Of a DNA stretch of 64,000 nucleotides, positions 1 through 64,000 are shown in pieces. Origin of the DNA: Faecalibacterium prausnitzii (lineage in GTDB: Bacteria > Bacillota > Clostridia > Oscillospirales > Ruminococcaceae); assembly GCF_003287495.1 (NCBI RefSeq), contig NZ_PRLE01000005.1:124001-188000 (forward strand), given 5' to 3'. The translations under genes were made by a program, and so were the position numbers. The notes beneath the pieces are model-generated. The model did no database searches and was not told the DNA's origin. It saw only the letters and a list, made by a program, of their open reading frames with translations. The stretch's first letter is position 1. Every line of letters starts with the position of its first letter.

Positions 1-671
1 GGGCTGTCCGCAATGCCGATGATGTCGGTCCAGAGGGCACCGATGGTGTCCGCCAGCAGGACTTTTTTGGCGAGGCCGAACGTGAACAGGGTCATGCCAT
101 CCTCGATCTGCTTGAGGTTGTAGCGGCCATGAGTCACATGCAGCTGGGCCGCCACGTCCCGGTACTTGACGATGGGGCCCGCGATGAGCTGGGGGAACAT
201 GACGACATACGCGCCGAAATCAATGATGTTGTGCTCCGTTTTTACGTCCCGGCGGTAGACGTCGATGGTATAGGAGAGCGTCTGGAACGTATAGAAGCTG
301 ATGCCCAGCGGCAGGGTGCTGATGCCCTGGATGGGGGAAAAGCTTGTCCCCAGCAGAGCGTTGGCACTGCTGAGCACAAAGTTTGCGTATTTGAAATAGA
401 ACAGCATCCCCAGGCTGCCCACAAGGCCTGCCAGCAGGAAACATTTGCGGGCGGGCTTGCTGCCGTCGAACCGTTCCAGCCCCAGACCGCAGAGGTAGTT
501 GAGGAGGATGAGAGCGATCATGATGGGGAAAAAGCGCACCTCGCCCCAGCAGTAAAACACGAGGCTGCACAGGAACAGAACGGTATTTTTGAGCTTTGCC
601 GGCGCGAGATAGTACAGCGCCAGCGTGATGGGGAGGAACCGGAACAAAAACAGGATGGTGCTGAAAACCAC
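1..671 (-). CDS. MBOAT family O-acyltransferase, N-terminal part (cut by window start)
   Basis: About 223 residues are visible and the C-terminus runs off the window. Translation of the minus strand shows several hydrophobic helices and the segments LPLGISFYTFQTLSYTIDVY and FPQLIAGPIVKYRD, which are hallmarks of AlgI/DltB-type membrane-bound O-acyltransferases. These enzymes move acyl groups onto extracellular polymers such as alginate, peptidoglycan or teichoic acid; the substrate here is unknown. I chose a GTG start at 671 because AAAAAGGAGG sits 8 bases upstream. The catalytic His region lies outside the window. The DUF4358 lipoprotein gene lies directly upstream on the same strand, a common pairing for this family. 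Confidence 0.85.
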   Translation of the reverse strand, partial: MVFSTILFLFRFLPITLALYYLAPAKLKNTVLFLCSLVFYCWGEVRFFPIMIALILLNYLCGLGLERFDGSKPARKCFLLAGLVGSLGMLFYFKYANFVLSSANALLGTSFSPIQGISTLPLGISFYTFQTLSYTIDVYRRDVKTEHNIIDFGAYVVMFPQLIAGPIVKYRDVAAQLHVTHGRYNLKQIEDGMTLFTFGLAKKVLLADTIGALWTDIIGIADS

Positions 672-698
672 GGCGTCAGCCTCCTTTTTGTGGTGATG

Positions 699-729
699 AA
701 AAAGACCGATGCCGCAGATGGCACCGGCC
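699..729 (-). terminator. Intrinsic terminator after the DUF4358 lipoprotein gene
   Basis: On the minus strand CCGGTGCC and GGCATCGG form an 8-bp stem around a 6-base loop, followed by TC and a run of five T. It lies between the lipoprotein stop and the acyltransferase start, so it may attenuate read-through into the latter. Confidence 0.6.
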
Positions 730-742
730 GCAGAAAAGCTGC

Positions 743-1327
743 TTATTTGCCGAGGACGCTGTCCACGGCGCTGCTCAGGTCAGCGGAGCACTCGTTGGAG
801 GCGATGACCATGACCACAAGGTCGCTGTCATTGCTGCCGATGACGGCATTCTCCACATTGGACTGGGCCTGTGCAAACTCGGCGTAGTTGCCGTAGAACG
901 CTACCTGATCTTTCTGATAGGTGGTCAGCGCGTCCACGACGTTCTGTGCCTTGCCCGCGGCGGCCTGGATGACCAGCACGAGGCCGGCGTCGCCGTTATC
1001 GTTGCTCTTGACGCCCTTGTAGCTGGTGATGTCGTCGGCCTGGATGCCGAAATCGTACTCGATGTTCATGGCGGCGATCTCAAACTGGTTGGAGATGGGG
1101 TTGGTGTCCAGCAGGGTGTTCACAGCGTCGTCCAGGGCGTCGGTGCCGTTAGTGCCCTCTGCCGTGGCGCTGGCGGCCTCGGAAACAGCCGAGCTTGCCA
1201 CGCTGGAAGCAGCCTGAGAGGAGGCCGCCGGAGCAGAGGAAGAAGAGGAACCGCCGCAGCCTGCCAGAAGAGCACAGCTCAGGGCGACAGCGGCAGTGGA
1301 TAAGATCATTTTTGCACGAATTTTCAT
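743..1327 (-). CDS. DUF4358 family lipoprotein
   Basis: A protein of 194 residues with a lipoprotein signal: a basic start, a hydrophobic stretch and the lipobox LLAGC with Cys near residue 24, followed by a Ser/Ala-rich linker (about residues 25-55). The remainder is a compact soluble domain matching the DUF4358 pattern common in Firmicutes. It should be anchored to the outer face of the membrane. Its function is unknown. AAGGA lies 7 bases before the ATG. It precedes the MBOAT acyltransferase gene on the same strand and may take part in the same envelope modification; that is inference from adjacency. Confidence 0.75.
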   Translation of the reverse strand: MKIRAKMILSTAAVALSCALLAGCGGSSSSSAPAASSQAASSVASSAVSEAASATAEGTNGTDALDDAVNTLLDTNPISNQFEIAAMNIEYDFGIQADDITSYKGVKSNDNGDAGLVLVIQAAAGKAQNVVDALTTYQKDQVAFYGNYAEFAQAQSNVENAVIGSNDSDLVVMVIASNECSADLSSAVDSVLGK

Positions 1328-1379
1328 GGATTATTCCTTCTTTTATGGATTGAGCCTGCCGCAGGGGCAGACCACTGTT

Positions 1380-1408
1380 AGTTTACCATATCGGTCCCGG
1401 AAATGCAA
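1380..1408 (-). promoter_or_regulatory. Sigma-A type promoter for the DUF4358 gene
   Basis: On the minus strand TTGCAT (1403-1408) and TAAACT (1380-1385) are separated by 17 bases, about 50 bases upstream of the lipoprotein start. Confidence 0.55.
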
Positions 1409-1465
1409 AGGGGCGGACAGAACTTTTGCCGAAAGTTCACCGGAATATTTTGTGCAGTCTGCCCA

Positions 1466-2389
1466 TCAGGCGGCAATGGACTGCAGGGCGGCGATATAGT
1501 CCTCAAAGCACAGGCCGCTTGCGTTGATCTTGGCGGCGTTCTCCGGGCCCACATACCGCCAGTGCCAGGGCTCGTAGGTGATCTCGGTGGCATCCTCGGC
1601 CCCCTGGGGGTAACGCAGGATAAAGCCATACTCGGCGGCGTGCTCACACAGCCAGCGGAACGCGGCCGTGTTTTCAAAACCCTCGTCCAGGCCGGTGTGC
1701 TCCGGGCTGTTCAGGTCGGCGGCCAGGCCGCAGTTGTGCTCGGAGTAGCCCGGCGGGTTGACGATGGCGGCGGCTTTTTCCTTGGCGGTGGCCTCGTCAT
1801 AGCCCTTGTCGCGGTAATACTGGGTCTTCCGCTCATAGAGCTTGGTCTGGTAGGAGACGCTGCGGTAGCCGCTCTGCATCCAGACGGTCACGCCGTCGGC
1901 GGCAGCGGCTTTCTGCATGGCCAGAAAGGCGTCGCAGGCCACGGTCTGGAGCGTTTTATTCACCGAGGTAGAGGAGCCGCACTCCTTGGTATCAAACGTG
2001 TAGTTGTCCGGCATCTTGTTGGCGTGGTTCACCAGCACCATCAGCGGGTCGGCCAGCATGGCGCTGGCCTCCTCTGCCGTCAGGCCCAGGGCGTTGTCCG
2101 GGGCGGCCGGTTCCGACGAAACGGCAGAAGAAGCCGCCTCGTTTTTGCCGAACAGGCCGTTGGTGGCGGCCTCGCTGGCCGCCGTGCTGGAAGCCGCGGG
2201 CAGGGCGGACGCCGCCGAGGCAGCCGGGACGGGGGCCTTGCGGTGGAGCAGGAACGAGACCCCGCCCACGAGGACGCAGGCCACCAGCGTCAGGCCGGCC
2301 ACCCGGCGGATGGCGCGGTTGCGGCGGCGACGGCGCGCCTCGGCCCGGGTGAGCCGACGGCGGTGCGGATACTGGGAAGATGGATTCAT
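1466..2389 (-). CDS. M15 family D-alanyl-D-alanine carboxypeptidase (VanY-like)
   Basis: A zinc peptidase of 307 residues that trims the terminal D-Ala of peptidoglycan stem peptides. A basic N-terminus (RRRRRN) leads into one hydrophobic segment at about residues 27-47, making it membrane-anchored with the enzyme outside. An Ala/Ser-rich linker follows, then the catalytic domain with SEHNCGLAAD (the SxHxxGxAxD zinc motif) and EPWHWRYVG (the catalytic Glu and third zinc ligand). The ATG at 2389 has AAGAAGG upstream; a longer frame to 2428 lacks a site. It is divergent from spoVAC. No Van resistance genes are nearby, so a housekeeping wall role is likely. Confidence 0.88.
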   Translation of the reverse strand: MNPSSQYPHRRRLTRAEARRRRRNRAIRRVAGLTLVACVLVGGVSFLLHRKAPVPAASAASALPAASSTAASEAATNGLFGKNEAASSAVSSEPAAPDNALGLTAEEASAMLADPLMVLVNHANKMPDNYTFDTKECGSSTSVNKTLQTVACDAFLAMQKAAAADGVTVWMQSGYRSVSYQTKLYERKTQYYRDKGYDEATAKEKAAAIVNPPGYSEHNCGLAADLNSPEHTGLDEGFENTAAFRWLCEHAAEYGFILRYPQGAEDATEITYEPWHWRYVGPENAAKINASGLCFEDYIAALQSIAA

Positions 2390-2461
2390 GTGGGACCTTC
2401 TTTCTATCAAAACGGATAAAATACACACAACACGGGCAGACTATCCCGGGAGGCGAAGACG

Positions 2462-2908
2462 ATGAAACTGAAACCGCGGGAATACGCGCGGCGGGTGCAG
2501 CGGGCCAGCCCGCCCTCACCGCTGGGCAAAGACTGCCTGTGGGCCTTTTTTGTGGGCGGCGGCATCTGCCTGCTGGGGGAGGTGCTCCGCCAGTGGTATT
2601 TGGCCAAAGGGCTGGAATGGGAGCTGGCCGGTACCCTGACCAGCTGCACGCTGGTGGCCCTCTCGGCCCTGTTTACCACCTTGGGGCTCTACCAGAAACT
2701 GGCCGCCAAGGCTGGGGCCGGGTCGCTGGTGCCCATCACGGGCTTTGCCAACGCGGTGGTCAGCGCGGCCATTGAGTTCAAGACCGAGGGCCGGGTCTTA
2801 GGCACCGGGGCCAAGATGTTCACCATTGCCGGGCCGGTCATCGTGTACGGCACGCTGGCGGCGGTGGTGTATGGCGTGGTGCTCTGGGGGATGGGGGCCA
2901 TGGTCTGA
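2462..2908 (+). CDS. spoVAC: Stage V sporulation protein AC
   Basis: A membrane protein of 148 residues with four hydrophobic stretches (about residues 27-45, 57-75, 86-105 and 121-145) and the segment LVPITGFANAVVSAAIEFK, which is characteristic of SpoVAC. In spore formers it is a channel component that takes calcium-dipicolinate into the forespore and releases it on germination. GGGAGG lies 8 bases before the ATG. It is the first gene of a three-gene spoVA set, followed by spoVAD. No clear forespore sigma factor site was seen in the 70 bases upstream. Confidence 0.93.
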   Translation: MKLKPREYARRVQRASPPSPLGKDCLWAFFVGGGICLLGEVLRQWYLAKGLEWELAGTLTSCTLVALSALFTTLGLYQKLAAKAGAGSLVPITGFANAVVSAAIEFKTEGRVLGTGAKMFTIAGPVIVYGTLAAVVYGVVLWGMGAMV

Positions 2909-3020
2909 ACCCACCACGCCCAGAATACGGGGCAGAAGCGGAAAAAATTGCAATTCCCCGTCGAGCGTAAAGTATACCACAAAAATCCGATAAAATCAGC
3001 CCCCAAAGGAGGAAAAACCA

Positions 3021-4043
3021 ATGGCAGCACGGCGCGGCGATACCCTTTTGTTTGAGCGGATGCCCGTGATTGCGTCCCACGCGGCGGTGGGCGGCAAAAA
3101 AGAGGGCGAGGGCCCTCTGGCCGCGGAGTTTGACGAGTTGTTCCCGGACAACAACTGCGGGCAGGCCAACTGGGAGACGGCGGAAAAAATTTTGCAGCTG
3201 CGGGCGGCCCGCCTCTGCCTGAAAAAGGCCCACGCCACGGAAAAGCAGGTCAGCCTGGTACTGGCCGGGGACCTGCAGGCCCAGTGCACGGCGTCCAGCT
3301 ACGCCCTGCGGGAGCTGCACCTGCCCTTTGTGGGGCTGTTCGGGGCCTGCAGCACCATGGCCGAGGCGCTGGGGCTGGGGGCCGCGCTTTGCAGCGCGGG
3401 CCTTGCCGACGGCCTGCTGGCCATGACATCCAGCCATTTCTGCGCGGCGGAGCGGCAGTTCCGCACGCCGTTGAGCTATGGTGCCGTCCGCACGCCCACG
3501 GCCCAGTGGACCGCCACGGCGGCGGGGTGCTGCCTGCTCCACCCTGCCGGGCAGGGCGTGGGCATTGCCGCCGCCACCTTTGGCCGGGTGGAGGATTACC
3601 AGATCAAGGATATCAACAACATGGGCGCCGCCATGGCCCCGGCGGCAGCGGCCACTCTGCTGCGCTATCTGCACGACACCGGGCAGGAGTCCAAAGATTT
3701 TGACGCCATTTACACCGGGGACCTGGGCCATCTCGGGAGCCGCCTGTTCCGGGAGATCCTGACCGCCGAGGGCCTGGTGATGAAAAACCACATCGACTGC
3801 GGCAGCATCCTCTACGATGCCGCCCGGCAGAACGTCAAGAGCGGCGGCTCCGGCCCGGGCTGCTGTGCCGCCGTCCTCTGCGGGCACATCCTGCCGAGGC
3901 TGGAGCGGGGGAGCTATCGGCGGGTGCTGTTCATCGCCACCGGGGCGCTTATGAGCCAGACCACGTTTTTACAAAAAGAGAGCATCCCGGCCATTGCGCA
4001 TCTGGTGGAGCTGCGCGGGCCGGAATGCACTGTGAGAGGATGA
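3021..4043 (+). CDS. spoVAD: Stage V sporulation protein AD
   Basis: A soluble protein of 340 residues with a thiolase-like fold. Family segments seen are the GLFGACSTMAEALGLG stretch (around residue 110), the FRTPLSYGAVRTPTAQWTAT stretch and the C-terminal SGGSGPGCCAA region. SpoVAD binds dipicolinic acid on the outer side of the spore inner membrane. AAAGGAGG lies 7 bases before the ATG. A 112-base gap separates it from spoVAC, while spoVAE follows after 4 bases. The length matches the family (about 335-340). Confidence 0.95.
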   Translation: MAARRGDTLLFERMPVIASHAAVGGKKEGEGPLAAEFDELFPDNNCGQANWETAEKILQLRAARLCLKKAHATEKQVSLVLAGDLQAQCTASSYALRELHLPFVGLFGACSTMAEALGLGAALCSAGLADGLLAMTSSHFCAAERQFRTPLSYGAVRTPTAQWTATAAGCCLLHPAGQGVGIAAATFGRVEDYQIKDINNMGAAMAPAAAATLLRYLHDTGQESKDFDAIYTGDLGHLGSRLFREILTAEGLVMKNHIDCGSILYDAARQNVKSGGSGPGCCAAVLCGHILPRLERGSYRRVLFIATGALMSQTTFLQKESIPAIAHLVELRGPECTVRG

Positions 4044-4047
4044 TGAG

Positions 4048-4404
4048 ATGCAGTATTTCTGGGCGTTTGTGGTGGGCGGGCTCATCTGTGTGGTGGGCCA
4101 GCTTTTGATCGACTTGACGGCCCTGACCCCGGCCCGCGTTTTAACGGGCTATGTGGTGGCCGGGGTGGTGCTTTCCGCCATCGGGTGGTACGCGCCGCTG
4201 GCCGAGTTTGCGGGCTGCGGGGCCACCGTGCCCCTGCTGGGGTTCGGGCACCTGCTGGCCAAAGGGGTCAAAACGGCCATCGAAGAAGAGGGGGCCATCG
4301 GCATTTTGACCGGCGGGCTGACGGCCGCCGCGGCGGGCATCACCACCAGCCTGGTGTGCGGCGTGGTCTGCTCCTGGGTGGGCAAGAGCCACGACCAGAA
4401 TTGA
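4048..4404 (+). CDS. spoVAE: Stage V sporulation protein AE (AEb type)
   Basis: An integral membrane protein of 118 residues, typical for SpoVAEb. Hydrophobic helices and the conserved GFGHLLAKGVKTAIEEEGAI stretch are visible, followed by GILTGGLTAAAAGIT. It completes the core spoVAC-VAD-VAE dipicolinate channel set and is probably translated with spoVAD (4-base gap). A strong terminator follows immediately. Confidence 0.93.
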   Translation: MQYFWAFVVGGLICVVGQLLIDLTALTPARVLTGYVVAGVVLSAIGWYAPLAEFAGCGATVPLLGFGHLLAKGVKTAIEEEGAIGILTGGLTAAAAGITTSLVCGVVCSWVGKSHDQN

Positions 4405-4412
4405 AGAACCGT

Positions 4413-4457
4413 AAAACAAAAACCCCTGCGCCGGTTTCCCGGAGCAGAGGTTTTGTT
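4413..4457. terminator. Bidirectional terminator between spoVAE and rpsT
   Basis: AACAAAAACCCCTGC and GCAGAGGTTTTGTT can pair across a short GC loop. A- and T-rich tracts on both sides let it serve the convergent spoVAE and rpsT transcripts. Confidence 0.75.
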
Positions 4458-4474
4458 CGTCAATCAGAAAGCAA

Positions 4475-4735
4475 TCAAGCGTTCTTGTTAGCACGCTTGG
4501 CCATACGGCTGATCTTGCGGCTTGCGGTGTTCTTTTTGATGACACCCTTAGCGCGAGCCTTGTCGATCGCGGAAACAGCAGCCAGGACGGTTGCGTCCTT
4601 GTCAGCGGCATTCGCATCGATGGCAGCGTCTGCCTTCTTGACGACTGTTTTCAGGTTGGTCTTAATGGCCTTGTTGTGAGCCTGCTCTGCAGCAGCCTGC
4701 ACGACGCGGTCCTTCTGAGATTTGATGTTAGGCAT
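4475..4735 (-). CDS. rpsT: 30S ribosomal protein S20
   Basis: A basic protein of 86 residues beginning MPNIKSQKDRV, the typical S20 start, and rich in Lys, Ala and Arg as in the helical bundle that binds 16S rRNA. The ATG at 4735 has AAGGAGG 7 bases upstream; an upstream GTG at 4744 overlaps that site and is rejected. It is divergent from gpr, and rpsT next to gpr and spoIIP is the order known in Bacillus. Confidence 0.97.
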   Translation of the reverse strand: MPNIKSQKDRVVQAAAEQAHNKAIKTNLKTVVKKADAAIDANAADKDATVLAAVSAIDKARAKGVIKKNTASRKISRMAKRANKNA

Positions 4736-4773
4736 TCGTTCCACCTCCTTGGCTACCTATAACAGCGCACCTT

Positions 4774-4802
4774 ATGATACCATATTTGCCGTACCAACGC
4801 AA
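4774..4802 (-). promoter_or_regulatory. Sigma-A type promoter for rpsT
   Basis: On the minus strand TTGCGT (4797-4802) and TATCAT (4774-4779) are separated by 17 bases, about 40 bases before the rpsT start. Confidence 0.6.
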
Positions 4803-4914
4803 GCGTTTTTTTGATTTTTGTTTCAAAAAGTTTTATTTTTCCCATACTTCTCCTGTCCGGAGGGGCCCAAACAGCGCCTCCGGCGGCAAATTTGCAGAAA
4901 AAGAGGGGAAAACC

Positions 4915-5703
4915 ATGCGTTTGACAGACATGGCCGATGAATTGTACGCGGCACCCGCCTGCTCTGCCCTGCCCGGCGGGGTACGGGTGGCCACGGCCCG
5001 GCACGATGGCGTGACCGTGACGCGGGTGGAGATCGCGCGGGAGGGGCTGGAGCGGCCCCGGGGGCGGTATGTGACGCTGGAAGTGCCCCGCGTCAGCGTG
5101 CTGGACGAGCGGGACAGCGGTGTCATCGAGCAGGCGGCGGCCGAGCTGCGGGCCCTGCTGCCGCCTGAGGGCCCGGTGCTGGTGCTGGGAGTGGGCAACC
5201 GCCGGGTGACGGCGGATGCTCTGGGCCCCCGCACGGTGCAGAAGATCTTTGTTACCATGGGGGCCGGGAGCCGCCTGCCGCTGCCTGGCATCCGCCCCGT
5301 GGCGGCGGTCGCCCCCGGGGTTTCCGGGGCCACGGGCCTGAGTTTGCAGCAGCTGGCCGGGGCGCTGGTGCGGGAGCTCCGCCCGTCCGCCCTCCTCTGC
5401 GTGGACAGCCTCTGCTCCTCGGAGCCGGAGCGGCTGGGCCGGACGCTGCAATTCTCGGACACCGGGCTCTGCCCGGCCCAGCCCGGCAGCCGCAAGCATC
5501 TGGCCGCCGCCCGGCTGGGGGTCCCGGTGCTCGCGGCGGGCATCCCCACCCTGATGGAAGCCCGGGAGGGCAAAGATTTGGTGGTCACGCCCCGGGAGCT
5601 GGACAGCGTCATCGCCCACGGGGCGGCCCTGCTGGGCAGCGCCATCAACCGGGCTCTGCAGCCTCGGCTGAGCATCGCGCAGCTGTGCTGGCTGGCGAGC
5701 TGA
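4915..5703 (+). CDS. gpr: Germination protease GPR (A25 family)
   Basis: Degrades small acid-soluble spore proteins early in germination. The protein has 262 residues, shorter than the roughly 320-370 of Bacillus and Clostridium GPR. Core motifs are present: GVGNRRVTADALGP (the GLGN..TPDALGP region with the first catalytic Asp), VAPGVSGATGL and LLCVDSL (second acidic position). A Cys- and Gln-containing loop and PGSRK follow. I chose the ATG at 4915 because AAAGAGGGG precedes it; the open frame upstream has no site and an unlikely composition. spoIIP follows after 43 bases. The shortened ends may reflect a reduced propeptide or decay. Confidence 0.88.
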   Translation: MRLTDMADELYAAPACSALPGGVRVATARHDGVTVTRVEIAREGLERPRGRYVTLEVPRVSVLDERDSGVIEQAAAELRALLPPEGPVLVLGVGNRRVTADALGPRTVQKIFVTMGAGSRLPLPGIRPVAAVAPGVSGATGLSLQQLAGALVRELRPSALLCVDSLCSSEPERLGRTLQFSDTGLCPAQPGSRKHLAAARLGVPVLAAGIPTLMEAREGKDLVVTPRELDSVIAHGAALLGSAINRALQPRLSIAQLCWLAS

Positions 5704-5746
5704 CTGCATAGAATGGTCATAGCATTTTGACGGGGAGGGGATGGCC

Positions 5747-6874
5747 ATGCGGCAGACAGAGCGGGGCGGCACGGAGCGGACAGGCCAGCTGGGGGCATTC
5801 CTGCTGGCGTTGGCCCTGCTGCTGGTGCTGACCGTTTTTGCCCACCGGGTGGTGCTGGGGCTGGCGGCGGTCATTGCAGGGCCGCTGCCTGCCGCCCGGA
5901 CCGCCCTCTCCCTGAGCCGGAAAGCCATGCAGGAGACAATCCCGGACGAGACACCGGGCAGCATTGCCTCAGAGCCCGCCCCGGAGTCTGCCCCCGAAGC
6001 CGCCGCCCCGGCCAATACCGGCATGGAAAGCTATCTTGCAGCCCTGGAAGCCGACGACGCCCGCCCCGCGGATGCAGGTGCCGTGCAGGAAAAGACTTAC
6101 CCGCACGGCAGCGGCGAAAAATATATCCCCTGCGGCGGAGGCAGTATCAAAAACAACACCCGTGTCCCGGCGGCAGAAGTGGCGGCGGAAATCACAAACC
6201 CTTTGCCCTTTGCGGTAGAGTGGAACAGCCCTGACCCGCAGATCTTGATTATGCACACCCACGCCACGGAGGATTACCGACTTTCCGCCGGGCTGTGGTA
6301 CCGCCCGGGTGACGGGGCCCGCAGCACCGATCGCAGCATCAATATGTGTGCGGTGGGCCGGGTGATGGCCGATACCCTCCATGCGGCAGGCCTCAACACC
6401 CTGCATGACGAGACCCTGAACGACTACCCCAGCTATACTGGAAGCTACGCCAACAGCCGGGCCGTGGTGCAGAAATATCTGGAAAAGTACCCCAGCATCA
6501 AAATCGTGCTGGATGTCCACCGGGACGCCATTGAGACGGAGAGCGGTACCCGGATGGCCCCGGTCTGGGCCGGGAGCGGGGCGGGGGAGCAGGCCGCGCA
6601 GGTCATGATCATCTGCGGGTGTGACAATGGCGGGAGCGTCCAGCTGCCCAACTGGCGGCAGAACCTCCGCTTTGCGGCCCGGTGGGAGACGGCGATGGAA
6701 GCGCTTTACCCGGGGTTCACCCGCCCGGTGCTGTTCAGCTACCGGTTTTACAATCAGGACCTGACCACCGGCAGCCTGCTCATTGAGATCGGCGGCCACG
6801 GCAACAACCTCAACGAGGCCCTCCGGGCCGGGCAGCTGGCAGCGAATGGATTGGTGGAAGCGCTGCGGGGATAA
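5747..6874 (+). CDS. spoIIP: Stage II sporulation protein P
   Basis: A peptidoglycan amidase/endopeptidase of the engulfment machinery, acting with SpoIID and SpoIIM in the septum. The protein has 375 residues: one N-terminal membrane helix at about residues 17-40, a variable linker, and the SpoIIP domain with ILIMHTHATEDY (zinc His and nearby Glu), DVHRDAI and LIEIGGHGNN, all family signatures. GGAGG lies 8 bases before the ATG at 5747 but only 2 bases before the ATG at 5741, so the second start is preferred. gpr is directly upstream, as in Bacillus. Confidence 0.94.
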   Translation: MRQTERGGTERTGQLGAFLLALALLLVLTVFAHRVVLGLAAVIAGPLPAARTALSLSRKAMQETIPDETPGSIASEPAPESAPEAAAPANTGMESYLAALEADDARPADAGAVQEKTYPHGSGEKYIPCGGGSIKNNTRVPAAEVAAEITNPLPFAVEWNSPDPQILIMHTHATEDYRLSAGLWYRPGDGARSTDRSINMCAVGRVMADTLHAAGLNTLHDETLNDYPSYTGSYANSRAVVQKYLEKYPSIKIVLDVHRDAIETESGTRMAPVWAGSGAGEQAAQVMIICGCDNGGSVQLPNWRQNLRFAARWETAMEALYPGFTRPVLFSYRFYNQDLTTGSLLIEIGGHGNNLNEALRAGQLAANGLVEALRG

Positions 6875-6875
6875 G

Positions 6876-6910
6876 AAAAAGGCCGCTGCGCGGCAGCGGC
6901 CTTTCGAAAG
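6876..6910. terminator. Terminator between spoIIP and the convergent Wzz-type gene
   Basis: GGCCGCTGC and GCAGCGGCC form a 9-bp stem just after the spoIIP stop, with A-rich and T-rich flanks on either side. Confidence 0.65.
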
Positions 6911-6918
6911 TGTCTTCT

Positions 6919-8379
6919 TTATTCAAACACGATGCAGCCCAGAATCTTCTTGCCCAGGCGCTGGATCTGCTCGTTCTGGTCGTTGACGGCGGTGTAGTGG
7001 GAGCAGGTGCAGTCTGCGGCCAGCACAATGGCGTCGGCGCTGGTCACCTGCGGCACGGTGGCCGCACAGGTCAGGATGCTCTCGGCGGCGGTAACCACCT
7101 GTGTCCGGAGGGCACCGGTATCCTGCAGGGCGGCTGCCAGCGCGGTGAGCTGATCAGCAGGCAGGTCGCCCGTAATGAGGATATGCTTTGCCTCCGGGGC
7201 TCGGCTGGCGATGGTGGCCGCCATCAGGCGGATCATCTCAGCATCGGTGCTGCCGTCCGGGCGGTGCTCCATCCGGTCAAGGGCGGCGTCCAGCTGCTTG
7301 CTCTGCCGGGTCTTCCCGCTGGCCAGGGTGCCAAGCAGGGGCAGGCGGCAGGTGTCCCGCAGCTCTTTGCCGGAGTAGACTTTGCCCTGCACGAGGAACT
7401 GCACGGTGCCCGCGCAGCAGACCAGCACGATGCCTGCCAGCAGGCCGATAAGGCCAAACTTGAGCACGGCGGAGGAGATGCGGGTGGACTGGAGCACGGG
7501 CTCTTCCGTGCTTTCCCACTCCTTGGTGGTATCTTCAAAGTTGCTGTCCAGCCGGGTGCGGCTCTGCTGCAGCTGGTCGATCTGGGTCTGCAGGGAGAGC
7601 AGGTTCTGGCTGTTTTCCGTCTGTGCGTCCCGCAGGTCGGTGGAGACGGTGCTGTAACTGCTCTGCGCGATGACACTGATGGTGTGGCTGCCCACCGAGG
7701 CCGTGATATTGGCGTCCATGGCATTCACCTGCTCCAACAGGGCGGCCAGAATGTTGCTGGAAGTCTGCTCACTGCTGCTCATGACCGTAATGGCCAGCAG
7801 GTGAGTGTCCGGGTCAGAAGAAATGGTCACCAGCTCCCGCAGGTAGCGCTCCTGCATGTTGAACTGTTGAGCCACCTCGCTCAGGGTAGAACTGTTTCCC
7901 AGCAGGGAAGCGTAGGCCGAAAGGACAGAATCGGTGCGGTCCGGATTCTGGTAGGCCATGCCGGGCTGGATCTGATAATTGGTGGTCACATAGAGGTCGG
8001 CCTGTGCCACCCAGACATTGTAGGGGTCCAGATTATTCCAGACGGAATTCTCAGCGTACTCCTGTGCTTTCTGGATGGCGTATTCGGTATCGCGCTGGCT
8101 TTTTTCGTTGTTGGCAATGTCGAGAGAATACTGCTGTTTGGCGGCCTCGTAACTCTCTTTTTTGCGGTTGTACTCGGCCAGCTCGCTTTCGTAGGCTTTC
8201 TGGGCATCCTGAGAGACCGCCCCGCCCCATGCGGTGTGTGCCCCGGCGGCCGCGCCAAAAATGATTGCGCAGGCCAGGGCGGCGGCAAGGATCTGCCGGT
8301 ATTTGCGCAGGAGCGTGAAAGTGAGCGCCACAAGGTCGATCTCCTCTTCCTGCCCGTACGCAGGCTGGTTTTCCATCAT
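6919..8379 (-). CDS. Wzz-type polysaccharide chain-length protein fused to a decayed BY-kinase-like domain
   Basis: A protein of 486 residues. An N-terminal membrane helix follows IDLVALTFTLLRKYRQIL (residues about 14-50), then a long extracytoplasmic region with coiled-coil heptads and a second helix near FGLIGLLAGIVLVCCA. This is the layout of Wzz/CapA co-polymerases that set exopolysaccharide length. The C-terminus resembles a CpsD-type tyrosine-kinase ATPase, but the Walker A position reads ITGDLPADQL instead of a GKS/GKT loop, and no Tyr-rich tail is present. AAGGAG precedes the ATG pair at 8379/8376. No glycosyltransferase genes are in the window, so it stands alone. Confidence 0.75.
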   Translation of the reverse strand: MMENQPAYGQEEEIDLVALTFTLLRKYRQILAAALACAIIFGAAAGAHTAWGGAVSQDAQKAYESELAEYNRKKESYEAAKQQYSLDIANNEKSQRDTEYAIQKAQEYAENSVWNNLDPYNVWVAQADLYVTTNYQIQPGMAYQNPDRTDSVLSAYASLLGNSSTLSEVAQQFNMQERYLRELVTISSDPDTHLLAITVMSSSEQTSSNILAALLEQVNAMDANITASVGSHTISVIAQSSYSTVSTDLRDAQTENSQNLLSLQTQIDQLQQSRTRLDSNFEDTTKEWESTEEPVLQSTRISSAVLKFGLIGLLAGIVLVCCAGTVQFLVQGKVYSGKELRDTCRLPLLGTLASGKTRQSKQLDAALDRMEHRPDGSTDAEMIRLMAATIASRAPEAKHILITGDLPADQLTALAAALQDTGALRTQVVTAAESILTCAATVPQVTSADAIVLAADCTCSHYTAVNDQNEQIQRLGKKILGCIVFE

Positions 8380-8465
8380 ATTCTGTTTCTCCTTGTATCC
8401 TGTGTGGGAACGGTTTGTGCAGTCTGACTTCGTGTGGTGACAGACGGCATACAATTTCAATTTAC

Positions 8466-8494
8466 AAGATATCATGGAAACTGCCGGATTGCAA
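8466..8494 (-). promoter_or_regulatory. Sigma-A type promoter for the Wzz-type gene
   Basis: On the minus strand TTGCAA (8489-8494) and TATCTT (8466-8471) are separated by 17 bases, about 90 bases before the start codon. Confidence 0.5.
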
Positions 8495-8515
8495 GGGGAA
8501 GCGTGCACTTTTTAA

Positions 8516-8544
8516 TTGACAAAGCGGCGCAAATGTGCTATTTT
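8516..8544 (+). promoter_or_regulatory. Sigma-A type promoter for the T-box leader and asnS
   Basis: TTGACA (8516-8521) is a perfect -35. A 17-base spacer ending in TGC leads to TATTTT (8539-8544), giving an extended -10. Transcription would start just before the T-box stem I. Confidence 0.75.
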
Positions 8545-8549
8545 TAAAA

Positions 8550-8857
8550 AACTGAAAAGCGAAGATCGGGAAAAGTAGCGCGGGCAGTCTGGCCCAGAGA
8601 GCGTGGCAGCAGCTGGGAGCCGCGCGCAGACACAGCGTGAACGAACACCCGGGAGCTGCAAACTGAACCCCGGCGGGCCGGAAAGCCCTGCCGCCAGTAG
8701 GCGCGCCGCAGGCCCTGCGTTACAGGGGCAGCGCTTATTGTGAAAAAGGAGCGCGCGAGCGACCGGGGCACTCCCGGTAATTCAGGTGGCACCGCGGACA
8801 TTACAAGACAGCTTGTTCGCCCTGAACTTTCAGGGCAAAAGCTGTCTTTTTCTTTTA
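8550..8857 (+). promoter_or_regulatory. T-box riboswitch with terminator, upstream of asnS
   Basis: A tRNA-sensing leader. The T-box sequence AGGTGGCACCGCGG is at 8784-8797, stem I elements AGTA and AGAGAG are near 8574 and 8596, and a terminator (AAGACAGCTT pairing with AAGCTGTCTT, then T-rich) spans 8805-8856. Two AAC triplets at 8640-8642 and 8644-8646 lie where the specifier loop is expected; AAC is an asparagine codon, which fits the gene downstream. Uncharged tRNA-Asn should favour the antiterminator and raise asnS expression. Confidence 0.92.
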
Positions 8858-8883
8858 TAAAAATCAGAAAGAGGAGAAACACT

Positions 8884-10272
<1,389 letters not shown>

Positions 10273-10292
10273 AAATAGTAAATCAAAACGCG

Positions 10293-10323
10293 AAAGCTGT
10301 CGCCGAAAGCGGCAGCTTTTTTG
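10293..10323 (+). terminator. Terminator after asnS
   Basis: AAAGCTGTCGC and GCGGCAGCTTTTTT pair around a CGAAA-type loop, ending in six T. Confidence 0.85.
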
Positions 10324-10326
10324 ATG

Positions 10327-10516
10327 AACGGCTTTGCCCTCTCCGTCATTGCTTGCGCAATGCCACCTTGCCCCCTTCTGGCACTTTCGTGCCACCTCCC
10401 CCGGCCGGGGGAGTCTTTCAAAGGGAGAGGCATTGGCAGTCCATGCGAAGTTTTCGGTTTCGCCAGAGGCTCTCCCTTTGGGAGAGCTGGACGCGAAGCG
10501 GCCTGAGAGGGCAAGC
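10327..10516. repeat. Interspersed hairpin repeat, copy 1 (asnS-mutY spacer)
   Basis: Contains both halves of the repeat seen elsewhere in the window: the half with CATTGCTTGCGCAATG, GGCACTTTCGTGCC and CTCCCCCGGCCGGGGGAG hairpins, and the half with CTCTCCCTTTGGGAGAG and a Gly-Cys-rich stem followed by CTGAGAGGG. No gene lies here; short open frames are by-products of the repeat. Confidence 0.85.
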
Positions 10517-10551
10517 AATCTCATCTTTTTTCAACAACGAGGTAACTTTCC

Positions 10552-11598
10552 GTGGAAAACATTTCGCCTGCACTGCTGAACTGGTTTTACGAAAACCAGC
10601 GCGTCCTGCCGTTCCGCACCGACCCCAGTCCCTATCACGTCTGGCTGAGTGAGATCATGCTCCAGCAGACCCGGGTCTCGGCGGCGCTGCCCTATTATGA
10701 GCGGTTCCTCGCCGCCCTGCCGGATATCCCGGCACTGGCCGCCTGCGAGGAAGAAAAGCTGAATAAGCTCTGGGAGGGTCTGGGCTATTACAGCCGGGTG
10801 CGCAACCTGCAAAAGGCGGCCAGGATCGTCTGTGAGCAGTACGGCGGGGAGCTGCCAGCCGATTACGACGCCATCCGCGCCCTGCCCGGCATCGGGGATT
10901 ACACGGCCGGGGCCATTTGCTCCATCAGCTTTGGCATTCCGGTGCCCGCAGTGGACGGCAATGTCCTCCGGGTGTTTTCCAGACTGTATAATGACCCCGG
11001 TGTGATTACAGATCCGGCGGTCAAAAAAGCCTTTACAGTCCGGGTGATGGAGCATCAGCCTCCCGCCGCCCCCGGGGACTACAATCAGGCTCTCATGGAG
11101 CTGGGGGCGCTGGTCTGTGTGCCCAACGGGGCTCCGCTGTGCGAGCAATGCCCGCTGGCCCGCCTGTGCCAGGCCCGGGCGGCGGGCACGGCCCTCAGCC
11201 TGCCCCAAAAGGCCGCCCCCAAGGCCCGCAAGCTGGAAGATCTGACCGTGGCGCTGGTGGAGAGCCCGGCGGGCTTCCTTATCCAGCAGCGGCCCGAAAA
11301 AGGCCTGCTGGCCGGGCTGTGGCAGCCCCTGCTCTGGGAGGGCGCGGCTATGACCGCCGAACAGCTGCCGGCCGCCCTGACGGCGCTGGGCATCCACGGC
11401 ATCACCGAGGCCAAGCCCATCCCCAAGGCAAAGCATATCTTCAGCCACATCGAGTGGCGCATGACGGGCTATACTGTCACGGTGGAGGCCCAGCCCGCAC
11501 CGGATGGCTGGATTTGGGCTACCCGGGAGCAGCTGCAAACGGAATACACCCTGCCCGGGGCGTTCAAGGCCTACAAAAAGCGGCTGGGTCTGGTGTGA
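10552..11598 (+). CDS. mutY: A/G-specific adenine DNA glycosylase MutY
   Basis: Removes adenine mispaired with 8-oxoguanine. The protein has 348 residues, typical for MutY. The N-terminal catalytic domain has IMLQQTRV, the helix-hairpin-helix LPGIGDYTAGAI followed by AVDGNVLRV with the catalytic Asp region, and an iron-sulphur cluster loop with Cys spaced x7, x2 and x5 (CVPNGAPLCEQCPLARLC). The C-terminus (about 230-348) is a NUDIX-like 8-oxoG recognition domain. It starts at GTG 10552 with GAGGT upstream. A repeat element separates it from asnS. Confidence 0.95.
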   Translation: MENISPALLNWFYENQRVLPFRTDPSPYHVWLSEIMLQQTRVSAALPYYERFLAALPDIPALAACEEEKLNKLWEGLGYYSRVRNLQKAARIVCEQYGGELPADYDAIRALPGIGDYTAGAICSISFGIPVPAVDGNVLRVFSRLYNDPGVITDPAVKKAFTVRVMEHQPPAAPGDYNQALMELGALVCVPNGAPLCEQCPLARLCQARAAGTALSLPQKAAPKARKLEDLTVALVESPAGFLIQQRPEKGLLAGLWQPLLWEGAAMTAEQLPAALTALGIHGITEAKPIPKAKHIFSHIEWRMTGYTVTVEAQPAPDGWIWATREQLQTEYTLPGAFKAYKKRLGLV

Positions 11599-11617
11599 GA
11601 AAATTTTAGGGTTTTGG

Positions 11618-11646
11618 TTGTAATTTTTTCAGGAAACGGGTATAAT
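11618..11646 (+). promoter_or_regulatory. Strong sigma-A promoter
   Basis: TTGTAA (11618-11623), a 17-base spacer and a perfect TATAAT (11641-11646) just downstream of mutY, driving the small membrane protein gene. Confidence 0.75.
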
Positions 11647-11834
11647 GAACTTAATTCGGACGGGTGCACCGGAACCTCGATGTATGGAGGATGCTGCGGA
11701 TGATCTTTCTGGTAAAACTATCGCTCCACATGCTCTCAGCCATGTGGAAAGCAGCAGAGCTTCTGCTGCGGGTCTCCCGCTGGAAAAACAAGCTGAAACA
11801 TCGTTTCGACCGAAAAAAGGAGTGTGCTGAACCT

Positions 11835-12047
11835 ATGAAGAAATCTTGTTTGATCGCTGTCGTCGCCGTGCTGGCCGCTGTGGCCGGTGCTCTGGGTGCT
11901 GTGGCCGTCTATCTGCGCCGCCGCGAGAAAGAGCTGGACGAGTACGAGCGTCTGCTGTTTGGCGAGGATGACGCTGCAACGGTAGAAGACACTGCAGAAC
12001 CCGCTGAGGCCGCGGAAGAGGCTCCCGCGGAGGACAAGGCAGAATAA
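11835..12047 (+). CDS. Small single-pass membrane protein, function unknown
   Basis: A protein of 70 residues: a KKS start, one Ala/Val-rich hydrophobic helix (about 5-26), RRR on the inner side, then an acidic Glu/Asp/Ala tail. No family is recognised. The ATG at 11835 has AAAGGAG 12 bases away, which is long. An in-frame ATG at 11700 has GGAGG at 9 bases and would give 115 residues with a second amphipathic segment, so the true start is open. It is flanked by a strong promoter and a strong terminator, so it is probably expressed as a single gene. Confidence 0.55.
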   Translation: MKKSCLIAVVAVLAAVAGALGAVAVYLRRREKELDEYERLLFGEDDAATVEDTAEPAEAAEEAPAEDKAE

Positions 12048-12068
12048 GAGAAGACCGAAAAACATACA

Positions 12069-12117
12069 GGGCGCACCGACAGTCTTGAGGGACTGTTTCG
12101 GTGCGCCCTTTTTCTTT
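12069..12117 (+). terminator. Strong terminator after the small membrane protein
   Basis: GGGCGCACCGA and TCGGTGCGCCC pair, extended inside by AGTC/GACT, followed by TTTTTCTTT. Confidence 0.88.
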
Positions 12118-12128
12118 GAGGAGTAGAT

Positions 12129-13433
12129 ATGAAACGACTTTTGCTGTGGCTGCTGGGCGTGGCGCTGGGCGTTGTGGTGCTGCTGGGGGCGGTGATGGCG
12201 GTAAGCTACGCCTTTACCACCCAGGGCTCCTGCCCGGCACCGGAGGTGCGGTTCGGGGATGAGGCGCTGGAAGTCAACGGGTACTGCTGGCAGGTGCCGC
12301 TGCTGAGTGGCCAGCTGGACAAGGTGTTTGCCAGCCCGGAGACCCTGACCGTGCAGAAGCTTGGCACTCTCTACGACGCGCACCCGGCTCTCACCCTGCC
12401 GGAGTGGGCCAGCTATGCCACCCTGACCATTGAGAACACGGCGGGCAGTGTGGTGTATACGGGCAGCGCGGGAGACTACGCGGGGTTTCTTTTCCCGGCC
12501 AACGGGGAGTACAAGGCCAGCCTGACCGTCTGGCGGCTCCCGGCGGGTGGGACGGTCCCCCGGTTTGAGGGCGGCAATACCGGGGCCATCCGGCGGAACA
12601 GCCGCCTGGAAAAGCCCGCCAGGCCCACAGGCTGGTATGGCTTCTCGTTTCGGTTCACCCTGCAGGCCAGCGCCGAGGTAGAGCTCTCGGCGGACCGGGT
12701 GGAGCAGGGCGGCATTGTGGGCGTGGCCATCACGGGCATGACCGGAGACACGGCTCCCACCGTGGAGACCGACCTTGGCAAGATCCAGTGCGCCCGGAGC
12801 CCCGGCGGCTGGCGGGCCTACATCCCGGCGGCTTACAATGCCTCCGCGGGCAGCCATGAGGTGAACATCACCGTCAACGGCGAGACGCTGACCAGGACCA
12901 TCACGGTGCTGCCCAAGGATTTTGGCACTGTGGAGCTGGCCCCGGAGCCGGAGGCCTCGGAGGCCGCCAACAACGAGTTCCGCAACGCGGTCTGGCCCCT
13001 CTACGAGCAGCCCGCGCGGGAAAAACTCTGGGCCGGCGGCTTTGCCTGCCCGGCGGAAAATTACATGAAGCTTGTGGATTTCGGGCAGGTCAAAGTGGTC
13101 AATGGCAAGCAGGGGAGCAAATCCAACTCCACCCGGCTCTACACCATCCCCGGCGACAGCTGCCGTGCCCCGGCGGCGGGCGTTGTGGTGCTGGCCCGGA
13201 ACCTGGCCCTTACGGGCAACACCGTGGTCATCGACCACGGCTGCGGCGTGCGCAGCTACCTCTACGGCTTGCAGACCATCGCCGTGGGCGAGGGGGCTCT
13301 TGTGGAGCGGGGCCAGAGCGTGGGCTCCCTGGGCGAGGAGCTGACCATGGACTTCAAGCTGGGCAGCAAGAGCGTCAACCCCTGGCTGCTGTTCCAGTCC
13401 AGCGGCGGCCTGTTCTGGCGGGAAAATCAGTGA
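12129..13433 (+). CDS. Membrane-anchored M23 (LytM)-like protein lacking zinc ligands
   Basis: A protein of 434 residues with a membrane helix at about 4-26 and an extracytoplasmic beta-rich region. The C-terminal ~100 residues follow the LytM/M23 pattern: APAAGVVVLA, NTVVIDHGCGVRSYLYGL, VERGQSVGSLGE. In active M23 peptidases the first HxxxD, the HxH of HLHFE and the His of YAHL bind zinc; here these positions read Gly/Ser-rich sequence, MDFKLG and YLYG. It is therefore probably a non-catalytic wall-binding or amidase-activating protein, as known for EnvC-type LytM factors. The ATG follows GAGGAG closely. Confidence 0.7.
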   Translation: MKRLLLWLLGVALGVVVLLGAVMAVSYAFTTQGSCPAPEVRFGDEALEVNGYCWQVPLLSGQLDKVFASPETLTVQKLGTLYDAHPALTLPEWASYATLTIENTAGSVVYTGSAGDYAGFLFPANGEYKASLTVWRLPAGGTVPRFEGGNTGAIRRNSRLEKPARPTGWYGFSFRFTLQASAEVELSADRVEQGGIVGVAITGMTGDTAPTVETDLGKIQCARSPGGWRAYIPAAYNASAGSHEVNITVNGETLTRTITVLPKDFGTVELAPEPEASEAANNEFRNAVWPLYEQPAREKLWAGGFACPAENYMKLVDFGQVKVVNGKQGSKSNSTRLYTIPGDSCRAPAAGVVVLARNLALTGNTVVIDHGCGVRSYLYGLQTIAVGEGALVERGQSVGSLGEELTMDFKLGSKSVNPWLLFQSSGGLFWRENQ

Positions 13434-13441
13434 AAATCAGC

Positions 13442-13484
13442 AAAAAAGTGGATGCCGCGCGGGATGCGGCATCCACTTTTTGCT
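13442..13484. terminator. Bidirectional terminator between the M23-like and aldo/keto reductase genes
   Basis: AAAAAGTGGATGCCGC pairs with GCGGCATCCACTTTTT around a 7-base loop; A/T tails exist on both strands. Confidence 0.9.
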
Positions 13485-13494
13485 GTAGAAAATG

Positions 13495-14478
13495 TTAGGA
13501 GATCGCGTCCACATCCCACTTCATGCGGACGGCATCGGCACCATCCAGCTGGAGGGTGAGGGCTTTGGCGTTGTCCAGCACCTGCTCCGGGGTGCGTGCA
13601 CCGCAGAGAACGTGCAGGCCGGGGATCATCCGGGCCGTCAGGGCGATGACCAGCTGGGCCGGGGTGCAGTGGTACTTCTCGCACAGGTCCTGCCAGCCGG
13701 CCAGCAGCTTGAGGGCCTGGGCCCGGCGGGCAGGCTGGAAGCAGGGGTTGGAGTTGCGGGTGCTGCCCTCGGGGTAGGTGGTGTCCATGGTGACCTTGCC
13801 GGTCAGCAGGCCCTGCTCCAGCGGGGAGTAGGCCTGGATGGAGACGCCCAGCTCCTTGCAGGTGGGCAGCAGCTGCTTTTCCACCCGGCGGGTCAGCAGG
13901 CTGTACTTTTCCTGAATGACATCCAGCTCGCCGTACTGGCAGTAGCCCCGGATCAGGTCAGCGGTCATGTTGGAAGCGCCAATGGCCCGGATCTTGCCCT
14001 GGGCTTTCAGCTTCATCAGGGCAGAGACGGTCTCTTCCAGCGGGAAGATGCTGAAGTCCGGGCTCTGCCAGTGGGTGTACAGCACGTCAATGTGGTCGGT
14101 GCCCAGGCGCTTCAGGCTCTCCTCCACATCCTCGAGGATGCTTTTCTCGGACAGGTCGCGGTAGACCTGCACCCCGTCCACCACTTTGTGGAGGACCGGC
14201 GACTCGTGCCGCCACTCCAGCCCGCATTTGGTGGAGAGGATGATCTTGTCCCGGTCGAGGTGCTTCAGGGCTTCGCCCACCACTTCCTCGCTGTGGTACA
14301 GGCCGTAAATGGGGGCCGTGTCCACCCAGGTGATGCCCTGCTCCACGGCCGTGAGAATGGCTTTTACGGAAAGGGCGTCGTCGTTGTCGCCCCACCAGCT
14401 GCCGCCGCCAATGGCCCAGGTGCCCATCCCCAGGAACGGGGCGGACAGGCCACTTTTACCAATATTGCGTTTTTCCAT
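13495..14478 (-). CDS. Aldo/keto reductase
   Basis: An NADPH-dependent oxidoreductase with a TIM barrel, 327 residues. Family features are GMGTWAIGG near the N-terminus, WVDTAPIYG (catalytic Asp and Tyr of the DxxxxY motif), the catalytic Lys in ILSTKCGLEW, and the His-equivalent region in DVLYTHWQSPD. GASNM and the C-terminal ALTARMIPGLHVLCGARTPE match cofactor binding. GAGGGA lies before the ATG. The substrate cannot be named from sequence. A single gene between two terminators. Confidence 0.92.
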   Translation of the reverse strand: MEKRNIGKSGLSAPFLGMGTWAIGGGSWWGDNDDALSVKAILTAVEQGITWVDTAPIYGLYHSEEVVGEALKHLDRDKIILSTKCGLEWRHESPVLHKVVDGVQVYRDLSEKSILEDVEESLKRLGTDHIDVLYTHWQSPDFSIFPLEETVSALMKLKAQGKIRAIGASNMTADLIRGYCQYGELDVIQEKYSLLTRRVEKQLLPTCKELGVSIQAYSPLEQGLLTGKVTMDTTYPEGSTRNSNPCFQPARRAQALKLLAGWQDLCEKYHCTPAQLVIALTARMIPGLHVLCGARTPEQVLDNAKALTLQLDGADAVRMKWDVDAIS

Positions 14479-14565
14479 AGTAATTCCCTCGCGCCAGTGT
14501 CCCTCCCCGTGTTGGGAGGCTCAATATACACTGGTGTATTTTGTTGGATTTCTGATATTGATTCA

Positions 14566-14602
14566 AAAAGACTGCGGCACAGGTATTGTACCGCAGTCTT
14601 CT
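14566..14602 (-). terminator. Terminator after prfC
   Basis: On the minus strand GACTGCGG and CCGCAGTC form an 8-bp stem with a 13-base loop, followed by five T. Confidence 0.85.
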
Positions 14603-14614
14603 GAACCTGATGAT

Positions 14615-16219
14615 TTAAATATTGCCAAATTCGCTCAGCTTTAATTCCTCGTTATGGGTTTCTGCCCAGCGGATGGCCCAATCGGAGGTGAACAGGAGCA
14701 GGCGGTTGCCTTTCATGTCCTCCACAGCCTTGGTGTCGCTGGTCAGGTCGAGGTCACGCAGGTTGTAGGTGTCCGGGTCGTTCTGGACCCAGCGCAGCTG
14801 CTCGAACGGGAGCTGCTGCATCCGGATCTCCACGTTGTACTCGGTGTTCAGGCGGTACTCCAGCACTTCCAGCTGCAGCACGCCGACCACGCCGACCACC
14901 ACTTCTTCCATGCCGCCGCCCACTTCGCGGAAGATCTGGATGGCACCCTCCTGGGCGATCTGCTCCATGCCTTTCACGAACTGCTTGCGCTTCATGGTGT
15001 CTTTCTGCTCAATGCGGGCAAAGTGCTCCGGCGAGAACGTGGGGATGCCCGCAAACTGCACTTTCTTTTTGCCGGTGCAGAGGGTATCGCCAATGGAGAA
15101 GATGCCCGGGTCAAACAGGCCGATGATATCGCCTGCGTAGGCCTCGTCCACAATGGCGCGGTCCTGTGCCATCAGCTGGGTGCCGGTGGCCAGTTTGATG
15201 TTCTTGCCCTCCTGGACGTGGTAAGCCTCCATGCCGCGCTCAAACTTGCCCGAGCAGATGCGCATGAACGCGATGCGGTCCCGGTGGGCTTTGTTCATGT
15301 TGGCCTGGATCTTGAAGATAAAGGCGGAGAACTCATCGCGGCAGGGGTCCACGGGCTCATTGGTCAGGCTGTCCACGCGGGCCAGCGGGGTGGGGGTCAG
15401 CCGCAGGAAGTTTTCCAGGAACGGCTCCACGCCGAAGTTGGTCAGCGCCGAACCGAAGAAGACGGGGCTCAGCTCGCCTTTCAGCACCTTGTCGAGGTCA
15501 AATTCCTCGGCAGCGCCGTCCAGCAGCTCGATCTCGTCCACCAGCTGCTGGTGCAGGTAGGGAGTCAGCAGCTCGTCCAGTGCGGGATCGCCCAGCTCGG
15601 CCTCGGTCTCCTCGACCTTTTTGACGCCGTTGGCACGGCCGTCGCTGGAGAATGCCAGAACCTTGCGGGTGTTGCGGTCGAACACGCCCTTGAACTCTTT
15701 GCCGCAGCCGATGGGCCAGTTCATGGGGTAGGTCTTGATGCCCAGGATCTCCTCAATGTTCTCCATCAGCTCAAAGGGGTCGCGGGCTTCGCGGTCCATC
15801 TTATTGACGAACGTAAAAATGGGGATGTGGCGCAGGGTGCAGACCTTGAACAGCTTGATGGTCTGGGCCTCAACGCCCTTGGCGGCGTCGATGACCATGA
15901 CCGCCGAGTCCGCTGCCATCAGGGTGCGGTAGGTATCCTCCGAGAAGTCCTGATGGCCCGGGGTATCCAGAATATTGACGCACTTGCCCGCGTAGTTGAA
16001 CTGCAGCACCGAGGAGGTGACGGAAATACCACGCTGCTTCTCAATGTCCATCCAGTCGGACACGGCGTGCTTGGCGCTCTGCTTGCCCTTGACAGAGCCT
16101 GCCTGATTGATGGCTCCGCCGTACAGCAGCAGCTTTTCGGTCAGCGTCGTTTTGCCGGCGTCGGGGTGGCTGATGATCGCAAACGTCCGGCGGCGCTCGA
16201 TTTCTTCACGATTTGTCAT
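14615..16219 (-). CDS. prfC: Peptide chain release factor 3
   Basis: A translational GTPase of 534 residues that recycles RF1/RF2 from the ribosome. G motifs are in order: SHPDAGKTTLTEK (P-loop, residues ~17-24), DTPGHQDFSEDTYRTL (switch II) and NKMDREARDP (NKxD). The length and the tail with RWVQNDPD match RF3 and not EF-G. AGGAGA lies upstream of the ATG. It is transcribed alone, with a terminator behind it. Confidence 0.97.
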   Translation of the reverse strand: MTNREEIERRRTFAIISHPDAGKTTLTEKLLLYGGAINQAGSVKGKQSAKHAVSDWMDIEKQRGISVTSSVLQFNYAGKCVNILDTPGHQDFSEDTYRTLMAADSAVMVIDAAKGVEAQTIKLFKVCTLRHIPIFTFVNKMDREARDPFELMENIEEILGIKTYPMNWPIGCGKEFKGVFDRNTRKVLAFSSDGRANGVKKVEETEAELGDPALDELLTPYLHQQLVDEIELLDGAAEEFDLDKVLKGELSPVFFGSALTNFGVEPFLENFLRLTPTPLARVDSLTNEPVDPCRDEFSAFIFKIQANMNKAHRDRIAFMRICSGKFERGMEAYHVQEGKNIKLATGTQLMAQDRAIVDEAYAGDIIGLFDPGIFSIGDTLCTGKKKVQFAGIPTFSPEHFARIEQKDTMKRKQFVKGMEQIAQEGAIQIFREVGGGMEEVVVGVVGVLQLEVLEYRLNTEYNVEIRMQQLPFEQLRWVQNDPDTYNLRDLDLTSDTKAVEDMKGNRLLLFTSDWAIRWAETHNEELKLSEFGNI

Positions 16220-16347
16220 ATGGTTTTACTTCTCCTGATATCATAAAAGGGGATAGACGAGATCGGTCCGTTTCTATGGGAGTTTCTCCTGAAAATACAC
16301 ACAACGTTTATTTTAACAGAAAATGCACATGGATGCAAGAGTTTTTG

Positions 16348-17208
16348 CTATTTTTTCAGCAGCAGGCAGGGCAGCGGGGCGGTATCGGCCCAGTTGGCAA
16401 AATCGCACACCAATACGGTACATTTCGTCAGGGGCAGGGCGCGCGCCCACTGGAGGATGTGCTGCTTTTCGTCCGAGCCGATGACCCGCCCGCTGTAGAG
16501 GATCGCACTGAGCACCCCGCCGGGGCGCAGGGCCGTGAGGGCCGCTTCCAGCGCGGGGATGCTGCTGCCTGCCGTGGAGAATACCGCGTGGTCGGCCCCG
16601 GGGAGCCAGCCAAAGTTGAACATGACGGCATCTGCCGTGCCGGGTGTAACGTATTGCAGCAGGTTTGCGTGGCTGTCGCGGTGGAGCTCTGCCGTAAAGC
16701 CTTTTTGCGCCAGATGGGCTCGGGTGGAGGCGATGGCCTCGGGCTGGATGTCAAAGCCCAGCACCCGCCCGCCGGAGGCAGCCGAGAGCCCGCACAGGAA
16801 CGCCGTATCCCCGCCGTTGCCGCAGGTGGCGTCGATGCACAGCCGCGGGGCCGTGAGCCGGGCGGCGAGGAAATCCTGCACGAACCGGACAGCGGTCAGG
16901 TCCGGGGTGCGGCGGCGGACCAGCTGTGTGCCCTCGGGCTGGAAATCAAATTTGGCCCAGAATGCCGCCTCGCCCGGGTCTGTGGGCAGGGGAGCGGTAA
17001 AGACGGTGGCCTGTTCCCGGTCGTAGCCGCCGAGGGCCCGCAGGGCTTCTTTTAAGAGATAGGAGCCGTAGCCTTTCCGCCGCCACTGGGGCAGGATGCA
17101 GAACGCGCCAAAGGTTCCCCCTTTTGGGGTGGGGGTAAGGGCGCAGCGCCCGATCTCGTCTTTTTCTTTGTAGAGGGCAAAGCCCGAATCGATTGAAATG
17201 ATTTTCAT
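16348..17208 (-). CDS. GNAT acetyltransferase domain fused to a YtqB-like SAM methyltransferase
   Basis: A protein of 286 residues with two domains. Residues ~1-100 look like a GNAT N-acetyltransferase with ILPQWRRKGYGSYLLKEAL, the acetyl-CoA loop. Residues ~115-286 match the YtqB/putative rRNA methylase family: LCIDATCGNGGDTAFL (SAM motif I), VLGFDIQPEAI, FNFGWLPGADH and the VLSAILYSG stretch. YtqB relatives modify tRNA; the target here is unknown. I chose the ATG at 17208 (AAAGGG upstream). The open frame continues upstream to 17313 but that part is a translated repeat element. Confidence 0.82.
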   Translation of the reverse strand: MKIISIDSGFALYKEKDEIGRCALTPTPKGGTFGAFCILPQWRRKGYGSYLLKEALRALGGYDREQATVFTAPLPTDPGEAAFWAKFDFQPEGTQLVRRRTPDLTAVRFVQDFLAARLTAPRLCIDATCGNGGDTAFLCGLSAASGGRVLGFDIQPEAIASTRAHLAQKGFTAELHRDSHANLLQYVTPGTADAVMFNFGWLPGADHAVFSTAGSSIPALEAALTALRPGGVLSAILYSGRVIGSDEKQHILQWARALPLTKCTVLVCDFANWADTAPLPCLLLKK

Positions 17209-17220
17209 AGCAGTTTCCCT

Positions 17221-17281
17221 TTTTGCCAAGGGCTCTCCCTTTGGGAGAGCTGGCGCGTCAGCGCCTGAGAGGGCAAGGATG
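17221..17281. repeat. Interspersed hairpin repeat, copy 2 (half unit)
   Basis: Carries GCCAAGGGCTCTCCC, TTTGGGAGAGCTGGCGCG and CAGCGCCTGAGAGGGCAAG in order. It lies in the 5' leader of the GNAT-methyltransferase gene, about 12 bases from its start, and would form hairpins in that mRNA leader. Confidence 0.85.
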
Positions 17282-17483
17282 CAAACAAAAGAGCTGATAA
17301 GACTACTCTTCAATTTACCGTGAAATGGGAGTATTTGTCAAGCAAAACAGTACGACCTTATTTCACACATTCTTCACGGCGTGAGCGATTGATTTTCACA
17401 ATTGGTGGTTACAATAGGGACAGTTCAAAGGAGATGGCAAAACACCCCCCGGAACGAGTCCCTTTGAGAAAGGATGTATCGCA

Positions 17484-18953
17484 ATGGAAAATGAGAACAA
17501 ATGGGAATACGATTATTCCTCTGCAAATAATTCACAGAACACTGCCGGTGAGACTGGCTACCCCAATGTGGGTTCCAGCGGCATGAACACCGCAAACACC
17601 GCCGCTACTTATGGCGAGGCGGATGCCACCAACCCGGAGTACACTGCTCCCGGGCAGGATTCCGGCAACGGCGGCGTCACCCCGCCCCCGGCAGGCCCGG
17701 AACAGAACGCCGCGGCCCCGGGGCAGCCCCAAAAGCAGAAGAAAGACCACAGCAAGCTGGCCAAGAGCGCGGTGGCGCTGGTGCTGGCGGCGGCCATGGG
17801 CTTTGTGGGCGGCTTTGCAGGCGCGCAGTTCGGCAATGGCGGCCACAAGGTCGTCATCCAGCAGGTGGAACGTTCGGACAGCAGCGCGGCTTCGGATTCC
17901 GTCGATGCCGCCGCGGATGGCACCACGGTGTCCAGCGGCATGACCACGGCGCAGGTGGCCAAGATGGTCAGCCCCAGCGTGGTGGTCATCACCACCGAGC
18001 AGGTGGTCTACTCCCAGTGGTCCTGGTACGGTCAGAGCCAGGTGGAGAGCGGTGCCGGCAGCGGCGTCATCATCAGCTCGGACGGCTACATCCTCACCTG
18101 TGACCATGTGGTCGCGGGCGCGTCCAACATCACCGTGACCATCGGCGATGACGACTATACCGCCACCGTGGTGGGCGAGGATTCCACCAGCGATGTGGCT
18201 GTGCTGAAGATCGACGCCAACGGCCTGACCCCGGCTGTTGTGGGTGACAGCGATACCCTGACCGTGGGCGACAATGTGCTGGCTGTGGGCAACCCCCTGG
18301 GTGAGCTGGGCGGCACCGTTACCAGCGGCATCGTCAGCGCGCTGAACCGCAGTGTCAGCATCCAGAGCTCCGGTTCTGTGAACACCATGTCCCTGATCCA
18401 GATGGACGCTTCCGTCAGCCCCGGCAACTCCGGCGGCGGCCTGTTCAACATGAACGGCGAGCTGGTGGGCGTGGTCAACGCCAAGTCCTCTGACTCCGAT
18501 GCCGAGGGCCTGGGCTTTGCGATCCCCATCAATGATGCCATGAAAGTGGCACAGGATCTGCTGGAGAACGGCTACGTCACCGGCCGTCCCTACATGGGCA
18601 TCACCTATCTGGCTGTCACCGATGCACAGACGGCCCAGCAGCTGGGCGTCAATGCCTACGGCATCTATGTGGCCGATGTGGTCAAGGGCGGCCCCGCCGA
18701 CAAAGCCGGCCTGAAAGTCGGTGACCGCATCGTCAGCATCGACGGCACCGAGGTGGCCCAGAAGACCGATCTGGGCACCATCATCCAGCAGCACTCCGCA
18801 GGCGACACCCTCTCCATCACCGTGGCCCGAGGTGGCCAGATGCAGACGGTCAGCCTGACGTTGGGAGAAAAGAATAATTCTACCACCACTGCCGCCGCCC
18901 AGCAGCAGGAACAGCAAGACGCTGGATCTGCCCAGGAGCAGCCGCAGGGCTAA
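17484..18953 (+). CDS. HtrA-like serine protease with PDZ domain
   Basis: A surface quality-control protease (S1C family), 489 residues. A long low-complexity cytoplasmic N-terminus rich in Asn, Gly and Pro (1-90) precedes one membrane helix (~94-116). The trypsin-like domain has the complete triad: His208 in TCDHVV, Asp237 in TSDVAVLKI and Ser316 in PGNSGGG. A PDZ domain occupies ~385-465, with the tail Gln-rich. AAAGGA lies 9 bases before the ATG. It degrades misfolded exported proteins in related species. Confidence 0.94.
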   Translation: MENENKWEYDYSSANNSQNTAGETGYPNVGSSGMNTANTAATYGEADATNPEYTAPGQDSGNGGVTPPPAGPEQNAAAPGQPQKQKKDHSKLAKSAVALVLAAAMGFVGGFAGAQFGNGGHKVVIQQVERSDSSAASDSVDAAADGTTVSSGMTTAQVAKMVSPSVVVITTEQVVYSQWSWYGQSQVESGAGSGVIISSDGYILTCDHVVAGASNITVTIGDDDYTATVVGEDSTSDVAVLKIDANGLTPAVVGDSDTLTVGDNVLAVGNPLGELGGTVTSGIVSALNRSVSIQSSGSVNTMSLIQMDASVSPGNSGGGLFNMNGELVGVVNAKSSDSDAEGLGFAIPINDAMKVAQDLLENGYVTGRPYMGITYLAVTDAQTAQQLGVNAYGIYVADVVKGGPADKAGLKVGDRIVSIDGTEVAQKTDLGTIIQQHSAGDTLSITVARGGQMQTVSLTLGEKNNSTTTAAAQQQEQQDAGSAQEQPQG

Positions 18954-18963
18954 CGCAAATATC

Positions 18964-19009
18964 AAAGAGAGCCGGAACTTTCCCCGCGGAAAGTTCCGGC
19001 TCTTTCTTT
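18964..19009. terminator. Bidirectional terminator between htrA and the pullulanase gene
   Basis: A long perfect inverted repeat: GAGCCGGAACTTTCC pairs with GGAAAGTTCCGGCTC around CCGC, flanked by AAA and TTTCTTT. Confidence 0.92.
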
Positions 19010-20963
19010 ATGCTTTTCCAAAGATGGTCGCGCTGGTGGGCAGCAGCACGGTCTGCCCGCTTCGGATCTGGCTTTCGCCTCTCCACAAACTCGACGAAAT
19101 ACCGTCACTGAGCAGCTTCCAGCTGCCCTCCGGCAGGGGGACGGTCTTCTCCTGCCCGGTGGGGTTATAGAAGACACACAGCGCCTGCCAGAGCGCGCCA
19201 TCCCCGAAGGTTGCAGGCAGCTGCCAGCCCACCAGCGGCTGCTCCAGCGAGAAAAACTGGATGGCCGCCGGGCTGGCGGTGTCCAGCGCGCTCAGCCGGG
19301 GGAAATACCGCCGCAGCCCGATGAGGCCCCGGTAATAATCCACCAGCTCATGGAACTGCTGGGCCCGCTGCCAGTCCAGCCGGTTGAGGGCGGGGGAGGA
19401 GCGGTAGCTGTTGCCCTGCCCCTTTTTGGTGCGGGCAAACTCTTCCCCCGCCTGCCAGAACGGCAGGCCCATGCAGGTGAGGTAAATGCCAGCCGCCAGC
19501 CGGTTCTGGGCCAGCGCGACCGAGTCCATGGCCCCGTACTCCGGGCGCTTGTACCGGACCAAAAGCAATTTGTCCCAGAGGGTGAAGTTGTCGTGGGCGG
19601 AGACATAGCTCACGATCTGCCCGGGGCTGTGGGGCGGCAGGGCGCTGCTGCGGCACCAGGCCGCGACCGCCGCGCCGATATCCCACAGGGCGCTTTCCTT
19701 GCCCTCCACATAGCCCGGCTCCCGGGCGTTAAAACAGCCGCCCTTGATGGCATCCCGGGTGTTATCGCAGAAGATGCCGATCCGCTCGTTCAGCATGGCC
19801 AGATTGTTTTTGTTGGCTTCGTACCGGTGGAGGGCGCTGACGCCGCCCTGCCAGGGCTCGCCGTACATCAGGATGTTCTGGCCGCCGGGGAGTTGATCCA
19901 GTTCGGCCCGGAGCAGGTTCATGGTCTCCACGTCGTACAGGCCCATCAGGTCGAACCGGAAGCCGTCGATGTGGTACTCCCGGGCCCAGTAGAGGACAGA
20001 GTCGATGAGATACCGCCGGGCCATGGGACGCTCGCTGGCAAACTCGTTGCCGCAGCCGCTGCCATTGGAAAAGCTGCCGTCCTCGTTCTGGCGGAAATAA
20101 TAATAGGGCACGGCCCGGTTCAGGACGTTATCGTTGCCATACATGTGGTTGTACACCACGTCCATAATGACGCCAATGCCCGCCGCGTGGAGGGCGGCGA
20201 TCATCTGCTTGCACTCCCGGACGCGCACCTCGCCCCGGGTGGGGTCGGTGGAGTAGCTGCCCTCCGGGATGTTGAAGTGGGCGGGGTCGTAGCCCCAGTT
20301 GTACTGCCGGGTCAAAGAACGGCTCTCGTCCACGCTGCCAAAATCAAAGATGGGCATGAGCTGGACGTAAGAGACGCCCAGCCGCTTGAGATAATTCAGG
20401 CAGGTGGGGTGGATGCCGTCGGAGTGCAGGGTGGTGCCCTGCTGGGCAAAGGCCAGATATTTGCCCCGCCAGGCCGGGCGGACGCCGCTGGCCGGGTCCT
20501 GGGAGAAATCCCGGACGTTGACCTCCCACACCGAGCGGTGGGAGACGGGGATATTCGGGCGGTGGTCATGCAGCCAGCCCGGCGGGTCGATTCGGGCAAA
20601 ATCGGCGATCATGCTCCGCTTGCCGTTCACGCCTGCCGCTCTGGCGTAGGGGTCGGCGGCCTCCCAGCTGGTGCTCCCGGCGTGGAGGGTATAGGTGTAG
20701 TAGCGGCCGTGCTGGTCGCCGGGGAGGTAGACCGACCAGAGCCCCTGCCCCCGCTTTTCCAGCGGGAGGGAGCCGATGCAGACCCCGCCGTCGCCCCGGC
20801 GGTAGAGGTTGACATACACCTGCCGGGCCGTGGGTGCCCACAGCCGCAGGCGGGTGCCGGCCGGGGTGTATTCCACCCCCAGCGGGCCGGTATAGGTGTT
20901 CTGCTGCGCAAAAGCGTCACTCTCAAACAGCGCTTTCCAATCCGCAGGTGTTCGGGTGTTCAT
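19008..20963 (-). CDS. pulA: Type I pullulanase (GH13)
   Basis: Cleaves alpha-1,6 branches of pullulan, glycogen or starch. The protein has 651 residues and no signal peptide, so it acts in the cytoplasm on imported or stored glucan. An N-terminal CBM48-like domain (~20-130, LGVEYTPAGTRLRLWAPTA) precedes the GH13 barrel. The pullulanase signature YNWGYDP, DVVYNHMY (region I), GFRFDLMG (nucleophile Asp), MYGEPW (acid Glu) and YVSAHDN (region IV) are all present. AAGGGG lies ~12 bases upstream of the ATG. The stop falls within the shared terminator. Confidence 0.95.
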   Translation of the reverse strand: MNTRTPADWKALFESDAFAQQNTYTGPLGVEYTPAGTRLRLWAPTARQVYVNLYRRGDGGVCIGSLPLEKRGQGLWSVYLPGDQHGRYYTYTLHAGSTSWEAADPYARAAGVNGKRSMIADFARIDPPGWLHDHRPNIPVSHRSVWEVNVRDFSQDPASGVRPAWRGKYLAFAQQGTTLHSDGIHPTCLNYLKRLGVSYVQLMPIFDFGSVDESRSLTRQYNWGYDPAHFNIPEGSYSTDPTRGEVRVRECKQMIAALHAAGIGVIMDVVYNHMYGNDNVLNRAVPYYYFRQNEDGSFSNGSGCGNEFASERPMARRYLIDSVLYWAREYHIDGFRFDLMGLYDVETMNLLRAELDQLPGGQNILMYGEPWQGGVSALHRYEANKNNLAMLNERIGIFCDNTRDAIKGGCFNAREPGYVEGKESALWDIGAAVAAWCRSSALPPHSPGQIVSYVSAHDNFTLWDKLLLVRYKRPEYGAMDSVALAQNRLAAGIYLTCMGLPFWQAGEEFARTKKGQGNSYRSSPALNRLDWQRAQQFHELVDYYRGLIGLRRYFPRLSALDTASPAAIQFFSLEQPLVGWQLPATFGDGALWQALCVFYNPTGQEKTVPLPEGSWKLLSDGISSSLWRGESQIRSGQTVLLPTSATIFGKA

Positions 20964-21038
20964 GGGTGTTCATTCCCCTTTTTGGCATGTCTTTTGAGAA
21001 TAGTGTACCTGTCTTTTTTCTGATTTTCAAGCCTTTCC

Positions 21039-21067
21039 TTGCAAAACAACAGGAAGTACACTATACT
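21039..21067 (+). promoter_or_regulatory. Sigma-A promoter for the AAA+ ATPase gene
   Basis: TTGCAA (21039-21044), a 17-base spacer and TATACT (21062-21067), ending 26 bases before the ATG. Confidence 0.7.
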
Positions 21068-21093
21068 GAGAAAAAACACACACGGAGGCAGCT

Positions 21094-23154
21094 ATGGCAT
21101 ATACCGACGATTGGGAAAGCTTGATGAACGGCGTGTTTGGCCCGGGCGGCAAGCTCAAATTCTCGCAGAGCACGCCGCAGGCGGCCCAGCCCAAACCGGA
21201 GAAACCTGAAAAAACGCAGGACAGCCCGCTGCCGGATTGGAACGCAGCCCTGCTGGCCCAGCAGAAAAAGCTGGATGAAATGCTCAAACAGCAGAATGCG
21301 GCCCTGAAAGGGCAGGATGCCGCCACAAAGTCGGCGCTGGAAGACAGCCGCAAAATGCTGCGGGATATGGAAGAAGACGGTCTGCTGGCCAAGGGCACGG
21401 CAGACGCGAAGCCAGAGCATCTGGGCAGCTTTGAGGGGCTGGCCGATGAGGTAAAAAAGACGGTCCTCGGGCAGGACGCCTTTGTGGAGGGCGTGGCGCG
21501 GGCCATGCGCCGCCCCTTTGTGCTGGGCACGGAACCCCCGGCGGCCCGCAATGTGGTGCTGCTGTGCGGCGGCCCGGGCACCGGGCGGCACTTTGCCCTG
21601 ACGGAAACGGCCCGCTGCATGGCGGCACGGGGCCTGCTCCAGAGCGATCAGATCGCCTCGCTGGATCTGGCCCTCTACCCCAACTCCGGGGCGGAAAAAC
21701 TCTTTTTGCAGGATCTGTACGCGGCCCTGTACGCCCCCGGTGAGATCGTGGTCTTTGAGCACTACGAAAGCTGCTACCCGGGCTTCCTCAAGACGATCTC
21801 CGACCTGGCCGTCAAAGGCAGCGCGCCCCTCAGCAGCCGCTATCTTGTCAACAAAGAGGGGATCCTGGTGGATGCCGGCACGGCGCTGGCACCGGGCGCG
21901 GTGAGCCGCATCGACCCGCGCGGCAAGTACCTGATCTTCTTTTCCAACAAGGGCCGGGAGGCAATGGCCGATCATTTTGGCGCGGCATTCGTCTCGGCGC
22001 TGGGAGATGTCTGCACCACCACCCCCTTTGCACGGGAGGATCTGGCGGCATTGGCCGCCCAGCAGCTCAACGCGCTGGCCCGGAAAGTGCAGACCCGGCT
22101 GGGCCTGACCCTCTCTGCCGGGGCGGATGTCCGGGATCATGTCGCGGCCCGGTGCACGCCCGAACAGGGGGCGGCAGGGCTTGCTGCCTGCTGCGATAAA
22201 ATTTTCCGGGCCCTGAGCGAGTACTGCCTGCAGACCGACAAAAAGCTGACGGGCATCGTGACCCTCACCGCCCGGCCAGACGGCATCGACTTTCAGCTGG
22301 GGAATGCAGCACCCGCCCGGCTCTTTGATCTGCTGCCTGCCGCCTATACAGGCGCCGTGGACGAGATCAAACGGGAGCTGGACGAGCTGGTGGGCCTTGC
22401 ACCCGTCAAGGAATATGTCTTCGGTCTGGCGGATAACATTCAGGTGCAGCAGCGCCGGGCGGCGGCTGGTTTTAAGACCGCCAGCCTCTCCATGCACATG
22501 ATCTTCACGGGCAACCCCGGCACGGGCAAGACCACCATTGCCCGGCTTGTGGCCCGGTATCTCAAGGCCATCGGGGCCCTCAAGGGCGGGCAGCTCATTG
22601 AGGTGAGCCGCGGCGACCTTGTGGGCCGCTACACCGGCCACACCGCCCCCCTGACCAACAGCGTCATCGAGAGCGCACTGGGCGGGGTCCTCTTCATTGA
22701 CGAGGCCTACAGCCTCTACCGGGGCGAGCAGGACAGCTTTGGCCTGGAGGCCATCGACACCCTTGTCAAGGGGATGGAGGACCACCGGGACGAGCTGGTG
22801 GTTATTCTGGCGGGCTACACCAAGGAGATGGAGACATTCCTCACCGCCAACAGCGGCCTTGCCAGCCGCTTCCCCAACAAGATCGAGTTCCCGGATTACA
22901 CCGCCGACGAGCTGTTGGACATCACCACGGTGCTGGCCAAAGGCAAGGGCTACCGTCTGGCCGAGAACTGCACGTTCCCGCTGCTGGGCTACTACAAGCG
23001 CCGTCAGGCGCTGGACAGCCGCACCGCCGGCAATGGCCGCCTGGCCCGCAACACGCTGGAAAAGGCCATCTTCAACCAGAGCCGCCGCCTTGTGGCCGAG
23101 CCCGCTGCCGAGCTGGATCTGATCCTGCCCGGCGATTTGGAATTTGAAGAATAA
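21094..23154 (+). CDS. Double AAA+ ATPase: ClpB-like degenerate module plus CbbX/SpoVK module
   Basis: A protein of 686 residues. After a Gln/Lys-rich coiled-coil stretch (~50-100) comes a ClpA/B-type module (~110-390) starting LGQDAFVEGVARAMRRP, with a weakened P-loop GGPGTGRH (~159-166, Arg-His instead of Lys-Thr) and no clear Walker B. The second module (~420-686) is complete: P-loop GNPGTGKT (~474), Walker B GVLFIDEAYSL, sensor region LAGYTKEMETF and the Arg-finger region GLASRFPNKIEF, as in CbbX and SpoVK. Substrate unknown. It has its own promoter and terminator. Confidence 0.8.
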   Translation: MAYTDDWESLMNGVFGPGGKLKFSQSTPQAAQPKPEKPEKTQDSPLPDWNAALLAQQKKLDEMLKQQNAALKGQDAATKSALEDSRKMLRDMEEDGLLAKGTADAKPEHLGSFEGLADEVKKTVLGQDAFVEGVARAMRRPFVLGTEPPAARNVVLLCGGPGTGRHFALTETARCMAARGLLQSDQIASLDLALYPNSGAEKLFLQDLYAALYAPGEIVVFEHYESCYPGFLKTISDLAVKGSAPLSSRYLVNKEGILVDAGTALAPGAVSRIDPRGKYLIFFSNKGREAMADHFGAAFVSALGDVCTTTPFAREDLAALAAQQLNALARKVQTRLGLTLSAGADVRDHVAARCTPEQGAAGLAACCDKIFRALSEYCLQTDKKLTGIVTLTARPDGIDFQLGNAAPARLFDLLPAAYTGAVDEIKRELDELVGLAPVKEYVFGLADNIQVQQRRAAAGFKTASLSMHMIFTGNPGTGKTTIARLVARYLKAIGALKGGQLIEVSRGDLVGRYTGHTAPLTNSVIESALGGVLFIDEAYSLYRGEQDSFGLEAIDTLVKGMEDHRDELVVILAGYTKEMETFLTANSGLASRFPNKIEFPDYTADELLDITTVLAKGKGYRLAENCTFPLLGYYKRRQALDSRTAGNGRLARNTLEKAIFNQSRRLVAEPAAELDLILPGDLEFEE

Positions 23155-23163
23155 GCATCGAAT

Positions 23164-23195
23164 AAAAAAGGACAGCCATTGGCTGTCCTTTTTGT
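23164..23195. terminator. Terminator between the AAA+ ATPase and WYL regulator genes
   Basis: AAAAAAGGACAGCCA and TGGCTGTCCTTTTT form a symmetric hairpin usable in both directions; the WYL stop codon lies at its edge. Confidence 0.88.
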
Positions 23196-24166
23196 TAAAC
23201 AGGTTGGTGTGCCTGTGCGATGCGGCTCGTCATCTCCTGCAGGCCGCTGCGGACGGCAGCGGGGGCGGTGATCTCCACCTTGCCGCCAAAGCCGCAGACC
23301 CAGCCGTAAAACTGGTCGCTGACGCAGATGGGCACGGTGAAGTGGAAATGCGTCTCTCCCTCCGGGATGAGGATGGGCGAGGTGCCAAAGCGTTCCCGCA
23401 TGGCGGGTTCAAGATCGGCGGTGCAGCGCAGGGTGACGGAGTGCTCCGGCCCGCCGTACATGTTGAAATGCTTTTTGAGGTAGCTGGGCAGGTCAAACCC
23501 GGCAAACTGCGCCTTGCCCCGGCGGGGAGCGTCCAGCACCAGAACGCCTGCCATTTTGTCCACCCGGTAGTGGCGGATGCCGGCAGGGGATTTCTCATCC
23601 TGATAGGCAATGAGGTAGTAGCAGCCGTTTTCCCAGACCATCTGCCAGGGGCTGATGGTGCGCGTCTCGGGGCGGCCTACTTTTTTGTAGCGGAACTGTA
23701 CCATCCGGCCCTTGTTGATGGCCGAGAACAGGGCGTCCACACTGTAAGGCAGATCTTTGTTGGCGCTCTTGGGGCGGCCATCGACATAGACCTGGCGCTG
23801 GAGCTGGCTGCCCTCGTAATGGGAGGTGAGGCCCTCCAGCTTTTTGATGAGCTTGTCGCTGGTGGATTTGGAGATGACCCGGCTGGACTGCACGGCGTCC
23901 ACCAGCAGCTTGAGCTCGGCCAGGTCAAAGGTGCGGCTGGCCATCCAGTAGCCGCCGTGCCGCCCCCGTTTGAGCTGGATATCGTAGCCCAGCGCGTTGA
24001 GGGCTTCGATGTCGCTGTAAACGCTCTTGCGCTCACACAAAATGCCCTGCCGGGCCAGCATCTCCACCAGCTGCGGGACGTTGAGCAGATGGTTTTCGTC
24101 GGTCTGCTGCTCAAAGATGCGCAGCAGTGCCAAAAGCTTAGATTTCTGTCCTTCCTGCTTAGGCAT
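23195..24166 (-). CDS. WYL-domain transcriptional regulator
   Basis: A protein of 323 residues. The N-terminus (~1-70) is a winged helix-turn-helix (LLALLRIFEQQTDENHLL, then the VYSDIEALNALGYDI stretch). The middle is a WYL domain (~135-215) with FRYKKVGRPETRTISPWQ and the YYLIAYQ strand, and a WCX-type tail (~235-315). WYL regulators sense nucleic acids or nucleotides and often control DNA damage or stress genes; no target can be named. It is convergent with the AAA+ gene. A repeat copy lies upstream at 24247. Confidence 0.9.
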   Translation of the reverse strand: MPKQEGQKSKLLALLRIFEQQTDENHLLNVPQLVEMLARQGILCERKSVYSDIEALNALGYDIQLKRGRHGGYWMASRTFDLAELKLLVDAVQSSRVISKSTSDKLIKKLEGLTSHYEGSQLQRQVYVDGRPKSANKDLPYSVDALFSAINKGRMVQFRYKKVGRPETRTISPWQMVWENGCYYLIAYQDEKSPAGIRHYRVDKMAGVLVLDAPRRGKAQFAGFDLPSYLKKHFNMYGGPEHSVTLRCTADLEPAMRERFGTSPILIPEGETHFHFTVPICVSDQFYGWVCGFGGKVEITAPAAVRSGLQEMTSRIAQAHQPV

Positions 24167-24246
24167 AGATCCTCCTAACAGAACACAGCAGGGCCCACTC
24201 TTTTACAACAGAATAAACCCATGCGTTTTGAGCAAACTTTCCCGGC

Positions 24247-24361
24247 CTGCCAAGGGCCATCCTCCCTCTGTCGCTTCGCGACATCTCCCCCTGGCCGGGG
24301 GAGGTGGGACGCAAGTGCCGAAAGGGGAACGGCTGGCACCGCGAAGCGGTGACGGAGAGAT
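24247..24361. repeat. Interspersed hairpin repeat, copy 3 (tyrA 3' end)
   Basis: Contains GTCGCTTCGCGAC, CCCCCTGGCCGGGGG and CACCGCGAAGCGGTG hairpins in the same order as other copies. It starts at the tyrA stop codon and spans most of the tyrA-WYL spacer, so it may end the aromatic operon transcript. Confidence 0.85.
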
Positions 24362-25222
24362 TTACGGAGCCTTTTTGTCGAACGCGGCGCGGCGCTGGGT
24401 GGAAAGGCGGAACATCTCTTCCAGTTTGTCCCGGTCGTTGGCCACCAGCGCGTTCCGCATCTGGGACAGCGCGGCGTCAAACTGGTCGATCTCCGCGATC
24501 AGATTCTCCTTGTTCCAGAGGAAGAGCTCCGCCCACATTTTATCGTTGATCCGGGCAATGCGGGTCAGGTCGCGGAACGAGTCGCCGGTGTACTCACACA
24601 GGGAAGTGTTGTCGTTGGCGCACATCAGGCTGACGGCGATGGCGTGGCAGAGCTGGCTCACATAGCCGATCATCTTGTCGTGCTCCTGCACCGTCAGGGT
24701 GCAGATGTGCTTGAAGCCCAGCACTTCCGCCAGCTCTCTGGCCCACTGGACGGCCTCCGGGGTGTTCTTTTCCGTCGGGGTAATGATGAAGTTGGCCGGG
24801 GCAAAGTTGACCTCGGCGGCATGCTCCACGCTGGAAGTCTCCCGGCCCGCCATGGGGTGGCTGGCGATGAATTCCACGCCGTCCGGGCACAGGGCCTGGA
24901 TGGGCTCCACCAGCCCGGTTTTGACGCCCGAGACATCGGTGAAGATGCAGCCGGGTTTGAGCAGGGAGCCGTAAGTTTTGAACCACTCGATCAGGGCGGT
25001 GGGGTAAAGCGCGAAAATGATGTGGTCAGCGCTTTGCACCAGGTCCTCAAAATCGTGGGTCTTGCCGCTGCGGATATAGCCGTGGTCAAGGGCAAACTGC
25101 AAGTGACCCTCGCTGCGGTTGATGCCGTCCACGGTGTAGCCTGCCCGGGTGAGCTCCAGGGCGTACTTGCCGCCCAGCAGGCCCAGGCCTACGATGAGAT
25201 AGCGTTTGGATTTATCCAGCAT
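24362..25222 (-). CDS. tyrA: Prephenate dehydrogenase
   Basis: Oxidises prephenate to 4-hydroxyphenylpyruvate in tyrosine synthesis. The protein has 286 residues: a Rossmann NAD-binding N-terminus (YLIVGLGLLGGKYALELTRA), TDVSGVKTGL, the substrate-binding HPMAGRETSSVEHA and a helical C-terminal domain. There is no fused chorismate mutase or ACT domain. The ATG at 25222 has GGAGGT and overlaps the aroA stop by 11 bases. It is the last gene of the aromatic operon. Confidence 0.95.
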   Translation of the reverse strand: MLDKSKRYLIVGLGLLGGKYALELTRAGYTVDGINRSEGHLQFALDHGYIRSGKTHDFEDLVQSADHIIFALYPTALIEWFKTYGSLLKPGCIFTDVSGVKTGLVEPIQALCPDGVEFIASHPMAGRETSSVEHAAEVNFAPANFIITPTEKNTPEAVQWARELAEVLGFKHICTLTVQEHDKMIGYVSQLCHAIAVSLMCANDNTSLCEYTGDSFRDLTRIARINDKMWAELFLWNKENLIAEIDQFDAALSQMRNALVANDRDKLEEMFRLSTQRRAAFDKKAP

Positions 25223-26486
25223 AGTGTACCTCCACGCCCAGCGGTTTGAGGGCGTCAAAGAAATGGGGCCAGCTCTTCTGCACGGCTTCGGCCTCGTTGA
25301 TGGCCAGCGGGATGTCCGCCGCCAGCGCCAGCACCGTCAGGCTCATGACCACCCGGTGGTCGTTGTGGCCGCTGAGGGGGGCCTCCGGGGCATGGAGCTG
25401 CGGTTTGCAGCCCTGCACCGTGATCGTACCGCCCTCACTGGAAAGAACGCCGCCGCAGGCCCGCAGCTCGGCCTCCATGGCCGCGATGCGGTCGCTCTCT
25501 TTGATGCGGAGCCGCTCGGCGTTCCGGATCACGGTCGTCCCCTCACACAGCAGGCCCAGAACCATCAGCACAGGGCCCAGGTCGGGGCAGTCGGCCAGGT
25601 CAATGTCCACGCCGTGGAGCGGGGCCTGCTCGAACACAAGCCCTGCCTCGGTCCGCGTGAACTTTGCCCCGCAGCGGCGCAGGATGTCCAGAATGGCCGC
25701 GTCGCCCTGCAGGGTCTCGGCGGCCAGCCCGGTAAGGGTGATGCCGCCCTTGACGGCCCCCAGCACGGCGAGGAACGCTGCCTGGCTGTAATCGCCCTCC
25801 ACGATGTAATCGCGGGGGTGGTACTGCTGCCCGCCCGGGATGCAGAGGGTGGTGTCGTCCAGCCAATGGCTGGTGACGCCGAATGCCGCCTGCGCGGCCC
25901 GGGTCATCTCAATGTAGCTGCGGCTCTCCACCGGCGGGATGAGGTGCAGGGTGCTGTCCCCGGCCAGCAGGGGCAGGGCGAACAGCAGCCCGCTGATGAA
26001 CTGGCTGGACACATTGCCCGCCAGCGTGTACTCCCCGCTGCGCAGGCTTCCGGCCACGGTCAGCTGCCCGTTTGCCTGCTCGAAATGGAGATTCTGCTCT
26101 CGATATAACGTTTCGTATACAGATTGAGGCCGTTCCATCAGCCGCCCGCGGCCCACAAAGGTGATGGACTGCCCGGTAAGGCTTGCCAGAGGGATGAGGA
26201 ACCGCAGGGTGCTGCCGCTCTCGCAGCAGTCCACCGGGCCGAACACGGGGCGGAAATGCCCCAGTCCCTCCACAAGGACGTCGGCGGGACCGGATTCCAC
26301 CCGGGCGCAGAGCTGCCCGGCAGCGGCCAGCGTGGCCGAGATATCCTTGCTGAACTCGAGATTTTCAATGTGAGAGGTGCCCTTGGCCAGCGCGGAGCAG
26401 AGCACGGCCCGGTGGGCCATGCTCTTGCTGGGAGGTGCGGACACCGTGCCGCCGATGCGGGCGGGGGGAGATATCGTTACAAGCAT
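25212..26486 (-). CDS. aroA: 3-phosphoshikimate 1-carboxyvinyltransferase (EPSP synthase)
   Basis: Sixth shikimate step, joining PEP to shikimate-3-phosphate. The protein has 424 residues, the normal size. Family features are PPSKSMAHRAVL (S3P binding Lys-Ser), CCESGSTLRFLIPLAS, GSSQF-like VSSQFISGLLFALPL, EGDYSQAAF and NAERLRIKESDRI near the C-terminus. AAAGGT lies 6 bases before the ATG. A repeat copy separates it from aroF upstream. Confidence 0.96.
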   Translation of the reverse strand: MLVTISPPARIGGTVSAPPSKSMAHRAVLCSALAKGTSHIENLEFSKDISATLAAAGQLCARVESGPADVLVEGLGHFRPVFGPVDCCESGSTLRFLIPLASLTGQSITFVGRGRLMERPQSVYETLYREQNLHFEQANGQLTVAGSLRSGEYTLAGNVSSQFISGLLFALPLLAGDSTLHLIPPVESRSYIEMTRAAQAAFGVTSHWLDDTTLCIPGGQQYHPRDYIVEGDYSQAAFLAVLGAVKGGITLTGLAAETLQGDAAILDILRRCGAKFTRTEAGLVFEQAPLHGVDIDLADCPDLGPVLMVLGLLCEGTTVIRNAERLRIKESDRIAAMEAELRACGGVLSSEGGTITVQGCKPQLHAPEAPLSGHNDHRVVMSLTVLALAADIPLAINEAEAVQKSWPHFFDALKPLGVEVHYAG

Positions 26487-26551
26487 GGTTTCACCTTTCT
26501 GCCCTTGAGCGCAGGGCCCACCGCCTTACGGGTGGCGAAGTTGTGACCCGA

Positions 26552-26611
26552 CATGCCAAGGGCTCCCCTGTTAGGGGAGCTGGCATTGCGAAGCAATGAC
26601 TGAGAGGTTTA
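26552..26611. repeat. Interspersed hairpin repeat, copy 4 (aroF-aroA spacer)
   Basis: GCTCCCCTGTTAGGGGAGC and CATTGCGAAGCAATG hairpins followed by ACTGAGAGG. It fills the gap between aroF and aroA inside the operon. Confidence 0.82.
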
Positions 26612-27628
26612 TTACATCTCCCGGCCAATGGCCCATGCCACCTGGCGGCACTTTGCCATGGCCTGCGCAAAGGCGTCCGGAGTCAGGCACTGGGCACCGT
26701 CACTCCATGCGTGGGCGGGGTCGTAGTGGACTTCCACTTCCAGGCCGTCGGCACCGGCGGCCACGGCCGCGATCATCATGGGCTCCACCAGGTTGGATTT
26801 GCCGGTGGCGTGGCTGGGGTCTACGATGACAGGCAGGTGAGTCTTCTCGTGGATGATGGGCACAGCGGAGAGGTCCAGCGTGTTGCGGGTGTACTTCTCA
26901 AAGGTGCGGATGCCGCGCTCGCAGAGGATGACGTTCTCGTTGCCGCCGGCCATGATGTACTCAGCGGACATGATCCACTCCTCGATGGTGTTGCACAGGC
27001 CGCGCTTGAGCAGCACGGGCTTGTGCATCTTGCCAACGGCTTTCAGCAGCTGGAAGTTCTGCATGTTGCGGGCACCGATCTGCACCACGTCCACATACTC
27101 CTCAAACTCGGGGATGCGGTCCTCGCTCATCAGCTCGGAAACGATGGGCATTCCGGTGGCCTCGCGGGCCTTGACCATGTCGAGGATGCCCTCGGTTTCC
27201 AGACCCTGGAACGAGTAGGGAGAGGTGCGGGGCTTGTAAGCGCCGCCGCGGAAGAGCGTGGCACCGCCGGCCTTGACGGACTGGGCGATGCGCAGGGCCT
27301 GCTCCTCGCCCTCAATGCTGCAGGGGCCTGCCATGACGGCGATCTTCTCCTTGCCGCCGATCTTCACGCCGCCGCAGTCGATGACGGAATCGGCGGGGTG
27401 GAACAAGCGGTTGGCGCGCTTGTAGGGGGCAGACACGCGGGTGACATTGTCGATCCAGGGGTTGGCCAGCACGTCCCGCTCATCGATCTTGGTGGTGTCG
27501 CCCACCAGACCAAAGACATTGTAGTCCTTGCCAGTGATGAGGGTAACATCAAGGCCCTGCTTCTCAAATTTATCGACGATCTTCTCAAGCTCTATTTTCG
27601 GGGTGCCTTTTTTGGTGGAAATAATCAT
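26612..27628 (-). CDS. aroF: 3-deoxy-7-phosphoheptulonate (DAHP) synthase, type I-beta
   Basis: First shikimate step, condensing PEP with erythrose-4-phosphate. The protein has 338 residues: an N-terminal ferredoxin-like regulatory domain (~1-70) with [15 protein letters not shown], then the KDOPS-like barrel with [46 protein letters not shown] and [15 protein letters not shown]. The N-terminal domain in relatives mediates feedback control by Tyr or Phe. AAGAAGGG lies upstream. Confidence 0.96.
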
Positions 27629-27661
27629 TGAATTTACGTCCCTTCTTTTTGAATCGTTGAA

Positions 27662-27706
27662 AACCGCTCCGTCTCGCGCTCGCTGGCCAGCGCCTGAGAG
27701 GGCTAC
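27662..27706. repeat. Partial interspersed repeat, copy 5 (aroQ-aroF spacer)
   Basis: Only the end of the unit is left: CTGGCCAGCGCCTGAGAGGG preceded by CTCGCGCTCG. It fills the spacer after the aroQ stop codon. Confidence 0.65.
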
Positions 27707-28167
27707 ATCACCAAGTGAGTGTGCCCGCTGCCGTCGATGCGGAGCAGCTGGACGAGGTAGGCGCAGGCGTGCAGATAGCCGCTGATGCCCTCCCCGATAA
27801 AATGGCCCTGACAGCCAAAGGAGACCACGTCCGTCTGGCGGAACGGCTCGTGGCTGTCCGGCTCGCTGAGCATGACCTCCACGGCGGGCACGCCGCAGAC
27901 CCGCAGCGCGTCCAGAATGGCCACGCTGTAGTGGGCATAGCCGCCCGGGTTGATGACGATGCCGTCCGCCCGGCCTGCGGCGGACTGGATCTCGTCGATG
28001 AGGTCGCCCTCGTGGTTGGACTGGAAAAACTCCACCTGAATGTCCATCTGCTGGCAGCAGACTTCCAGATAATCCAGCAGGGCGTTGTAGTCGATCTGCC
28101 CGGCCACGCCCGGCTCGGTAAAGTGCATCAGGTTGAGGTTAGGGCCGTTAATGATCAAAAATTTCAT
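27703..28167 (-). CDS. aroQ: 3-dehydroquinate dehydratase, type II
   Basis: Third shikimate step. The protein has 154 residues, with the type II signature at the N-terminus (LIINGPNLNLM), the catalytic-loop region around FTEPGV, VEFFQSNHEGDLIDEIQ, INPGGYAHYSVAILDAL and VEVMLSEPDSHEPFRQ. It overlaps the end of aroEK by 20 bases, so the two are probably co-translated. Confidence 0.95.
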   Translation of the reverse strand: MKFLIINGPNLNLMHFTEPGVAGQIDYNALLDYLEVCCQQMDIQVEFFQSNHEGDLIDEIQSAAGRADGIVINPGGYAHYSVAILDALRVCGVPAVEVMLSEPDSHEPFRQTDVVSFGCQGHFIGEGISGYLHACAYLVQLLRIDGSGHTHLVM

Positions 28168-29410
28168 CCAGAGCCTCCATGGCCGCGTTCACCGCGTCCG
28201 TGACGGTAGTATGGTTGGGCACAACGGCGTCCGCTGCCGCCAGATACAGCGGCCTGCGCTCGGTGTACATGGCACGGAGGGCGTCGGTGCTGGAGGAGAG
28301 CGGCCTGCCGCCGCCCACGGTCAGCGCTTCCAGCGGGCGGTCCAAAAAGAGGATGACGCCGTTCTGGCGCAGCAGCCGGATGTTCTCCGGCCGCTTGATG
28401 ACGCCGCCCCCGCAGGAGAGCAGCTGCCGCCCCTCTTTGGCAAACCGGGCGGTCTGCTCCGTCTCTTTCCGGCGGAAGCTGTCCTCGCCCTCGGCGGCAA
28501 AGATCTCCGGGATGGTGCGGCCGTCGGCCTTGACCACCTCGTCGTCGAGATCAAGAAAGCGCTTGCCCAGCTTTTCGGCCAGCATCCGCCCGATGGTGGA
28601 TTTGCCGGAGGAGGGCATCCCGATGAGGACGACATTGAGCGTATCCCGCCGGATGGCCGCCGTGACGCGGGAAATTTCCGCCGGGGCATCCTCAAACTTG
28701 CGGTCGAGGAAATACTCCGCCGCGTACACGGCCTGTGCCACCAGCATTTCCAGGCCGCTGGCGGCCACCGGGACCCCGGCTTCCTCGGCCCGGAGGATGA
28801 TCTCGGTCTTTTCGGGGTTATAGACCACGTCCAGCACGGCTTCAAGGCCCGGCATAGCGGCAATGTCCAGATTGCAGGTACCGACATTCGGGTACATGCC
28901 CGCGGGTGTGGTGTTGATGACGATTTGCGCCCCGCTGTGGACAGCTTCCTCGTAGGAGAGCTCACCCTTGGCGGGGTCGGGCTTCCGGCTGACGGTCAGG
29001 ATCCTGGCTGCGCCTTTGTCCCTGGCCACCGCGCTGGTGGTGTTGTGGGTGCCGCCGGTGCCCAGGATCAGGACCGTGCGGCCCGTGAAATCGACGCCAT
29101 GGGCCGCGCACAGGTGGGCAAAGCCCAGGTAATCGGTGTTATAGCCGTAGAGCAGACCGTTGTGATTGACGACGGTGTTCACGGCCCCGATGGCCTTGGC
29201 CCGGGGGTCGATGAAGGAGCAGTATTCCATGACCAACCGCTTATAGGGCAGGGTCACGTTGATGGCCTTGAACGCCCGCTTTTCCAGGAACGCCCGGGCA
29301 TCCGCCTCCGTGGGCAGGGGGCACAGGTCGTACCGGTAGCCGCAGAGCATTTCATGGATGAGCTTGGAGTAAGAGTGTCCAAGTCTGCCGCCGATGAGTC
29401 CATATTCCAT
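28148..29410 (-). CDS. aroE/aroK: Shikimate dehydrogenase - shikimate kinase fusion
   Basis: A bifunctional protein of 420 residues covering the fourth and fifth shikimate steps. Residues 1-~260 are AroE: GLIGGRLGHSYSKLIHEML, INVTLPYK (catalytic Lys), GAVNTVV, GYNTDYLGF and the NADP loop ILGTGGTHNTTSA. Residues ~265-420 are AroK: P-loop LIGMPSSGKSTIGRMLA, FLDLDDEV and SCGGGVIKRPEN. The ATG at 29410 has GGAGG 7 bases upstream; it shares one base with the aroC stop (TAATG). Confidence 0.94.
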   Translation of the reverse strand: MEYGLIGGRLGHSYSKLIHEMLCGYRYDLCPLPTEADARAFLEKRAFKAINVTLPYKRLVMEYCSFIDPRAKAIGAVNTVVNHNGLLYGYNTDYLGFAHLCAAHGVDFTGRTVLILGTGGTHNTTSAVARDKGAARILTVSRKPDPAKGELSYEEAVHSGAQIVINTTPAGMYPNVGTCNLDIAAMPGLEAVLDVVYNPEKTEIILRAEEAGVPVAASGLEMLVAQAVYAAEYFLDRKFEDAPAEISRVTAAIRRDTLNVVLIGMPSSGKSTIGRMLAEKLGKRFLDLDDEVVKADGRTIPEIFAAEGEDSFRRKETEQTARFAKEGRQLLSCGGGVIKRPENIRLLRQNGVILFLDRPLEALTVGGGRPLSSSTDALRAMYTERRPLYLAAADAVVPNHTTVTDAVNAAMEALDEIFDH

Positions 29411-30555
29411 TACGATTCCTCCCTGCGGTAACTGGTGGGCCGCTCCATCCATGCCGTGCCATATCGGGTGGTCATCAGGTCGCCCACCACCAAAGCGGCG
29501 GTGCAGGTCTGCACGATGGCGGCCCGGGGCACGATGCAGGGGTCATGGCGGCCCTGGATGGAGAGCGTTGCATTCTTGCGGGCGACATAATCGACCGTGT
29601 CCTGCTGTTTGTAGATGCTGGGCGTGGGTTTGACCACGGTGCGGAAGACCACGGGCATCCCGTTGGAGATGCCGCCGTTGAGGCCCGCGTTGTGGTTGGT
29701 CCGGGTGACGACCCGGCCGACCTCGTCCATCCGGAACGCGTCGTTGGCGGCGGAGCCGCGCAGGTCCGCAAAGCCAAAGCCGGTGCCAAACTCGATGCCC
29801 TTGACGGCCGGGATGGAGAATGCCGCATGGGCCAGCAGGCTCTCCACGCTGTCAAAATAGGGTTCGCCCAGGCCTGCCGGCAGGCCGAGGATGGCGGTCT
29901 CCAAAATGCCGCCCACGCTGTCGCCGTCGGCACCGGCGGCCCGGATGGCGGCTTTCATGGGTTCTTCCACGGTGGTGTCCAGCAGGGCAAAGCCCTCCGG
30001 CTTGCCCACCAGTGCTTCTGCCTGAGCGGCCAATGCGGCGGGGTCATCCAGCGCGAAAGGCGTATCGGAGATGCCCGCACACCGGGCAATATGGGTGGAA
30101 ATATCAATGCCCGCCCGGCTCAGGGCGTCCAGCACGATGGCACCGCCCGCCACCAGCGCGGCAGTGACGCGGCCGGAGAAGTGTCCGCCGCCCCGGGCGT
30201 CCTGAAAGCCGTGGTATTTGGCGTAGGCCGTATAATCGGCGTGGCCGGGGCGGAGCAGGTCGGCGGTCTTGGCGTAATCACCGCTGCGGGTGTTCTGGTT
30301 CTCGATCATCAGGGCAATGGCCGTGCCGGTGGTGTGGCCGTTGACCACGCCCGAAAGAAACTGGACCTGATCGGCCTCCACCCGGGCGGTGGAAAGACCG
30401 TCGCCCCGGGCCCGGCGCTTGTCCATGCAGGCGGCAACGCGGGCCTCGTCCACGGGGACGCCTGCCGCCATGCCGTCCAGCACCGCGCCGATGGCGGCAC
30501 CATGGCTCTCGCCGAAAATGGTCAGCGCCAGCGCGCTGCCGTAAGTGTTTTTCAT
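29410..30555 (-). CDS. aroC: Chorismate synthase
   Basis: Seventh shikimate step, using reduced FMN. The protein has 381 residues. Signatures are GESHGAAIGAVLDGM at the N-terminus, RRARGDGLSTARVEADQV, the RPGHADYTAYAKYHGFQDARGGG region (quote shortened in parts: GHADYTAYAKYHG), SGRVTAALVAGGAI and RTNHNAGLNGGISNGMP. GGAGG lies upstream of the ATG, 4 bases after the aroB stop. Confidence 0.96.
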   Translation of the reverse strand: MKNTYGSALALTIFGESHGAAIGAVLDGMAAGVPVDEARVAACMDKRRARGDGLSTARVEADQVQFLSGVVNGHTTGTAIALMIENQNTRSGDYAKTADLLRPGHADYTAYAKYHGFQDARGGGHFSGRVTAALVAGGAIVLDALSRAGIDISTHIARCAGISDTPFALDDPAALAAQAEALVGKPEGFALLDTTVEEPMKAAIRAAGADGDSVGGILETAILGLPAGLGEPYFDSVESLLAHAAFSIPAVKGIEFGTGFGFADLRGSAANDAFRMDEVGRVVTRTNHNAGLNGGISNGMPVVFRTVVKPTPSIYKQQDTVDYVARKNATLSIQGRHDPCIVPRAAIVQTCTAALVVGDLMTTRYGTAWMERPTSYRREES

Positions 30556-30559
30556 GGGC

Positions 30560-31603
30560 TTATTCCTCCATGCCCAGCAGGGGGCGCAGGCCCTCTACCG
30601 GGATGGTCTCGGCCCGCCAGCAGCCAAGGCCGGGGACCTTGATGATGGTGATCTGGCCGCCCTGCGCCTTTTTATCGTGCAGCATCTCGGCCAGGACTTT
30701 TTCTTTGTTGTAGGTGGTGCGCAGCGGGAGGCCCAGGCGGCGGTAAACGGCCCGCACCCGCTTCTGCAGGGCTTTGGATTCGATCATGGGCAGCATGCCC
30801 AGTGCCACGCACTCGCCGTGGAACAGGCCCACGGTGCGGCGGCCCTTGATGCCCTTGACGGCCTCAATGCCGTGGCCGATGGTGTGGCCGAAATTGAGGG
30901 CTTTGCGCATCCCGTGCTCCTGCTCGTCCTGCTCCACGATGTTCTTTTTGAAGCGGAGGCTGCGGTAGATGATCTCGCCGATCCGCGCGTCCACATCGCC
31001 TTTTTCAAAGATGGAAAACAGCTCCGGGTCGGCCAACAGGCTGGCCTTGACGGCCTCGGCCAGGCCGTTGATGTAGTGGCGGCGGGGCAGGGTGGACAGC
31101 GTCTCCGGGTCCACGATGACCAGTTTGGGCTGCCAGAAAGCGCCCACGATGTTTTTGGTGTCGCCCAGGTCCACGGCGGTCTTGCCGCCAATGGAGGAAT
31201 CGATCATGGAGAGGGTGGTGGTGGGGCAGTTGATGAAATCAATGCCGCGCATGTAGATGGAGGCCGCAAAGCCTGCCAGGTCGCCCACGACACCGCCGCC
31301 CACGGCGATGACCAGGTCGCCCCGGCCCATATTGAATTCCAGCATCTGGCGCAGGACGGTCTCCAGAATTTTAAAGCTCTTGCTTCCCTCGCCCTGGGGC
31401 ACGGTGATGATCTTGGCGTCCTTGCACTGGTCGGCCACCCGCTGGGCGTACTGGGCAGGCACGCCGCTGTCGGTGACGACGGCCACCCGGCGGTCCAGCC
31501 GGGCGAACTGGTACAGGTTTTCCAGCGCGCCGCTCTTTAAAATGATATCATAGCTGCGCTCGCCCAGGTTCATGGTGAGCTTGGTTCCGATAAATTCGCT
31601 CAT
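30560..31603 (-). CDS. aroB: 3-dehydroquinate synthase
   Basis: Second shikimate step. The protein has 347 residues: the NAD-binding N-terminal part (VAVVTDSGVPAQYAQRV, then AVGGGVVGDLAGFAASIYMR), the PTTTLSMIDSSIGGKTAVDL stretch and the metal-binding C-terminus with Glu in GLAEAVKASLL and His in LNFGHTIGHGIEAV and FHGECVALGM. Start overlaps the pheA stop by 4 bases (ATGA), so translation is coupled. Confidence 0.96.
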   Translation of the reverse strand: MSEFIGTKLTMNLGERSYDIILKSGALENLYQFARLDRRVAVVTDSGVPAQYAQRVADQCKDAKIITVPQGEGSKSFKILETVLRQMLEFNMGRGDLVIAVGGGVVGDLAGFAASIYMRGIDFINCPTTTLSMIDSSIGGKTAVDLGDTKNIVGAFWQPKLVIVDPETLSTLPRRHYINGLAEAVKASLLADPELFSIFEKGDVDARIGEIIYRSLRFKKNIVEQDEQEHGMRKALNFGHTIGHGIEAVKGIKGRRTVGLFHGECVALGMLPMIESKALQKRVRAVYRRLGLPLRTTYNKEKVLAEMLHDKKAQGGQITIIKVPGLGCWRAETIPVEGLRPLLGMEE

Positions 31604-32670
31604 TTTGTGTACACTCCTAACAGCCGCACGGTGCGGCAGGTATGATCCAGCTCGCGCAGCAGCGCGGCGGTCTCGTCGGCGGTGGGGTCGCCCACCAGCT
31701 CCACATAAAAGTAATAATCAAAGGGGACATGGGGCAGCGGGCGGCTCTTGATGGACTCCATATCGTAGCCGCTGGCACCGATGATCTGGATGACCTCGGC
31801 CAGCTTGCCGGGCTTGTTGTCCACGGTGAACAGCAGGGAGAACCGGTTGCCCGCCGTGGGCTTCTCTTTGCTCAGCACGACGAAGCGGGTGGTGTTGTCG
31901 CCGTCGGTGTTGATGCTGGGCACCAGCACCTCCAGCCCGTACAGGGCCGCTGTTTCCACGCTGGCAATGGCGGCAAGGCCGCGGTCGCCGCCGTCAGCCA
32001 CAAATTTGGCCGCCATGGCGGTGTTGGGCATGGCCGTGGCGGGCAGGTGGAACTGCCGCAGGAACGTCTCGCTCTGGGCAATGGCCTGCTGGTGGCTGTA
32101 CACCATCTTCAGCTCGTTGAGCTGGGTGCCGGGCAGCACCAGCAGGTTCTGGGAGACGGGCAGGTCGTAGACATCCACCACCCAGAGGTCCGGGTGGTTG
32201 TAGCACAGGTCCAGCACGGCGGAAACATCGCCCGCGTGGCTGTTTTCAAACGGCACCACGCCGTGGGAGGCGTCGCCCCGCTCCACGGCGTCAAACACTT
32301 CGTCCCAGGTGGGGTAGCTGATGGCCTCGGCATGGGGGAAGAGCGCTTTGAGCGCGATGTGGGAAAAGGCTCCCTCCACGCCCTGATAGGCGGCGCGGTT
32401 GCGGCCCAGCACCGCGGCCTCGTACTGCTTGGCAACGTCCATCATGTTCTGGACATGGTCCCGGTAGTAGGGGCGCAGAGCGGGCTCCTGAATGCGGGCG
32501 GCGGCTTTGTCCAGCACTACCGCCTCCCGCGCGGCGTCAAAGATGGGCAGGCCGTGGGCCTTTTTGTACGCGGCAACGGCCAGCACCGCGGCCATCCGGC
32601 GCTCAAACAGCGCCGCCAGCTGCGCGTCCACCGCGTCGATCTCCGCGCGTGCTTTGTCCAGTGCGTCCAT
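31600..32670 (-). CDS. pheA: Chorismate mutase / prephenate dehydratase
   Basis: A bifunctional P-protein of 356 residues leading to phenylpyruvate. Residues ~1-85 are an AroQ-type chorismate mutase helix bundle (ARAEIDAVDAQLAALFERR). Residues ~95-270 are prephenate dehydratase (YQGVEGAFSHIALKALF, VVPFENSHAGDV, NTDGDNTTRFVVL). Residues ~280-356 are an ACT domain with ESIKSRP, the Phe-binding motif, so feedback inhibition is expected. The start at 32670 is chosen because it opens the mutase domain. First gene of the operon. Confidence 0.95.
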   Translation of the reverse strand: MDALDKARAEIDAVDAQLAALFERRMAAVLAVAAYKKAHGLPIFDAAREAVVLDKAAARIQEPALRPYYRDHVQNMMDVAKQYEAAVLGRNRAAYQGVEGAFSHIALKALFPHAEAISYPTWDEVFDAVERGDASHGVVPFENSHAGDVSAVLDLCYNHPDLWVVDVYDLPVSQNLLVLPGTQLNELKMVYSHQQAIAQSETFLRQFHLPATAMPNTAMAAKFVADGGDRGLAAIASVETAALYGLEVLVPSINTDGDNTTRFVVLSKEKPTAGNRFSLLFTVDNKPGKLAEVIQIIGASGYDMESIKSRPLPHVPFDYYFYVELVGDPTADETAALLRELDHTCRTVRLLGVYTK

Positions 32671-32716
32671 GGGGAATCCACATCCTTTGTTCTGTGATTT
32701 ATGAGAATACTTGATT

Positions 32717-32745
32717 AGTATACCATAACCCGGATGGAGAAACAA
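32717..32745 (-). promoter_or_regulatory. Sigma-A promoter for the aromatic operon
   Basis: On the minus strand TTGTTT (32740-32745), a 17-base spacer and TATACT (32717-32722), about 47 bases before pheA. No T-box or attenuator is visible in the leader. Confidence 0.6.
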
Positions 32746-32817
32746 CAAAAGCCCAGCGCTTTCAAAGCGGATAATTTTTCAAACGCGGAGGGAATAAAGC
32801 GAATAAAATTATAAAGG

Positions 32818-32853
32818 AAAAGCCTCTCACCCGGCAGGATGAGAGACTTTTAT
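32818..32853 (-). terminator. Terminator after the small 55-residue gene
   Basis: On the minus strand AAGTCTCTCA and TGAGAGGCTTTTCC pair around a GC-rich loop, just behind the stop codon at 32857. Confidence 0.6.
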
Positions 32854-32856
32854 GGT

Positions 32857-33024
32857 TCATTTGCGCAGATCTTCCCGCTTGCGGGCCGTGCCGTAGTACC
32901 GCCCGTAGGGATTGTCGAGATCCGAAGCTTTGGGCGGGGCGGGGGTGCCGGGGGCCGCGGGCGCGGGCTTTTCCGGCACGGCGGAGTGTGCCGCCGTGCC
33001 CCGGCGGATGAGACGGAACCGCAT
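32857..33024 (-). CDS. Small basic protein of 55 residues, unknown
   Basis: Starts MRFRLIRRGTAAHS, then an Ala/Pro linker and a polar C-terminus with DNPYGRYYGTARKRED. No family recognised. Supported by position: its ATG is 3 bases after the stop of the upstream gene, with AGGGAGG ending 8 bases before it, and a terminator follows directly. It is therefore probably translated with the membrane protein gene upstream. Confidence 0.6.
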   Translation of the reverse strand: MRFRLIRRGTAAHSAVPEKPAPAAPGTPAPPKASDLDNPYGRYYGTARKREDLRK

Positions 33025-33027
33025 GGC

Positions 33028-33789
33028 TCAGCCCTCCCTCAGGGTGGAGACAGCCCCGGCGGTCAACGCCTGCCAGAGCTCCTCGCCGCCGGCGAGGTTC
33101 TCCGCCGTGGCGGTGTTCCAGGCACCCCGCATCCCGATGTAAAAATCGGAGAGGTACTGCTGGCTGTCGCCGCCCTGGGCGTGGGTGGTGTCGGCCCGGT
33201 ACTCGCCCAGGTCCAGCCCGGCCAGCACGGGGCAGTCCGTCCACTTGTACACCATGTTCCACCAGTCGTCGTCGCTGTCCGGGGCGGGCAGGCTGCCGTC
33301 CAGATACCGCAGGGTGCCGGTGCTGTCCTCGAACCCGGCGGGGTCGTAGAGGAGAAAAATGGAGCTCAGGCCGCCCTGCACGTCAGTGGCCAGCTTGGTG
33401 GTGCCCGCCATGGTCAGGTAGGCGGCGCTCTCGGTCTGAGGATCCTCGTCGCTGTAGTCCAGCGTGTAGACGTTCAGTGTCACCAGCACCTTGCCGTCGC
33501 CGTTGCGGTCCTCGCCGTACCGGGCAAGAGCCGTCTGCAGGGCCGTCACGGTGTCGTCGGGCAGGTAGTAGGGGGCCACCACGGCGATGTTGTAATCGGG
33601 CTTGGGCACAAAGAAATACTGTCCGATGAAGTTGTAAGCCACAAAGGCCACGGCAATGCCGATGAGGATGACCCACTTGAGGTTATAATCCCACCAGTTG
33701 GTCCACTTTTCTTTCCGGGTGTACTGCCGCTCTTTGCGGGGGGCCAGCTCCCTGGGGTCGATGTCGCGCTCGTAACGATAGCTTGCCAT
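33028..33789 (-). CDS. Single-pass membrane protein with a large external domain, unknown
   Basis: A protein of 253 residues: a charged Arg/Lys cytoplasmic head, NWWDYNLKWVILIG leading into one membrane helix (~38-58), then an extracytoplasmic domain with an EDRNGDGKV segment resembling a calcium loop, and Asp- and Trp-rich stretches (DSDDDWWNMVYKWTD). I do not recognise the family. It lies between plsC and the 55-residue gene on the same strand, 8 bases after plsC, so all three may form one unit. Confidence 0.65.
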   Translation of the reverse strand: MASYRYERDIDPRELAPRKERQYTRKEKWTNWWDYNLKWVILIGIAVAFVAYNFIGQYFFVPKPDYNIAVVAPYYLPDDTVTALQTALARYGEDRNGDGKVLVTLNVYTLDYSDEDPQTESAAYLTMAGTTKLATDVQGGLSSIFLLYDPAGFEDSTGTLRYLDGSLPAPDSDDDWWNMVYKWTDCPVLAGLDLGEYRADTTHAQGGDSQQYLSDFYIGMRGAWNTATAENLAGGEELWQALTAGAVSTLREG

Positions 33790-33797
33790 AAAGCTCC

Positions 33798-34523
33798 TTA
33801 TAATTCAGCCAGAATGGTCTGGCGGACGGCGTCGGGCAGCTGTTTCTGCTCAGCGCGGCTCATGCCTGCGGTCTGGATGGGGGGCAGCACCTTGATGCGT
33901 ACCGTGCCCGGGTGGCAGAGGTTGCCGTTGTTCTCAAACAGGGCCCGTGCCCCGGTGATGGCCACCGGCACCACGGGAGCGCCTGTCTTGACCGCGATGC
34001 GGAACGCGCCCTGCTTGAACTCGCCGGCGCCGCCCTCTTCGCCCTTGTAGCGGGTGCCCTCGGGGAAGATGACAAAGCTCTTGCCGCTCTCCACGATGGC
34101 GGTGGCGTCGTTCAGGGCCCGGACGGAGGCGCGCACGTCGTCCCGCTGGACGAACACGCAGCCCAGCAGCTTCATCCAGCGGTTGAGCAGGGGGATCTTC
34201 CCCAGCTCCTCCTTGGCCAGGATGCCGTGGGGCCGGTCCAGCCCGGCCAGCAGCAGGGGGATATCATAGTAGCTGCGGTGGTTGCCCACAAACACACAGG
34301 CAGTGTCTTTGGGGATGTTGTCCAGCCCCTCCACCAGCAGCTGGACCCCTGTGATGTGCAGGATCTGCCGGCTCCAGTGGGGGATGTGCTTGTTGACGAT
34401 CTGCTCCACCGTGTCCATGTCGCCTGCGGCCAGCGCGCGCTCGCCCCGGCGGAGGATATTGTAGTGGACGATCATGTATCCAAAAAGATAGAGGAACATT
34501 GCAATGGTGCGGAAAATGCTCAT
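33798..34523 (-). CDS. plsC: 1-acyl-sn-glycerol-3-phosphate acyltransferase
   Basis: Makes phosphatidic acid from lysophosphatidic acid at the inner membrane face. The protein has 241 residues with an N-terminal hydrophobic helix, the catalytic block NHRSYYD (HxxxxD), the FVQRDD region, the glycerol-phosphate site FPEGTR and a later VPVAITG motif. The ATG at 34523 has AAAGGAG 8 bases upstream. Confidence 0.93.
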   Translation of the reverse strand: MSIFRTIAMFLYLFGYMIVHYNILRRGERALAAGDMDTVEQIVNKHIPHWSRQILHITGVQLLVEGLDNIPKDTACVFVGNHRSYYDIPLLLAGLDRPHGILAKEELGKIPLLNRWMKLLGCVFVQRDDVRASVRALNDATAIVESGKSFVIFPEGTRYKGEEGGAGEFKQGAFRIAVKTGAPVVPVAITGARALFENNGNLCHPGTVRIKVLPPIQTAGMSRAEQKQLPDAVRQTILAEL

Positions 34524-34636
34524 GAGAGATGCTCCTTTCAATGGGAATGGGCTATAAAAATCCCAGTTTATTGTAACACACTTTTCCGTAAAAAGGGAGA
34601 GAAAATACTTTTTTTACAAATCCTAGCCTTTGCAGC

Positions 34637-34665
34637 TTGCAAAATCCACAAAATCCGGGTATAGT
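34637..34665 (+). promoter_or_regulatory. Sigma-A promoter for the YesL-like gene
   Basis: TTGCAA (34637-34642), a 17-base spacer and TATAGT (34660-34665), about 100 bases before the ATG at 34764. Confidence 0.6.
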
Positions 34666-34763
34666 TATAACTACAAAGGTAGCACAATGGCGCTTCCAGA
34701 GAGAAACGCCGGTGCCTGCCAGACGCTGTCCGCCGGGCAGCAGGAAAGGAACCGGAACGACAC

Positions 34764-35594
34764 ATGAGTTTATTCCCCTCTGCAAATGATTTCAAAGCGG
34801 GGCCGGGCGTGGAGAAAGACGCCCCCCGCAAGACCGGCGTAGGCCGTTTCTTCGAGCTGGTGGGCCGCGATATGAGCAGCATGTTCCTTGCAAACCTGCT
34901 CACCTGCCTGGGCTTTCTCCCGGTCATCTGCCTGGTCTACATCGGCTTTCTGATGAACAGCCTCCCCGTGATGCTGGTCAGTGCCGCTGCGGGCGGCATT
35001 CTGGCGGGCCCGGCGCTGGCCGGCATGTACGATACCGTTCTGCGCGCCCTGCGTGATGAGGCCGGTTACTGGTGGACGACCTACCGCAAGGCATTCAAGC
35101 GCAATTTCAAGGCCAGCATCCTGCCGGGCGTGCTTTACTGCGTGGTGGTCACGGTGCAGATCTTCTTTGTGTATTTCTGCTTCAACATGCTCTACCACGG
35201 CACCAATGTGGGCGTGCCCATGTGGGTGGCAACGGTGCTCAACCTGCTGCTGTTCCACATGCTGTTCTCCTATCTGTGGCCGCAGGTGGTGCTGCTGGAT
35301 CAGCCGTTGTTCCAGACGTTGAAAAACAGCGTCAACTGCATGATCGCGTTCCTGCCCCACGCGCTGGCGGCGTCGGTCGTTACCATCCTGTTCTGGGGCC
35401 TTGTCATCCTCTGTATGCCGCTGGGCCTGCTGCTCATGCTGGTGTTTGGCTTCTGGTTCCAGGTGGAAGTCTGCTGCCAGATCGTGTATGGCGACCTGGA
35501 CCGGGTGTTCCACATTGAAGAGAAGATCCAAAAGCTCCACGACGCCGAGCTTGAAGCAGAGCTGGCCGCCGAGCGGGGCGAAGACGAAGAGTAA
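34764..35594 (+). CDS. YesL / DUF624-like membrane protein
   Basis: A protein of 276 residues with about six hydrophobic helices: the first pair around FLANLLTCLGFLPVICLVYI, then AGPALAGMYDTVLRALRDE between helices, as in DUF624 (YesL) proteins, which often accompany carbohydrate uptake genes. A charged Glu-rich tail follows. AAAGGA lies 13 bases upstream. Function is not established; the following genes may share its transcript. Confidence 0.6.
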   Translation: MSLFPSANDFKAGPGVEKDAPRKTGVGRFFELVGRDMSSMFLANLLTCLGFLPVICLVYIGFLMNSLPVMLVSAAAGGILAGPALAGMYDTVLRALRDEAGYWWTTYRKAFKRNFKASILPGVLYCVVVTVQIFFVYFCFNMLYHGTNVGVPMWVATVLNLLLFHMLFSYLWPQVVLLDQPLFQTLKNSVNCMIAFLPHALAASVVTILFWGLVILCMPLGLLLMLVFGFWFQVEVCCQIVYGDLDRVFHIEEKIQKLHDAELEAELAAERGEDEE

Positions 35595-35640
35595 TTTCAT
35601 CCACTGAAAATTTGCTGCGGCAGAAAGGGGAGCAGGAGCC

Positions 35641-37032
35641 ATGGAGCAGCGGAACAATCTGGTGCTGCAGGGCACCGAGACATTCTCCCGCGGGCAGCTG
35701 GATAACGTGGCGCTGGAGAGCGGCAGCATCGTGCTGGACAGCGCGGCGGGCCGCTACCTGCAGTACGGCAGCTACACCACGCCGGAGTTTGCCATGCCCG
35801 CGTTCTGCAACCTGAACGTGAGCTGGAACGCCCACGCTCCCCACAACACCATGGTGGAGGTGCGCTGCCGCGTGTATGCAGGCAACGCCTGGACGGGCTG
35901 GATGAGCTTTGGCAAGTGGGCCCCGGATTACCCCCGGTGCAGCGTCAACGCCCAGAGCGAGGACGGCATGGTCTTCCTGATGGGGGACACGGTCACGGTG
36001 GCAACCCCCGGCGGCGGCACCGGCGTGCAATTGCAGGTCAACCTCTCCTCCAACGACGATAAAGTCACCCCGGCCCTCCGGCTGCTGGCCGCTGCCGTGC
36101 GGCCCGTGACCTGGGAAAAACAGGAGGGCCACCCCATCAACCGGCGGCTCTACCTGCCGGAATACTGCCTCAGCGCCCACGACCCCAGCTTTGGCCGGGA
36201 GATGGACCTGCCGCTGGTGATGGCCGCCCTCATGAACCGCTTCGGCGAGGACATCCTCCCCGAGGAGGTGGCCTATGTGATGGAGGATAAGGCCACCGGC
36301 AGCACCGGCAACGGCGCGTTCGCCGCGGCCGCGGCAGGCTGCTGCGGCTACCCCTGCTGGCAGGCCTGGATGGACCTGAAAGACCTCCGGGCCCAGATCC
36401 ACGACGGCTGTTCGGTAGCCGTCCGGGTGGAGCGCCGGGTGCGGGGCCAGCGGGACTCCGTCGGGGTCTGGATGGGCCTGCGGGGCTTCGGGCACGATGA
36501 CGCCGTGCTGGCGGATTTTGTCCTCCTCAATGACCCCACGGCGGACACGGATGGAGCCGTGAACTGCACCATGGCCGTTACCGATTTCCTGCGCTACTTC
36601 ACGGGCCGGGCCATCGCCCTGCGGGGCAAGCCCCGGGACGTGGAAGCCGACCGCCCCCGCCGCATCCTGTGCGAGCTGGAAAAGACGGGAGAGCCCGGCG
36701 TGTACACGTTCGTGCAGCGGGGCCAGAAAGACCTTCTGCCCGAGGAATTTTCCGGCTGGCTGGCGGCCAGCCGCCACGATGGGATAGCCCATGCCACCAC
36801 CGCCCACCGGACGTTCAAACGGCTGGAAAAAACCGCTGAGGGCGGCATCCGCTTCAGCGCGGAGCAGCTGGCCGCGGGCGGGCGGTACAGCGTGTACGCG
36901 GTGGACCAGACCGGCAGGATGCGGGTGGCCGAAGTCCGGCTCCCGGTGCCGCCCCCGCCGCCTGAACCCGTTCTTCAAAGCACCGCGCAAGCCGCCGGAG
37001 CAGCTGCCCCGGCGGAGCCGAGCGCTTTTTGA
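35641..37032 (+). CDS. C39-like papain-fold protein without the catalytic Cys
   Basis: A protein of 463 residues with no signal peptide. The N-terminal ~160 residues form a beta-sandwich with the SWNAHAPHNTMVEV and WTGWMSFGKWA patterns found in actinobacterial C39-family proteins. The middle (~195-320) follows the papain-like C39 layout (LPEEVAYVMEDKATGSTGN, CCGYPCWQAWM, LLNDPTA), but where the catalytic Cys is expected the sequence reads FGREMDLPLVMAALMNRFG. A Pro-rich tail ends the protein. AGGAGC lies upstream. Function unknown; the family link is by pattern only. Confidence 0.5.
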   Translation: MEQRNNLVLQGTETFSRGQLDNVALESGSIVLDSAAGRYLQYGSYTTPEFAMPAFCNLNVSWNAHAPHNTMVEVRCRVYAGNAWTGWMSFGKWAPDYPRCSVNAQSEDGMVFLMGDTVTVATPGGGTGVQLQVNLSSNDDKVTPALRLLAAAVRPVTWEKQEGHPINRRLYLPEYCLSAHDPSFGREMDLPLVMAALMNRFGEDILPEEVAYVMEDKATGSTGNGAFAAAAAGCCGYPCWQAWMDLKDLRAQIHDGCSVAVRVERRVRGQRDSVGVWMGLRGFGHDDAVLADFVLLNDPTADTDGAVNCTMAVTDFLRYFTGRAIALRGKPRDVEADRPRRILCELEKTGEPGVYTFVQRGQKDLLPEEFSGWLAASRHDGIAHATTAHRTFKRLEKTAEGGIRFSAEQLAAGGRYSVYAVDQTGRMRVAEVRLPVPPPPPEPVLQSTAQAAGAAAPAEPSAF

Positions 37033-37066
37033 GAAAAATCCAATTTTTCTATAGGAGGAATACATT

Positions 37067-37672
37067 ATGGCAAAGACGATCATTACGATTGGCCGTGAGT
37101 ACTGCACCGGCGGCAACTACATCGCAGAGGATGTGGCAAACACCCTGGGCATCAAGCTCTACGATAAGGAGCTGATCACCATGGCAGCCAAGCATTCCGG
37201 CCTGTCCGAAGAGGCGGTGGCGGCCAGTGAAAAGCGCCACACCCACAGCCTGCTGTACAGCCTCTACACCATGGGCAACGATCTGCCTCTGGGCGATCAG
37301 GTCTTCATCCTGCAGAGCCGGATCATCAAGCAGCTGGCCGAGGAGGGCCCCTGCGTGATCCTGGGCCGCTGCGGCGACTATGTGCTGCGGGAGCGCAAGG
37401 ACGTGCTGCGCGTCTTCATCTATGCTCCGGTGGAGTGGCGGCGTGAGCTGGCCAAGACCGACCCCCTTGTCAAGGCGAAAGACGAGAAAGGCATCAAGGA
37501 AGAAATCGAGAAGACCGACCGCAACCGTGCTGCCTACTACAACTACTACACCCAGAACCGCTGGGGCGACGCGCACAACTACGACCTGGCCATCAACGCC
37601 GCGCTGGGCCGCGAGACCTGCGTGAAGATGATCCTGGACGCCGTGGCCGCCAAGGAGAAGACCATGGGCTGA
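37067..37672 (+). CDS. Cytidylate kinase-like family protein
   Basis: A P-loop-fold protein of 201 residues. It begins IITIGREYCTGGNYIAEDVA, the variant loop of the cytidylate-kinase-like family common in gut Firmicutes, with LYDKELI and the ILGRCGDYVLRER lid region. It differs from Cmk proper, which has GPxGxGKS. The substrate is unknown. TAGGAGG lies 8 bases before the ATG. It is 34 bases behind the C39-like gene. Confidence 0.85.
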   Translation: MAKTIITIGREYCTGGNYIAEDVANTLGIKLYDKELITMAAKHSGLSEEAVAASEKRHTHSLLYSLYTMGNDLPLGDQVFILQSRIIKQLAEEGPCVILGRCGDYVLRERKDVLRVFIYAPVEWRRELAKTDPLVKAKDEKGIKEEIEKTDRNRAAYYNYYTQNRWGDAHNYDLAINAALGRETCVKMILDAVAAKEKTMG

Positions 37673-37709
37673 GGCCCGGACACCGGGCGGTCCTGGACGT
37701 AAAAAACAA

Positions 37710-37760
37710 TGATGGTTCGTGGGTGGGGCGCGCAAGCGCTCTGCCCACGTTTCCGGTAAA
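37710..37760 (+). promoter_or_regulatory. Structured leader hairpin upstream of the MATE gene
   Basis: CGTGGG and CCCACG enclose a second stem of GC and GU pairs around GCAA, a 14-bp hairpin at about 37718-37749, followed by GTTTCCGGTAAAGAAAC. No T-run follows, so it is not a plain terminator. A cis-regulatory RNA for the exporter is possible. Confidence 0.4.
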
Positions 37761-37794
37761 GAAACAAGCATCCCAAATGTCAAAAGGAGTCAAC

Positions 37795-39171
37795 GTGGAA
37801 GAAAATCAACAAGCAACGGCCCGTGAGAACATCATGGGCACTATGAACATCAACCCGCTGCTGGTCAAGCTCAGTGTGCCCATGATGGTGTCCATGCTGG
37901 TGCAGGCGCTGTACAACGTGGTGGACTCGATCTTCGTGTCCCACGTCAGCGAGAGCGCCCTGACCGCTGTTTCGCTGGCGTTCTCGCTGCAGAACGTCAT
38001 GATCGCCGTGGGTGTGGGCACGGGCGTGGGCGTCAACGCCCTGCTCTCCAAAAGCCTGGGTGAAAAGAATCAGGAGCGGGCCAACAAGACCGCCGAGAAC
38101 GGCATTTTTCTGGCCCTGTGCAGCTATGTGATCTTTTTTGTCATCGGCCTTACCTGCATGAAACCCTATTTCTACGCCCAGACCAGTGACCCGGACATTG
38201 CCCTGCAGGGCATCCGGTATCTGCGGGTGTGCAGTGTGTTCAGCCTTGGCCTGTTTTTGCAGACCATGGGCGAGAAGCTGCTGGCCGCCACCGGCCGCAC
38301 CAACCTCAGCATGACCAGCCAGCTCATCGGCGCGGTGGTCAACATCGTGCTGGACCCCATCTTCATCTTTGGTTATTGCGGCGAGGCATTGTCCGGCACC
38401 ACGGGGGCCGCGGTGGCTACCGTCATCGGCCAGTTCTGCGGCGCGGGCGCGGCCATCTTCTTCAACCTGAAGAAAAACCCGGACATCCAGATCAGCTTCC
38501 GGGGCTTCCGCCCCAACGGCGAGGCCATCCGGCGGATCTACGTCGTGGGCCTGCCCAGCATTGCCATGCAGTGCGTGGGCAGCGTGATGACGTTCTTCAT
38601 GAACCAGATCCTCATGGCGTTCTCGGCCACGGCGGTGGCGGTGTTCGGCGTCTATTTCAAGCTGCAGAGCTTCGTGTTCATGCCCATCTTTGGCCTGAAC
38701 AACGGGATGGTGCCCATCATCAGCTACAACTATGGTGCCCGGGACCCGCGGCGCGTCAAAAAGACCATCAAGCTGGCCATCACCTACGCGGAGTGCATCA
38801 TGCTCATCGGCTTCTGTGTGTTCCAGTTTGCACCCGGCCTGCTGCTGAACCTCTTTGCCGCCAGTGACGCCATGCTGGCCATCGGCATCCCGGCACTGCG
38901 GATCATCTGCCCCCACTTCCTGCTGGCAGGCATCGGCATCGTGCTGAGCTCGGTGTTCCAGGCGTTGGGCAACGGCGTGTACAGCCTCATCATCTCGGTC
39001 TGCCGCCAGCTGGTGGTGCTGATTCCGGTGGCGTGGCTGCTGAGCCGGACCGGCAACGTGAATATGGTCTGGTGGGCGTTCCTCATTGCGGAAGTGGTCA
39101 GCACGACGCTGAGCCTCGTGTTTATGGCACGCATCAACAAAAACATCATTGCACCCATGCAAAACGCGTAA
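37795..39171 (+). CDS. MATE family efflux transporter
   Basis: A 12-helix cation-coupled exporter of drugs or small cations, 458 residues. It contains LSVPMMVSMLVQALYNVVDS (helix 1), GVGTGVGVNALLSKSLGEKN, the QTMGEKLLAATGR segment and a second half with matching LPSIAMQCVGSVMTFFMNQI. This matches the DinF/NorM-MepA-like group. I chose the GTG at 37795 because AAAAGGAG lies 5 bases upstream; an ATG at 37777 would place that site inside the gene. Confidence 0.92.
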   Translation: MEENQQATARENIMGTMNINPLLVKLSVPMMVSMLVQALYNVVDSIFVSHVSESALTAVSLAFSLQNVMIAVGVGTGVGVNALLSKSLGEKNQERANKTAENGIFLALCSYVIFFVIGLTCMKPYFYAQTSDPDIALQGIRYLRVCSVFSLGLFLQTMGEKLLAATGRTNLSMTSQLIGAVVNIVLDPIFIFGYCGEALSGTTGAAVATVIGQFCGAGAAIFFNLKKNPDIQISFRGFRPNGEAIRRIYVVGLPSIAMQCVGSVMTFFMNQILMAFSATAVAVFGVYFKLQSFVFMPIFGLNNGMVPIISYNYGARDPRRVKKTIKLAITYAECIMLIGFCVFQFAPGLLLNLFAASDAMLAIGIPALRIICPHFLLAGIGIVLSSVFQALGNGVYSLIISVCRQLVVLIPVAWLLSRTGNVNMVWWAFLIAEVVSTTLSLVFMARINKNIIAPMQNA

Positions 39172-39216
39172 CAAAAGCAAAATAAGTCCCCTGCGGACGA
39201 AAGGATCGTGAATGAT

Positions 39217-39936
39217 ATGGGAAAAAAGCTGAAATGGAACCTGATCGTGATGAGCGTGCTCTACCTGGCTTTGGGCATTTTCCTGCTGATGGTGCCCGGT
39301 ACGGCCCTCAACGTGGTCTGCTACGCGCTGGGCGGCGTGGTGCTGCTGGGCGCCGTGATCCAGCTGGTGCGCTATTTTCTGGTGGAGCGCGGCATTTTCC
39401 AGAGTCAGCTCACCCTGATCTCCGGTCTGGTCTGTCTGGCGCTGGGCGGCTTCCTCATCCTGCGCAGCGACATCGTGGTCCGCATCCTGCCCATCGTGTT
39501 CGGCCTGTTCGTCATCTTCGATAGCCTGGGCCGGGTGCAGAACGCGCTGGAGCTCCGCCGCTGCGGCTATGGCAGCTGGAAAGGCTTCCTCCTGCTGGCG
39601 CTGCTGAGCGTGGTGCTGGGCGTTGTGATGATCGTGGACCCCTTTGGGGCCATGGAAACGCTGGTGATGGCCATTGGCGTGATCCTCATCATTGAGAGCG
39701 CCCTCAACCTGCTGAGTGCCCTGTACACCATGCTGGCGGTGCGGCGGTTCGTCAAGCTGCACCCGGAGGCGCAGTCGGTGCTGGAGGCCGTTACCGGCCA
39801 GGATCTGAACGGCGACGGCGTCATTGCCCCGGATGTGGCCCGTGCCGATGCCGAAGCCACGGCCGTGGAGCTCGACCATGTGGACGAGAGTGCCGAGGTG
39901 GAGCAGGAGAACGACAACGAACAAATCAACGAATAA
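39217..39936 (+). CDS. HdeD-like DUF308 membrane protein
   Basis: A protein of 239 residues with six hydrophobic helices arranged as repeated pairs (LYLALGIFLLMVPG, then FGLFVIFDSLGRVQNA and VVLGVVMIVDPFGAMETL), the DUF308/HdeD pattern, plus an acidic C-terminal tail with DLNGDGVI. HdeD relatives help acid resistance; the role here is unknown. The ATG at 39217 is preferred over the GTG at 39208, which is only 2 bases from AAAGGA. Confidence 0.75.
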   Translation: MGKKLKWNLIVMSVLYLALGIFLLMVPGTALNVVCYALGGVVLLGAVIQLVRYFLVERGIFQSQLTLISGLVCLALGGFLILRSDIVVRILPIVFGLFVIFDSLGRVQNALELRRCGYGSWKGFLLLALLSVVLGVVMIVDPFGAMETLVMAIGVILIIESALNLLSALYTMLAVRRFVKLHPEAQSVLEAVTGQDLNGDGVIAPDVARADAEATAVELDHVDESAEVEQENDNEQINE

Positions 39937-39951
39937 AAGGATAAAAAGAAA

Positions 39952-41364
39952 ATGGAAAAGTACGATCTGATCATTGTGGGTGCCGGCCCGGCCGGTATTT
40001 TTACCGCTGTGGAGCTGCTGCGCCACGGCAGCAAAAAGCACATCCTGCTGGTGGAAAAAGGCAAGCCGGTGGAAAAACGCCACTGCCCCAAGGCAGAGCT
40101 GGGCCACTGCGTCAACTGCCGCCCCACCTGCGCCATCACCACCGGCTTCTCGGGTGCCGGCGCGTTCTCGGACGGCAAACTGAGCCTCTCCTATGAGGTC
40201 GGCGGCGACCTGCCCACCCTCATCGGCGAGGAGTTCGCCCAGGAGCTGATCGATTATACCGATAAGATCTATCTGGAGTTTGGCGCGGACCCCCATGTGG
40301 AGGGCATCTACACCGGCGAGGAGATCAAGGAGATCCGCAAGAACGCCATCCATGCCGGCCTCAAGCTGGTGGACTGCCCCATCCGCCATCTGGGCACCGA
40401 GAAAGCCCAGCAGCTCTACCTGGCCATCCAGAACCATCTGGCCGACAACGGCGTGGAAATGCTCTTCTCCACCGAGTGCGAGAACATCATCCTCGAAAAC
40501 GAGGTCTGCAAGGGCGTCCTCATCAAGGGACCCCGTGATACGGAAGCCTATCCGGTTTACGCGGATACCGTCGTCATCGGCACGGGCCGCCGTGGCGCTG
40601 ACTGGCTGGAGAAGATCTGCGCCGAGCACCACATTGCCCACAAGCCCGGCACCGTGGACATCGGTGTCCGCGTGGAGTGCCGCAACGAAGTCATGGAGAA
40701 AGTGAACAAGGTGCTGTATGAGTCCAAGCTCATCGGCTACCCCAAGCCCTGGAAGAACAAGGTCCGCACGTTCTGCCAGAACCCCGGCGGCTTTGTGGCA
40801 CAGGAAAACTATGATAACGACCTGGCTGTCGTCAACGGCCACAGTTTCAAGGAGAAGAAGAGCCCCAACACCAACCTGGCCATCCTCGTCTCCCACAATT
40901 TCACCGAGCCGTTCAACCAGCCCATCGCCTACGCCCAGAAAGTGGGCGAGCTGACCAACATGCTGGGCGCGGGCCATATTATGGTCCAACGCTACGGTGA
41001 TATCCTGGACGGCAAGCGCACCTGGCAGAAAGAGCTGGCACAATCCAACGTCAAGCCCACCCTGAAAGACGCTGTGGCCGGTGATATCACCGCCGCCATG
41101 CCCTACCGCGCCATGACCAACATCATTGAGTTCATCAAGATGCTGGATATGGTGGTGCCCGGTTTTGCCGCCAACGAGACCCTGCTCTACAGCCCGGAGC
41201 TGAAGTTCTACTCCAACAAGGTCAAGATGGACGAGAACCTGGACACCAACATTCAGGGCCTGCACTGCCTGGGCGACTCCTCCGGCTGGACCCGCGGCCT
41301 GATGATGGCCTCCGTCATGGGCGTGCTCATGGGCCGGAAGCTGGCCGAAAAAGAGGGCTGCTGA
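39952..41364 (+). CDS. FAD-dependent dehydrogenase (COG2509-like)
   Basis: A flavoprotein of 470 residues. The N-terminus has the dinucleotide motif LIIVGAGPAGIFTAVELL, then a Cys-rich stretch KRHCPKAELGHCVNCRPTC, then GFSGAGAFSDGKLS, which is typical of this family. The C-terminus has the second FAD contact GLHCLGDSSGWTRGLMMAS. The reaction is unassigned in characterised genomes. It begins 15 bases after the DUF308 gene and is followed by a terminator. Confidence 0.85.
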   Translation: MEKYDLIIVGAGPAGIFTAVELLRHGSKKHILLVEKGKPVEKRHCPKAELGHCVNCRPTCAITTGFSGAGAFSDGKLSLSYEVGGDLPTLIGEEFAQELIDYTDKIYLEFGADPHVEGIYTGEEIKEIRKNAIHAGLKLVDCPIRHLGTEKAQQLYLAIQNHLADNGVEMLFSTECENIILENEVCKGVLIKGPRDTEAYPVYADTVVIGTGRRGADWLEKICAEHHIAHKPGTVDIGVRVECRNEVMEKVNKVLYESKLIGYPKPWKNKVRTFCQNPGGFVAQENYDNDLAVVNGHSFKEKKSPNTNLAILVSHNFTEPFNQPIAYAQKVGELTNMLGAGHIMVQRYGDILDGKRTWQKELAQSNVKPTLKDAVAGDITAAMPYRAMTNIIEFIKMLDMVVPGFAANETLLYSPELKFYSNKVKMDENLDTNIQGLHCLGDSSGWTRGLMMASVMGVLMGRKLAEKEGC

Positions 41365-41398
41365 AAAACAGCGCCCGCTGGATCGCGTAAAAAGATTC

Positions 41399-41427
41399 AC
41401 TCCCCCTGTACAAGGGGGAGTTTTTCG
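41399..41427 (+). terminator. Terminator after the FAD dehydrogenase
   Basis: ACTCCCCCT and AGGGGGAGT pair around GTACA, followed by TTTT. Confidence 0.9.
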
Positions 41428-41490
41428 TTGAAAAATTTGGAGGAATAAAATATACAAATTGCTGAATTTGTGGAAATGTGACACAAAAAA

Positions 41491-41519
41491 TTGATTTTTA
41501 GCACAGAAACTGCTAAACT
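41491..41519 (+). promoter_or_regulatory. Extended -10 promoter for the RpiR-like gene
   Basis: TTGATT (41491-41496), 17 bases ending TGC, then TAAACT (41514-41519). Confidence 0.6.
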
Positions 41520-41568
41520 TGACGCAACGATCCGTGTGTAACAAGCACACACCAGGAGGTATTGCGAT

Positions 41569-42228
41569 ATGGGCGAAACCCCAATGAGCGCTTTGACCCT
41601 GCTGTGCCACAAACTCGGCTTTGAGAGTTACCGCAAGTTCCAGCTGGCACTTGCGCGGGATGTGATGGAGCAGCAGGAGGCGGAAAAAAGCCACGCGGCG
41701 GCTCAGCCGGACCGGATGCGGAGCATCCTGCAAAAATTCCTCGTCAACAAACAGGAAGAAGTACGGGCCACGGTGCAGGCGCTGGATGCGGACCAGCTGC
41801 GGGCAGCGCTGGCCTGCCTGAACGCGGCCCATGTGGTGGAAGTGGCCGCTGCCAGCCATAACCTGAGCATCGCGCTGGAAGCCTCGGTCAAGTTTGGCAG
41901 CCTGGGCAAGCGGTGCGTGGCCAGCGCCATCCCGGAAAAGACCCGTGCCTTTGCGGCGACTTTGACAAAGAACGACCTGCTGCTGGTCATCTCCGGCACC
42001 GGGCGGAACCCTGCGCTGGAAGAGGTGGCCCGGCTGGCCCGGGAAAACGGGGCAGCCATCCTCCTCATCACAAGCACCCGGCACTCGCCGCTGGCCCAGC
42101 AGGCGGATCATGTCCTGCTGGCTTCCAACCGGGAGCAGCGCCTCATTGAGGGCGACCATGCTCCCTCCCAGCTCTCGGTCCTGCTGGTCATCGAGGTGCT
42201 GTACTACCTGATGCTGCTGGGCGAGTAA
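41569..42228 (+). CDS. RpiR/MurR-like regulator with a truncated DNA-binding domain
   Basis: A protein of 219 residues. The C-terminal ~130 residues are a SIS sugar-phosphate-binding domain (LLVISGTGRNPALEEVARLA, then AAILLITSTRHSPLAQQADH). The N-terminus starts MGETPMSALTLLCHKLGFES, which corresponds to the last part of the RpiR helix-turn-helix; the first helices (~40 residues) are missing. AGGAGG lies 8 bases before the ATG at 41569, with no in-frame extension, so the short form looks genuine. It may bind DNA only weakly or act as a sensor. Confidence 0.75.
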   Translation: MGETPMSALTLLCHKLGFESYRKFQLALARDVMEQQEAEKSHAAAQPDRMRSILQKFLVNKQEEVRATVQALDADQLRAALACLNAAHVVEVAAASHNLSIALEASVKFGSLGKRCVASAIPEKTRAFAATLTKNDLLLVISGTGRNPALEEVARLARENGAAILLITSTRHSPLAQQADHVLLASNREQRLIEGDHAPSQLSVLLVIEVLYYLMLLGE

Positions 42229-42240
42229 AACCAGTTCCGA

Positions 42241-42286
42241 AACAAAAAACGCCTCTGACGGTGGATGTCAGAGGCGTTTTTTGTAT
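42241..42286. terminator. Bidirectional terminator between the RpiR-like and patB genes
   Basis: AAAAAACGCCTCTGAC pairs with GTCAGAGGCGTTTTTT around GGTGGAT. Confidence 0.93.
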
Positions 42287-42301
42287 AGAGAAACTTAAAA
42301 A

Positions 42302-43510
42302 TTACTTTGCGTTAAAAACATACTGATCCATCCGGCGGAAGGCTTCCTCAATGCGGGAGCGGGGAGAGGCCAGATTCATCCGCAGGTGGCAGGGACCGTG
42401 GAACATGGTGCCATCCTGCACGGCAGCGCCCACATCCCAGCAGGCCTGTTCCACTTCCCGGATGGTCTTGCCGTGGGCGGCGCACCAGTCGGTGCAGTCC
42501 ACAAAGAGCATGTAAGTGCCCTCGGGCTTGGCCACTTTCACACCCTCAAAGTGCTGGGCGATGTAATCGCAGGCAAAATCCACGTTGCCGGTCAATACCT
42601 CGCGGAGCTCGTCCGCCCACTCATAGCCCTCGGGCTTGTAGGCACCAATGAGGGCGTGCATGGAGAGGACGTTCATGGAGTTGTAGTGGCAGAGGCTGGA
42701 CTCCTTTTTGATGCGGTCCCGCCACCAGTCATTGTACACGATATGGTAGCTGCCGATGAGGCCGGCCAGGTTGAATGTCTTGGAGGGGGCATACATGGCG
42801 GCAGTGCGCTGGCGGGCATCCTCGCTGATGGACTGGGTGGGGATGTGTTTGTGGCCGGAAAGGATGATGTCGGACCAGATCTCGTCCGAGACGACATAGA
42901 CGTTGTACTTTTTGAACAGCTCCATGGCCTTTTCCAGCTCCCAGCGCTCCCACACACGGCCGCAGGGATTGTGGGGGCTGCACAGAATCGCGGCATGGAT
43001 GTGTTCCTCGGCCAGGTGTTTTTCCATGTCGGCAAAGTCCATCCGCCACACGCCGTTCTCGTCCTGCACCAGCGAGGAGTGGACGATATCGTAGCCGTTG
43101 TTTTCCAGGCAGCGGGTAAAGCCGATGTAAGTGGGGCTGTGCACCAGCACCTTGTCGCCCCTGGAGCAGACGCAGTTCAGGGCGCTGACCACGCCGCCCA
43201 GCACGCCGTTCTCATAGCCGATGTGCTGCTTTTCCAGTCCGGTCACGCCGTTGCGCCTGGCCTGCCACTGGAGGATGGCGTTGTAGTATTCGTCGCTGGG
43301 GTCAAAGTAGCCGAATGCCGGGTGTTGGACGCGGGCAATGACCTCCTGCTGGATGGTGGGCACCACCGGGAAGTTCATGTCCGCCACCCACATGGGGATG
43401 GCGTCAAAGCCCTCCTTGGGGGCAGAGGGGGCAAAGCCGGTGCCCAGGCCGTCCACGGCGATGGCATCTTTGCCGTGGCGTTCGAGAATGGACGTAAAAT
43501 CGTATTTCAT
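42302..43510 (-). CDS. PatB/MalY family PLP-dependent C-S lyase / aminotransferase
   Basis: A fold-type I PLP enzyme of 402 residues. Visible features are the N-terminal IPMWVADMNFPVVPTI typical of PatB/MalY, YENGVLGGVVSALNC, CSPHNPCGRVW, VVSDEIWSDIIL and the PLP Lys in YAPSKTFNLAGL. Relatives act as cystathionine beta-lyases releasing homocysteine or H2S. AAGGAG lies 7 bases before the ATG at 43510. The cyclophilin terminator lies just upstream and overlaps the leader. Confidence 0.92.
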   Translation of the reverse strand: MKYDFTSILERHGKDAIAVDGLGTGFAPSAPKEGFDAIPMWVADMNFPVVPTIQQEVIARVQHPAFGYFDPSDEYYNAILQWQARRNGVTGLEKQHIGYENGVLGGVVSALNCVCSRGDKVLVHSPTYIGFTRCLENNGYDIVHSSLVQDENGVWRMDFADMEKHLAEEHIHAAILCSPHNPCGRVWERWELEKAMELFKKYNVYVVSDEIWSDIILSGHKHIPTQSISEDARQRTAAMYAPSKTFNLAGLIGSYHIVYNDWWRDRIKKESSLCHYNSMNVLSMHALIGAYKPEGYEWADELREVLTGNVDFACDYIAQHFEGVKVAKPEGTYMLFVDCTDWCAAHGKTIREVEQACWDVGAAVQDGTMFHGPCHLRMNLASPRSRIEEAFRRMDQYVFNAK

Positions 43511-43525
43511 GACAATTCTCCTTAA

Positions 43526-43562
43526 CAAAAAACCGCACAGCCGGAAAAGCCCGGTGTGCGGG
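43526..43562 (-). terminator. Terminator after the cyclophilin gene
   Basis: On the minus strand CCGCACACCGGGC and CCGGCTGTGCGG form a stem around TTTT, followed by six T. It ends 16 bases before the patB start, so patB needs read-through or its own promoter. Confidence 0.85.
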
Positions 43563-43574
43563 AAGAACACAGGT

Positions 43575-44051
43575 TTAGCCCTCGATGAGCTCCACGGTCT
43601 TCATTTTGACCGGGGTGGTGGGCTTATCGTTCCAGTCGGTGCGGACAGCGGCGATCTGATCCACAACATCCATGCCGGCCACCACCTTGCCAAAGGCGGC
43701 ATACTGGCCGTCCAGGTGGGGTGCGTCCTGGTGCATGATGAAGAACTGGCTGCCGGCGCTGTTGGGGCTCATGCTGCGGGCCATGCTGATGACGCCGCGG
43801 GTGTGCTTGATGGGGTTGTTGACGCCGTTGGCAGCAAACTCACCCTTGATGTTCCAGCCCGGGCCGCCGGTGCCGTTGCCCAGCGGGCAGCCGCCCTGGA
43901 TCATAAAGCCGGGGATGACGCGGTGGAACGTCAGACCGTTGTAAAAGCCCTCGCTGACCAGCTTCTTGAAATTCTCACAGGTGATGGGAGCGGCTTCCTC
44001 GTTCAGCTCAATGTCGATGATGCCGCCGTCTTCCATAGTAATGCGAACCAT
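43575..44051 (-). CDS. Cyclophilin-type peptidyl-prolyl isomerase
   Basis: A PPIase of 158 residues without a signal peptide, so cytoplasmic. Core residues are seen in FHRVIPGFMIQGG (catalytic Arg and Phe), SMARSMSPNSAGSQFFI and LDGQYAAFGKVVAGMDVVD. I chose the ATG at 44051; AAAGGAG lies 12 bases away. Confidence 0.95.
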   Translation of the reverse strand: MVRITMEDGGIIDIELNEEAAPITCENFKKLVSEGFYNGLTFHRVIPGFMIQGGCPLGNGTGGPGWNIKGEFAANGVNNPIKHTRGVISMARSMSPNSAGSQFFIMHQDAPHLDGQYAAFGKVVAGMDVVDQIAAVRTDWNDKPTTPVKMKTVELIEG

Positions 44052-44126
44052 AGTTGTACAATACTCCTTTATTTCGGCCCTTTGCAAAGGGCATTTGCGG
44101 CAGAAGACCTGCCAAGTGACAGGGAT

Positions 44127-44155
44127 AGTATATCATAGGTTGGCGGTTTTCTCAA
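44127..44155 (-). promoter_or_regulatory. Sigma-A promoter for the cyclophilin gene
   Basis: On the minus strand TTGAGA (44150-44155), 17 bases, TATACT (44127-44132). Confidence 0.65.
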
Positions 44156-44196
44156 GCCATCGGCCTATGACGGAATTGTAAATAAAAATCAATGGG

Positions 44197-45003
44197 TCAG
44201 CAGCCCTGCATCTCCGGCATATCCTGCCAGAAGCGCTTGGGGCAGTGGGACATCCGGCCGGTTTCATTGTGGCGGGCCTTGATCTCCAGCGTATCGTAAA
44301 ACTGCTTCCACAGGGCCTGAAACTCCTGCTCCCGGGCGCTGGGCGGGGGCAGCTCCAGCGGGGCGGCCAGCTCGGTGAGGGTGGCTTTATGGTTTTGGTA
44401 GAGCAGCACCGCCTGATGCACGGCGTCATAGATCATGAAATTTTCTTCGGGGAACCGCCCGCAAAAATGCCCCCGCAGCAGGGGCAGGATGTAGTTCTTG
44501 GGGTGGATGACGGCCCCCAGCATCCCGTCGTATTCGGTAAAGCGGACAAAGCCCTGGAACTTGTCCACCTCCCAGTCCAGGCTCTTTTTCATCTCGTAGA
44601 GCGGGGCCACGTCCGGGTGGCCCATCCGCTTGACAGTGCCCGGCCCCAGCGCGAAAGCCAGATGCAGAAAGCGCAGGAGCAGCAGCTCTTTGTCCTCCCG
44701 CCCGGAGAGGAAATCCCGGGTGACGAGGGATTCCGTTTCGGCCCCCAGTTTTTTGCCGAAGCTGGCAAAAACGCGCTGGGCTCTGGCGTGGTCGGTAGCA
44801 ATCTCCCGGATGGGGTAGAGGGTGGCCGTCTCCCGCTCCGGCGTCCAGATGGCAAACGGGATCTCGTGCTGGAGAAAGCTCTCGAACACGCAGCAGAGAA
44901 AGCCCTCAAAGCTGCCGTCGTACAGGTAAACAAGGTCGGCGTCGTGGAGCCTGCGGGGCGCAGGGGAGATGGCCGCCGGGGTCACAGCGCTCTGGCCAGA
45001 CAT
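44197..45003 (-). CDS. TIGR03915-type putative DNA repair protein
   Basis: A protein of 268 residues that pairs with the radical-SAM gene upstream. Features are LVYLYDGSFEGFLCCVFESF near the N-terminus, HLAFALGPGTVKRMGHPDVA and the RFTEYDGMLGAVIHPKNYIL stretch, ending in SHCPKRFWQDMPEM. In other bacteria the two are always neighbours and are proposed to repair or modify DNA bases; biochemical proof is lacking. Its start overlaps the end of the radical-SAM gene by 22 bases. Confidence 0.88.
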   Translation of the reverse strand: MSGQSAVTPAAISPAPRRLHDADLVYLYDGSFEGFLCCVFESFLQHEIPFAIWTPERETATLYPIREIATDHARAQRVFASFGKKLGAETESLVTRDFLSGREDKELLLLRFLHLAFALGPGTVKRMGHPDVAPLYEMKKSLDWEVDKFQGFVRFTEYDGMLGAVIHPKNYILPLLRGHFCGRFPEENFMIYDAVHQAVLLYQNHKATLTELAAPLELPPPSAREQEFQALWKQFYDTLEIKARHNETGRMSHCPKRFWQDMPEMQGC

Positions 45004-46340
45004 TGTACCGCCTCCTCCCGGATCATCCGCTGGGCGGCGCGGGGCGGCACGCCCTGCGCCACCAGTTTGTCCACGGCAGGCGGGGAGAACATGCTCAGCT
45101 GCTCCACCCCGCCGCTGAATACATTGGGGTCGATGAGGGCCCGGGTGATCCGCTCCCGCCCGGCACTGCCCTGGCCCGGGTGGGCCCCGGAAAAGCCGTT
45201 GCAGGTGATGAAATACTGGGCCCGCTTGAGCACGACCCCCATCCGCCTGAGCTCGTCCAGCCCCAGAGAAGCCTGCTTGCGGGCGTGCCAGATGCGCCGG
45301 GCGCTCTTGGGGCCGATGCCCGGCACCCGGAGCAGCATTTCAAACGGGGCCCGGTTGACGTCCACGGGGAACAGCCCGTAGTGCTGCACGGCCCAGTTGC
45401 ATTTGGGGTCCAGATAGGGGTTGAAGTTGGGGCTGTTTTGATCTAAAATCTCGTCGGCCTTGAACTGGTAGAACCGGAGCAGCCAGTCCGCCTGATAGAG
45501 CCGGTGCTCCCGCAGCAGCGGGGGCTTGGTGTCCAGCGCGGGCAGGCGGGTGTCCTCCGTCACCGGGATATAGGCGGAGTAGAACACACGCTTTAAGTTG
45601 TACTTCTGGTATAACCCCTCGGTGAGCTGCAAAATGTGGTAGTCCGTTTCGGGGGAGGCCCCCACGATCATCTGGGTGCTCTGCCCGGCGGGAGCAAACC
45701 GGGGCGCTTTGCGGGAAACAGCCACTTCCTCCCGGCTGGCGGCACCGGAAACAGCGATCTGCTTCATGGGCCGGAAAATGGAGTGCCGCCCCTTGTCCGG
45801 GGCCAGCAGGGAAAGGCTCTTCTCGCTGGGCAGCTCAATGTTGACCGAAAGGCGGTCGGCCAGATAGCCCAGCTGTTCCAGCAGCTCGGGGCTGGTGCCC
45901 GGGATGGCTTTGGCATGGATGTAGCCCCCGAAGTGGTACTGCCCCCGCAGCAGCCGCAGGACGGCGAGCATCCGCTCGGTGGTGTAGTCCGGGCTGACGA
46001 GGACGGCGCTGGAGAGAAACAGCCCCTCAATGTAGTTGCGGCGGTAAAACTCCATGGTCAGCTCGGCAAGCTCCCGGGGGGAGAACGTCGCCCGGGGCAG
46101 ATCGTTGGACTTGCGGTTGACGCAGTAGCTGCAATCGAACGAGCAGCAGTTGGTCATCAGCACCTTTAAAAGGCTCACGCAGCGGCCATCCGCCGTAAAG
46201 GCGTGGCAGCAGCCCGGTGCGTAGCAGCTGCCGATGCTGCCGGCCCGCGCGGCGCGGGATGCCCCGCTGGAAGTGCAGGCTACATCGTATTTGGCGCTGT
46301 CGGCCAGGATCGTGAGTTTGTCCATCAAAGACTGTTCCAT
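44982..46340 (-). CDS. Putative DNA modification/repair radical SAM protein
   Basis: A protein of 452 residues. The radical-SAM cluster motif is CSFDCSYC (CxxxCxxC) around residue 66. A preceding Cys-rich segment (GSCYAPGCCHAF) and a C-terminal helix-hairpin-helix (LLRVPGIGPKSARRIWHARK) imply DNA contact, as in the TIGR03916 family. GGGAGG lies 6 bases before the ATG at 46340. It forms a two-gene unit with the TIGR03915 gene. Confidence 0.9.
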   Translation of the reverse strand: MEQSLMDKLTILADSAKYDVACTSSGASRAARAGSIGSCYAPGCCHAFTADGRCVSLLKVLMTNCCSFDCSYCVNRKSNDLPRATFSPRELAELTMEFYRRNYIEGLFLSSAVLVSPDYTTERMLAVLRLLRGQYHFGGYIHAKAIPGTSPELLEQLGYLADRLSVNIELPSEKSLSLLAPDKGRHSIFRPMKQIAVSGAASREEVAVSRKAPRFAPAGQSTQMIVGASPETDYHILQLTEGLYQKYNLKRVFYSAYIPVTEDTRLPALDTKPPLLREHRLYQADWLLRFYQFKADEILDQNSPNFNPYLDPKCNWAVQHYGLFPVDVNRAPFEMLLRVPGIGPKSARRIWHARKQASLGLDELRRMGVVLKRAQYFITCNGFSGAHPGQGSAGRERITRALIDPNVFSGGVEQLSMFSPPAVDKLVAQGVPPRAAQRMIREEAVQCLARAL

Positions 46341-46363
46341 GGGGTGCCTCCCGGAAAAAGGGA

Positions 46364-46404
46364 TAAAAAAGAAAGCCATACGCAGCTTCTGCAAATGGCT
46401 TTTG
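46364..46404 (-). terminator. Terminator after the S24 repressor gene
   Basis: On the minus strand AAAAGCCAT and ATGGCTTTC pair around a 15-base loop, followed by six T. Confidence 0.75.
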
Positions 46405-46424
46405 GATTTTTGGGGTCAAAAATT

Positions 46425-47057
46425 TTACCACTTCGCCTTGGTTTCCACCACGCGGCCCGCGATGTGCAGGCGGTTGAGGTCTTCGCCCTTGATGACCATT
46501 TCGTTGTAGGCCGGGTTGAACGGCTGCAGCACCACGCAGTTGCCCCGCTGGAGGTAACGCTTCAGGGTGCCCTCGCCCTCGTCGCCGTAGACCAGCACGC
46601 CCAGGTCGCCATTTTCCAGCGTGTCCTGCTTGTGCACCAGTGCCAGGTCGCCGTCCTGGATGCGGGGCTCCATGCTGTCACCGCGGACCACGAGATAGAA
46701 ATAGTTGGAGGGGTCTTTCACCCGGGCATACTCCTGCCCGTAATCCTCCTCAAAGGCCAGGGCACCGTACCCGGCTTTGACGGTCCCGATGACCGGGATC
46801 AGGCTCTCGGCATAGTTGCCAAAGAACCGCTCCTCCGGCGTGTTGCTGCTGGCGACCGGGCGGTACAGCCCCAGCAGAAAATCCGCCGTGGTGCTCAGGA
46901 TCTCCGCAATGCGGGCGACCGTTGTGGGGTCCGGGGAGGACTTGCCGCTTTCCCACTTGCCGACGGCCTGCTGGGTGACCCCCAGCTTGGACGCCAGTTC
47001 CGCCTGGCTCATGCCCTGCTGCTTGCGGCATTGCTTCAAAAGCTCTGAAAACGACAT
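46425..47057 (-). CDS. XRE-type repressor with S24 (LexA-like) peptidase domain
   Basis: A regulator of 210 residues. The N-terminal HTH (~6-60) reads LKQCRKQQGMSQAELASKLG, then VTQQAVGKWESGKSSPD. The C-terminal S24 domain (~105-205) has the nucleophile Ser in VVRGDSMEPRIQDGDLALVH and the Lys in GTLKRYLQRGN. An Ala/Gly-type autocleavage site may lie in KAGYGALAFEED. This architecture belongs to CI/HdiR-like repressors that fall apart upon DNA damage. No phage genes are adjacent. Confidence 0.9.
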   Translation of the reverse strand: MSFSELLKQCRKQQGMSQAELASKLGVTQQAVGKWESGKSSPDPTTVARIAEILSTTADFLLGLYRPVASSNTPEERFFGNYAESLIPVIGTVKAGYGALAFEEDYGQEYARVKDPSNYFYLVVRGDSMEPRIQDGDLALVHKQDTLENGDLGVLVYGDEGEGTLKRYLQRGNCVVLQPFNPAYNEMVIKGEDLNRLHIAGRVVETKAKW

Positions 47058-47101
47058 GGTTGTGCACTCCTTTGTTCCGGTGGCATTTTACTTGTGGTTT
47101 T

Positions 47102-47130
47102 ATTATACAACAAAAAGATGTTTGAGTAAA
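47102..47130 (-). promoter_or_regulatory. Promoter for the S24 repressor gene
   Basis: On the minus strand TTTACT (47125-47130), 17 bases, perfect TATAAT (47102-47107). TTGT and ACAA arms flank the -10 and could be part of an operator, though this is weak. Confidence 0.6.
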
Positions 47131-47201
47131 GAGAAAAGTTCCGCACACCCCAAAAAAAGGTTGTCAGCTGCGGGAAGTGGCGAAAAACTTTCAATTAACC
47201 C

Positions 47202-47230
47202 TTGACAGCCCGCCGGAAATCTGGTAAATT
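47202..47230 (+). promoter_or_regulatory. Promoter for the tRNA-Ser pair
   Basis: TTGACA (47202-47207) is consensus; 17 bases later comes TAAATT (47225-47230), 38 bases before the first tRNA. Confidence 0.75.
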
Positions 47231-47268
47231 AAATAGGCATTCGGTACGGCGTGTGCGAGTGCCCACGA

Positions 47269-47356
47269 GGAGAGATGTCCGAGTGGTTTAAGGAAGCAGT
47301 CTTGAAAACTGCCGTACGGCAACGTACCGTGGGTTCGAATCCCACTCTCTCCGCCA
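47269..47356 (+). tRNA. tRNA-Ser (anticodon TGA)
   Basis: Acceptor stem GGAGAGA pairs with TCTCTCC. The anticodon loop is CTTGAAA with TGA in the middle. The long variable arm (CGTACGGCAACGTACC region) is typical of class II tRNA-Ser, and GGTTCGAATCC is the T arm. CCA is encoded at 47354-47356. Confidence 0.97.
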
Positions 47357-47390
47357 TTTTTTATTGAATAAGTGTAACACACTTTGCTCT

Positions 47391-47484
47391 GGAGTAGTAC
47401 TCAAGAGGCCGAAGAGGCGCCCCTGCTAAGGGCGTAGGTCGTCTAAACAACGGCGCGAGGGTTCAAATCCCTCCTACTCCGCCA
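47391..47484 (+). tRNA. tRNA-Ser (anticodon GCT)
   Basis: Acceptor GGAGTAG pairs with CTACTCC. The anticodon stem CGCCC/GGGCG encloses CTGCTAA (GCT). A long variable arm and the T arm GGGTTCAAATCCC are seen, and CCA is encoded at 47482-47484. Co-transcribed with the previous tRNA. Confidence 0.97.
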
Positions 47485-47486
47485 AG

Positions 47487-47525
47487 AAAAAGCTCGATGA
47501 TTCTTTGAAATCACCGGGCTTTTTC
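47487..47525 (+). terminator. Terminator after the tRNA pair
   Basis: AGCTCGATGAT pairs with ATCACCGGGCT with one GU and one mismatch, followed by five T. Confidence 0.7.
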
Positions 47526-47541
47526 CATTCTTATCGGGTTT

Positions 47542-48252
47542 TCAGAGCAGCAGGTTGGTCACGGCGGCCAGCAGGGCCAGGTGGGCGGGGTAAAAGAGGT
47601 AAAACACCCATTGCTCGGCCCTGGAGCAGCGGCCCCGCTGACCATTATAAAGAGAGACGGGCAGGAACGCCAGCGGCGCGGGCAGCTCATAGCAGACGGC
47701 CACGGCCCCGAACAGGCACTGCAGGGGCCGGGAGGCCCGTGTGATGTACAGGACCACGATGAGCAGCACCCCGATGGCTCCGTAATCCGTGCGGAGGAGC
47801 TCCGCCAGCACGGCCAGAGCCAGGGCGCTGAAAATGCCCGGGGCGCTCCGCTCCCCGCAATGCCGCAAACAGCCCAAGGCGCACAGCCCGAAAAAGAGCG
47901 TCCAGTAAACGTTCTGGTGGCCCCGGTAGATCAGCGTGTGGAAAAAGGCCAGGTCAAAGGGAAGCTCGCTCACCAGCGCAAAGGCCAGCATCCGCCCGGC
48001 GTACTGCCGGAGGCTGTGGGTGTGCAGGAAGCCCTCCACCAGCAAGAAGCAGTAGAGGGGGAACGCCAGCCGCCCGGCCCACCGCAGGCAGAGATCCAGC
48101 GTGAGCAGCGGCTCGGAAATGGGCCCCGGGCGGGAAAAGACGCCAGCTTCCAGGCAGGACGCGCCGAGATGGTCCAGCAGCATACTGCAAAGGGCCAGCC
48201 GCTTGAGGGCCGTACCGCTGAGCGCGGGGCGCTGTGTTTGGGGAACAACCAT
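47542..48252 (-). CDS. TraX family membrane protein
   Basis: A protein of 236 residues with about seven hydrophobic helices. Features match TraX/acyltransferase-like proteins: KRLALCSMLLDHLGA near the N-terminus, RWAGRLAFPLYCFLLVEGF, the SELPFDLAFF stretch, NVYWTLFFGLCAL and the C-terminal QWVFYLFYPAHLALL. TraX acetylates F pilin in plasmids; chromosomal copies in Firmicutes have unknown targets. GGAGG lies 7 bases before the ATG at 48252. No conjugation genes are nearby. Confidence 0.88.
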   Translation of the reverse strand: MVVPQTQRPALSGTALKRLALCSMLLDHLGASCLEAGVFSRPGPISEPLLTLDLCLRWAGRLAFPLYCFLLVEGFLHTHSLRQYAGRMLAFALVSELPFDLAFFHTLIYRGHQNVYWTLFFGLCALGCLRHCGERSAPGIFSALALAVLAELLRTDYGAIGVLLIVVLYITRASRPLQCLFGAVAVCYELPAPLAFLPVSLYNGQRGRCSRAEQWVFYLFYPAHLALLAAVTNLLL

Positions 48253-48334
48253 AAACAACCCTCCAAAAGAGTGTGGATTCGACTTTCTGTTGCAGGAAAG
48301 TCCTTATTTTTTGTGGAAAATTCCGCTTGGGTGC

Positions 48335-48363
48335 TTGACAAAGGCCGGGCGGGATAGTACACT
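48335..48363 (+). promoter_or_regulatory. Promoter for the LysR gene
   Basis: TTGACA (48335-48340), 17 bases, TACACT (48358-48363), about 95 bases before the ATG. Confidence 0.65.
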
Positions 48364-48458
48364 CAAAAAGAAAATTGAACTCCAGCAAGAGCAAGATGAA
48401 AAAGATTCACAGAAGATCGGGCGTCTCCGAACGAGTAACGGGAAGGAGGCATTGAGGT

Positions 48459-49337
48459 ATGACGCTGTTTTCTTATGAGATTTTTGATGCTGTGGCCCGC
48501 CAGGGCAGCTTTAACAAGGCGGCACAGCAGCTGCACCTGACCCCCTCGGCCATCAGCCATGCCATCGCGGTGATGGAGGCAGAGCTGGGCTTTACCTTAT
48601 TTAATCGCGGGAAGAACGGCGTGACCATGACCAGCTACGGTGCCTCGCTGTATCCGTCCATCCGGGCGGTGCTCAACAGCGACGAGGCGCTGAAGCAGAG
48701 CATTGCCCGCCTCAACGGCCTGGAAAAGGGCAAGGTGAAGCTGGGCGCGTTCAACTCCGTCTGCGCCGGGATGCTGCCGGGCATCCTCAAGGGCTTTATG
48801 GCCCAGTACCCGCAGATCGAAGTGGAAGTATATCAGGGTACTTACGATGATGTCAAGGAGTGGCTGCGCACGGGTCAGATCGACCTGGCGTTCCTCTCCT
48901 CCACCTGCCGGGAGGAATTTACCCTCACTGAGCTGTTCAAGGAGCCGCTGCTCTGCATTACCCCCGGCGACTGGCCGGAGCCGCCAAACGGCGTGATGAC
49001 CCCCGCCCTGATGGATGGCCAGAATTTCGTGGTGCAGTGGGACGCCACCGACGCCGAGATGCGCCAGTTCCTCAAAAAGTACGGCCTGAGCACCGAGCGC
49101 CGCTGCCATGTCATTGATGACCAGTCCAACATCGCCATGGTGGAGGCGGGCCTGGGCATTTCCATCATGCCCCGGCTGCTGCTGAGCCAGTGCACCGCCA
49201 ACATCAAAATTTACCCCATCGACCCGGAGGAAGACCGTGTGGTCGGCCTGGCCGTCCAGCGGCCCACCGCCATGGCCCCCGCCGTGGAGCAGATGTTCCA
49301 CCACATCGTGGACTACTGCAAGCAGATGGAGCACTGA
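48459..49337 (+). CDS. LysR family transcriptional regulator
   Basis: A protein of 292 residues. The N-terminal winged HTH reads YEIFDAVARQGSFNKAAQQL, then HLTPSAISHAIAVMEAELGF, then TLFNR, the LysR signature. The C-terminal ~200 residues form the periplasmic-binding-like effector domain. AAGGAGG lies 9 bases before the ATG. Its divergent neighbour is traX, about 205 bases away; LysR proteins often control the divergent gene, which is inference here. Confidence 0.94.
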   Translation: MTLFSYEIFDAVARQGSFNKAAQQLHLTPSAISHAIAVMEAELGFTLFNRGKNGVTMTSYGASLYPSIRAVLNSDEALKQSIARLNGLEKGKVKLGAFNSVCAGMLPGILKGFMAQYPQIEVEVYQGTYDDVKEWLRTGQIDLAFLSSTCREEFTLTELFKEPLLCITPGDWPEPPNGVMTPALMDGQNFVVQWDATDAEMRQFLKKYGLSTERRCHVIDDQSNIAMVEAGLGISIMPRLLLSQCTANIKIYPIDPEEDRVVGLAVQRPTAMAPAVEQMFHHIVDYCKQMEH

Positions 49338-49351
49338 GAACAGAATACCAC

Positions 49352-49388
49352 AAAACGGCCTGCATGGTAAAGTGCAGGCCGTTTTTTT
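49352..49388 (+). terminator. Terminator after the LysR gene
   Basis: ACGGCCTGCA and TGCAGGCCGT pair around TGGTAAAG, followed by six T. Confidence 0.92.
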
Positions 49389-49400
49389 GCAAATTATCCA

Positions 49401-49429
49401 TTGTGTCTTGTGATAAAATACGGTATACT
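49401..49429 (+). promoter_or_regulatory. Promoter for the lipase-like gene
   Basis: TTGTGT (49401-49406), 17 bases, TATACT (49424-49429), 60 bases before the ATG. Confidence 0.6.
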
Positions 49430-49488
49430 ATCGCCAGAAAACAAAATATTCCACAGAGTTGGATCCGTCAGGAGGGAAAACAGACCCC

Positions 49489-51090
49489 ATGAAACGACGT
49501 GATTTTTGTAAAGCGCTGGCCCTTTCGGCGGCGGCGCTGGCAGTGCCCAGGGCGGCGGCGGAAAACACGCAGGGCGCGGTGGGCCGGGCGGTGGCGGATG
49601 GCCGCTATTCCATGCGGTTCCGCAGTGAGCTGAGCCTGACCGACGTGCCCCATGACTACTATTATAGTGACAGCTTTTTTGCCCACTCCGCGTTGGAGTA
49701 CGACCACAGCCTGGCGCTGGCCAGCCTGGGGCTGGTGGGGGCCGCCTTCAACACGGCAGCCAGCGACGCCCGGTATTGGGCCAACGGGGAGGTGGGCCGG
49801 GAGGCCAACCTTGCCGACGCCTTTGCGACGCTGGGCTTTGCCGACCCCGAGTTCTACCACTACGACATCGACGTGGGGCAGGCCGGGGACTTTGTGGGCC
49901 ACAGCCTGGCCCGGAAGACCATCCCCCTGAACGGCCAGCGCGCCACCATTGTGGCCGTCATCCTGCGGGGCGGCGGCTACGGCGGCGAGTGGGTCAGCAA
50001 CCTGCACACCGGTGTGGGGGCGGGCCACGCGGGCTTTGTCATCCCGGTGAACGAGGTGCTGACCGCCCTCCGGAATTATCTGGCCAGGGCGGCCGCCCAG
50101 CCGGGCGGGACGGGCACCGTCAAGCTCTGGGTGGGCGGCTACAGCCGGGGCGCGGCCGTCGCTAACCTGCTGGCGGGGCGGATCAACAAAGACCTGCCCG
50201 AGATCGACCGCAAAAACGTCTTCGTCTACACGTTTGCCACGCCGATGGCCCTGACCGCCGCCAGCTACCCGGACTATCAGCTGGACTACGACAACAACCA
50301 CAACGCCGACGGTACCCTGAAAACCACCTGGGCCGCCAGCAACATCTATAATATCCTTTCCAGCGGCGACCTCGTCCCCCGGGTGCTGCCCGCCGAGTGG
50401 GGCTACCACCGGAACGGCAATGACCGCTTCCTGCCCTCCACCCAAAACGAGAAAGAGCTGGCCGACCTTGATGTCCGGGGTGCCAGCTTCAGCGAGGTGC
50501 CCCTGACCATCAGCGGGCTGGCCACCAAGGAGGACACCGACGGCGTCATGGAGCGGCTGGAAACGTTCTTTGGCAGCAAGCAGCAGTTCCACGATAAGTA
50601 CGAGGCCGTGCTGATGGACATGATCCAGTGCGCTTTCCTCCGCAACGAGGCCGAGTGCACCGAGGGCTATCTCCTGACCGACGAGGAAGTGGAGGCCCGC
50701 CTGCGGGGCCTGGGCAACATGCGGAACGTGGACGAGGCCAAGCTGGAAAAGAGCGTCCACAACGCCTCCGCCCTGAGCCGCCCCCTGCTGGAAAAGCTGG
50801 AGCAGAACGACGGCAACCTCACCCTGCGGGGCAAGACCTACCATGTGGAAGTGCCCCAGCGGGTGAAGCAGGCCGTTATCCCGGTGCTGGCCGTGGGCCT
50901 GTACTACGGCATCGACAGCGGCACGGTGGCCGCCATGGCCCGGTACATCTTTATGTTCATGTCCATGAAGCCCGACTCCGCCGATGTGGTGGTGCGGGCG
51001 GCGTTCTGCCACCACTGCGAGGACTACATCAGCCTGATGGAGTACTATCCGCCTGCTGACCACGGCATGGAGGCGTACACGAGAGCTTGA
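49489..51090 (+). CDS. Exported lipase-like (class 3) hydrolase with a twin-arginine leader
   Basis: A protein of 533 residues. The N-terminus MKRRDFCKALALSAAALAVP has a twin-arginine pattern (RRxFxK) before a short Ala-rich helix and a likely cleavage site after RAAA. The alpha/beta-hydrolase core has the nucleophile elbow GYSRGAA (Ser219), preceded by a LWVGGYSRG strand and followed by FVYTFATPMA, as in class 3 lipases; an acidic residue is near SSGDLVPRVLP and a His at WGYHRNGND. The substrate is unknown. AGGAGG is 13 bases from the ATG, so the start is slightly uncertain. Confidence 0.75.
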   Translation: MKRRDFCKALALSAAALAVPRAAAENTQGAVGRAVADGRYSMRFRSELSLTDVPHDYYYSDSFFAHSALEYDHSLALASLGLVGAAFNTAASDARYWANGEVGREANLADAFATLGFADPEFYHYDIDVGQAGDFVGHSLARKTIPLNGQRATIVAVILRGGGYGGEWVSNLHTGVGAGHAGFVIPVNEVLTALRNYLARAAAQPGGTGTVKLWVGGYSRGAAVANLLAGRINKDLPEIDRKNVFVYTFATPMALTAASYPDYQLDYDNNHNADGTLKTTWAASNIYNILSSGDLVPRVLPAEWGYHRNGNDRFLPSTQNEKELADLDVRGASFSEVPLTISGLATKEDTDGVMERLETFFGSKQQFHDKYEAVLMDMIQCAFLRNEAECTEGYLLTDEEVEARLRGLGNMRNVDEAKLEKSVHNASALSRPLLEKLEQNDGNLTLRGKTYHVEVPQRVKQAVIPVLAVGLYYGIDSGTVAAMARYIFMFMSMKPDSADVVVRAAFCHHCEDYISLMEYYPPADHGMEAYTRA

Positions 51091-51094
51091 CTTC

Positions 51095-51920
51095 TTTGCC
51101 AAGGGCTCTCCCTTTGGGAGAGCTGGCGCGCCAGCGCCTGAGAGGGCAAGCCCGACAAAATAAAACACGAAAGCACAGCGATACGATGGCTCTGACAAGC
51201 AGGGTGCGTATCGCTGTGTGTCTGGCTCTTTGGCAGCATCCTTGCCCTCTCCGTCACGGCTTCGCCGTGCCACCTTGCCCCCTTTCGGCACTTGCGTGCC
51301 ACCTCCCCCGGCCGGGGGAGTCTTTCCTAGTAGGGGAGGCTTTGGCATTCCGTGACGTTTTCCAGCAAACGCAAATCGGTTTCATCGAAAACGAAACCTT
51401 TTTGCCAAGGGCTCTCCCTTTGGGAGAGCTGGCGCGCCAGCGCCTGAGAGGGCAAGCCCGGCAAAATAAAACACGAAAGCACAGCGATACGATGTCTCTG
51501 ACAAACAGGGCTTGTATCGCTGTGTGTCTGGTTCTTTGGCAGCACCCTTGCCCTCTCCGTCACGGCTTCGCCGTGCCACCTTGTCCCTTTCTGGCACTTT
51601 CGTGCCACCTCCCCCGGCCGGGGGAGTCTTTCAAAGTGAGAGGCTTTGGCATTCCGTGACGTTTTTCAGCAAACGCAAATCAGTTTCATCGAAAACGAGA
51701 CCTCTTTGCCAAGGGCTCCCACTTTGGGAGAGCTGGCGCGCCAGCGCCTGAGAGGGCAAGCCCGGTGAAATTACTCCAGCGGCGTTGCGATACGATGGCT
51801 CTGACAAGCAGGGTGCGTATCGCTGTGTTTTTTGCTTTTTGTCAACATCCTTGCCCTCTCCGTCATTGCTTCGCAATGCCACCTCTCCCAAAGTGAGAGG
51901 CTTTGGCATCCCGCAACGCT
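51095..51920. repeat. Tandem array of three long hairpin repeats (copy group 6)
   Basis: Three head-to-tail units start at about 51097, 51401 and 51707 (about 305 bp each; the third is shorter). Each has GGCTCTCCC/GGGAGAGC and CTGGCGCGCCAG hairpins, a 12-bp inverted repeat CACAGCGATACG...CGTATCGCTGTG, a stem-loop such as CACGGCTTCGCCGTG, and CTCCCCCGGCCGGGGGAG in units 1 and 2. Spacers with GACGTTTT and GCAAACGCAAATC separate the units. No credible gene is present. Confidence 0.9.
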
Positions 51921-52279
51921 TCCGGGAAATCCCGGAAACGGATAAAATTCCAGAAACTCCCGCCAACGCAACCGGAATAGTAATACTTATTTATCCGACC
52001 CGCGTCTGTTTCGCACGGGTTAGCAGACACAAATTTGTAACTTTTTGCTGGTGGAGTGCACAAACTTTGGGGAAATACATTGGGCAATCTCTACAAGAAA
52101 TGGCTGATTTTGGATAGAAACAGACGCAAATTCCGTTTTTGTGTCCATTTGGACACTTGCATGGACAAGGCCAAATTTGGTAAAATAATGCCAGTGCAAG
52201 GGCCGGGTGGCCAGGCGGAAAAATCAGCGCCCCGCCACCGAATGACACCTTTTGCATCCCGGACTGTGTAGGATAGTAC
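51921..52279 (+). other. A/T-richer intergenic stretch before the pilus riboswitch
   Basis: About 360 bases with no open frame of credible composition. It holds a small perfect hairpin GTGTCC-ATTT-GGACAC at about 52141 and a possible promoter TTGCAT (52157-52162), 18 bases, TAAAAT (52181-52186), which would start transcription ~90 bases before the aptamer. Otherwise I see nothing definite. Confidence 0.4.
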
Positions 52280-52280
52280 C

Positions 52281-52459
52281 AGCAGCCGGGAACATCCCGC
52301 AAAACTGAAAACTTTGGCAAACCTGGCGTGAGCCGGGGACGCAAAGCTTGGAGTCTTTTGTGCTGGCATTCCCCGGAGGGAAACGCCAGAAAACCAGAAG
52401 ATAGTTCGGCTGCATTCAACACCGCTGTGACAGGCGGGGTGCGGATGCGGCTTTTTTTG
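52281..52459 (+). promoter_or_regulatory. c-di-GMP-I (GEMM) type riboswitch with terminator
   Basis: GGCAAACC (52316-52323), a helix TGGC-GTGA-GCCG with a GNRA loop, and GGGACGCAAAGC (52336-52347) are the core of the GEMM aptamer. A second helix arm follows (CTGGC 52363 with GCCAG 52385, and TTCCC with GGGAA inside it). GCAGCCG (52282-52288) pairs with CGGCTGC (52407-52413) to close the domain. GCTGCATTC (52409-52417) can instead pair with GGATGCGGC (52443-52451) before seven T, a terminator. Ligand binding that holds the closing helix would block termination, so it should be an ON switch for the pilus genes. Confidence 0.8.
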
Positions 52460-52518
52460 TTGCGAGGCATCGGGAATGGACACGACCCCGGACTCTACAC
52501 CAAAGGAGGGCATGAAAA

Positions 52519-55500
52519 ATGCGTAAAAATCTTGCAAAACACACGGCGAAAAGGCTTCCGCTGGCCAAACGGGTGCTTGCGTTGTGCTTCGCGCTGATTT
52601 TCGTGTGCAGCTGTCTGCTGCCCGCCTTTGCAAACGGCACGGGCGCGGAGCTTGAGACGCCGGGCACCGAAGTAGTGGAGGCCGCCGCCCCCGGCGCGGA
52701 GCCGGAACCCATGGATCTCTACGACGAGCCCGCGGCCGTGGCGGACGAGCCCGAGGCGCTGGACGATAACTTCGGCGTGGCGGACGAGCCCGCAGCCATG
52801 GACAATGAAGTGGAAAAACCCGTTGTGGATGACGAGCCCGCAGCCATGGACGATCAGGTGGAAAAACCCGTCGTGGATGACGAGCCCGCAGCCATGGACG
52901 ATCAGGTGGAAAAACCCGTCGTGGATGACGAGCCCGCAGCCATGGACAATGAGGTGGAAAAACCCGTCGAGGGCGGCGAGCCCCCCGTGGCCGATGACAC
53001 CCCTGCCGAAGAGGGCGCGACGAAGACCACCACCGACGCAAGCGGCAACATCGTCTATGAGTACGACACCAGCGGCACGACGTTCCCCGATGACGACGCG
53101 GCCGCGCTCCCCGATGGCGACCAGGTGCTGGATCAGATGGACGCGGCGTTCTCCATCCCCACCAACATCTACCACTTCTGGCTCAAGAAGATGAGCAGCT
53201 ACGACCTCGAGGATATCGCCCGCGACGCCGAGACCGCTGAAATGACCGTGGAGCAGTATCTGGCCATGTACGGCACCGAGAAAGGCTGCTACCACATCAT
53301 GACCGCCGCCGACGGCGCGAACCTGAAAGACTATCAGTTCGCAAACCCCACCTCCAACGATGACCCCGAGGGCAACAGCCGCACCTTTGCAGGTTGGTAC
53401 TACACCGACGATCTGGGCGACGAGCAGAAGTTCGTGTTTGACGAGTGCCTGTACGTTTCCGAGGGCACGACCGTGGAAGTCTACGCGAAGTGGAAGAAGC
53501 CGGAAGCTACCAAGAGCGTTACGCTTGACGGCCAGACCATCAGCTTCAAAGTAGAGGGTGCAACAACGCTGAATGTTGAGGCGCTGGATACAGATACTCA
53601 GAAGAATCTGGAAGACGAGCTTATCCAGAAAATTGACCCGAAAGAGTATAATGCCCTTTATACATTCAATATCAGCCCCAAAGATGAGGGCGGCCTTGAG
53701 CTTGAGCAGACCAGCAAAGTTACCATTTCCGGTCTGGACCTCACCTCGGCGGCAGACGTAAAAGTCTTCCATCAGGGTGCTGATCTGGAAGAGCTGAAAG
53801 TGAATGTTACCAGCGATGGTGACTTGACTTTCACGACCAACGGCTTCTCTCCGTTTGCAATTCTGGTTGCAGACCTGTCCAAAGCAAATGACAGTGATAG
53901 CAGCGATGCAGATGACCGGATGGCAGAATTGGCAAATGAAGATAAAGCATATACGGTCTATAGTGATGGCAGTAACATTGAAATGCCGTTGAATGGAACT
54001 TATACGTTAAGCGGAAACGCCTATAAACCATACTGGTATACCAATTACCATAGTTGGTCGATAGAGTCGGGCGATGATGTGGTATCTTTCACCTCAGAGA
54101 AAAATATTCAGAATCCGACAATTAAAGGTAAGTCTGTAGGTACGGCAAAACTCAAACACACTTACTATATTTATTACTACAATCAAAAGTACTCTTATGA
54201 TGAGGAGTTTACCATCAATGTAACTAAGTTTGAAGATACGTACAGTGGCAGTGCTTATATCTACTTCTTGAAATTGCCTACTGGCGACCCGATGAACAAT
54301 GACACAGGCGAGTGGGCACCGAAAGCCGATAAAAGTAAGTTGGAAGCAAAAATCAGTACGGCAGGTGCTACTTGGACGAATGGCTACACTAATGATAACA
54401 GTGCAATTCCGAACAAGAACATTGTAACAGGAAACGGCCAGATCCTGACAGACTATATCACTTCGTGGCCAGATGGAAGCACAGGAACGACCTGGACGGT
54501 GAAAAAGGATGATCCGACTACAGGAAGTTACTTTACATCGATCTGGAATGAGATAAGCGAAAATTACATTGCATCCATACAAAATGAAACGGGTATCAAT
54601 GACCTGACAGTAGATGACATTACTGAAATTATCCTGACGCCCCGAAAGATTTCTCGTAATAACGGTGGAAGTCAGAACTATCATATCGATTGCGCGATCA
54701 GCGTTGTTACCAAGAAAGTCTTTACAGCGAAGTTCATGGTAAAAGACCCGACGAAAGGAGAAGAAAAGTGGTCGCAGGTCGATTCCAAGAACTACAAAGA
54801 GGGCGAAGCTGTTATCAAGACCACGGCTGTAACGATTGGAACAACAAAAACTGTTGAGGGCGTGAGGTATGAGCTGAAAGGCTGGTATACGGAAGACCCG
54901 CTGGGAGATATCAATGTTCACGGTCCATTGATTGAAGACAATGAATGGCGGAAGCGGGGAACAAACGATTATGGATATCTGACAACGAGCACGGATGCGG
55001 TTCGCGAAGATGGTACAGTTTATTTCTACGCCGTATGGGAGCCTGAGACACAGAAACCGATTCGGACGATCACGAAAAAGGTGGAAGGTCTGTTTGGTGA
55101 CCGTAGTAAGCAGTTCAGAATCGTAGTAACAGGCCCGAATGGCTTCTCTCAGGAATTTACTCTGGCGCATGGGGAGACTGGAACGCTGAATAATTTGATG
55201 GTTCAGGTCGGAGACGTCATTACCATTACGGAATATGATGCAAGCGATTATGATACCACGGCTCAGATCTATTACTCAAACAGTTCTAACGGATTGCTTG
55301 GAGCCAATGGACAGGAGTTCACAGGCGAAAACGAAAAAACTACTACGATTACCATCACAGATGATATGATCGATCTGGACGAGATCAATATCACTGTCAC
55401 CAACGAAAAGGACGCTCCGGTTGACAACGGTGTCCTCCTCGACACTCTCCCCTACATCCTGATCCTCGTGGTCGTCGCGGGCGGCGGCGTGCTGCTCTTC

Positions 55501-55533
55501 CTCCGGAAACGGAAGAACGACGACGATGAATAA
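52519..55533 (+). CDS. Large sortase-anchored adhesin / tip pilin
   Basis: A surface protein of 1004 residues. Signal peptide 1-38 (ends PAFA). Residues ~88-152 hold 16-residue acidic repeats (VEKPVVDDEPAAMDDQ). An InlB-type B repeat follows (TFAGWYYTDD...VEVYAKW, ~290-330), then a long beta-rich middle with a second B-repeat-like GWYTEDPLG...FYAVWEP. The last domain (~848-965) is FctA-like with a likely Lys853-Glu905-Asn962 isopeptide triad. The tail is VDNG (968-971) followed by a PYI membrane helix and RKRK. AAAGGAGG lies 9 bases before the ATG. It is the first gene behind the riboswitch; the middle is clearly A/T-richer than both ends. Confidence 0.85.
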   Translation: MRKNLAKHTAKRLPLAKRVLALCFALIFVCSCLLPAFANGTGAELETPGTEVVEAAAPGAEPEPMDLYDEPAAVADEPEALDDNFGVADEPAAMDNEVEKPVVDDEPAAMDDQVEKPVVDDEPAAMDDQVEKPVVDDEPAAMDNEVEKPVEGGEPPVADDTPAEEGATKTTTDASGNIVYEYDTSGTTFPDDDAAALPDGDQVLDQMDAAFSIPTNIYHFWLKKMSSYDLEDIARDAETAEMTVEQYLAMYGTEKGCYHIMTAADGANLKDYQFANPTSNDDPEGNSRTFAGWYYTDDLGDEQKFVFDECLYVSEGTTVEVYAKWKKPEATKSVTLDGQTISFKVEGATTLNVEALDTDTQKNLEDELIQKIDPKEYNALYTFNISPKDEGGLELEQTSKVTISGLDLTSAADVKVFHQGADLEELKVNVTSDGDLTFTTNGFSPFAILVADLSKANDSDSSDADDRMAELANEDKAYTVYSDGSNIEMPLNGTYTLSGNAYKPYWYTNYHSWSIESGDDVVSFTSEKNIQNPTIKGKSVGTAKLKHTYYIYYYNQKYSYDEEFTINVTKFEDTYSGSAYIYFLKLPTGDPMNNDTGEWAPKADKSKLEAKISTAGATWTNGYTNDNSAIPNKNIVTGNGQILTDYITSWPDGSTGTTWTVKKDDPTTGSYFTSIWNEISENYIASIQNETGINDLTVDDITEIILTPRKISRNNGGSQNYHIDCAISVVTKKVFTAKFMVKDPTKGEEKWSQVDSKNYKEGEAVIKTTAVTIGTTKTVEGVRYELKGWYTEDPLGDINVHGPLIEDNEWRKRGTNDYGYLTTSTDAVREDGTVYFYAVWEPETQKPIRTITKKVEGLFGDRSKQFRIVVTGPNGFSQEFTLAHGETGTLNNLMVQVGDVITITEYDASDYDTTAQIYYSNSSNGLLGANGQEFTGENEKTTTITITDDMIDLDEINITVTNEKDAPVDNGVLLDTLPYILILVVVAGGGVLLFLRKRKNDDDE
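52783..52974 (+). repeat. 48-bp in-frame tandem repeats in the adhesin gene
   Basis: Nearly identical units begin at 52810, 52858 and 52906, with partial units on both sides. Each encodes VEKPVVDDEPAAMD plus DQ or NE. Such identity at DNA level allows copy-number change by slippage or recombination. Confidence 0.9.
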
Positions 55534-55576
55534 GCCAACTTCCAAGCCAAATAAAATCACGAAAGGAGGTGGATGG

Positions 55577-55858
55577 ATGGCAAAAGAAAAAGCCAAAGGA
55601 GGCCCGCAGCCCGCACAGCGCCTGCCCGGCGCGGAGGATGCCTGCATCAGCCAGGAGCAGCTGGAGATCGTGGAATGGTACCGCAAGGTGAAGTTCCGCA
55701 AGAACCTGCTCGGCGGCGTGGATGAAGTGCAGATGTGGAAGAAGCTGGAGGAGCTCTACGGCCTGTACGAAAACGCCATCCGGGCCGAGAGAGCAAGGTA
55801 TAACGCCCTGCTGGAAGCCCATACCCCTCCCGGAGAGAACCATGAGGAGGGATGTTGA
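55577..55858 (+). CDS. Small cytoplasmic coiled-coil protein in the pilus operon
   Basis: A protein of 93 residues starting MAKEKAKGGPQPAQRLPG. The ATG at 55577 has AAAGGAGG 7 bases upstream; an ATG at 55526 overlapping the adhesin stop lacks a site. There is no signal peptide. The core FRKNLLGGVDEVQMWKKLEE and LYENAIRAERARYNALL is a predicted helix pair slightly reminiscent of the N-terminus of DivIVA/GpsB proteins, which recruit wall enzymes. That likeness is weak. Its stop overlaps the sipA start by one base (TGATG), so the two are coupled. Confidence 0.65.
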   Translation: MAKEKAKGGPQPAQRLPGAEDACISQEQLEIVEWYRKVKFRKNLLGGVDEVQMWKKLEELYGLYENAIRAERARYNALLEAHTPPGENHEEGC

Positions 55859-56427
55859 TGGCGAAAGCCGCAAAAACACTCCCTCCGCAAGACCCGCTCA
55901 CGGCAGGGCGCAGAGCCCTGCACAAGCGGCGCAACGCCGCGCAGGACCGCCGGGACGCGCTTGGTTTACTGGGCCGGGTGGTGGTGCTGGCGGCAGCCGC
56001 GTGGGTGCTGTTCACGCAGGTGTTCCTGCTGACACAGGCCTCCGGCAACAGCATGTTCCCCGCCGTCAAGGACGGCGACCTGCTCATCGGCTACCGGCTA
56101 CAGGGCACTTACGCCAAGAACGACGTGGTGCTCTATGAGCAGGACGGCAAGCTCCGGGTGGGCCGTGTCCTGGGCCGCGAGAACGACCTCATCGCGCTGG
56201 ACGATTCGGGAACGCTGATCGTCAACGGCTCGGCCCAGAGCGGCGAGATCCTTTACCCCACCTACGCGAAAGACACCCTCGAGTACCCCTACACCGTCCC
56301 CGCGGACAGCGTCTTCATCTTGGGAGACTACCGCACGCAATCCGAGGACAGCCGGGATTTTGGCCCGGTGGCCCTCACCGACGTCAAAGCAAAGGTGATC
56401 ACCCTGCTGCGGCGGCGGAGCTTGTAA
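55858..56427 (+). CDS. SipA-like signal peptidase I homologue lacking the catalytic Lys
   Basis: A protein of 189 residues: basic N-terminus, one membrane helix (~38-60), then the S26 fold. Ser65 is kept in SGNSMFPAVKDGD. The Lys normally found in the VKRxxG motif is replaced: RVGRVLG with Gly102. The last block reads FILGDYRTQSEDSRDFGPV, the GDN..SxDSR box. In streptococcal FCT pili, SipA shares this fold, has lost catalytic residues and acts as a pilus assembly helper. The ATG at 55858 is 7 bases after GGAGG. Confidence 0.85.
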   Translation: MAKAAKTLPPQDPLTAGRRALHKRRNAAQDRRDALGLLGRVVVLAAAAWVLFTQVFLLTQASGNSMFPAVKDGDLLIGYRLQGTYAKNDVVLYEQDGKLRVGRVLGRENDLIALDDSGTLIVNGSAQSGEILYPTYAKDTLEYPYTVPADSVFILGDYRTQSEDSRDFGPVALTDVKAKVITLLRRRSL

Positions 56428-56450
56428 GTTCTTGAAAACATTGATATAAT
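56422..56450 (+). promoter_or_regulatory. Consensus-like promoter directly before the major pilin
   Basis: TTGTAA (56422-56427, overlapping the sipA stop), 17 bases, TATAAT (56445-56450). The predicted start of transcription falls on or next to the AGGAGG at 56455-56460, so it would give an almost leaderless mRNA; it may be fortuitous. Confidence 0.4.
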
Positions 56451-56467
56451 ATTTAGGAGGAATCCAC

Positions 56468-57568
56468 ATGAAACTCAAGAAACTGTTTGCTGGTGTCGTA
56501 GCTGCGGCGATGATCGCCACCATGGCTTTCCCTGCATTTGCTGCTACCGAGGGTTTAGGCAGCAAGGGCTTCACAGTCGAAAATAACAAGTCCTTTGAAT
56601 TTGATAAGGTTTGGGTCACGAATGACGAAAGGGATTCGTCGATCGTCGCTCCGGGCGCTGCCCTTACGATGACGGTTCAAAATAACGGACAGCCTGTGAC
56701 CTATCCGCAGGGTGCGACTCCTGCTAGCCTGGAATTAAAAGTGAATTCTAATGACACGGCTGGCAAAACGGCGAGCTTTACTGTTGATCTTCCTAACTAC
56801 TCTGTTCCGGGTAAGTATACTTACATCCTGAAAGAGAATGATCCCAATGTCGCAGGTGTTGTGGCAAACGACAACCTTTATCAGGTGACTGTATGGGCAC
56901 TTCAGGATGAAGCAAACACTACTGGCGGCAACCACATTAAGGAATGCGGTGTGAAGCTGTCTCAGGTTCAGCTGGTTGATGGCGGATATGTTGAGGTTAC
57001 TGGAAAAGGTAAGCTTTCCAGTGTTGAGAACACCTATCAGGCTGGTACGGTGACTGTTACGAAGCATGTTACTGGTAACATGGGTGACAAGAGCACGAAG
57101 TTTAGCTTTAAGGTTGTTCTGGAATCTACTAAACCTGTGAATAGTGTGGTTGCAGGTAACAAGACTTTTGAGTTTGCAACAACGCCTAATGTTAATGGAA
57201 AGTATACCGCAGAGCAGACTTATGAGCTGGCTGACGGCGAGACTTGGACCATTACGAATCTGCCTTTTGGTGTTACCTATACTGTCTATGAAATGAGTGG
57301 CACTACCGCTGTTGAGGATCAGGGTACTTTGGTTGTTGCTGAAGACGGTGCGGACTCTAAGACTTATAAGGTTACCTATACCTCTCAGAGTGGTTCTCTG
57401 AACGAAGAAACTGAGGGCCATAAAATTGCGGCTACTGTTGAAAACAACTGCGGTGCTGAGATTGACACCGGCGTCATCCTCGACAATGCTCCTTACATCC
57501 TGATGCTGGCCGTTGTGGCTGGTGCTGCTATGACTCTGGTCATCAAGAAGCGCCGCGAGGAAGAGTAA
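56468..57568 (+). CDS. Major pilin, FctA / Spy0128-like, two isopeptide domains
   Basis: A shaft subunit of 366 residues. Signal peptide 1-25 (AFPAFA). Domain 1 (~35-190) has Lys47 in FEFDKVW, Glu123 in ILKEND and Asn188 in SVENTY. Domain 2 (~194-330) has Lys199 in TVTKHV, Glu275 in TVYEMS and Asn326/327 in VENN. These match the Lys-Asn isopeptide pattern with catalytic Glu in Spy0128. The tail EIDTGVILDNAPYILML plus KKRR resembles the FctA signal (VPTG...PYI) with IDTG in place of VPTG. AGGAGG lies 7 bases before the ATG. A/T-richer than its neighbours. Confidence 0.88.
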   Translation: MKLKKLFAGVVAAAMIATMAFPAFAATEGLGSKGFTVENNKSFEFDKVWVTNDERDSSIVAPGAALTMTVQNNGQPVTYPQGATPASLELKVNSNDTAGKTASFTVDLPNYSVPGKYTYILKENDPNVAGVVANDNLYQVTVWALQDEANTTGGNHIKECGVKLSQVQLVDGGYVEVTGKGKLSSVENTYQAGTVTVTKHVTGNMGDKSTKFSFKVVLESTKPVNSVVAGNKTFEFATTPNVNGKYTAEQTYELADGETWTITNLPFGVTYTVYEMSGTTAVEDQGTLVVAEDGADSKTYKVTYTSQSGSLNEETEGHKIAATVENNCGAEIDTGVILDNAPYILMLAVVAGAAMTLVIKKRREEE

Positions 57569-57607
57569 TGGAACACTCTCTCCGCAAACACTTTTAAGAG
57601 CCTCTGG

Positions 57608-57882
57608 CGATAACAGCAGACCTTGCGGAATGCCAAAGCCTCTCACTTTGAAAGACTCCCCCGGCCGGGGGAGGTGGCACGAAAGTGCCAGAAGGGGGCA
57701 AGGTGTCTGCGGAGCAGACGGAGAGGGCAAGGATGCTGCCAAAGAGCCAGACACACAGCGATACGCACCCTGCTTGTCAGAGCCATCGTATCGCAACGCC
57801 GCTGGAGTAATTTCACCGGGCTTGCCCTCTCAGGCGCTGACGCGCCAGCTCCCCCAAAGTGGGAGCCCTTGGCAAAGAGGTG
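57608..57882. repeat. Interspersed composite repeat, copy 7 (pilin-sortase spacer)
   Basis: The reverse-oriented form of a tandem-array unit: CTCCCCCGGCCGGGGGAG, GTCTGCGGAGCAGAC, CACAGCGATACG...CGTATCGC, then the GCTGACGCGCCAGC region and CTCCCAAAGTGGGAG type ends. Within the 386 bases between pilin and sortase genes there is no gene; this repeat fills most of it and the remaining ~70 bases are plain leader. Confidence 0.9.
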
Positions 57883-57954
57883 ACGTCCTCCGCAAACACT
57901 TTAACCTGACTCGCAATTCTCTTAACAATAACCAACATCGCAAGCTGACTGGAG

Positions 57955-58725
57955 GTGGGCTGTATCACTTGGCAACGTGTAGCGCTGCGGACAGCCGACT
58001 TCCTGATCAGCGCGGTGGTGGTGCTGTTCCTCCTCACGGCGGGCGCTTACTCCGCTTACGCGCTGTGGGATAACAACCAGGTCTATGCCGCCGTGGATAA
58101 CGTGCAGGACGAGCTGCTGCAGTTCAAGCCTGCCGCCGATGGCGAGAACGGCGCCTCCTTTGAGGAACTGCTGGCCATCAACTCGGACGTGAAAGCCTGG
58201 CTCACCCTGGACAACACCGCTATTGATTACCCTGTGGTGCAGGGCGAGAACAATTTCAGCTACATCAACACCGATGTCTACGGCGACTTTGCACTGGCCG
58301 GCAGCATCTTCCTGGATTCCGATTGTGATGGCAGCTTCCACGATCCGTATTCGCTGCTGTACGGCCACCACATGGAAAACAGCAAGATGTTTGGAGATCT
58401 TGACCTGTACAAGGACGAGGCGTTCTTCAACGAGAACACCACCGGCACGCTGGTCCTGCCCGACCGCACCTACCACTTACAAATTTTCGCCTGTCTGCTG
58501 GTGCCCGCGTCCGAGGATGCCATCTTCGACGTGAACCAGTGGGACGCAAACCTGAACGGTCTGCTCGATTTCGCACAGGAGAACGCGCTGCACCTGCACT
58601 CTGACACGCTGGACACCGTCCGGGCGCGGGAGGGGGCACAGGTGCTGGCCATGTCCACCTGTTCCACGGAGTTTACCGATGCAAGAACCATTCTTCTGGC
58701 GTGGATGACAACGCCGGAGCAGTAA
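57955..58725 (+). CDS. Class B sortase
   Basis: A membrane transpeptidase of 256 residues. An N-terminal helix (~12-38) is followed by the sortase barrel with DYPVVQGENNFSYINTDVYG, catalytic His138 in LLYGHHM, Cys236 in MSTCS and Arg244 in TDARTILLAW. The class B layout (YGHHM, long beta6/7 helix) fits polymerising pilin sortases of the FCT type. It probably recognises the DTG/DNG-PYI signals of the large pilins (inference). The start is unsure: GTG 57955 overlaps its GGAGG and no better codon is in frame. Confidence 0.9.
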   Translation: MGCITWQRVALRTADFLISAVVVLFLLTAGAYSAYALWDNNQVYAAVDNVQDELLQFKPAADGENGASFEELLAINSDVKAWLTLDNTAIDYPVVQGENNFSYINTDVYGDFALAGSIFLDSDCDGSFHDPYSLLYGHHMENSKMFGDLDLYKDEAFFNENTTGTLVLPDRTYHLQIFACLLVPASEDAIFDVNQWDANLNGLLDFAQENALHLHSDTLDTVRAREGAQVLAMSTCSTEFTDARTILLAWMTTPEQ

Positions 58726-58738
58726 AGGAGGGGATGAA

Positions 58739-59575
58739 ATGAAGATCCGAAAATTCGCGGCGACGCTGCTGGCACTGGTGCTTTGCCTGAGCCTGAGCCT
58801 GCCCGCGGCCTTTGCGGAAGCGCAGCAGCGTGTGGAGCTGAAAAACCTGACGGTCAACGTCAAGTGCACGGGCAATGCCATCCCCGACGAGCAGCTCACC
58901 ATCCGCCTGACCCCCCGCAAAAAAGCCCCCATGCCCGGCGATGCCGCCGCACTGGAAGCGTTCGTCAACACGGCGGACTGCACCCGTTCCAACGGTTATA
59001 TGACCACCGCCACATTCCCGGAGACATTCGTCTTCACGGCCCCCGGTACCTATGAGTACGAGGTGGCCCAGCGGAAAGGCAGCTCCCTCAACGGCACTTA
59101 CGACACCCGCACCATGGTGCTCCGTGTCACCGTGAGCTGGAGCGGCGACACGCTGGTGACCGTGGCCAAGGTCTATGAGGCCGACCAGTCCTCCAATGAC
59201 AAGGAAGACAGCATCCTGTTCCACAACACGTTCAACAACTCCGCCCCGGACGACCCGTACGATCCGCCGTATATCCCGGGTGACCCCTACACCCCGGACC
59301 CGAAGCCCACGCCTGTGGTGCCTACCCCGGAGACCCCGGTGAACCCGCCGGTCCTAGACGCGCGGCCGGATACCGCCCCCACGGTGTCCACGGCGCCCAC
59401 GGTGCCCGCCGCGGAAACGCCCGTCAATCCTCCGGTGGCTGACGCGCGTGCCCCCAAGCTGATCCAGACCGGACAGCTCAACTGGCCCGTGCCGGTGCTG
59501 GCAGGGCTGGGCACCCTGTTCCTGGCGGCTGGCGTGATCCTCCTCACCAAGAAGAAAGAGGATGACAATGCGTAA
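58739..59575 (+). CDS. Minor / anchor pilin with Pro-rich stalk and LIQTG signal
   Basis: A protein of 278 residues. Signal peptide 1-26 (AAFA). Residues ~30-165 form one FctB/Spy0128-like pilin domain with FVFTAPGTYEYEVAQRKG and a final FHNTF strand. Residues ~170-238 are Pro/Thr-rich with two ETPVNPP repeats, a wall-spanning stalk. LIQTG (241-245) followed by QLNWPVPVLAGLG, a helix and KKK is an LPXTG-like signal. By analogy it anchors the pilus to peptidoglycan. AAAGGAGG lies upstream, 13 bases after the sortase B stop. Confidence 0.88.
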   Translation: MKIRKFAATLLALVLCLSLSLPAAFAEAQQRVELKNLTVNVKCTGNAIPDEQLTIRLTPRKKAPMPGDAAALEAFVNTADCTRSNGYMTTATFPETFVFTAPGTYEYEVAQRKGSSLNGTYDTRTMVLRVTVSWSGDTLVTVAKVYEADQSSNDKEDSILFHNTFNNSAPDDPYDPPYIPGDPYTPDPKPTPVVPTPETPVNPPVLDARPDTAPTVSTAPTVPAAETPVNPPVADARAPKLIQTGQLNWPVPVLAGLGTLFLAAGVILLTKKKEDDNA

Positions 59576-60173
59576 AGCATCCCCGGGCGTCATCTGTGTC
59601 CTGCTGGGAGTCGTCCTGCTGCTGGCGGCGCTGGGACTCTACGGCTACAACCGCTGGGAGGACGCTCAGGCTGGCGCGGAAGCCCAGACCGTCGTACAGG
59701 ATCTACAGGAAAAAGTCGTTGAACAAACACAGAGCGCGGCCTCGGCTCCCGCCATCGACACCAGCTCCCTTGACCCGGAGCTGCCCGTGGTGGAGCTGGA
59801 CGGCTACGAATATGTGGGCACTGTCTCCATCCCCGCCATTGGCATCGACCTGCCGGTGATGAGCGAGTGGAGCTACCCCAAACTCAAAATTTCCCCCTGC
59901 CGCCAGTTCGGCTCCTCCCGCACCGATGATCTCGTCATCGCGGCGCACAACTACGAGTCGCATTTCGGCAAGATCGGCACCCTCGCCCTGGGCGATGAGG
60001 TCCGTTTCACCGACATGGACGGCATCGAGAACCACTACACGGTTTCTGCCATTGAAGTCCACGACCCCACCGATGTGGAGGCCGTGGAGCACAGCGGCCA
60101 CGATCTGGTGCTGTACACCTGCACCTACGGTGGCAAGACCCGCATCGTCGTCTTCTGTGACAGAAGCAATTGA
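59568..60173 (+). CDS. Second sortase (class D-like)
   Basis: A protein of 201 residues: N-terminal membrane helix (~6-28), linker, then a compact sortase barrel with VGTVSIPAIGIDLPV, catalytic His127 in AAHNY, Cys185 in LYTCTYGG and Arg192 in KTRIVVFCDR. It overlaps the end of the anchor pilin gene by 8 bases; AAAGAGG lies 6 bases before the ATG at 59568. Its position directly behind the LIQTG protein suggests that protein as substrate. Confidence 0.88.
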   Translation: MRKASPGVICVLLGVVLLLAALGLYGYNRWEDAQAGAEAQTVVQDLQEKVVEQTQSAASAPAIDTSSLDPELPVVELDGYEYVGTVSIPAIGIDLPVMSEWSYPKLKISPCRQFGSSRTDDLVIAAHNYESHFGKIGTLALGDEVRFTDMDGIENHYTVSAIEVHDPTDVEAVEHSGHDLVLYTCTYGGKTRIVVFCDRSN

Positions 60174-60204
60174 AGACATTCTCGGATTCCATTCCCGCAC
60201 CCCC

Positions 60205-60241
60205 GCACCGGAGACGCCCGGTGTGGGGGATTTGTTTTTGT
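60205..60241 (+). terminator. Terminator of the pilus operon
   Basis: CCCCCGCACCGG and CCGGTGTGGGGG pair around AGACGC, followed by ATTTGTTTTT. Confidence 0.85.
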
Positions 60242-60257
60242 GGGGGGGGAAAAAAAC

Positions 60258-60779
60258 CTTACCTCTTTGCCAGAGGTTCCCCTTTGGGGGATCTCTTGGC
60301 AAAGAGGTGACGTTCCCGATGAAACTTTATTGTATTTGCTGGAAAACGTCACGGACTGCCAAGGCCTCCCCTACCAGGGGAGGTGGCACGGCGAAGCCGT
60401 GACGGAGAGGTTGTACAGAGCAGCACCTGCGTTATTCCGCTCAATCAAAAGGCGTCCTTTGTCCAACCTCTCAGTCTCGCTGCGCTCGACAGCTCCCCTG
60501 GCAGGGGAGCCTCTGGCGAAGAGGTTTCGTTTTCGATGAAACTGATTTGTGTTTACTGGAAAACCTCACGGACTGCCAAAGCCTCTCCCTTTGGGAGAGG
60601 TGTCTGCGAAGCAGACGGAGAGGGCAAGGATGCTGCCAAAGAGCCAGACACACAGCGATACGCACCCTGTTTGTCAGAGCCATCGTATCGCAACGCCGCT
60701 GGAGTAATTTCACCGGGCTTGCCCTCTCAGGCGCTGCGCGCCAGCTCCCCCAAAGGGGGAGCCTCTGGCGAAGAGGCTT
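60258..60779. repeat. Composite repeat block, copy group 8
   Basis: Three parts: a short inverted pair CCTCTTTGCCA...TGGCAAAGAGG (60262-60308), a unit at ~60356-60520 with CACGGCGAAGCCGTG and CTCCCCTGGCAGGGGAG type stems, and a unit at ~60572-60777 with CTCTCCCTTTGGGAGAG, GTCTGCGAAGCAGAC and the CAGCGATACG inverted repeat. Units are joined by ACTGGAAAAC-CTCACGGACTGCC spacers. No gene is present in the ~680 bases between the sortase and the DUF4830 gene. Confidence 0.9.
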
Positions 60780-60849
60780 TGTGCATATCCCCAATTCACA
60801 CAGGCATATACTATACGGACACAACCAAATGGGTGGGAGGGAACGGTAT

Positions 60850-61593
60850 ATGTTTGTGGTAACGCTGAAAAAGGCCGGGCTCAAAAAGGTGGGCGTCGGC
60901 GTGATATGCTGTGCGTTGGTGGTGTTCAGCGCGGTGCTGGGGCGGTACATCAGCGGGCGGAGCGTCATGGCGGCCGCCGCGGCCAGCGGCAACAAGATCG
61001 AGAGCGCCCAGGACATCCAGACCTGGTTCACCGGCTATGGGCTGGACGTGGACGCGGCCACCATCGCCGCCGATAAGGTCAAGATCCCCCGCAGGTGGGA
61101 CGACAGCTTTTCGGCCTTCAACGGGGTGGTGCAGCAGAGCGGCATGGACCTGACCCGCTACAAGGGCAAGACCGTGGAAAAATGGACGGCCCTGCTGCCC
61201 GCCGTGAGCAAGGGCGACACCATGAGCTATGGCGTGCTGCTGGTGTACAAGAAAAAGGCCATCGGGGCCTACCTGCTGGAAAAGCCCTCCGGCGTCGTCA
61301 CCGGCCTGAAAGACGCCCAGACCGCTATGGCCATGCAGGAGGCCACGGAAGTCTCGGGGGAAGATTTCAGCGGCGATTGGGGCGAGCGCCATGACGAGGA
61401 GCTCGGCGCCTCCGGGCAGGCCATGGAGACCTCGGGCGAGGATTTCAGCGGGGACTGGGGCGAGCGCCATGACGAGGAGCTGAACGCCTCCGGCCAGAGC
61501 CAGCAGACCTCCGGCGAACCCGAGACGCCTCTGCCGGAAGCGGCCCGCTATACGGACCTCCCGCTGGACGCCGAGGGGTACCCTGTCGAGTGA
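60850..61593 (+). CDS. DUF4830 domain protein with 26-residue tandem repeat
   Basis: A protein of 247 residues: one membrane helix (~8-38), then a DUF4830 domain (~50-155) with IQTWFTGYGLDVD, VKIPRRWDDSFSAFNGVVQQ and the SGMDLTRYKGK stretch. Residues ~167-220 are two near-identical 26-residue units (SGEDFSGDWGERHDEEL...). The C-terminus is acidic and Pro-rich. Function unknown; external face likely. The ATG at 60850 has GGGAGG 9 bases upstream; the open frame upstream is translated repeat element and is excluded. Confidence 0.7.
   Translation: MFVVTLKKAGLKKVGVGVICCALVVFSAVLGRYISGRSVMAAAAASGNKIESAQDIQTWFTGYGLDVDAATIAADKVKIPRRWDDSFSAFNGVVQQSGMDLTRYKGKTVEKWTALLPAVSKGDTMSYGVLLVYKKKAIGAYLLEKPSGVVTGLKDAQTAMAMQEATEVSGEDFSGDWGERHDEELGASGQAMETSGEDFSGDWGERHDEELNASGQSQQTSGEPETPLPEAARYTDLPLDAEGYPVE
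61346..61502 (+). repeat. 78-bp in-frame tandem repeat in the DUF4830 gene
   Basis: Two adjacent copies of about 78 bases, each with GATTTCAGCGG and GGGGCGAGCGCCATGACGAG, differing at a few third positions. Confidence 0.85.
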
Positions 61594-61713
61594 GTGGGAA
61601 AGTGAACAAAAGTCTTTCCCAAAAGCAGAAAATTGTGCAATGATGGTACTTTTGATAAAAGATTATGTTCAATTATACCAAAATTTTCGCGGAAAAATCG
61701 GCAATATGAAAGG

Positions 61714-61742
61714 GTGCAAAAAGAACGACTAAGGTTTATAAT
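61714..61742 (+). promoter_or_regulatory. Likely promoter for ptsH
   Basis: A perfect TATAAT (61737-61742) lies about 100 bases before ptsH; 17 bases upstream is GTGCAA, a weak -35. The 250-base spacer is A/T-rich at first; a second weak pair TTGATA/TATACC is near 61655. Confidence 0.45.
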
Positions 61743-61840
61743 AAGAGTAGTAACATCCCGCAATAAACCAGGGCTTTTATTGCAGACGGGGCCGCGCGGC
61801 TGGCCCGTTCCGTGGATGGATAAGTAAGGAGAAAATGATT

Positions 61841-62098
61841 ATGAAAGAATTCCAGTATACCGTTAAGGATGCATGCGGCATCCACGCACGCCCCGCCGGC
61901 CTGCTCGTGAAGCTGGTCAAGGGCTACGCAAGCACCGCTACCCTTGAAAAGGGCGGCAAGACCTGCGACCTGCGCAAGCTGATGGCTCTGATGGGCATGG
62001 GCGTCAAGCAGGGCGATACCGTTACCGTCAAGGTGGAGGGCGACGATGAGGCCGCTGCCGCAGAGGCGATCCAGAAGTTCCTGAGCGAGAACGTCTGA
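61841..62098 (+). CDS. ptsH: Phosphocarrier protein HPr
   Basis: The phospho-relay protein of the sugar phosphotransferase system, 85 residues. The EI-phosphorylated His15 is in GIHARPAG. At position 46, where Firmicutes normally have the Ser phosphorylated by HPr kinase, the sequence reads DLRKLMALMGMG with Lys46. The ATG at 61841 is 9 bases from AAGGAG; the earlier ATG at 61835 is too close. Followed by a terminator and ptsI. Confidence 0.95.
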   Translation: MKEFQYTVKDACGIHARPAGLLVKLVKGYASTATLEKGGKTCDLRKLMALMGMGVKQGDTVTVKVEGDDEAAAAEAIQKFLSENV

Positions 62099-62116
62099 TC
62101 GCGTGTAATGTCGTGA

Positions 62117-62156
62117 TGAGAAGCCCTCGCGGGAGACTGCGGGGGCTTTTTCGTTC
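62117..62156 (+). terminator. Hairpin terminator between ptsH and ptsI
   Basis: AGCCCTCGC and GCGGGGGCT pair around GGGAGACT, followed by TTTTTCG. It probably sets a higher level of HPr than of enzyme I through partial read-through. Confidence 0.75.
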
Positions 62157-62195
62157 CCAGGCGCAAGAGATTTGAGTGATAAGGAGAAATGAACG

Positions 62196-63842
<1,647 letters not shown>

Positions 63843-63867
63843 GCCCCCTGAAACCAGAAACTTCCAC

Positions 63868-63907
63868 CCCCCGGTGAGGCATTCCCGCCCCGCCGGGGGG
63901 ATTGTTA
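63868..63907 (+). terminator. Terminator after ptsI
   Basis: CCCCCCGG and CCGGGGGG form the stem with a C-rich loop, followed by ATTGTTAT. Confidence 0.65.
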
Positions 63908-63950
63908 TCTGGGGGATCTGGCTTAGAAAGAAGAAAATTCACAAAAACAC

Positions 63951-63979
63951 TTTAAAACCGTGAAGTGCTGTGCTATACT
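63951..63979 (+). promoter_or_regulatory. Extended -10 promoter at the window end
   Basis: TTTAAA (63951-63956), 17 bases ending TGC, TATACT (63974-63979); it should drive a gene beyond 64000. Confidence 0.5.
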
Positions 63980-64000
63980 GAACAAGACGTGGCTGCCGCG

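Follow-up and report, generated by a model that had tools for sequence, protein, structure and literature searches.

A predicted c-di-GMP-I riboswitch with the build of a transcriptional ON switch ahead of a sortase-pilus adhesin gene in Faecalibacterium prausnitzii

In this study we identified, in front of the gene for a large surface adhesin of Faecalibacterium prausnitzii, a riboswitch which, judged by its sequence, is a real member of the c-di-GMP-I type and which most probably (we put the chance at about 80%) acts as a transcriptional ON switch of that gene. It is located in a window of 64,000 nucleotides (the whole stretch of DNA that was analysed), at the head of a locus which encodes the parts of a sortase-built pilus. 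The features of the window described below are all on the plus strand.

Comparison of the window with 4227 Rfam families placed RF01051 (c-di-GMP-I) at 52306-52417, with 46.3 bits (gathering cut-off 35) and an E value of 6.9e-06; the genome has three RF01051 matches, this one included. The original prediction, which had named this type of riboswitch and proposed a search with the GEMM-I covariance model, was thus borne out by a match above the cut-off; the c-di-GMP-II riboswitch was not among the three over-cut-off Rfam matches in the 64-kb window. The core and GNRA-capped helix that had been read by eye are also present, since GGCAAACC, GGGACGCAAAGC and a P2 helix with the loop GUGA all occur. 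In order, the core comprises GGC (52316-52318; position 20, a G in contact with the ligand, followed by two core-pair bases), the P2 helix (52322-52337), GACGCAAAGC and the P3 helix (52345-52411), in which a 5' strand (52345-52355) and a 3' strand (52400-52411) are separated by a long inserted hairpin. A G and a C (52412-52413) end the core. With the model structure laid on the sequence, 18 of 18 aptamer pairs were standard (six in P2, two in the core and ten in P3), and when the 191-nt region was shuffled 200 times with its dinucleotides preserved, one shuffle gave a fold as good or better. In the RF01051 alignment the ligand-contacting residues G20, A47 and C92 correspond to G52316, A52343 and C52413; we take this numbering to follow the Vc2 structure of V. 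cholerae, with C52413 presumably the equivalent of C92.

An intrinsic terminator, recognized by folding and arm comparison, occupies 52408-52458 (stem 52408-52452, T-run 52452-52458) and lies 60 bases ahead of the adhesin ATG at 52519. Its 5' arm, GGCUGCAUU (52408-52416), begins five bases before C92 and reuses the 3' strand of P3 together with C52413. Reuse of an aptamer strand by a terminator 60 bases before the adhesin had been predicted correctly, but the strand in question is that of P3 and C92 rather than the 3' strand of a P1 closing helix. Because the 3' strand of P3 and C52413 are common to both structures, aptamer and terminator are mutually exclusive, and ligand should therefore favour read-through. 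The ON geometry of the original prediction is retained in this way, though by means of P3 and C92. The lowest-energy fold (-75.0 kcal/mol) contained the terminator; with the aptamer enforced the value was -69.6, a gap of 5.4 kcal/mol which, in this model, could be paid by a tightly bound ligand. Free energies were computed against transcript length for three assumed starts. In none of these calculations was ligand-free P3 the ground state; depending on length and start, it lay 2.0 to 6.8 kcal/mol above the ensemble.

We infer ligand binding, the direction of switching and read-through in the cell, which would proceed as follows. In the absence of ligand, GGCUGC, the 3' aptamer strand with C52413, would become part of the intrinsic terminator as the leader is made, and transcription would end ahead of the adhesin. 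Once c-di-GMP is bound, the aptamer would retain P3 and C52413, the terminator could not form its base, and RNA polymerase would then read into the genes of the adhesin, the small ORF and the signal peptidase. Expression of the major pilin and the sortases could come from the same read-through, but this need not be so, since the pilin seems to have its own promoter.

The same build is found at other sites of the genus. In ten of them, the best T-tailed partner of the terminator arm pairs with it at 9 of 9 positions (nine sites) or at 8 of 9 (one site), and at position C92-2 both sides change (T-A in five sites, C-G in four and T-G in one). These ten sites were chosen out of 30 for showing this build and so are not an independent test; shifted and random sets served as the control. 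The control was applied to 161 sites, 131 from the family and 30 from the genus (the window's included), with tandem copies each counted (approximately 143 clusters); 24 of the 161 have fewer than 3,000 bases of downstream sequence. The family search covered 297 genomes under stricter filters, with weak sites missing and five rows below the cut-off excluded, and within Faecalibacterium c-di-GMP-I matches were present in 13 of the 31 genomes searched. A crude scan for terminators recorded 39 sites with an overlapping terminator, 80 with a terminator downstream only, 41 with none and 1 other (it filed G001c as downstream, though the arm comparison shows overlap, and G017, which is outside the ten, as overlap). 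Overlap was thus seen at 39/161 aptamer sites versus 14/644 random places in the same loci. With the place shifted by 20 to 40 bases, it fell between 4 and 13 of 161 upstream and between 21 and 30 of 161 downstream, the latter values being high because terminators lie there anyway. At 19/161 sites the arm began 5 or 6 bases ahead of C92, as against 0 to 6 of 161 in the shifted sets. It is only this exact start, at -5 or -6, that is telling, and not overlap in general.

Among the genus sites, G013:C18 (the best-scoring alignment with the aptamer of the window), G001:C12 and G013:C11 are of the same sub-type, with GTTCGGCYGC and an overlapping terminator; they differ from the window in that the protein search revealed no relatives of its pilus proteins downstream. 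Two of these sites (L059 and L040, in G001:C12 and G013:C11) were seen by eye to precede apparent exopolysaccharide chain-length and related genes.

The locus behind the switch is, according to its protein families, FCT-like and of the sortase-pilus type, as the original prediction had it; FctA-like pilins, a pilus sortase and a signal peptidase occur together. The first gene (52519-55533) encodes the adhesin, a protein of 1004 aa with a signal peptide and a C-terminal anchor recognized by eye, for which no Pfam or NCBIfam family exceeded its cut-off. It is followed by a small ORF of 110 aa (55526-55858), without a match in Pfam or NCBIfam, and by a SipA-like signal peptidase I (55852-56427; TIGR02227 with 93.7 bits against a cut-off of 47, PF10502 with 58 bits). 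The FctA-like major pilin (56468-57568) matched PF12892 (25.9 bits, cut-off 22.1) and PF24547 (51.8, cut-off 27). Next come a class B sortase (57955-58725), which scored 167.4 bits with TIGR03064 (cut-off 153.75) and 24.4 bits with PF04203, below the cut-off of 26.6, and a second pilin (58739-59575) with an FctA domain (PF12892, 36.1 bits), a pilin isopeptide domain (TIGR03786, 35.9) and an LPXTG-type anchor (TIGR01167, 18), all over the cut-off. The last gene (59562-60173) encodes a second sortase (PF04203 with 57 bits, cut-off 26.6), for which no NCBIfam class was over its cut-off. A terminator-like hairpin of 12 pairs (60200-60229), found by a hairpin scan, may close the locus; such hairpins number 7 in the region versus 5.2 in shuffles, and this one is weak by itself. 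The succession of an ancillary protein, a signal peptidase, an FctA-like pilin, a class B sortase and a second pilin resembles the gene order of the FCT loci of streptococci, at which we know of no c-di-GMP riboswitch.

How far the control by the switch reaches along this locus is a separate matter. For the leader itself we found one or two candidate promoters, both uncertain, at 52157-52189 (TTGCAT-18-TAAAAT with a TG, or TGGACA-16-AATAAT; start near 52194-52197). Within the locus, a promoter match was identified at 56422-56450 (TTGTAA-17-TATAAT, the -10 preceded by TG). No other perfect extended -10 on the plus strand of the window has a -35 of at least 4/6. The match ends 17 bases ahead of the major pilin ATG, and its start would leave a leader of about 10 bases. 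In the two related loci of the genus (G003 and G013), the sequence ahead of the pilins revealed no comparable extended -10. Should this internal promoter be active, the switch would act mainly on the adhesin and the signal peptidase and less on the filament. Control over the whole FCT-like locus, as originally proposed, is doubtful in view of this promoter and of the two related loci, which have no switch.

Adhesin matches were obtained in 3 of the 31 genus genomes, the window's own included; a search with the adhesin as query against genome contigs yielded no relative. In the other two genomes, G003 and G013, the adhesin is matched over parts only, at 31-52% identity, and related pilus loci are present. 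RF01051 gave no match up to E 0.1 in these loci (16 and 12.5 kb, respectively), and the adhesin of G003 is preceded by a strong promoter match instead of a switch. Because it is missing from both G003 and G013, the switch looks lineage-specific from these sequences, having been either gained here or lost twice, and this Faecalibacterium lineage may have added it recently. By eye, the order LysR, lipase-like gene, adhesin is kept in G013, where 164 bases separate the last two versus 1428 bases in the window. The longer gap accommodates the riboswitch and a repeat present three times, at intervals of 303 to 306 bases. These direct repeat copies are at 51030-51900, between the lipase-like gene and the riboswitch; similar repeat stretches were noticed by eye at approximately 57570-57900, inside the pilus locus, and at 60287-60900, after it. 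A PTS enzyme I gene neighbours the locus; its relatives in the genome search, at up to 93% identity, indicated Faecalibacterium as the genus.

A wider proposal, which we regard as speculative and on balance unlikely, is that c-di-GMP sets the make-up of the pilus and not its presence, through control acquired in this Faecalibacterium lineage. Were it true, the large adhesin (and the signal peptidase) would be gated by the switch, the major pilin and the sortases would depend on the 56422-56450 promoter, and the cell would swap between bare and adhesin-bearing pili.

The same promoter match, the lack of a switch in both related loci and the low score of the window aptamer within its genus (27th of 30 sites; this also speaks against the reading as an ON switch) would also suit a captured or decaying switch, a relic with a small effect on pilus output because the major pilin is self-promoted. 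We give this explanation little credence: the aptamer with its 18 pairs and the terminator arm of 9 bases have both stayed intact, and a transcript begun at the internal promoter would have no more than about 10 bases ahead of the pilin ATG.

The reading as an ON switch must also be weighed against a helix at the 5' end of the leader. The original prediction had a closing helix whose 5' strand would be GCAGCCGGG at 52282-52290; helix scan, folding and shuffles indicate a competing helix which is possibly due to chance. This stretch is complementary to UUCGGCUGC (52405-52413), that is, to the 3' strand of P3 with G52412 and C52413. As P1 the pairing of 52282-52290 with 52405-52413 was rejected, because UUCGGCUGC belongs to the 3' strand of P3 and to the G and C ending the core, and a helix which takes this strand is incompatible with the aptamer. 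The apparently long spacer between closing helix and core, described as longer than usual and regarded as a hint of a variant, is an artefact of this misassignment. No stable P1 adjoining the core was found: the closing helix is outside the pairs of the RF01051 model, UGAA at 52306-52309 with UUCA at 52415-52418 (a separated helix of four pairs, by eye) is the only possible P1, and a scan of upstream strands against the 3' end in ten genus sites gave no helix common in length and place.

The 5' helix could nevertheless be functional, as a third state which breaks both aptamer and terminator and sets a ligand-independent leak. It has nine paired bases and the top helix score among the ten sites compared, and for transcripts starting at 52275 and ending at 52417-52450 it lies 2.6-2.8 kcal/mol above the ensemble, P3 lying at 3.0-6.8, which makes it the more favourable of the two up to the completion of the terminator. 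An equal or better helix was, however, obtained in 75/2000 leader shuffles (in 28/2000 when scoring was limited to the UUCGGCUGC strand) and in 52/3000 random 90-nt segments of the window. Moreover, its cost is 6.6 at full length with the start at 52275 and 3.5 to 5.1 at all lengths tried with the start at 52196. A helix of this length and place is absent from the other nine genus sites compared, several of which have shorter helices (up to 7 pairs) to parts of the 3' strand, placed elsewhere. Such a role for the helix thus seems rather improbable to us.

The direction of switching has precedents on both sides. The class I switches that work in C. difficile are of the OFF type, according to the parts of PMC6200980 and PMC6366702 available to us, which counts against an ON switch here, though in that species c-di-GMP raised one gene that follows a class I switch (same sources). 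An OFF switch in the window, in which the ligand stabilises the terminator, would follow this mode of working (PMC6200980, in part), but it would need two structures that here cannot coexist, as they have in common a strand and a ligand-contacting C; in the OFF switch Cd1, aptamer and terminator are able to coexist (excerpt of PMC9262584). We therefore consider an OFF switch very unlikely.

As regards the ligand, position 20 of the window aptamer is G (G52316) and not the A of the cGAMP (GEMM-Ib) variant. The genome encodes seven GGDEF and two EAL matches, so that c-di-GMP can be made and degraded. Five of the seven GGDEF loci have a readable motif (four GGDEF and one SGDEF, each preceded by GHxxGD), the count resting on these five as L035 and L037 gave none. 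We take the Asp of GHxxGD to be the residue that is Ser in Hypr enzymes. These enzymes have Ser where canonical cyclases have Asp (PMC6456294, as excerpted), and, by their motifs, the five diguanylate cyclases that could be read appear canonical. The substitution G20A has been linked to the cGAMP variant (PMC6274999, as excerpted). By analogy, A at this position alone would not mean cGAMP, because the Bc2 riboswitch of B. thuringiensis BMB171, with A at what is presumed to be the same place, answers to c-di-GMP. Across the 161 sites, with indels disregarded, position 20 is A in 23, G in 137 and T in 1; elsewhere in the genome from which the window comes, two tandem c-di-GMP-I aptamers (L047 1259-1514; G000:C12:365758-366013) have A in the first and G in the second. 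A cGAMP-binding variant, which the original prediction had suggested, is highly improbable. The 23 family and genus sites with A at position 20 would speak for it, but the window's site has G, and in each of the five GGDEF domains that could be read GHxxG is followed by D, not Ser. c-di-GMP is the likely ligand on these grounds.

Among the systems described previously, Bc2 and pilM stand nearest to the window's switch. Bc2 has a class I aptamer, ON switching via read-through of an intrinsic terminator and a Gram-positive surface adhesin gene as target (PMC4933901, in the part available). It stands before the collagen adhesion gene cap, whereas the window adhesin heads a pilus locus, and its ligand-contact base A11, in the presumed place of G20, is A where the window has G. 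The same excerpt reports that Bc2 responds to c-di-GMP and not to c-di-AMP, GTP or cGMP, with cGAMP not among the compounds it mentions. The pilM riboswitch of Geobacter metallireducens shares with the window an aptamer and a terminator that exclude each other, the ligand-pairing C (C75, the counterpart of C92) being sequestered by the terminator (PMC9262584, in part). Its ligand is cGAMP, unlike the probable c-di-GMP of the window, and its antiterminator is formed by the 5' strand P and a strand A (same excerpt), for which the window has no clear counterpart. In C. difficile, c-di-GMP-II switches precede pilA1, CD630_28310 and CD630_32460, and c-di-GMP raises pili and sortase-dependent surface proteins; there the aptamer is of another class and the pili are of type IV, not sortase-built (both from the accessible text of PMC6200980 and PMC6366702). 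Surface filaments are likewise concerned in Aeromonas hydrophila, where c-di-GMP switches before putative fimbrial genes are predictions only and the fimbriae are Gram-negative (PMC6366702, in part).

Elsewhere in the family, too, c-di-GMP-I switches are placed ahead of sortase-anchored proteins. A sorting-signal pattern flagged 30 of the 161 sites, of which 22, at 12 loci, were kept by eye. This is a lower bound, as the pattern missed the window's own adhesin. The remaining eight sites (G305, G112, G126, G077 twice, G006b, G011 and G001b) were dropped by eye. When the six pilus proteins of the window were compared (E up to 1e-4) with the sequences behind the 161 sites, the single further site with a match was in G221, where the switch precedes an LPXTG-type protein and at least two sortases among the matches listed (numbers of sortases near sites are minima in this sense). 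At this site (L169; G221:C6, aptamer at 7404-7490 on the minus strand) a stretch about 20 bases further on was seen by eye to be complementary to the 3' strand of the aptamer, with no T-run. In G143 and G060, switches lie ahead of large surface proteins with FctA domains. One locus of G143 (L159; G143:C3:11701-12239) has three consecutive c-di-GMP-I aptamers before an anchored protein of 1953 aa with six FctA-domain matches.

In titles and abstract starts of the open-access literature, among the matches listed, we found neither a c-di-GMP riboswitch in Faecalibacterium nor one before a sortase-built pilus. The switch type is already known, but its placement before the adhesin of a sortase-pilus locus looks new. 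If the reading as an ON switch is true, c-di-GMP control at such an adhesin would link life on surfaces to a second messenger in this organism.
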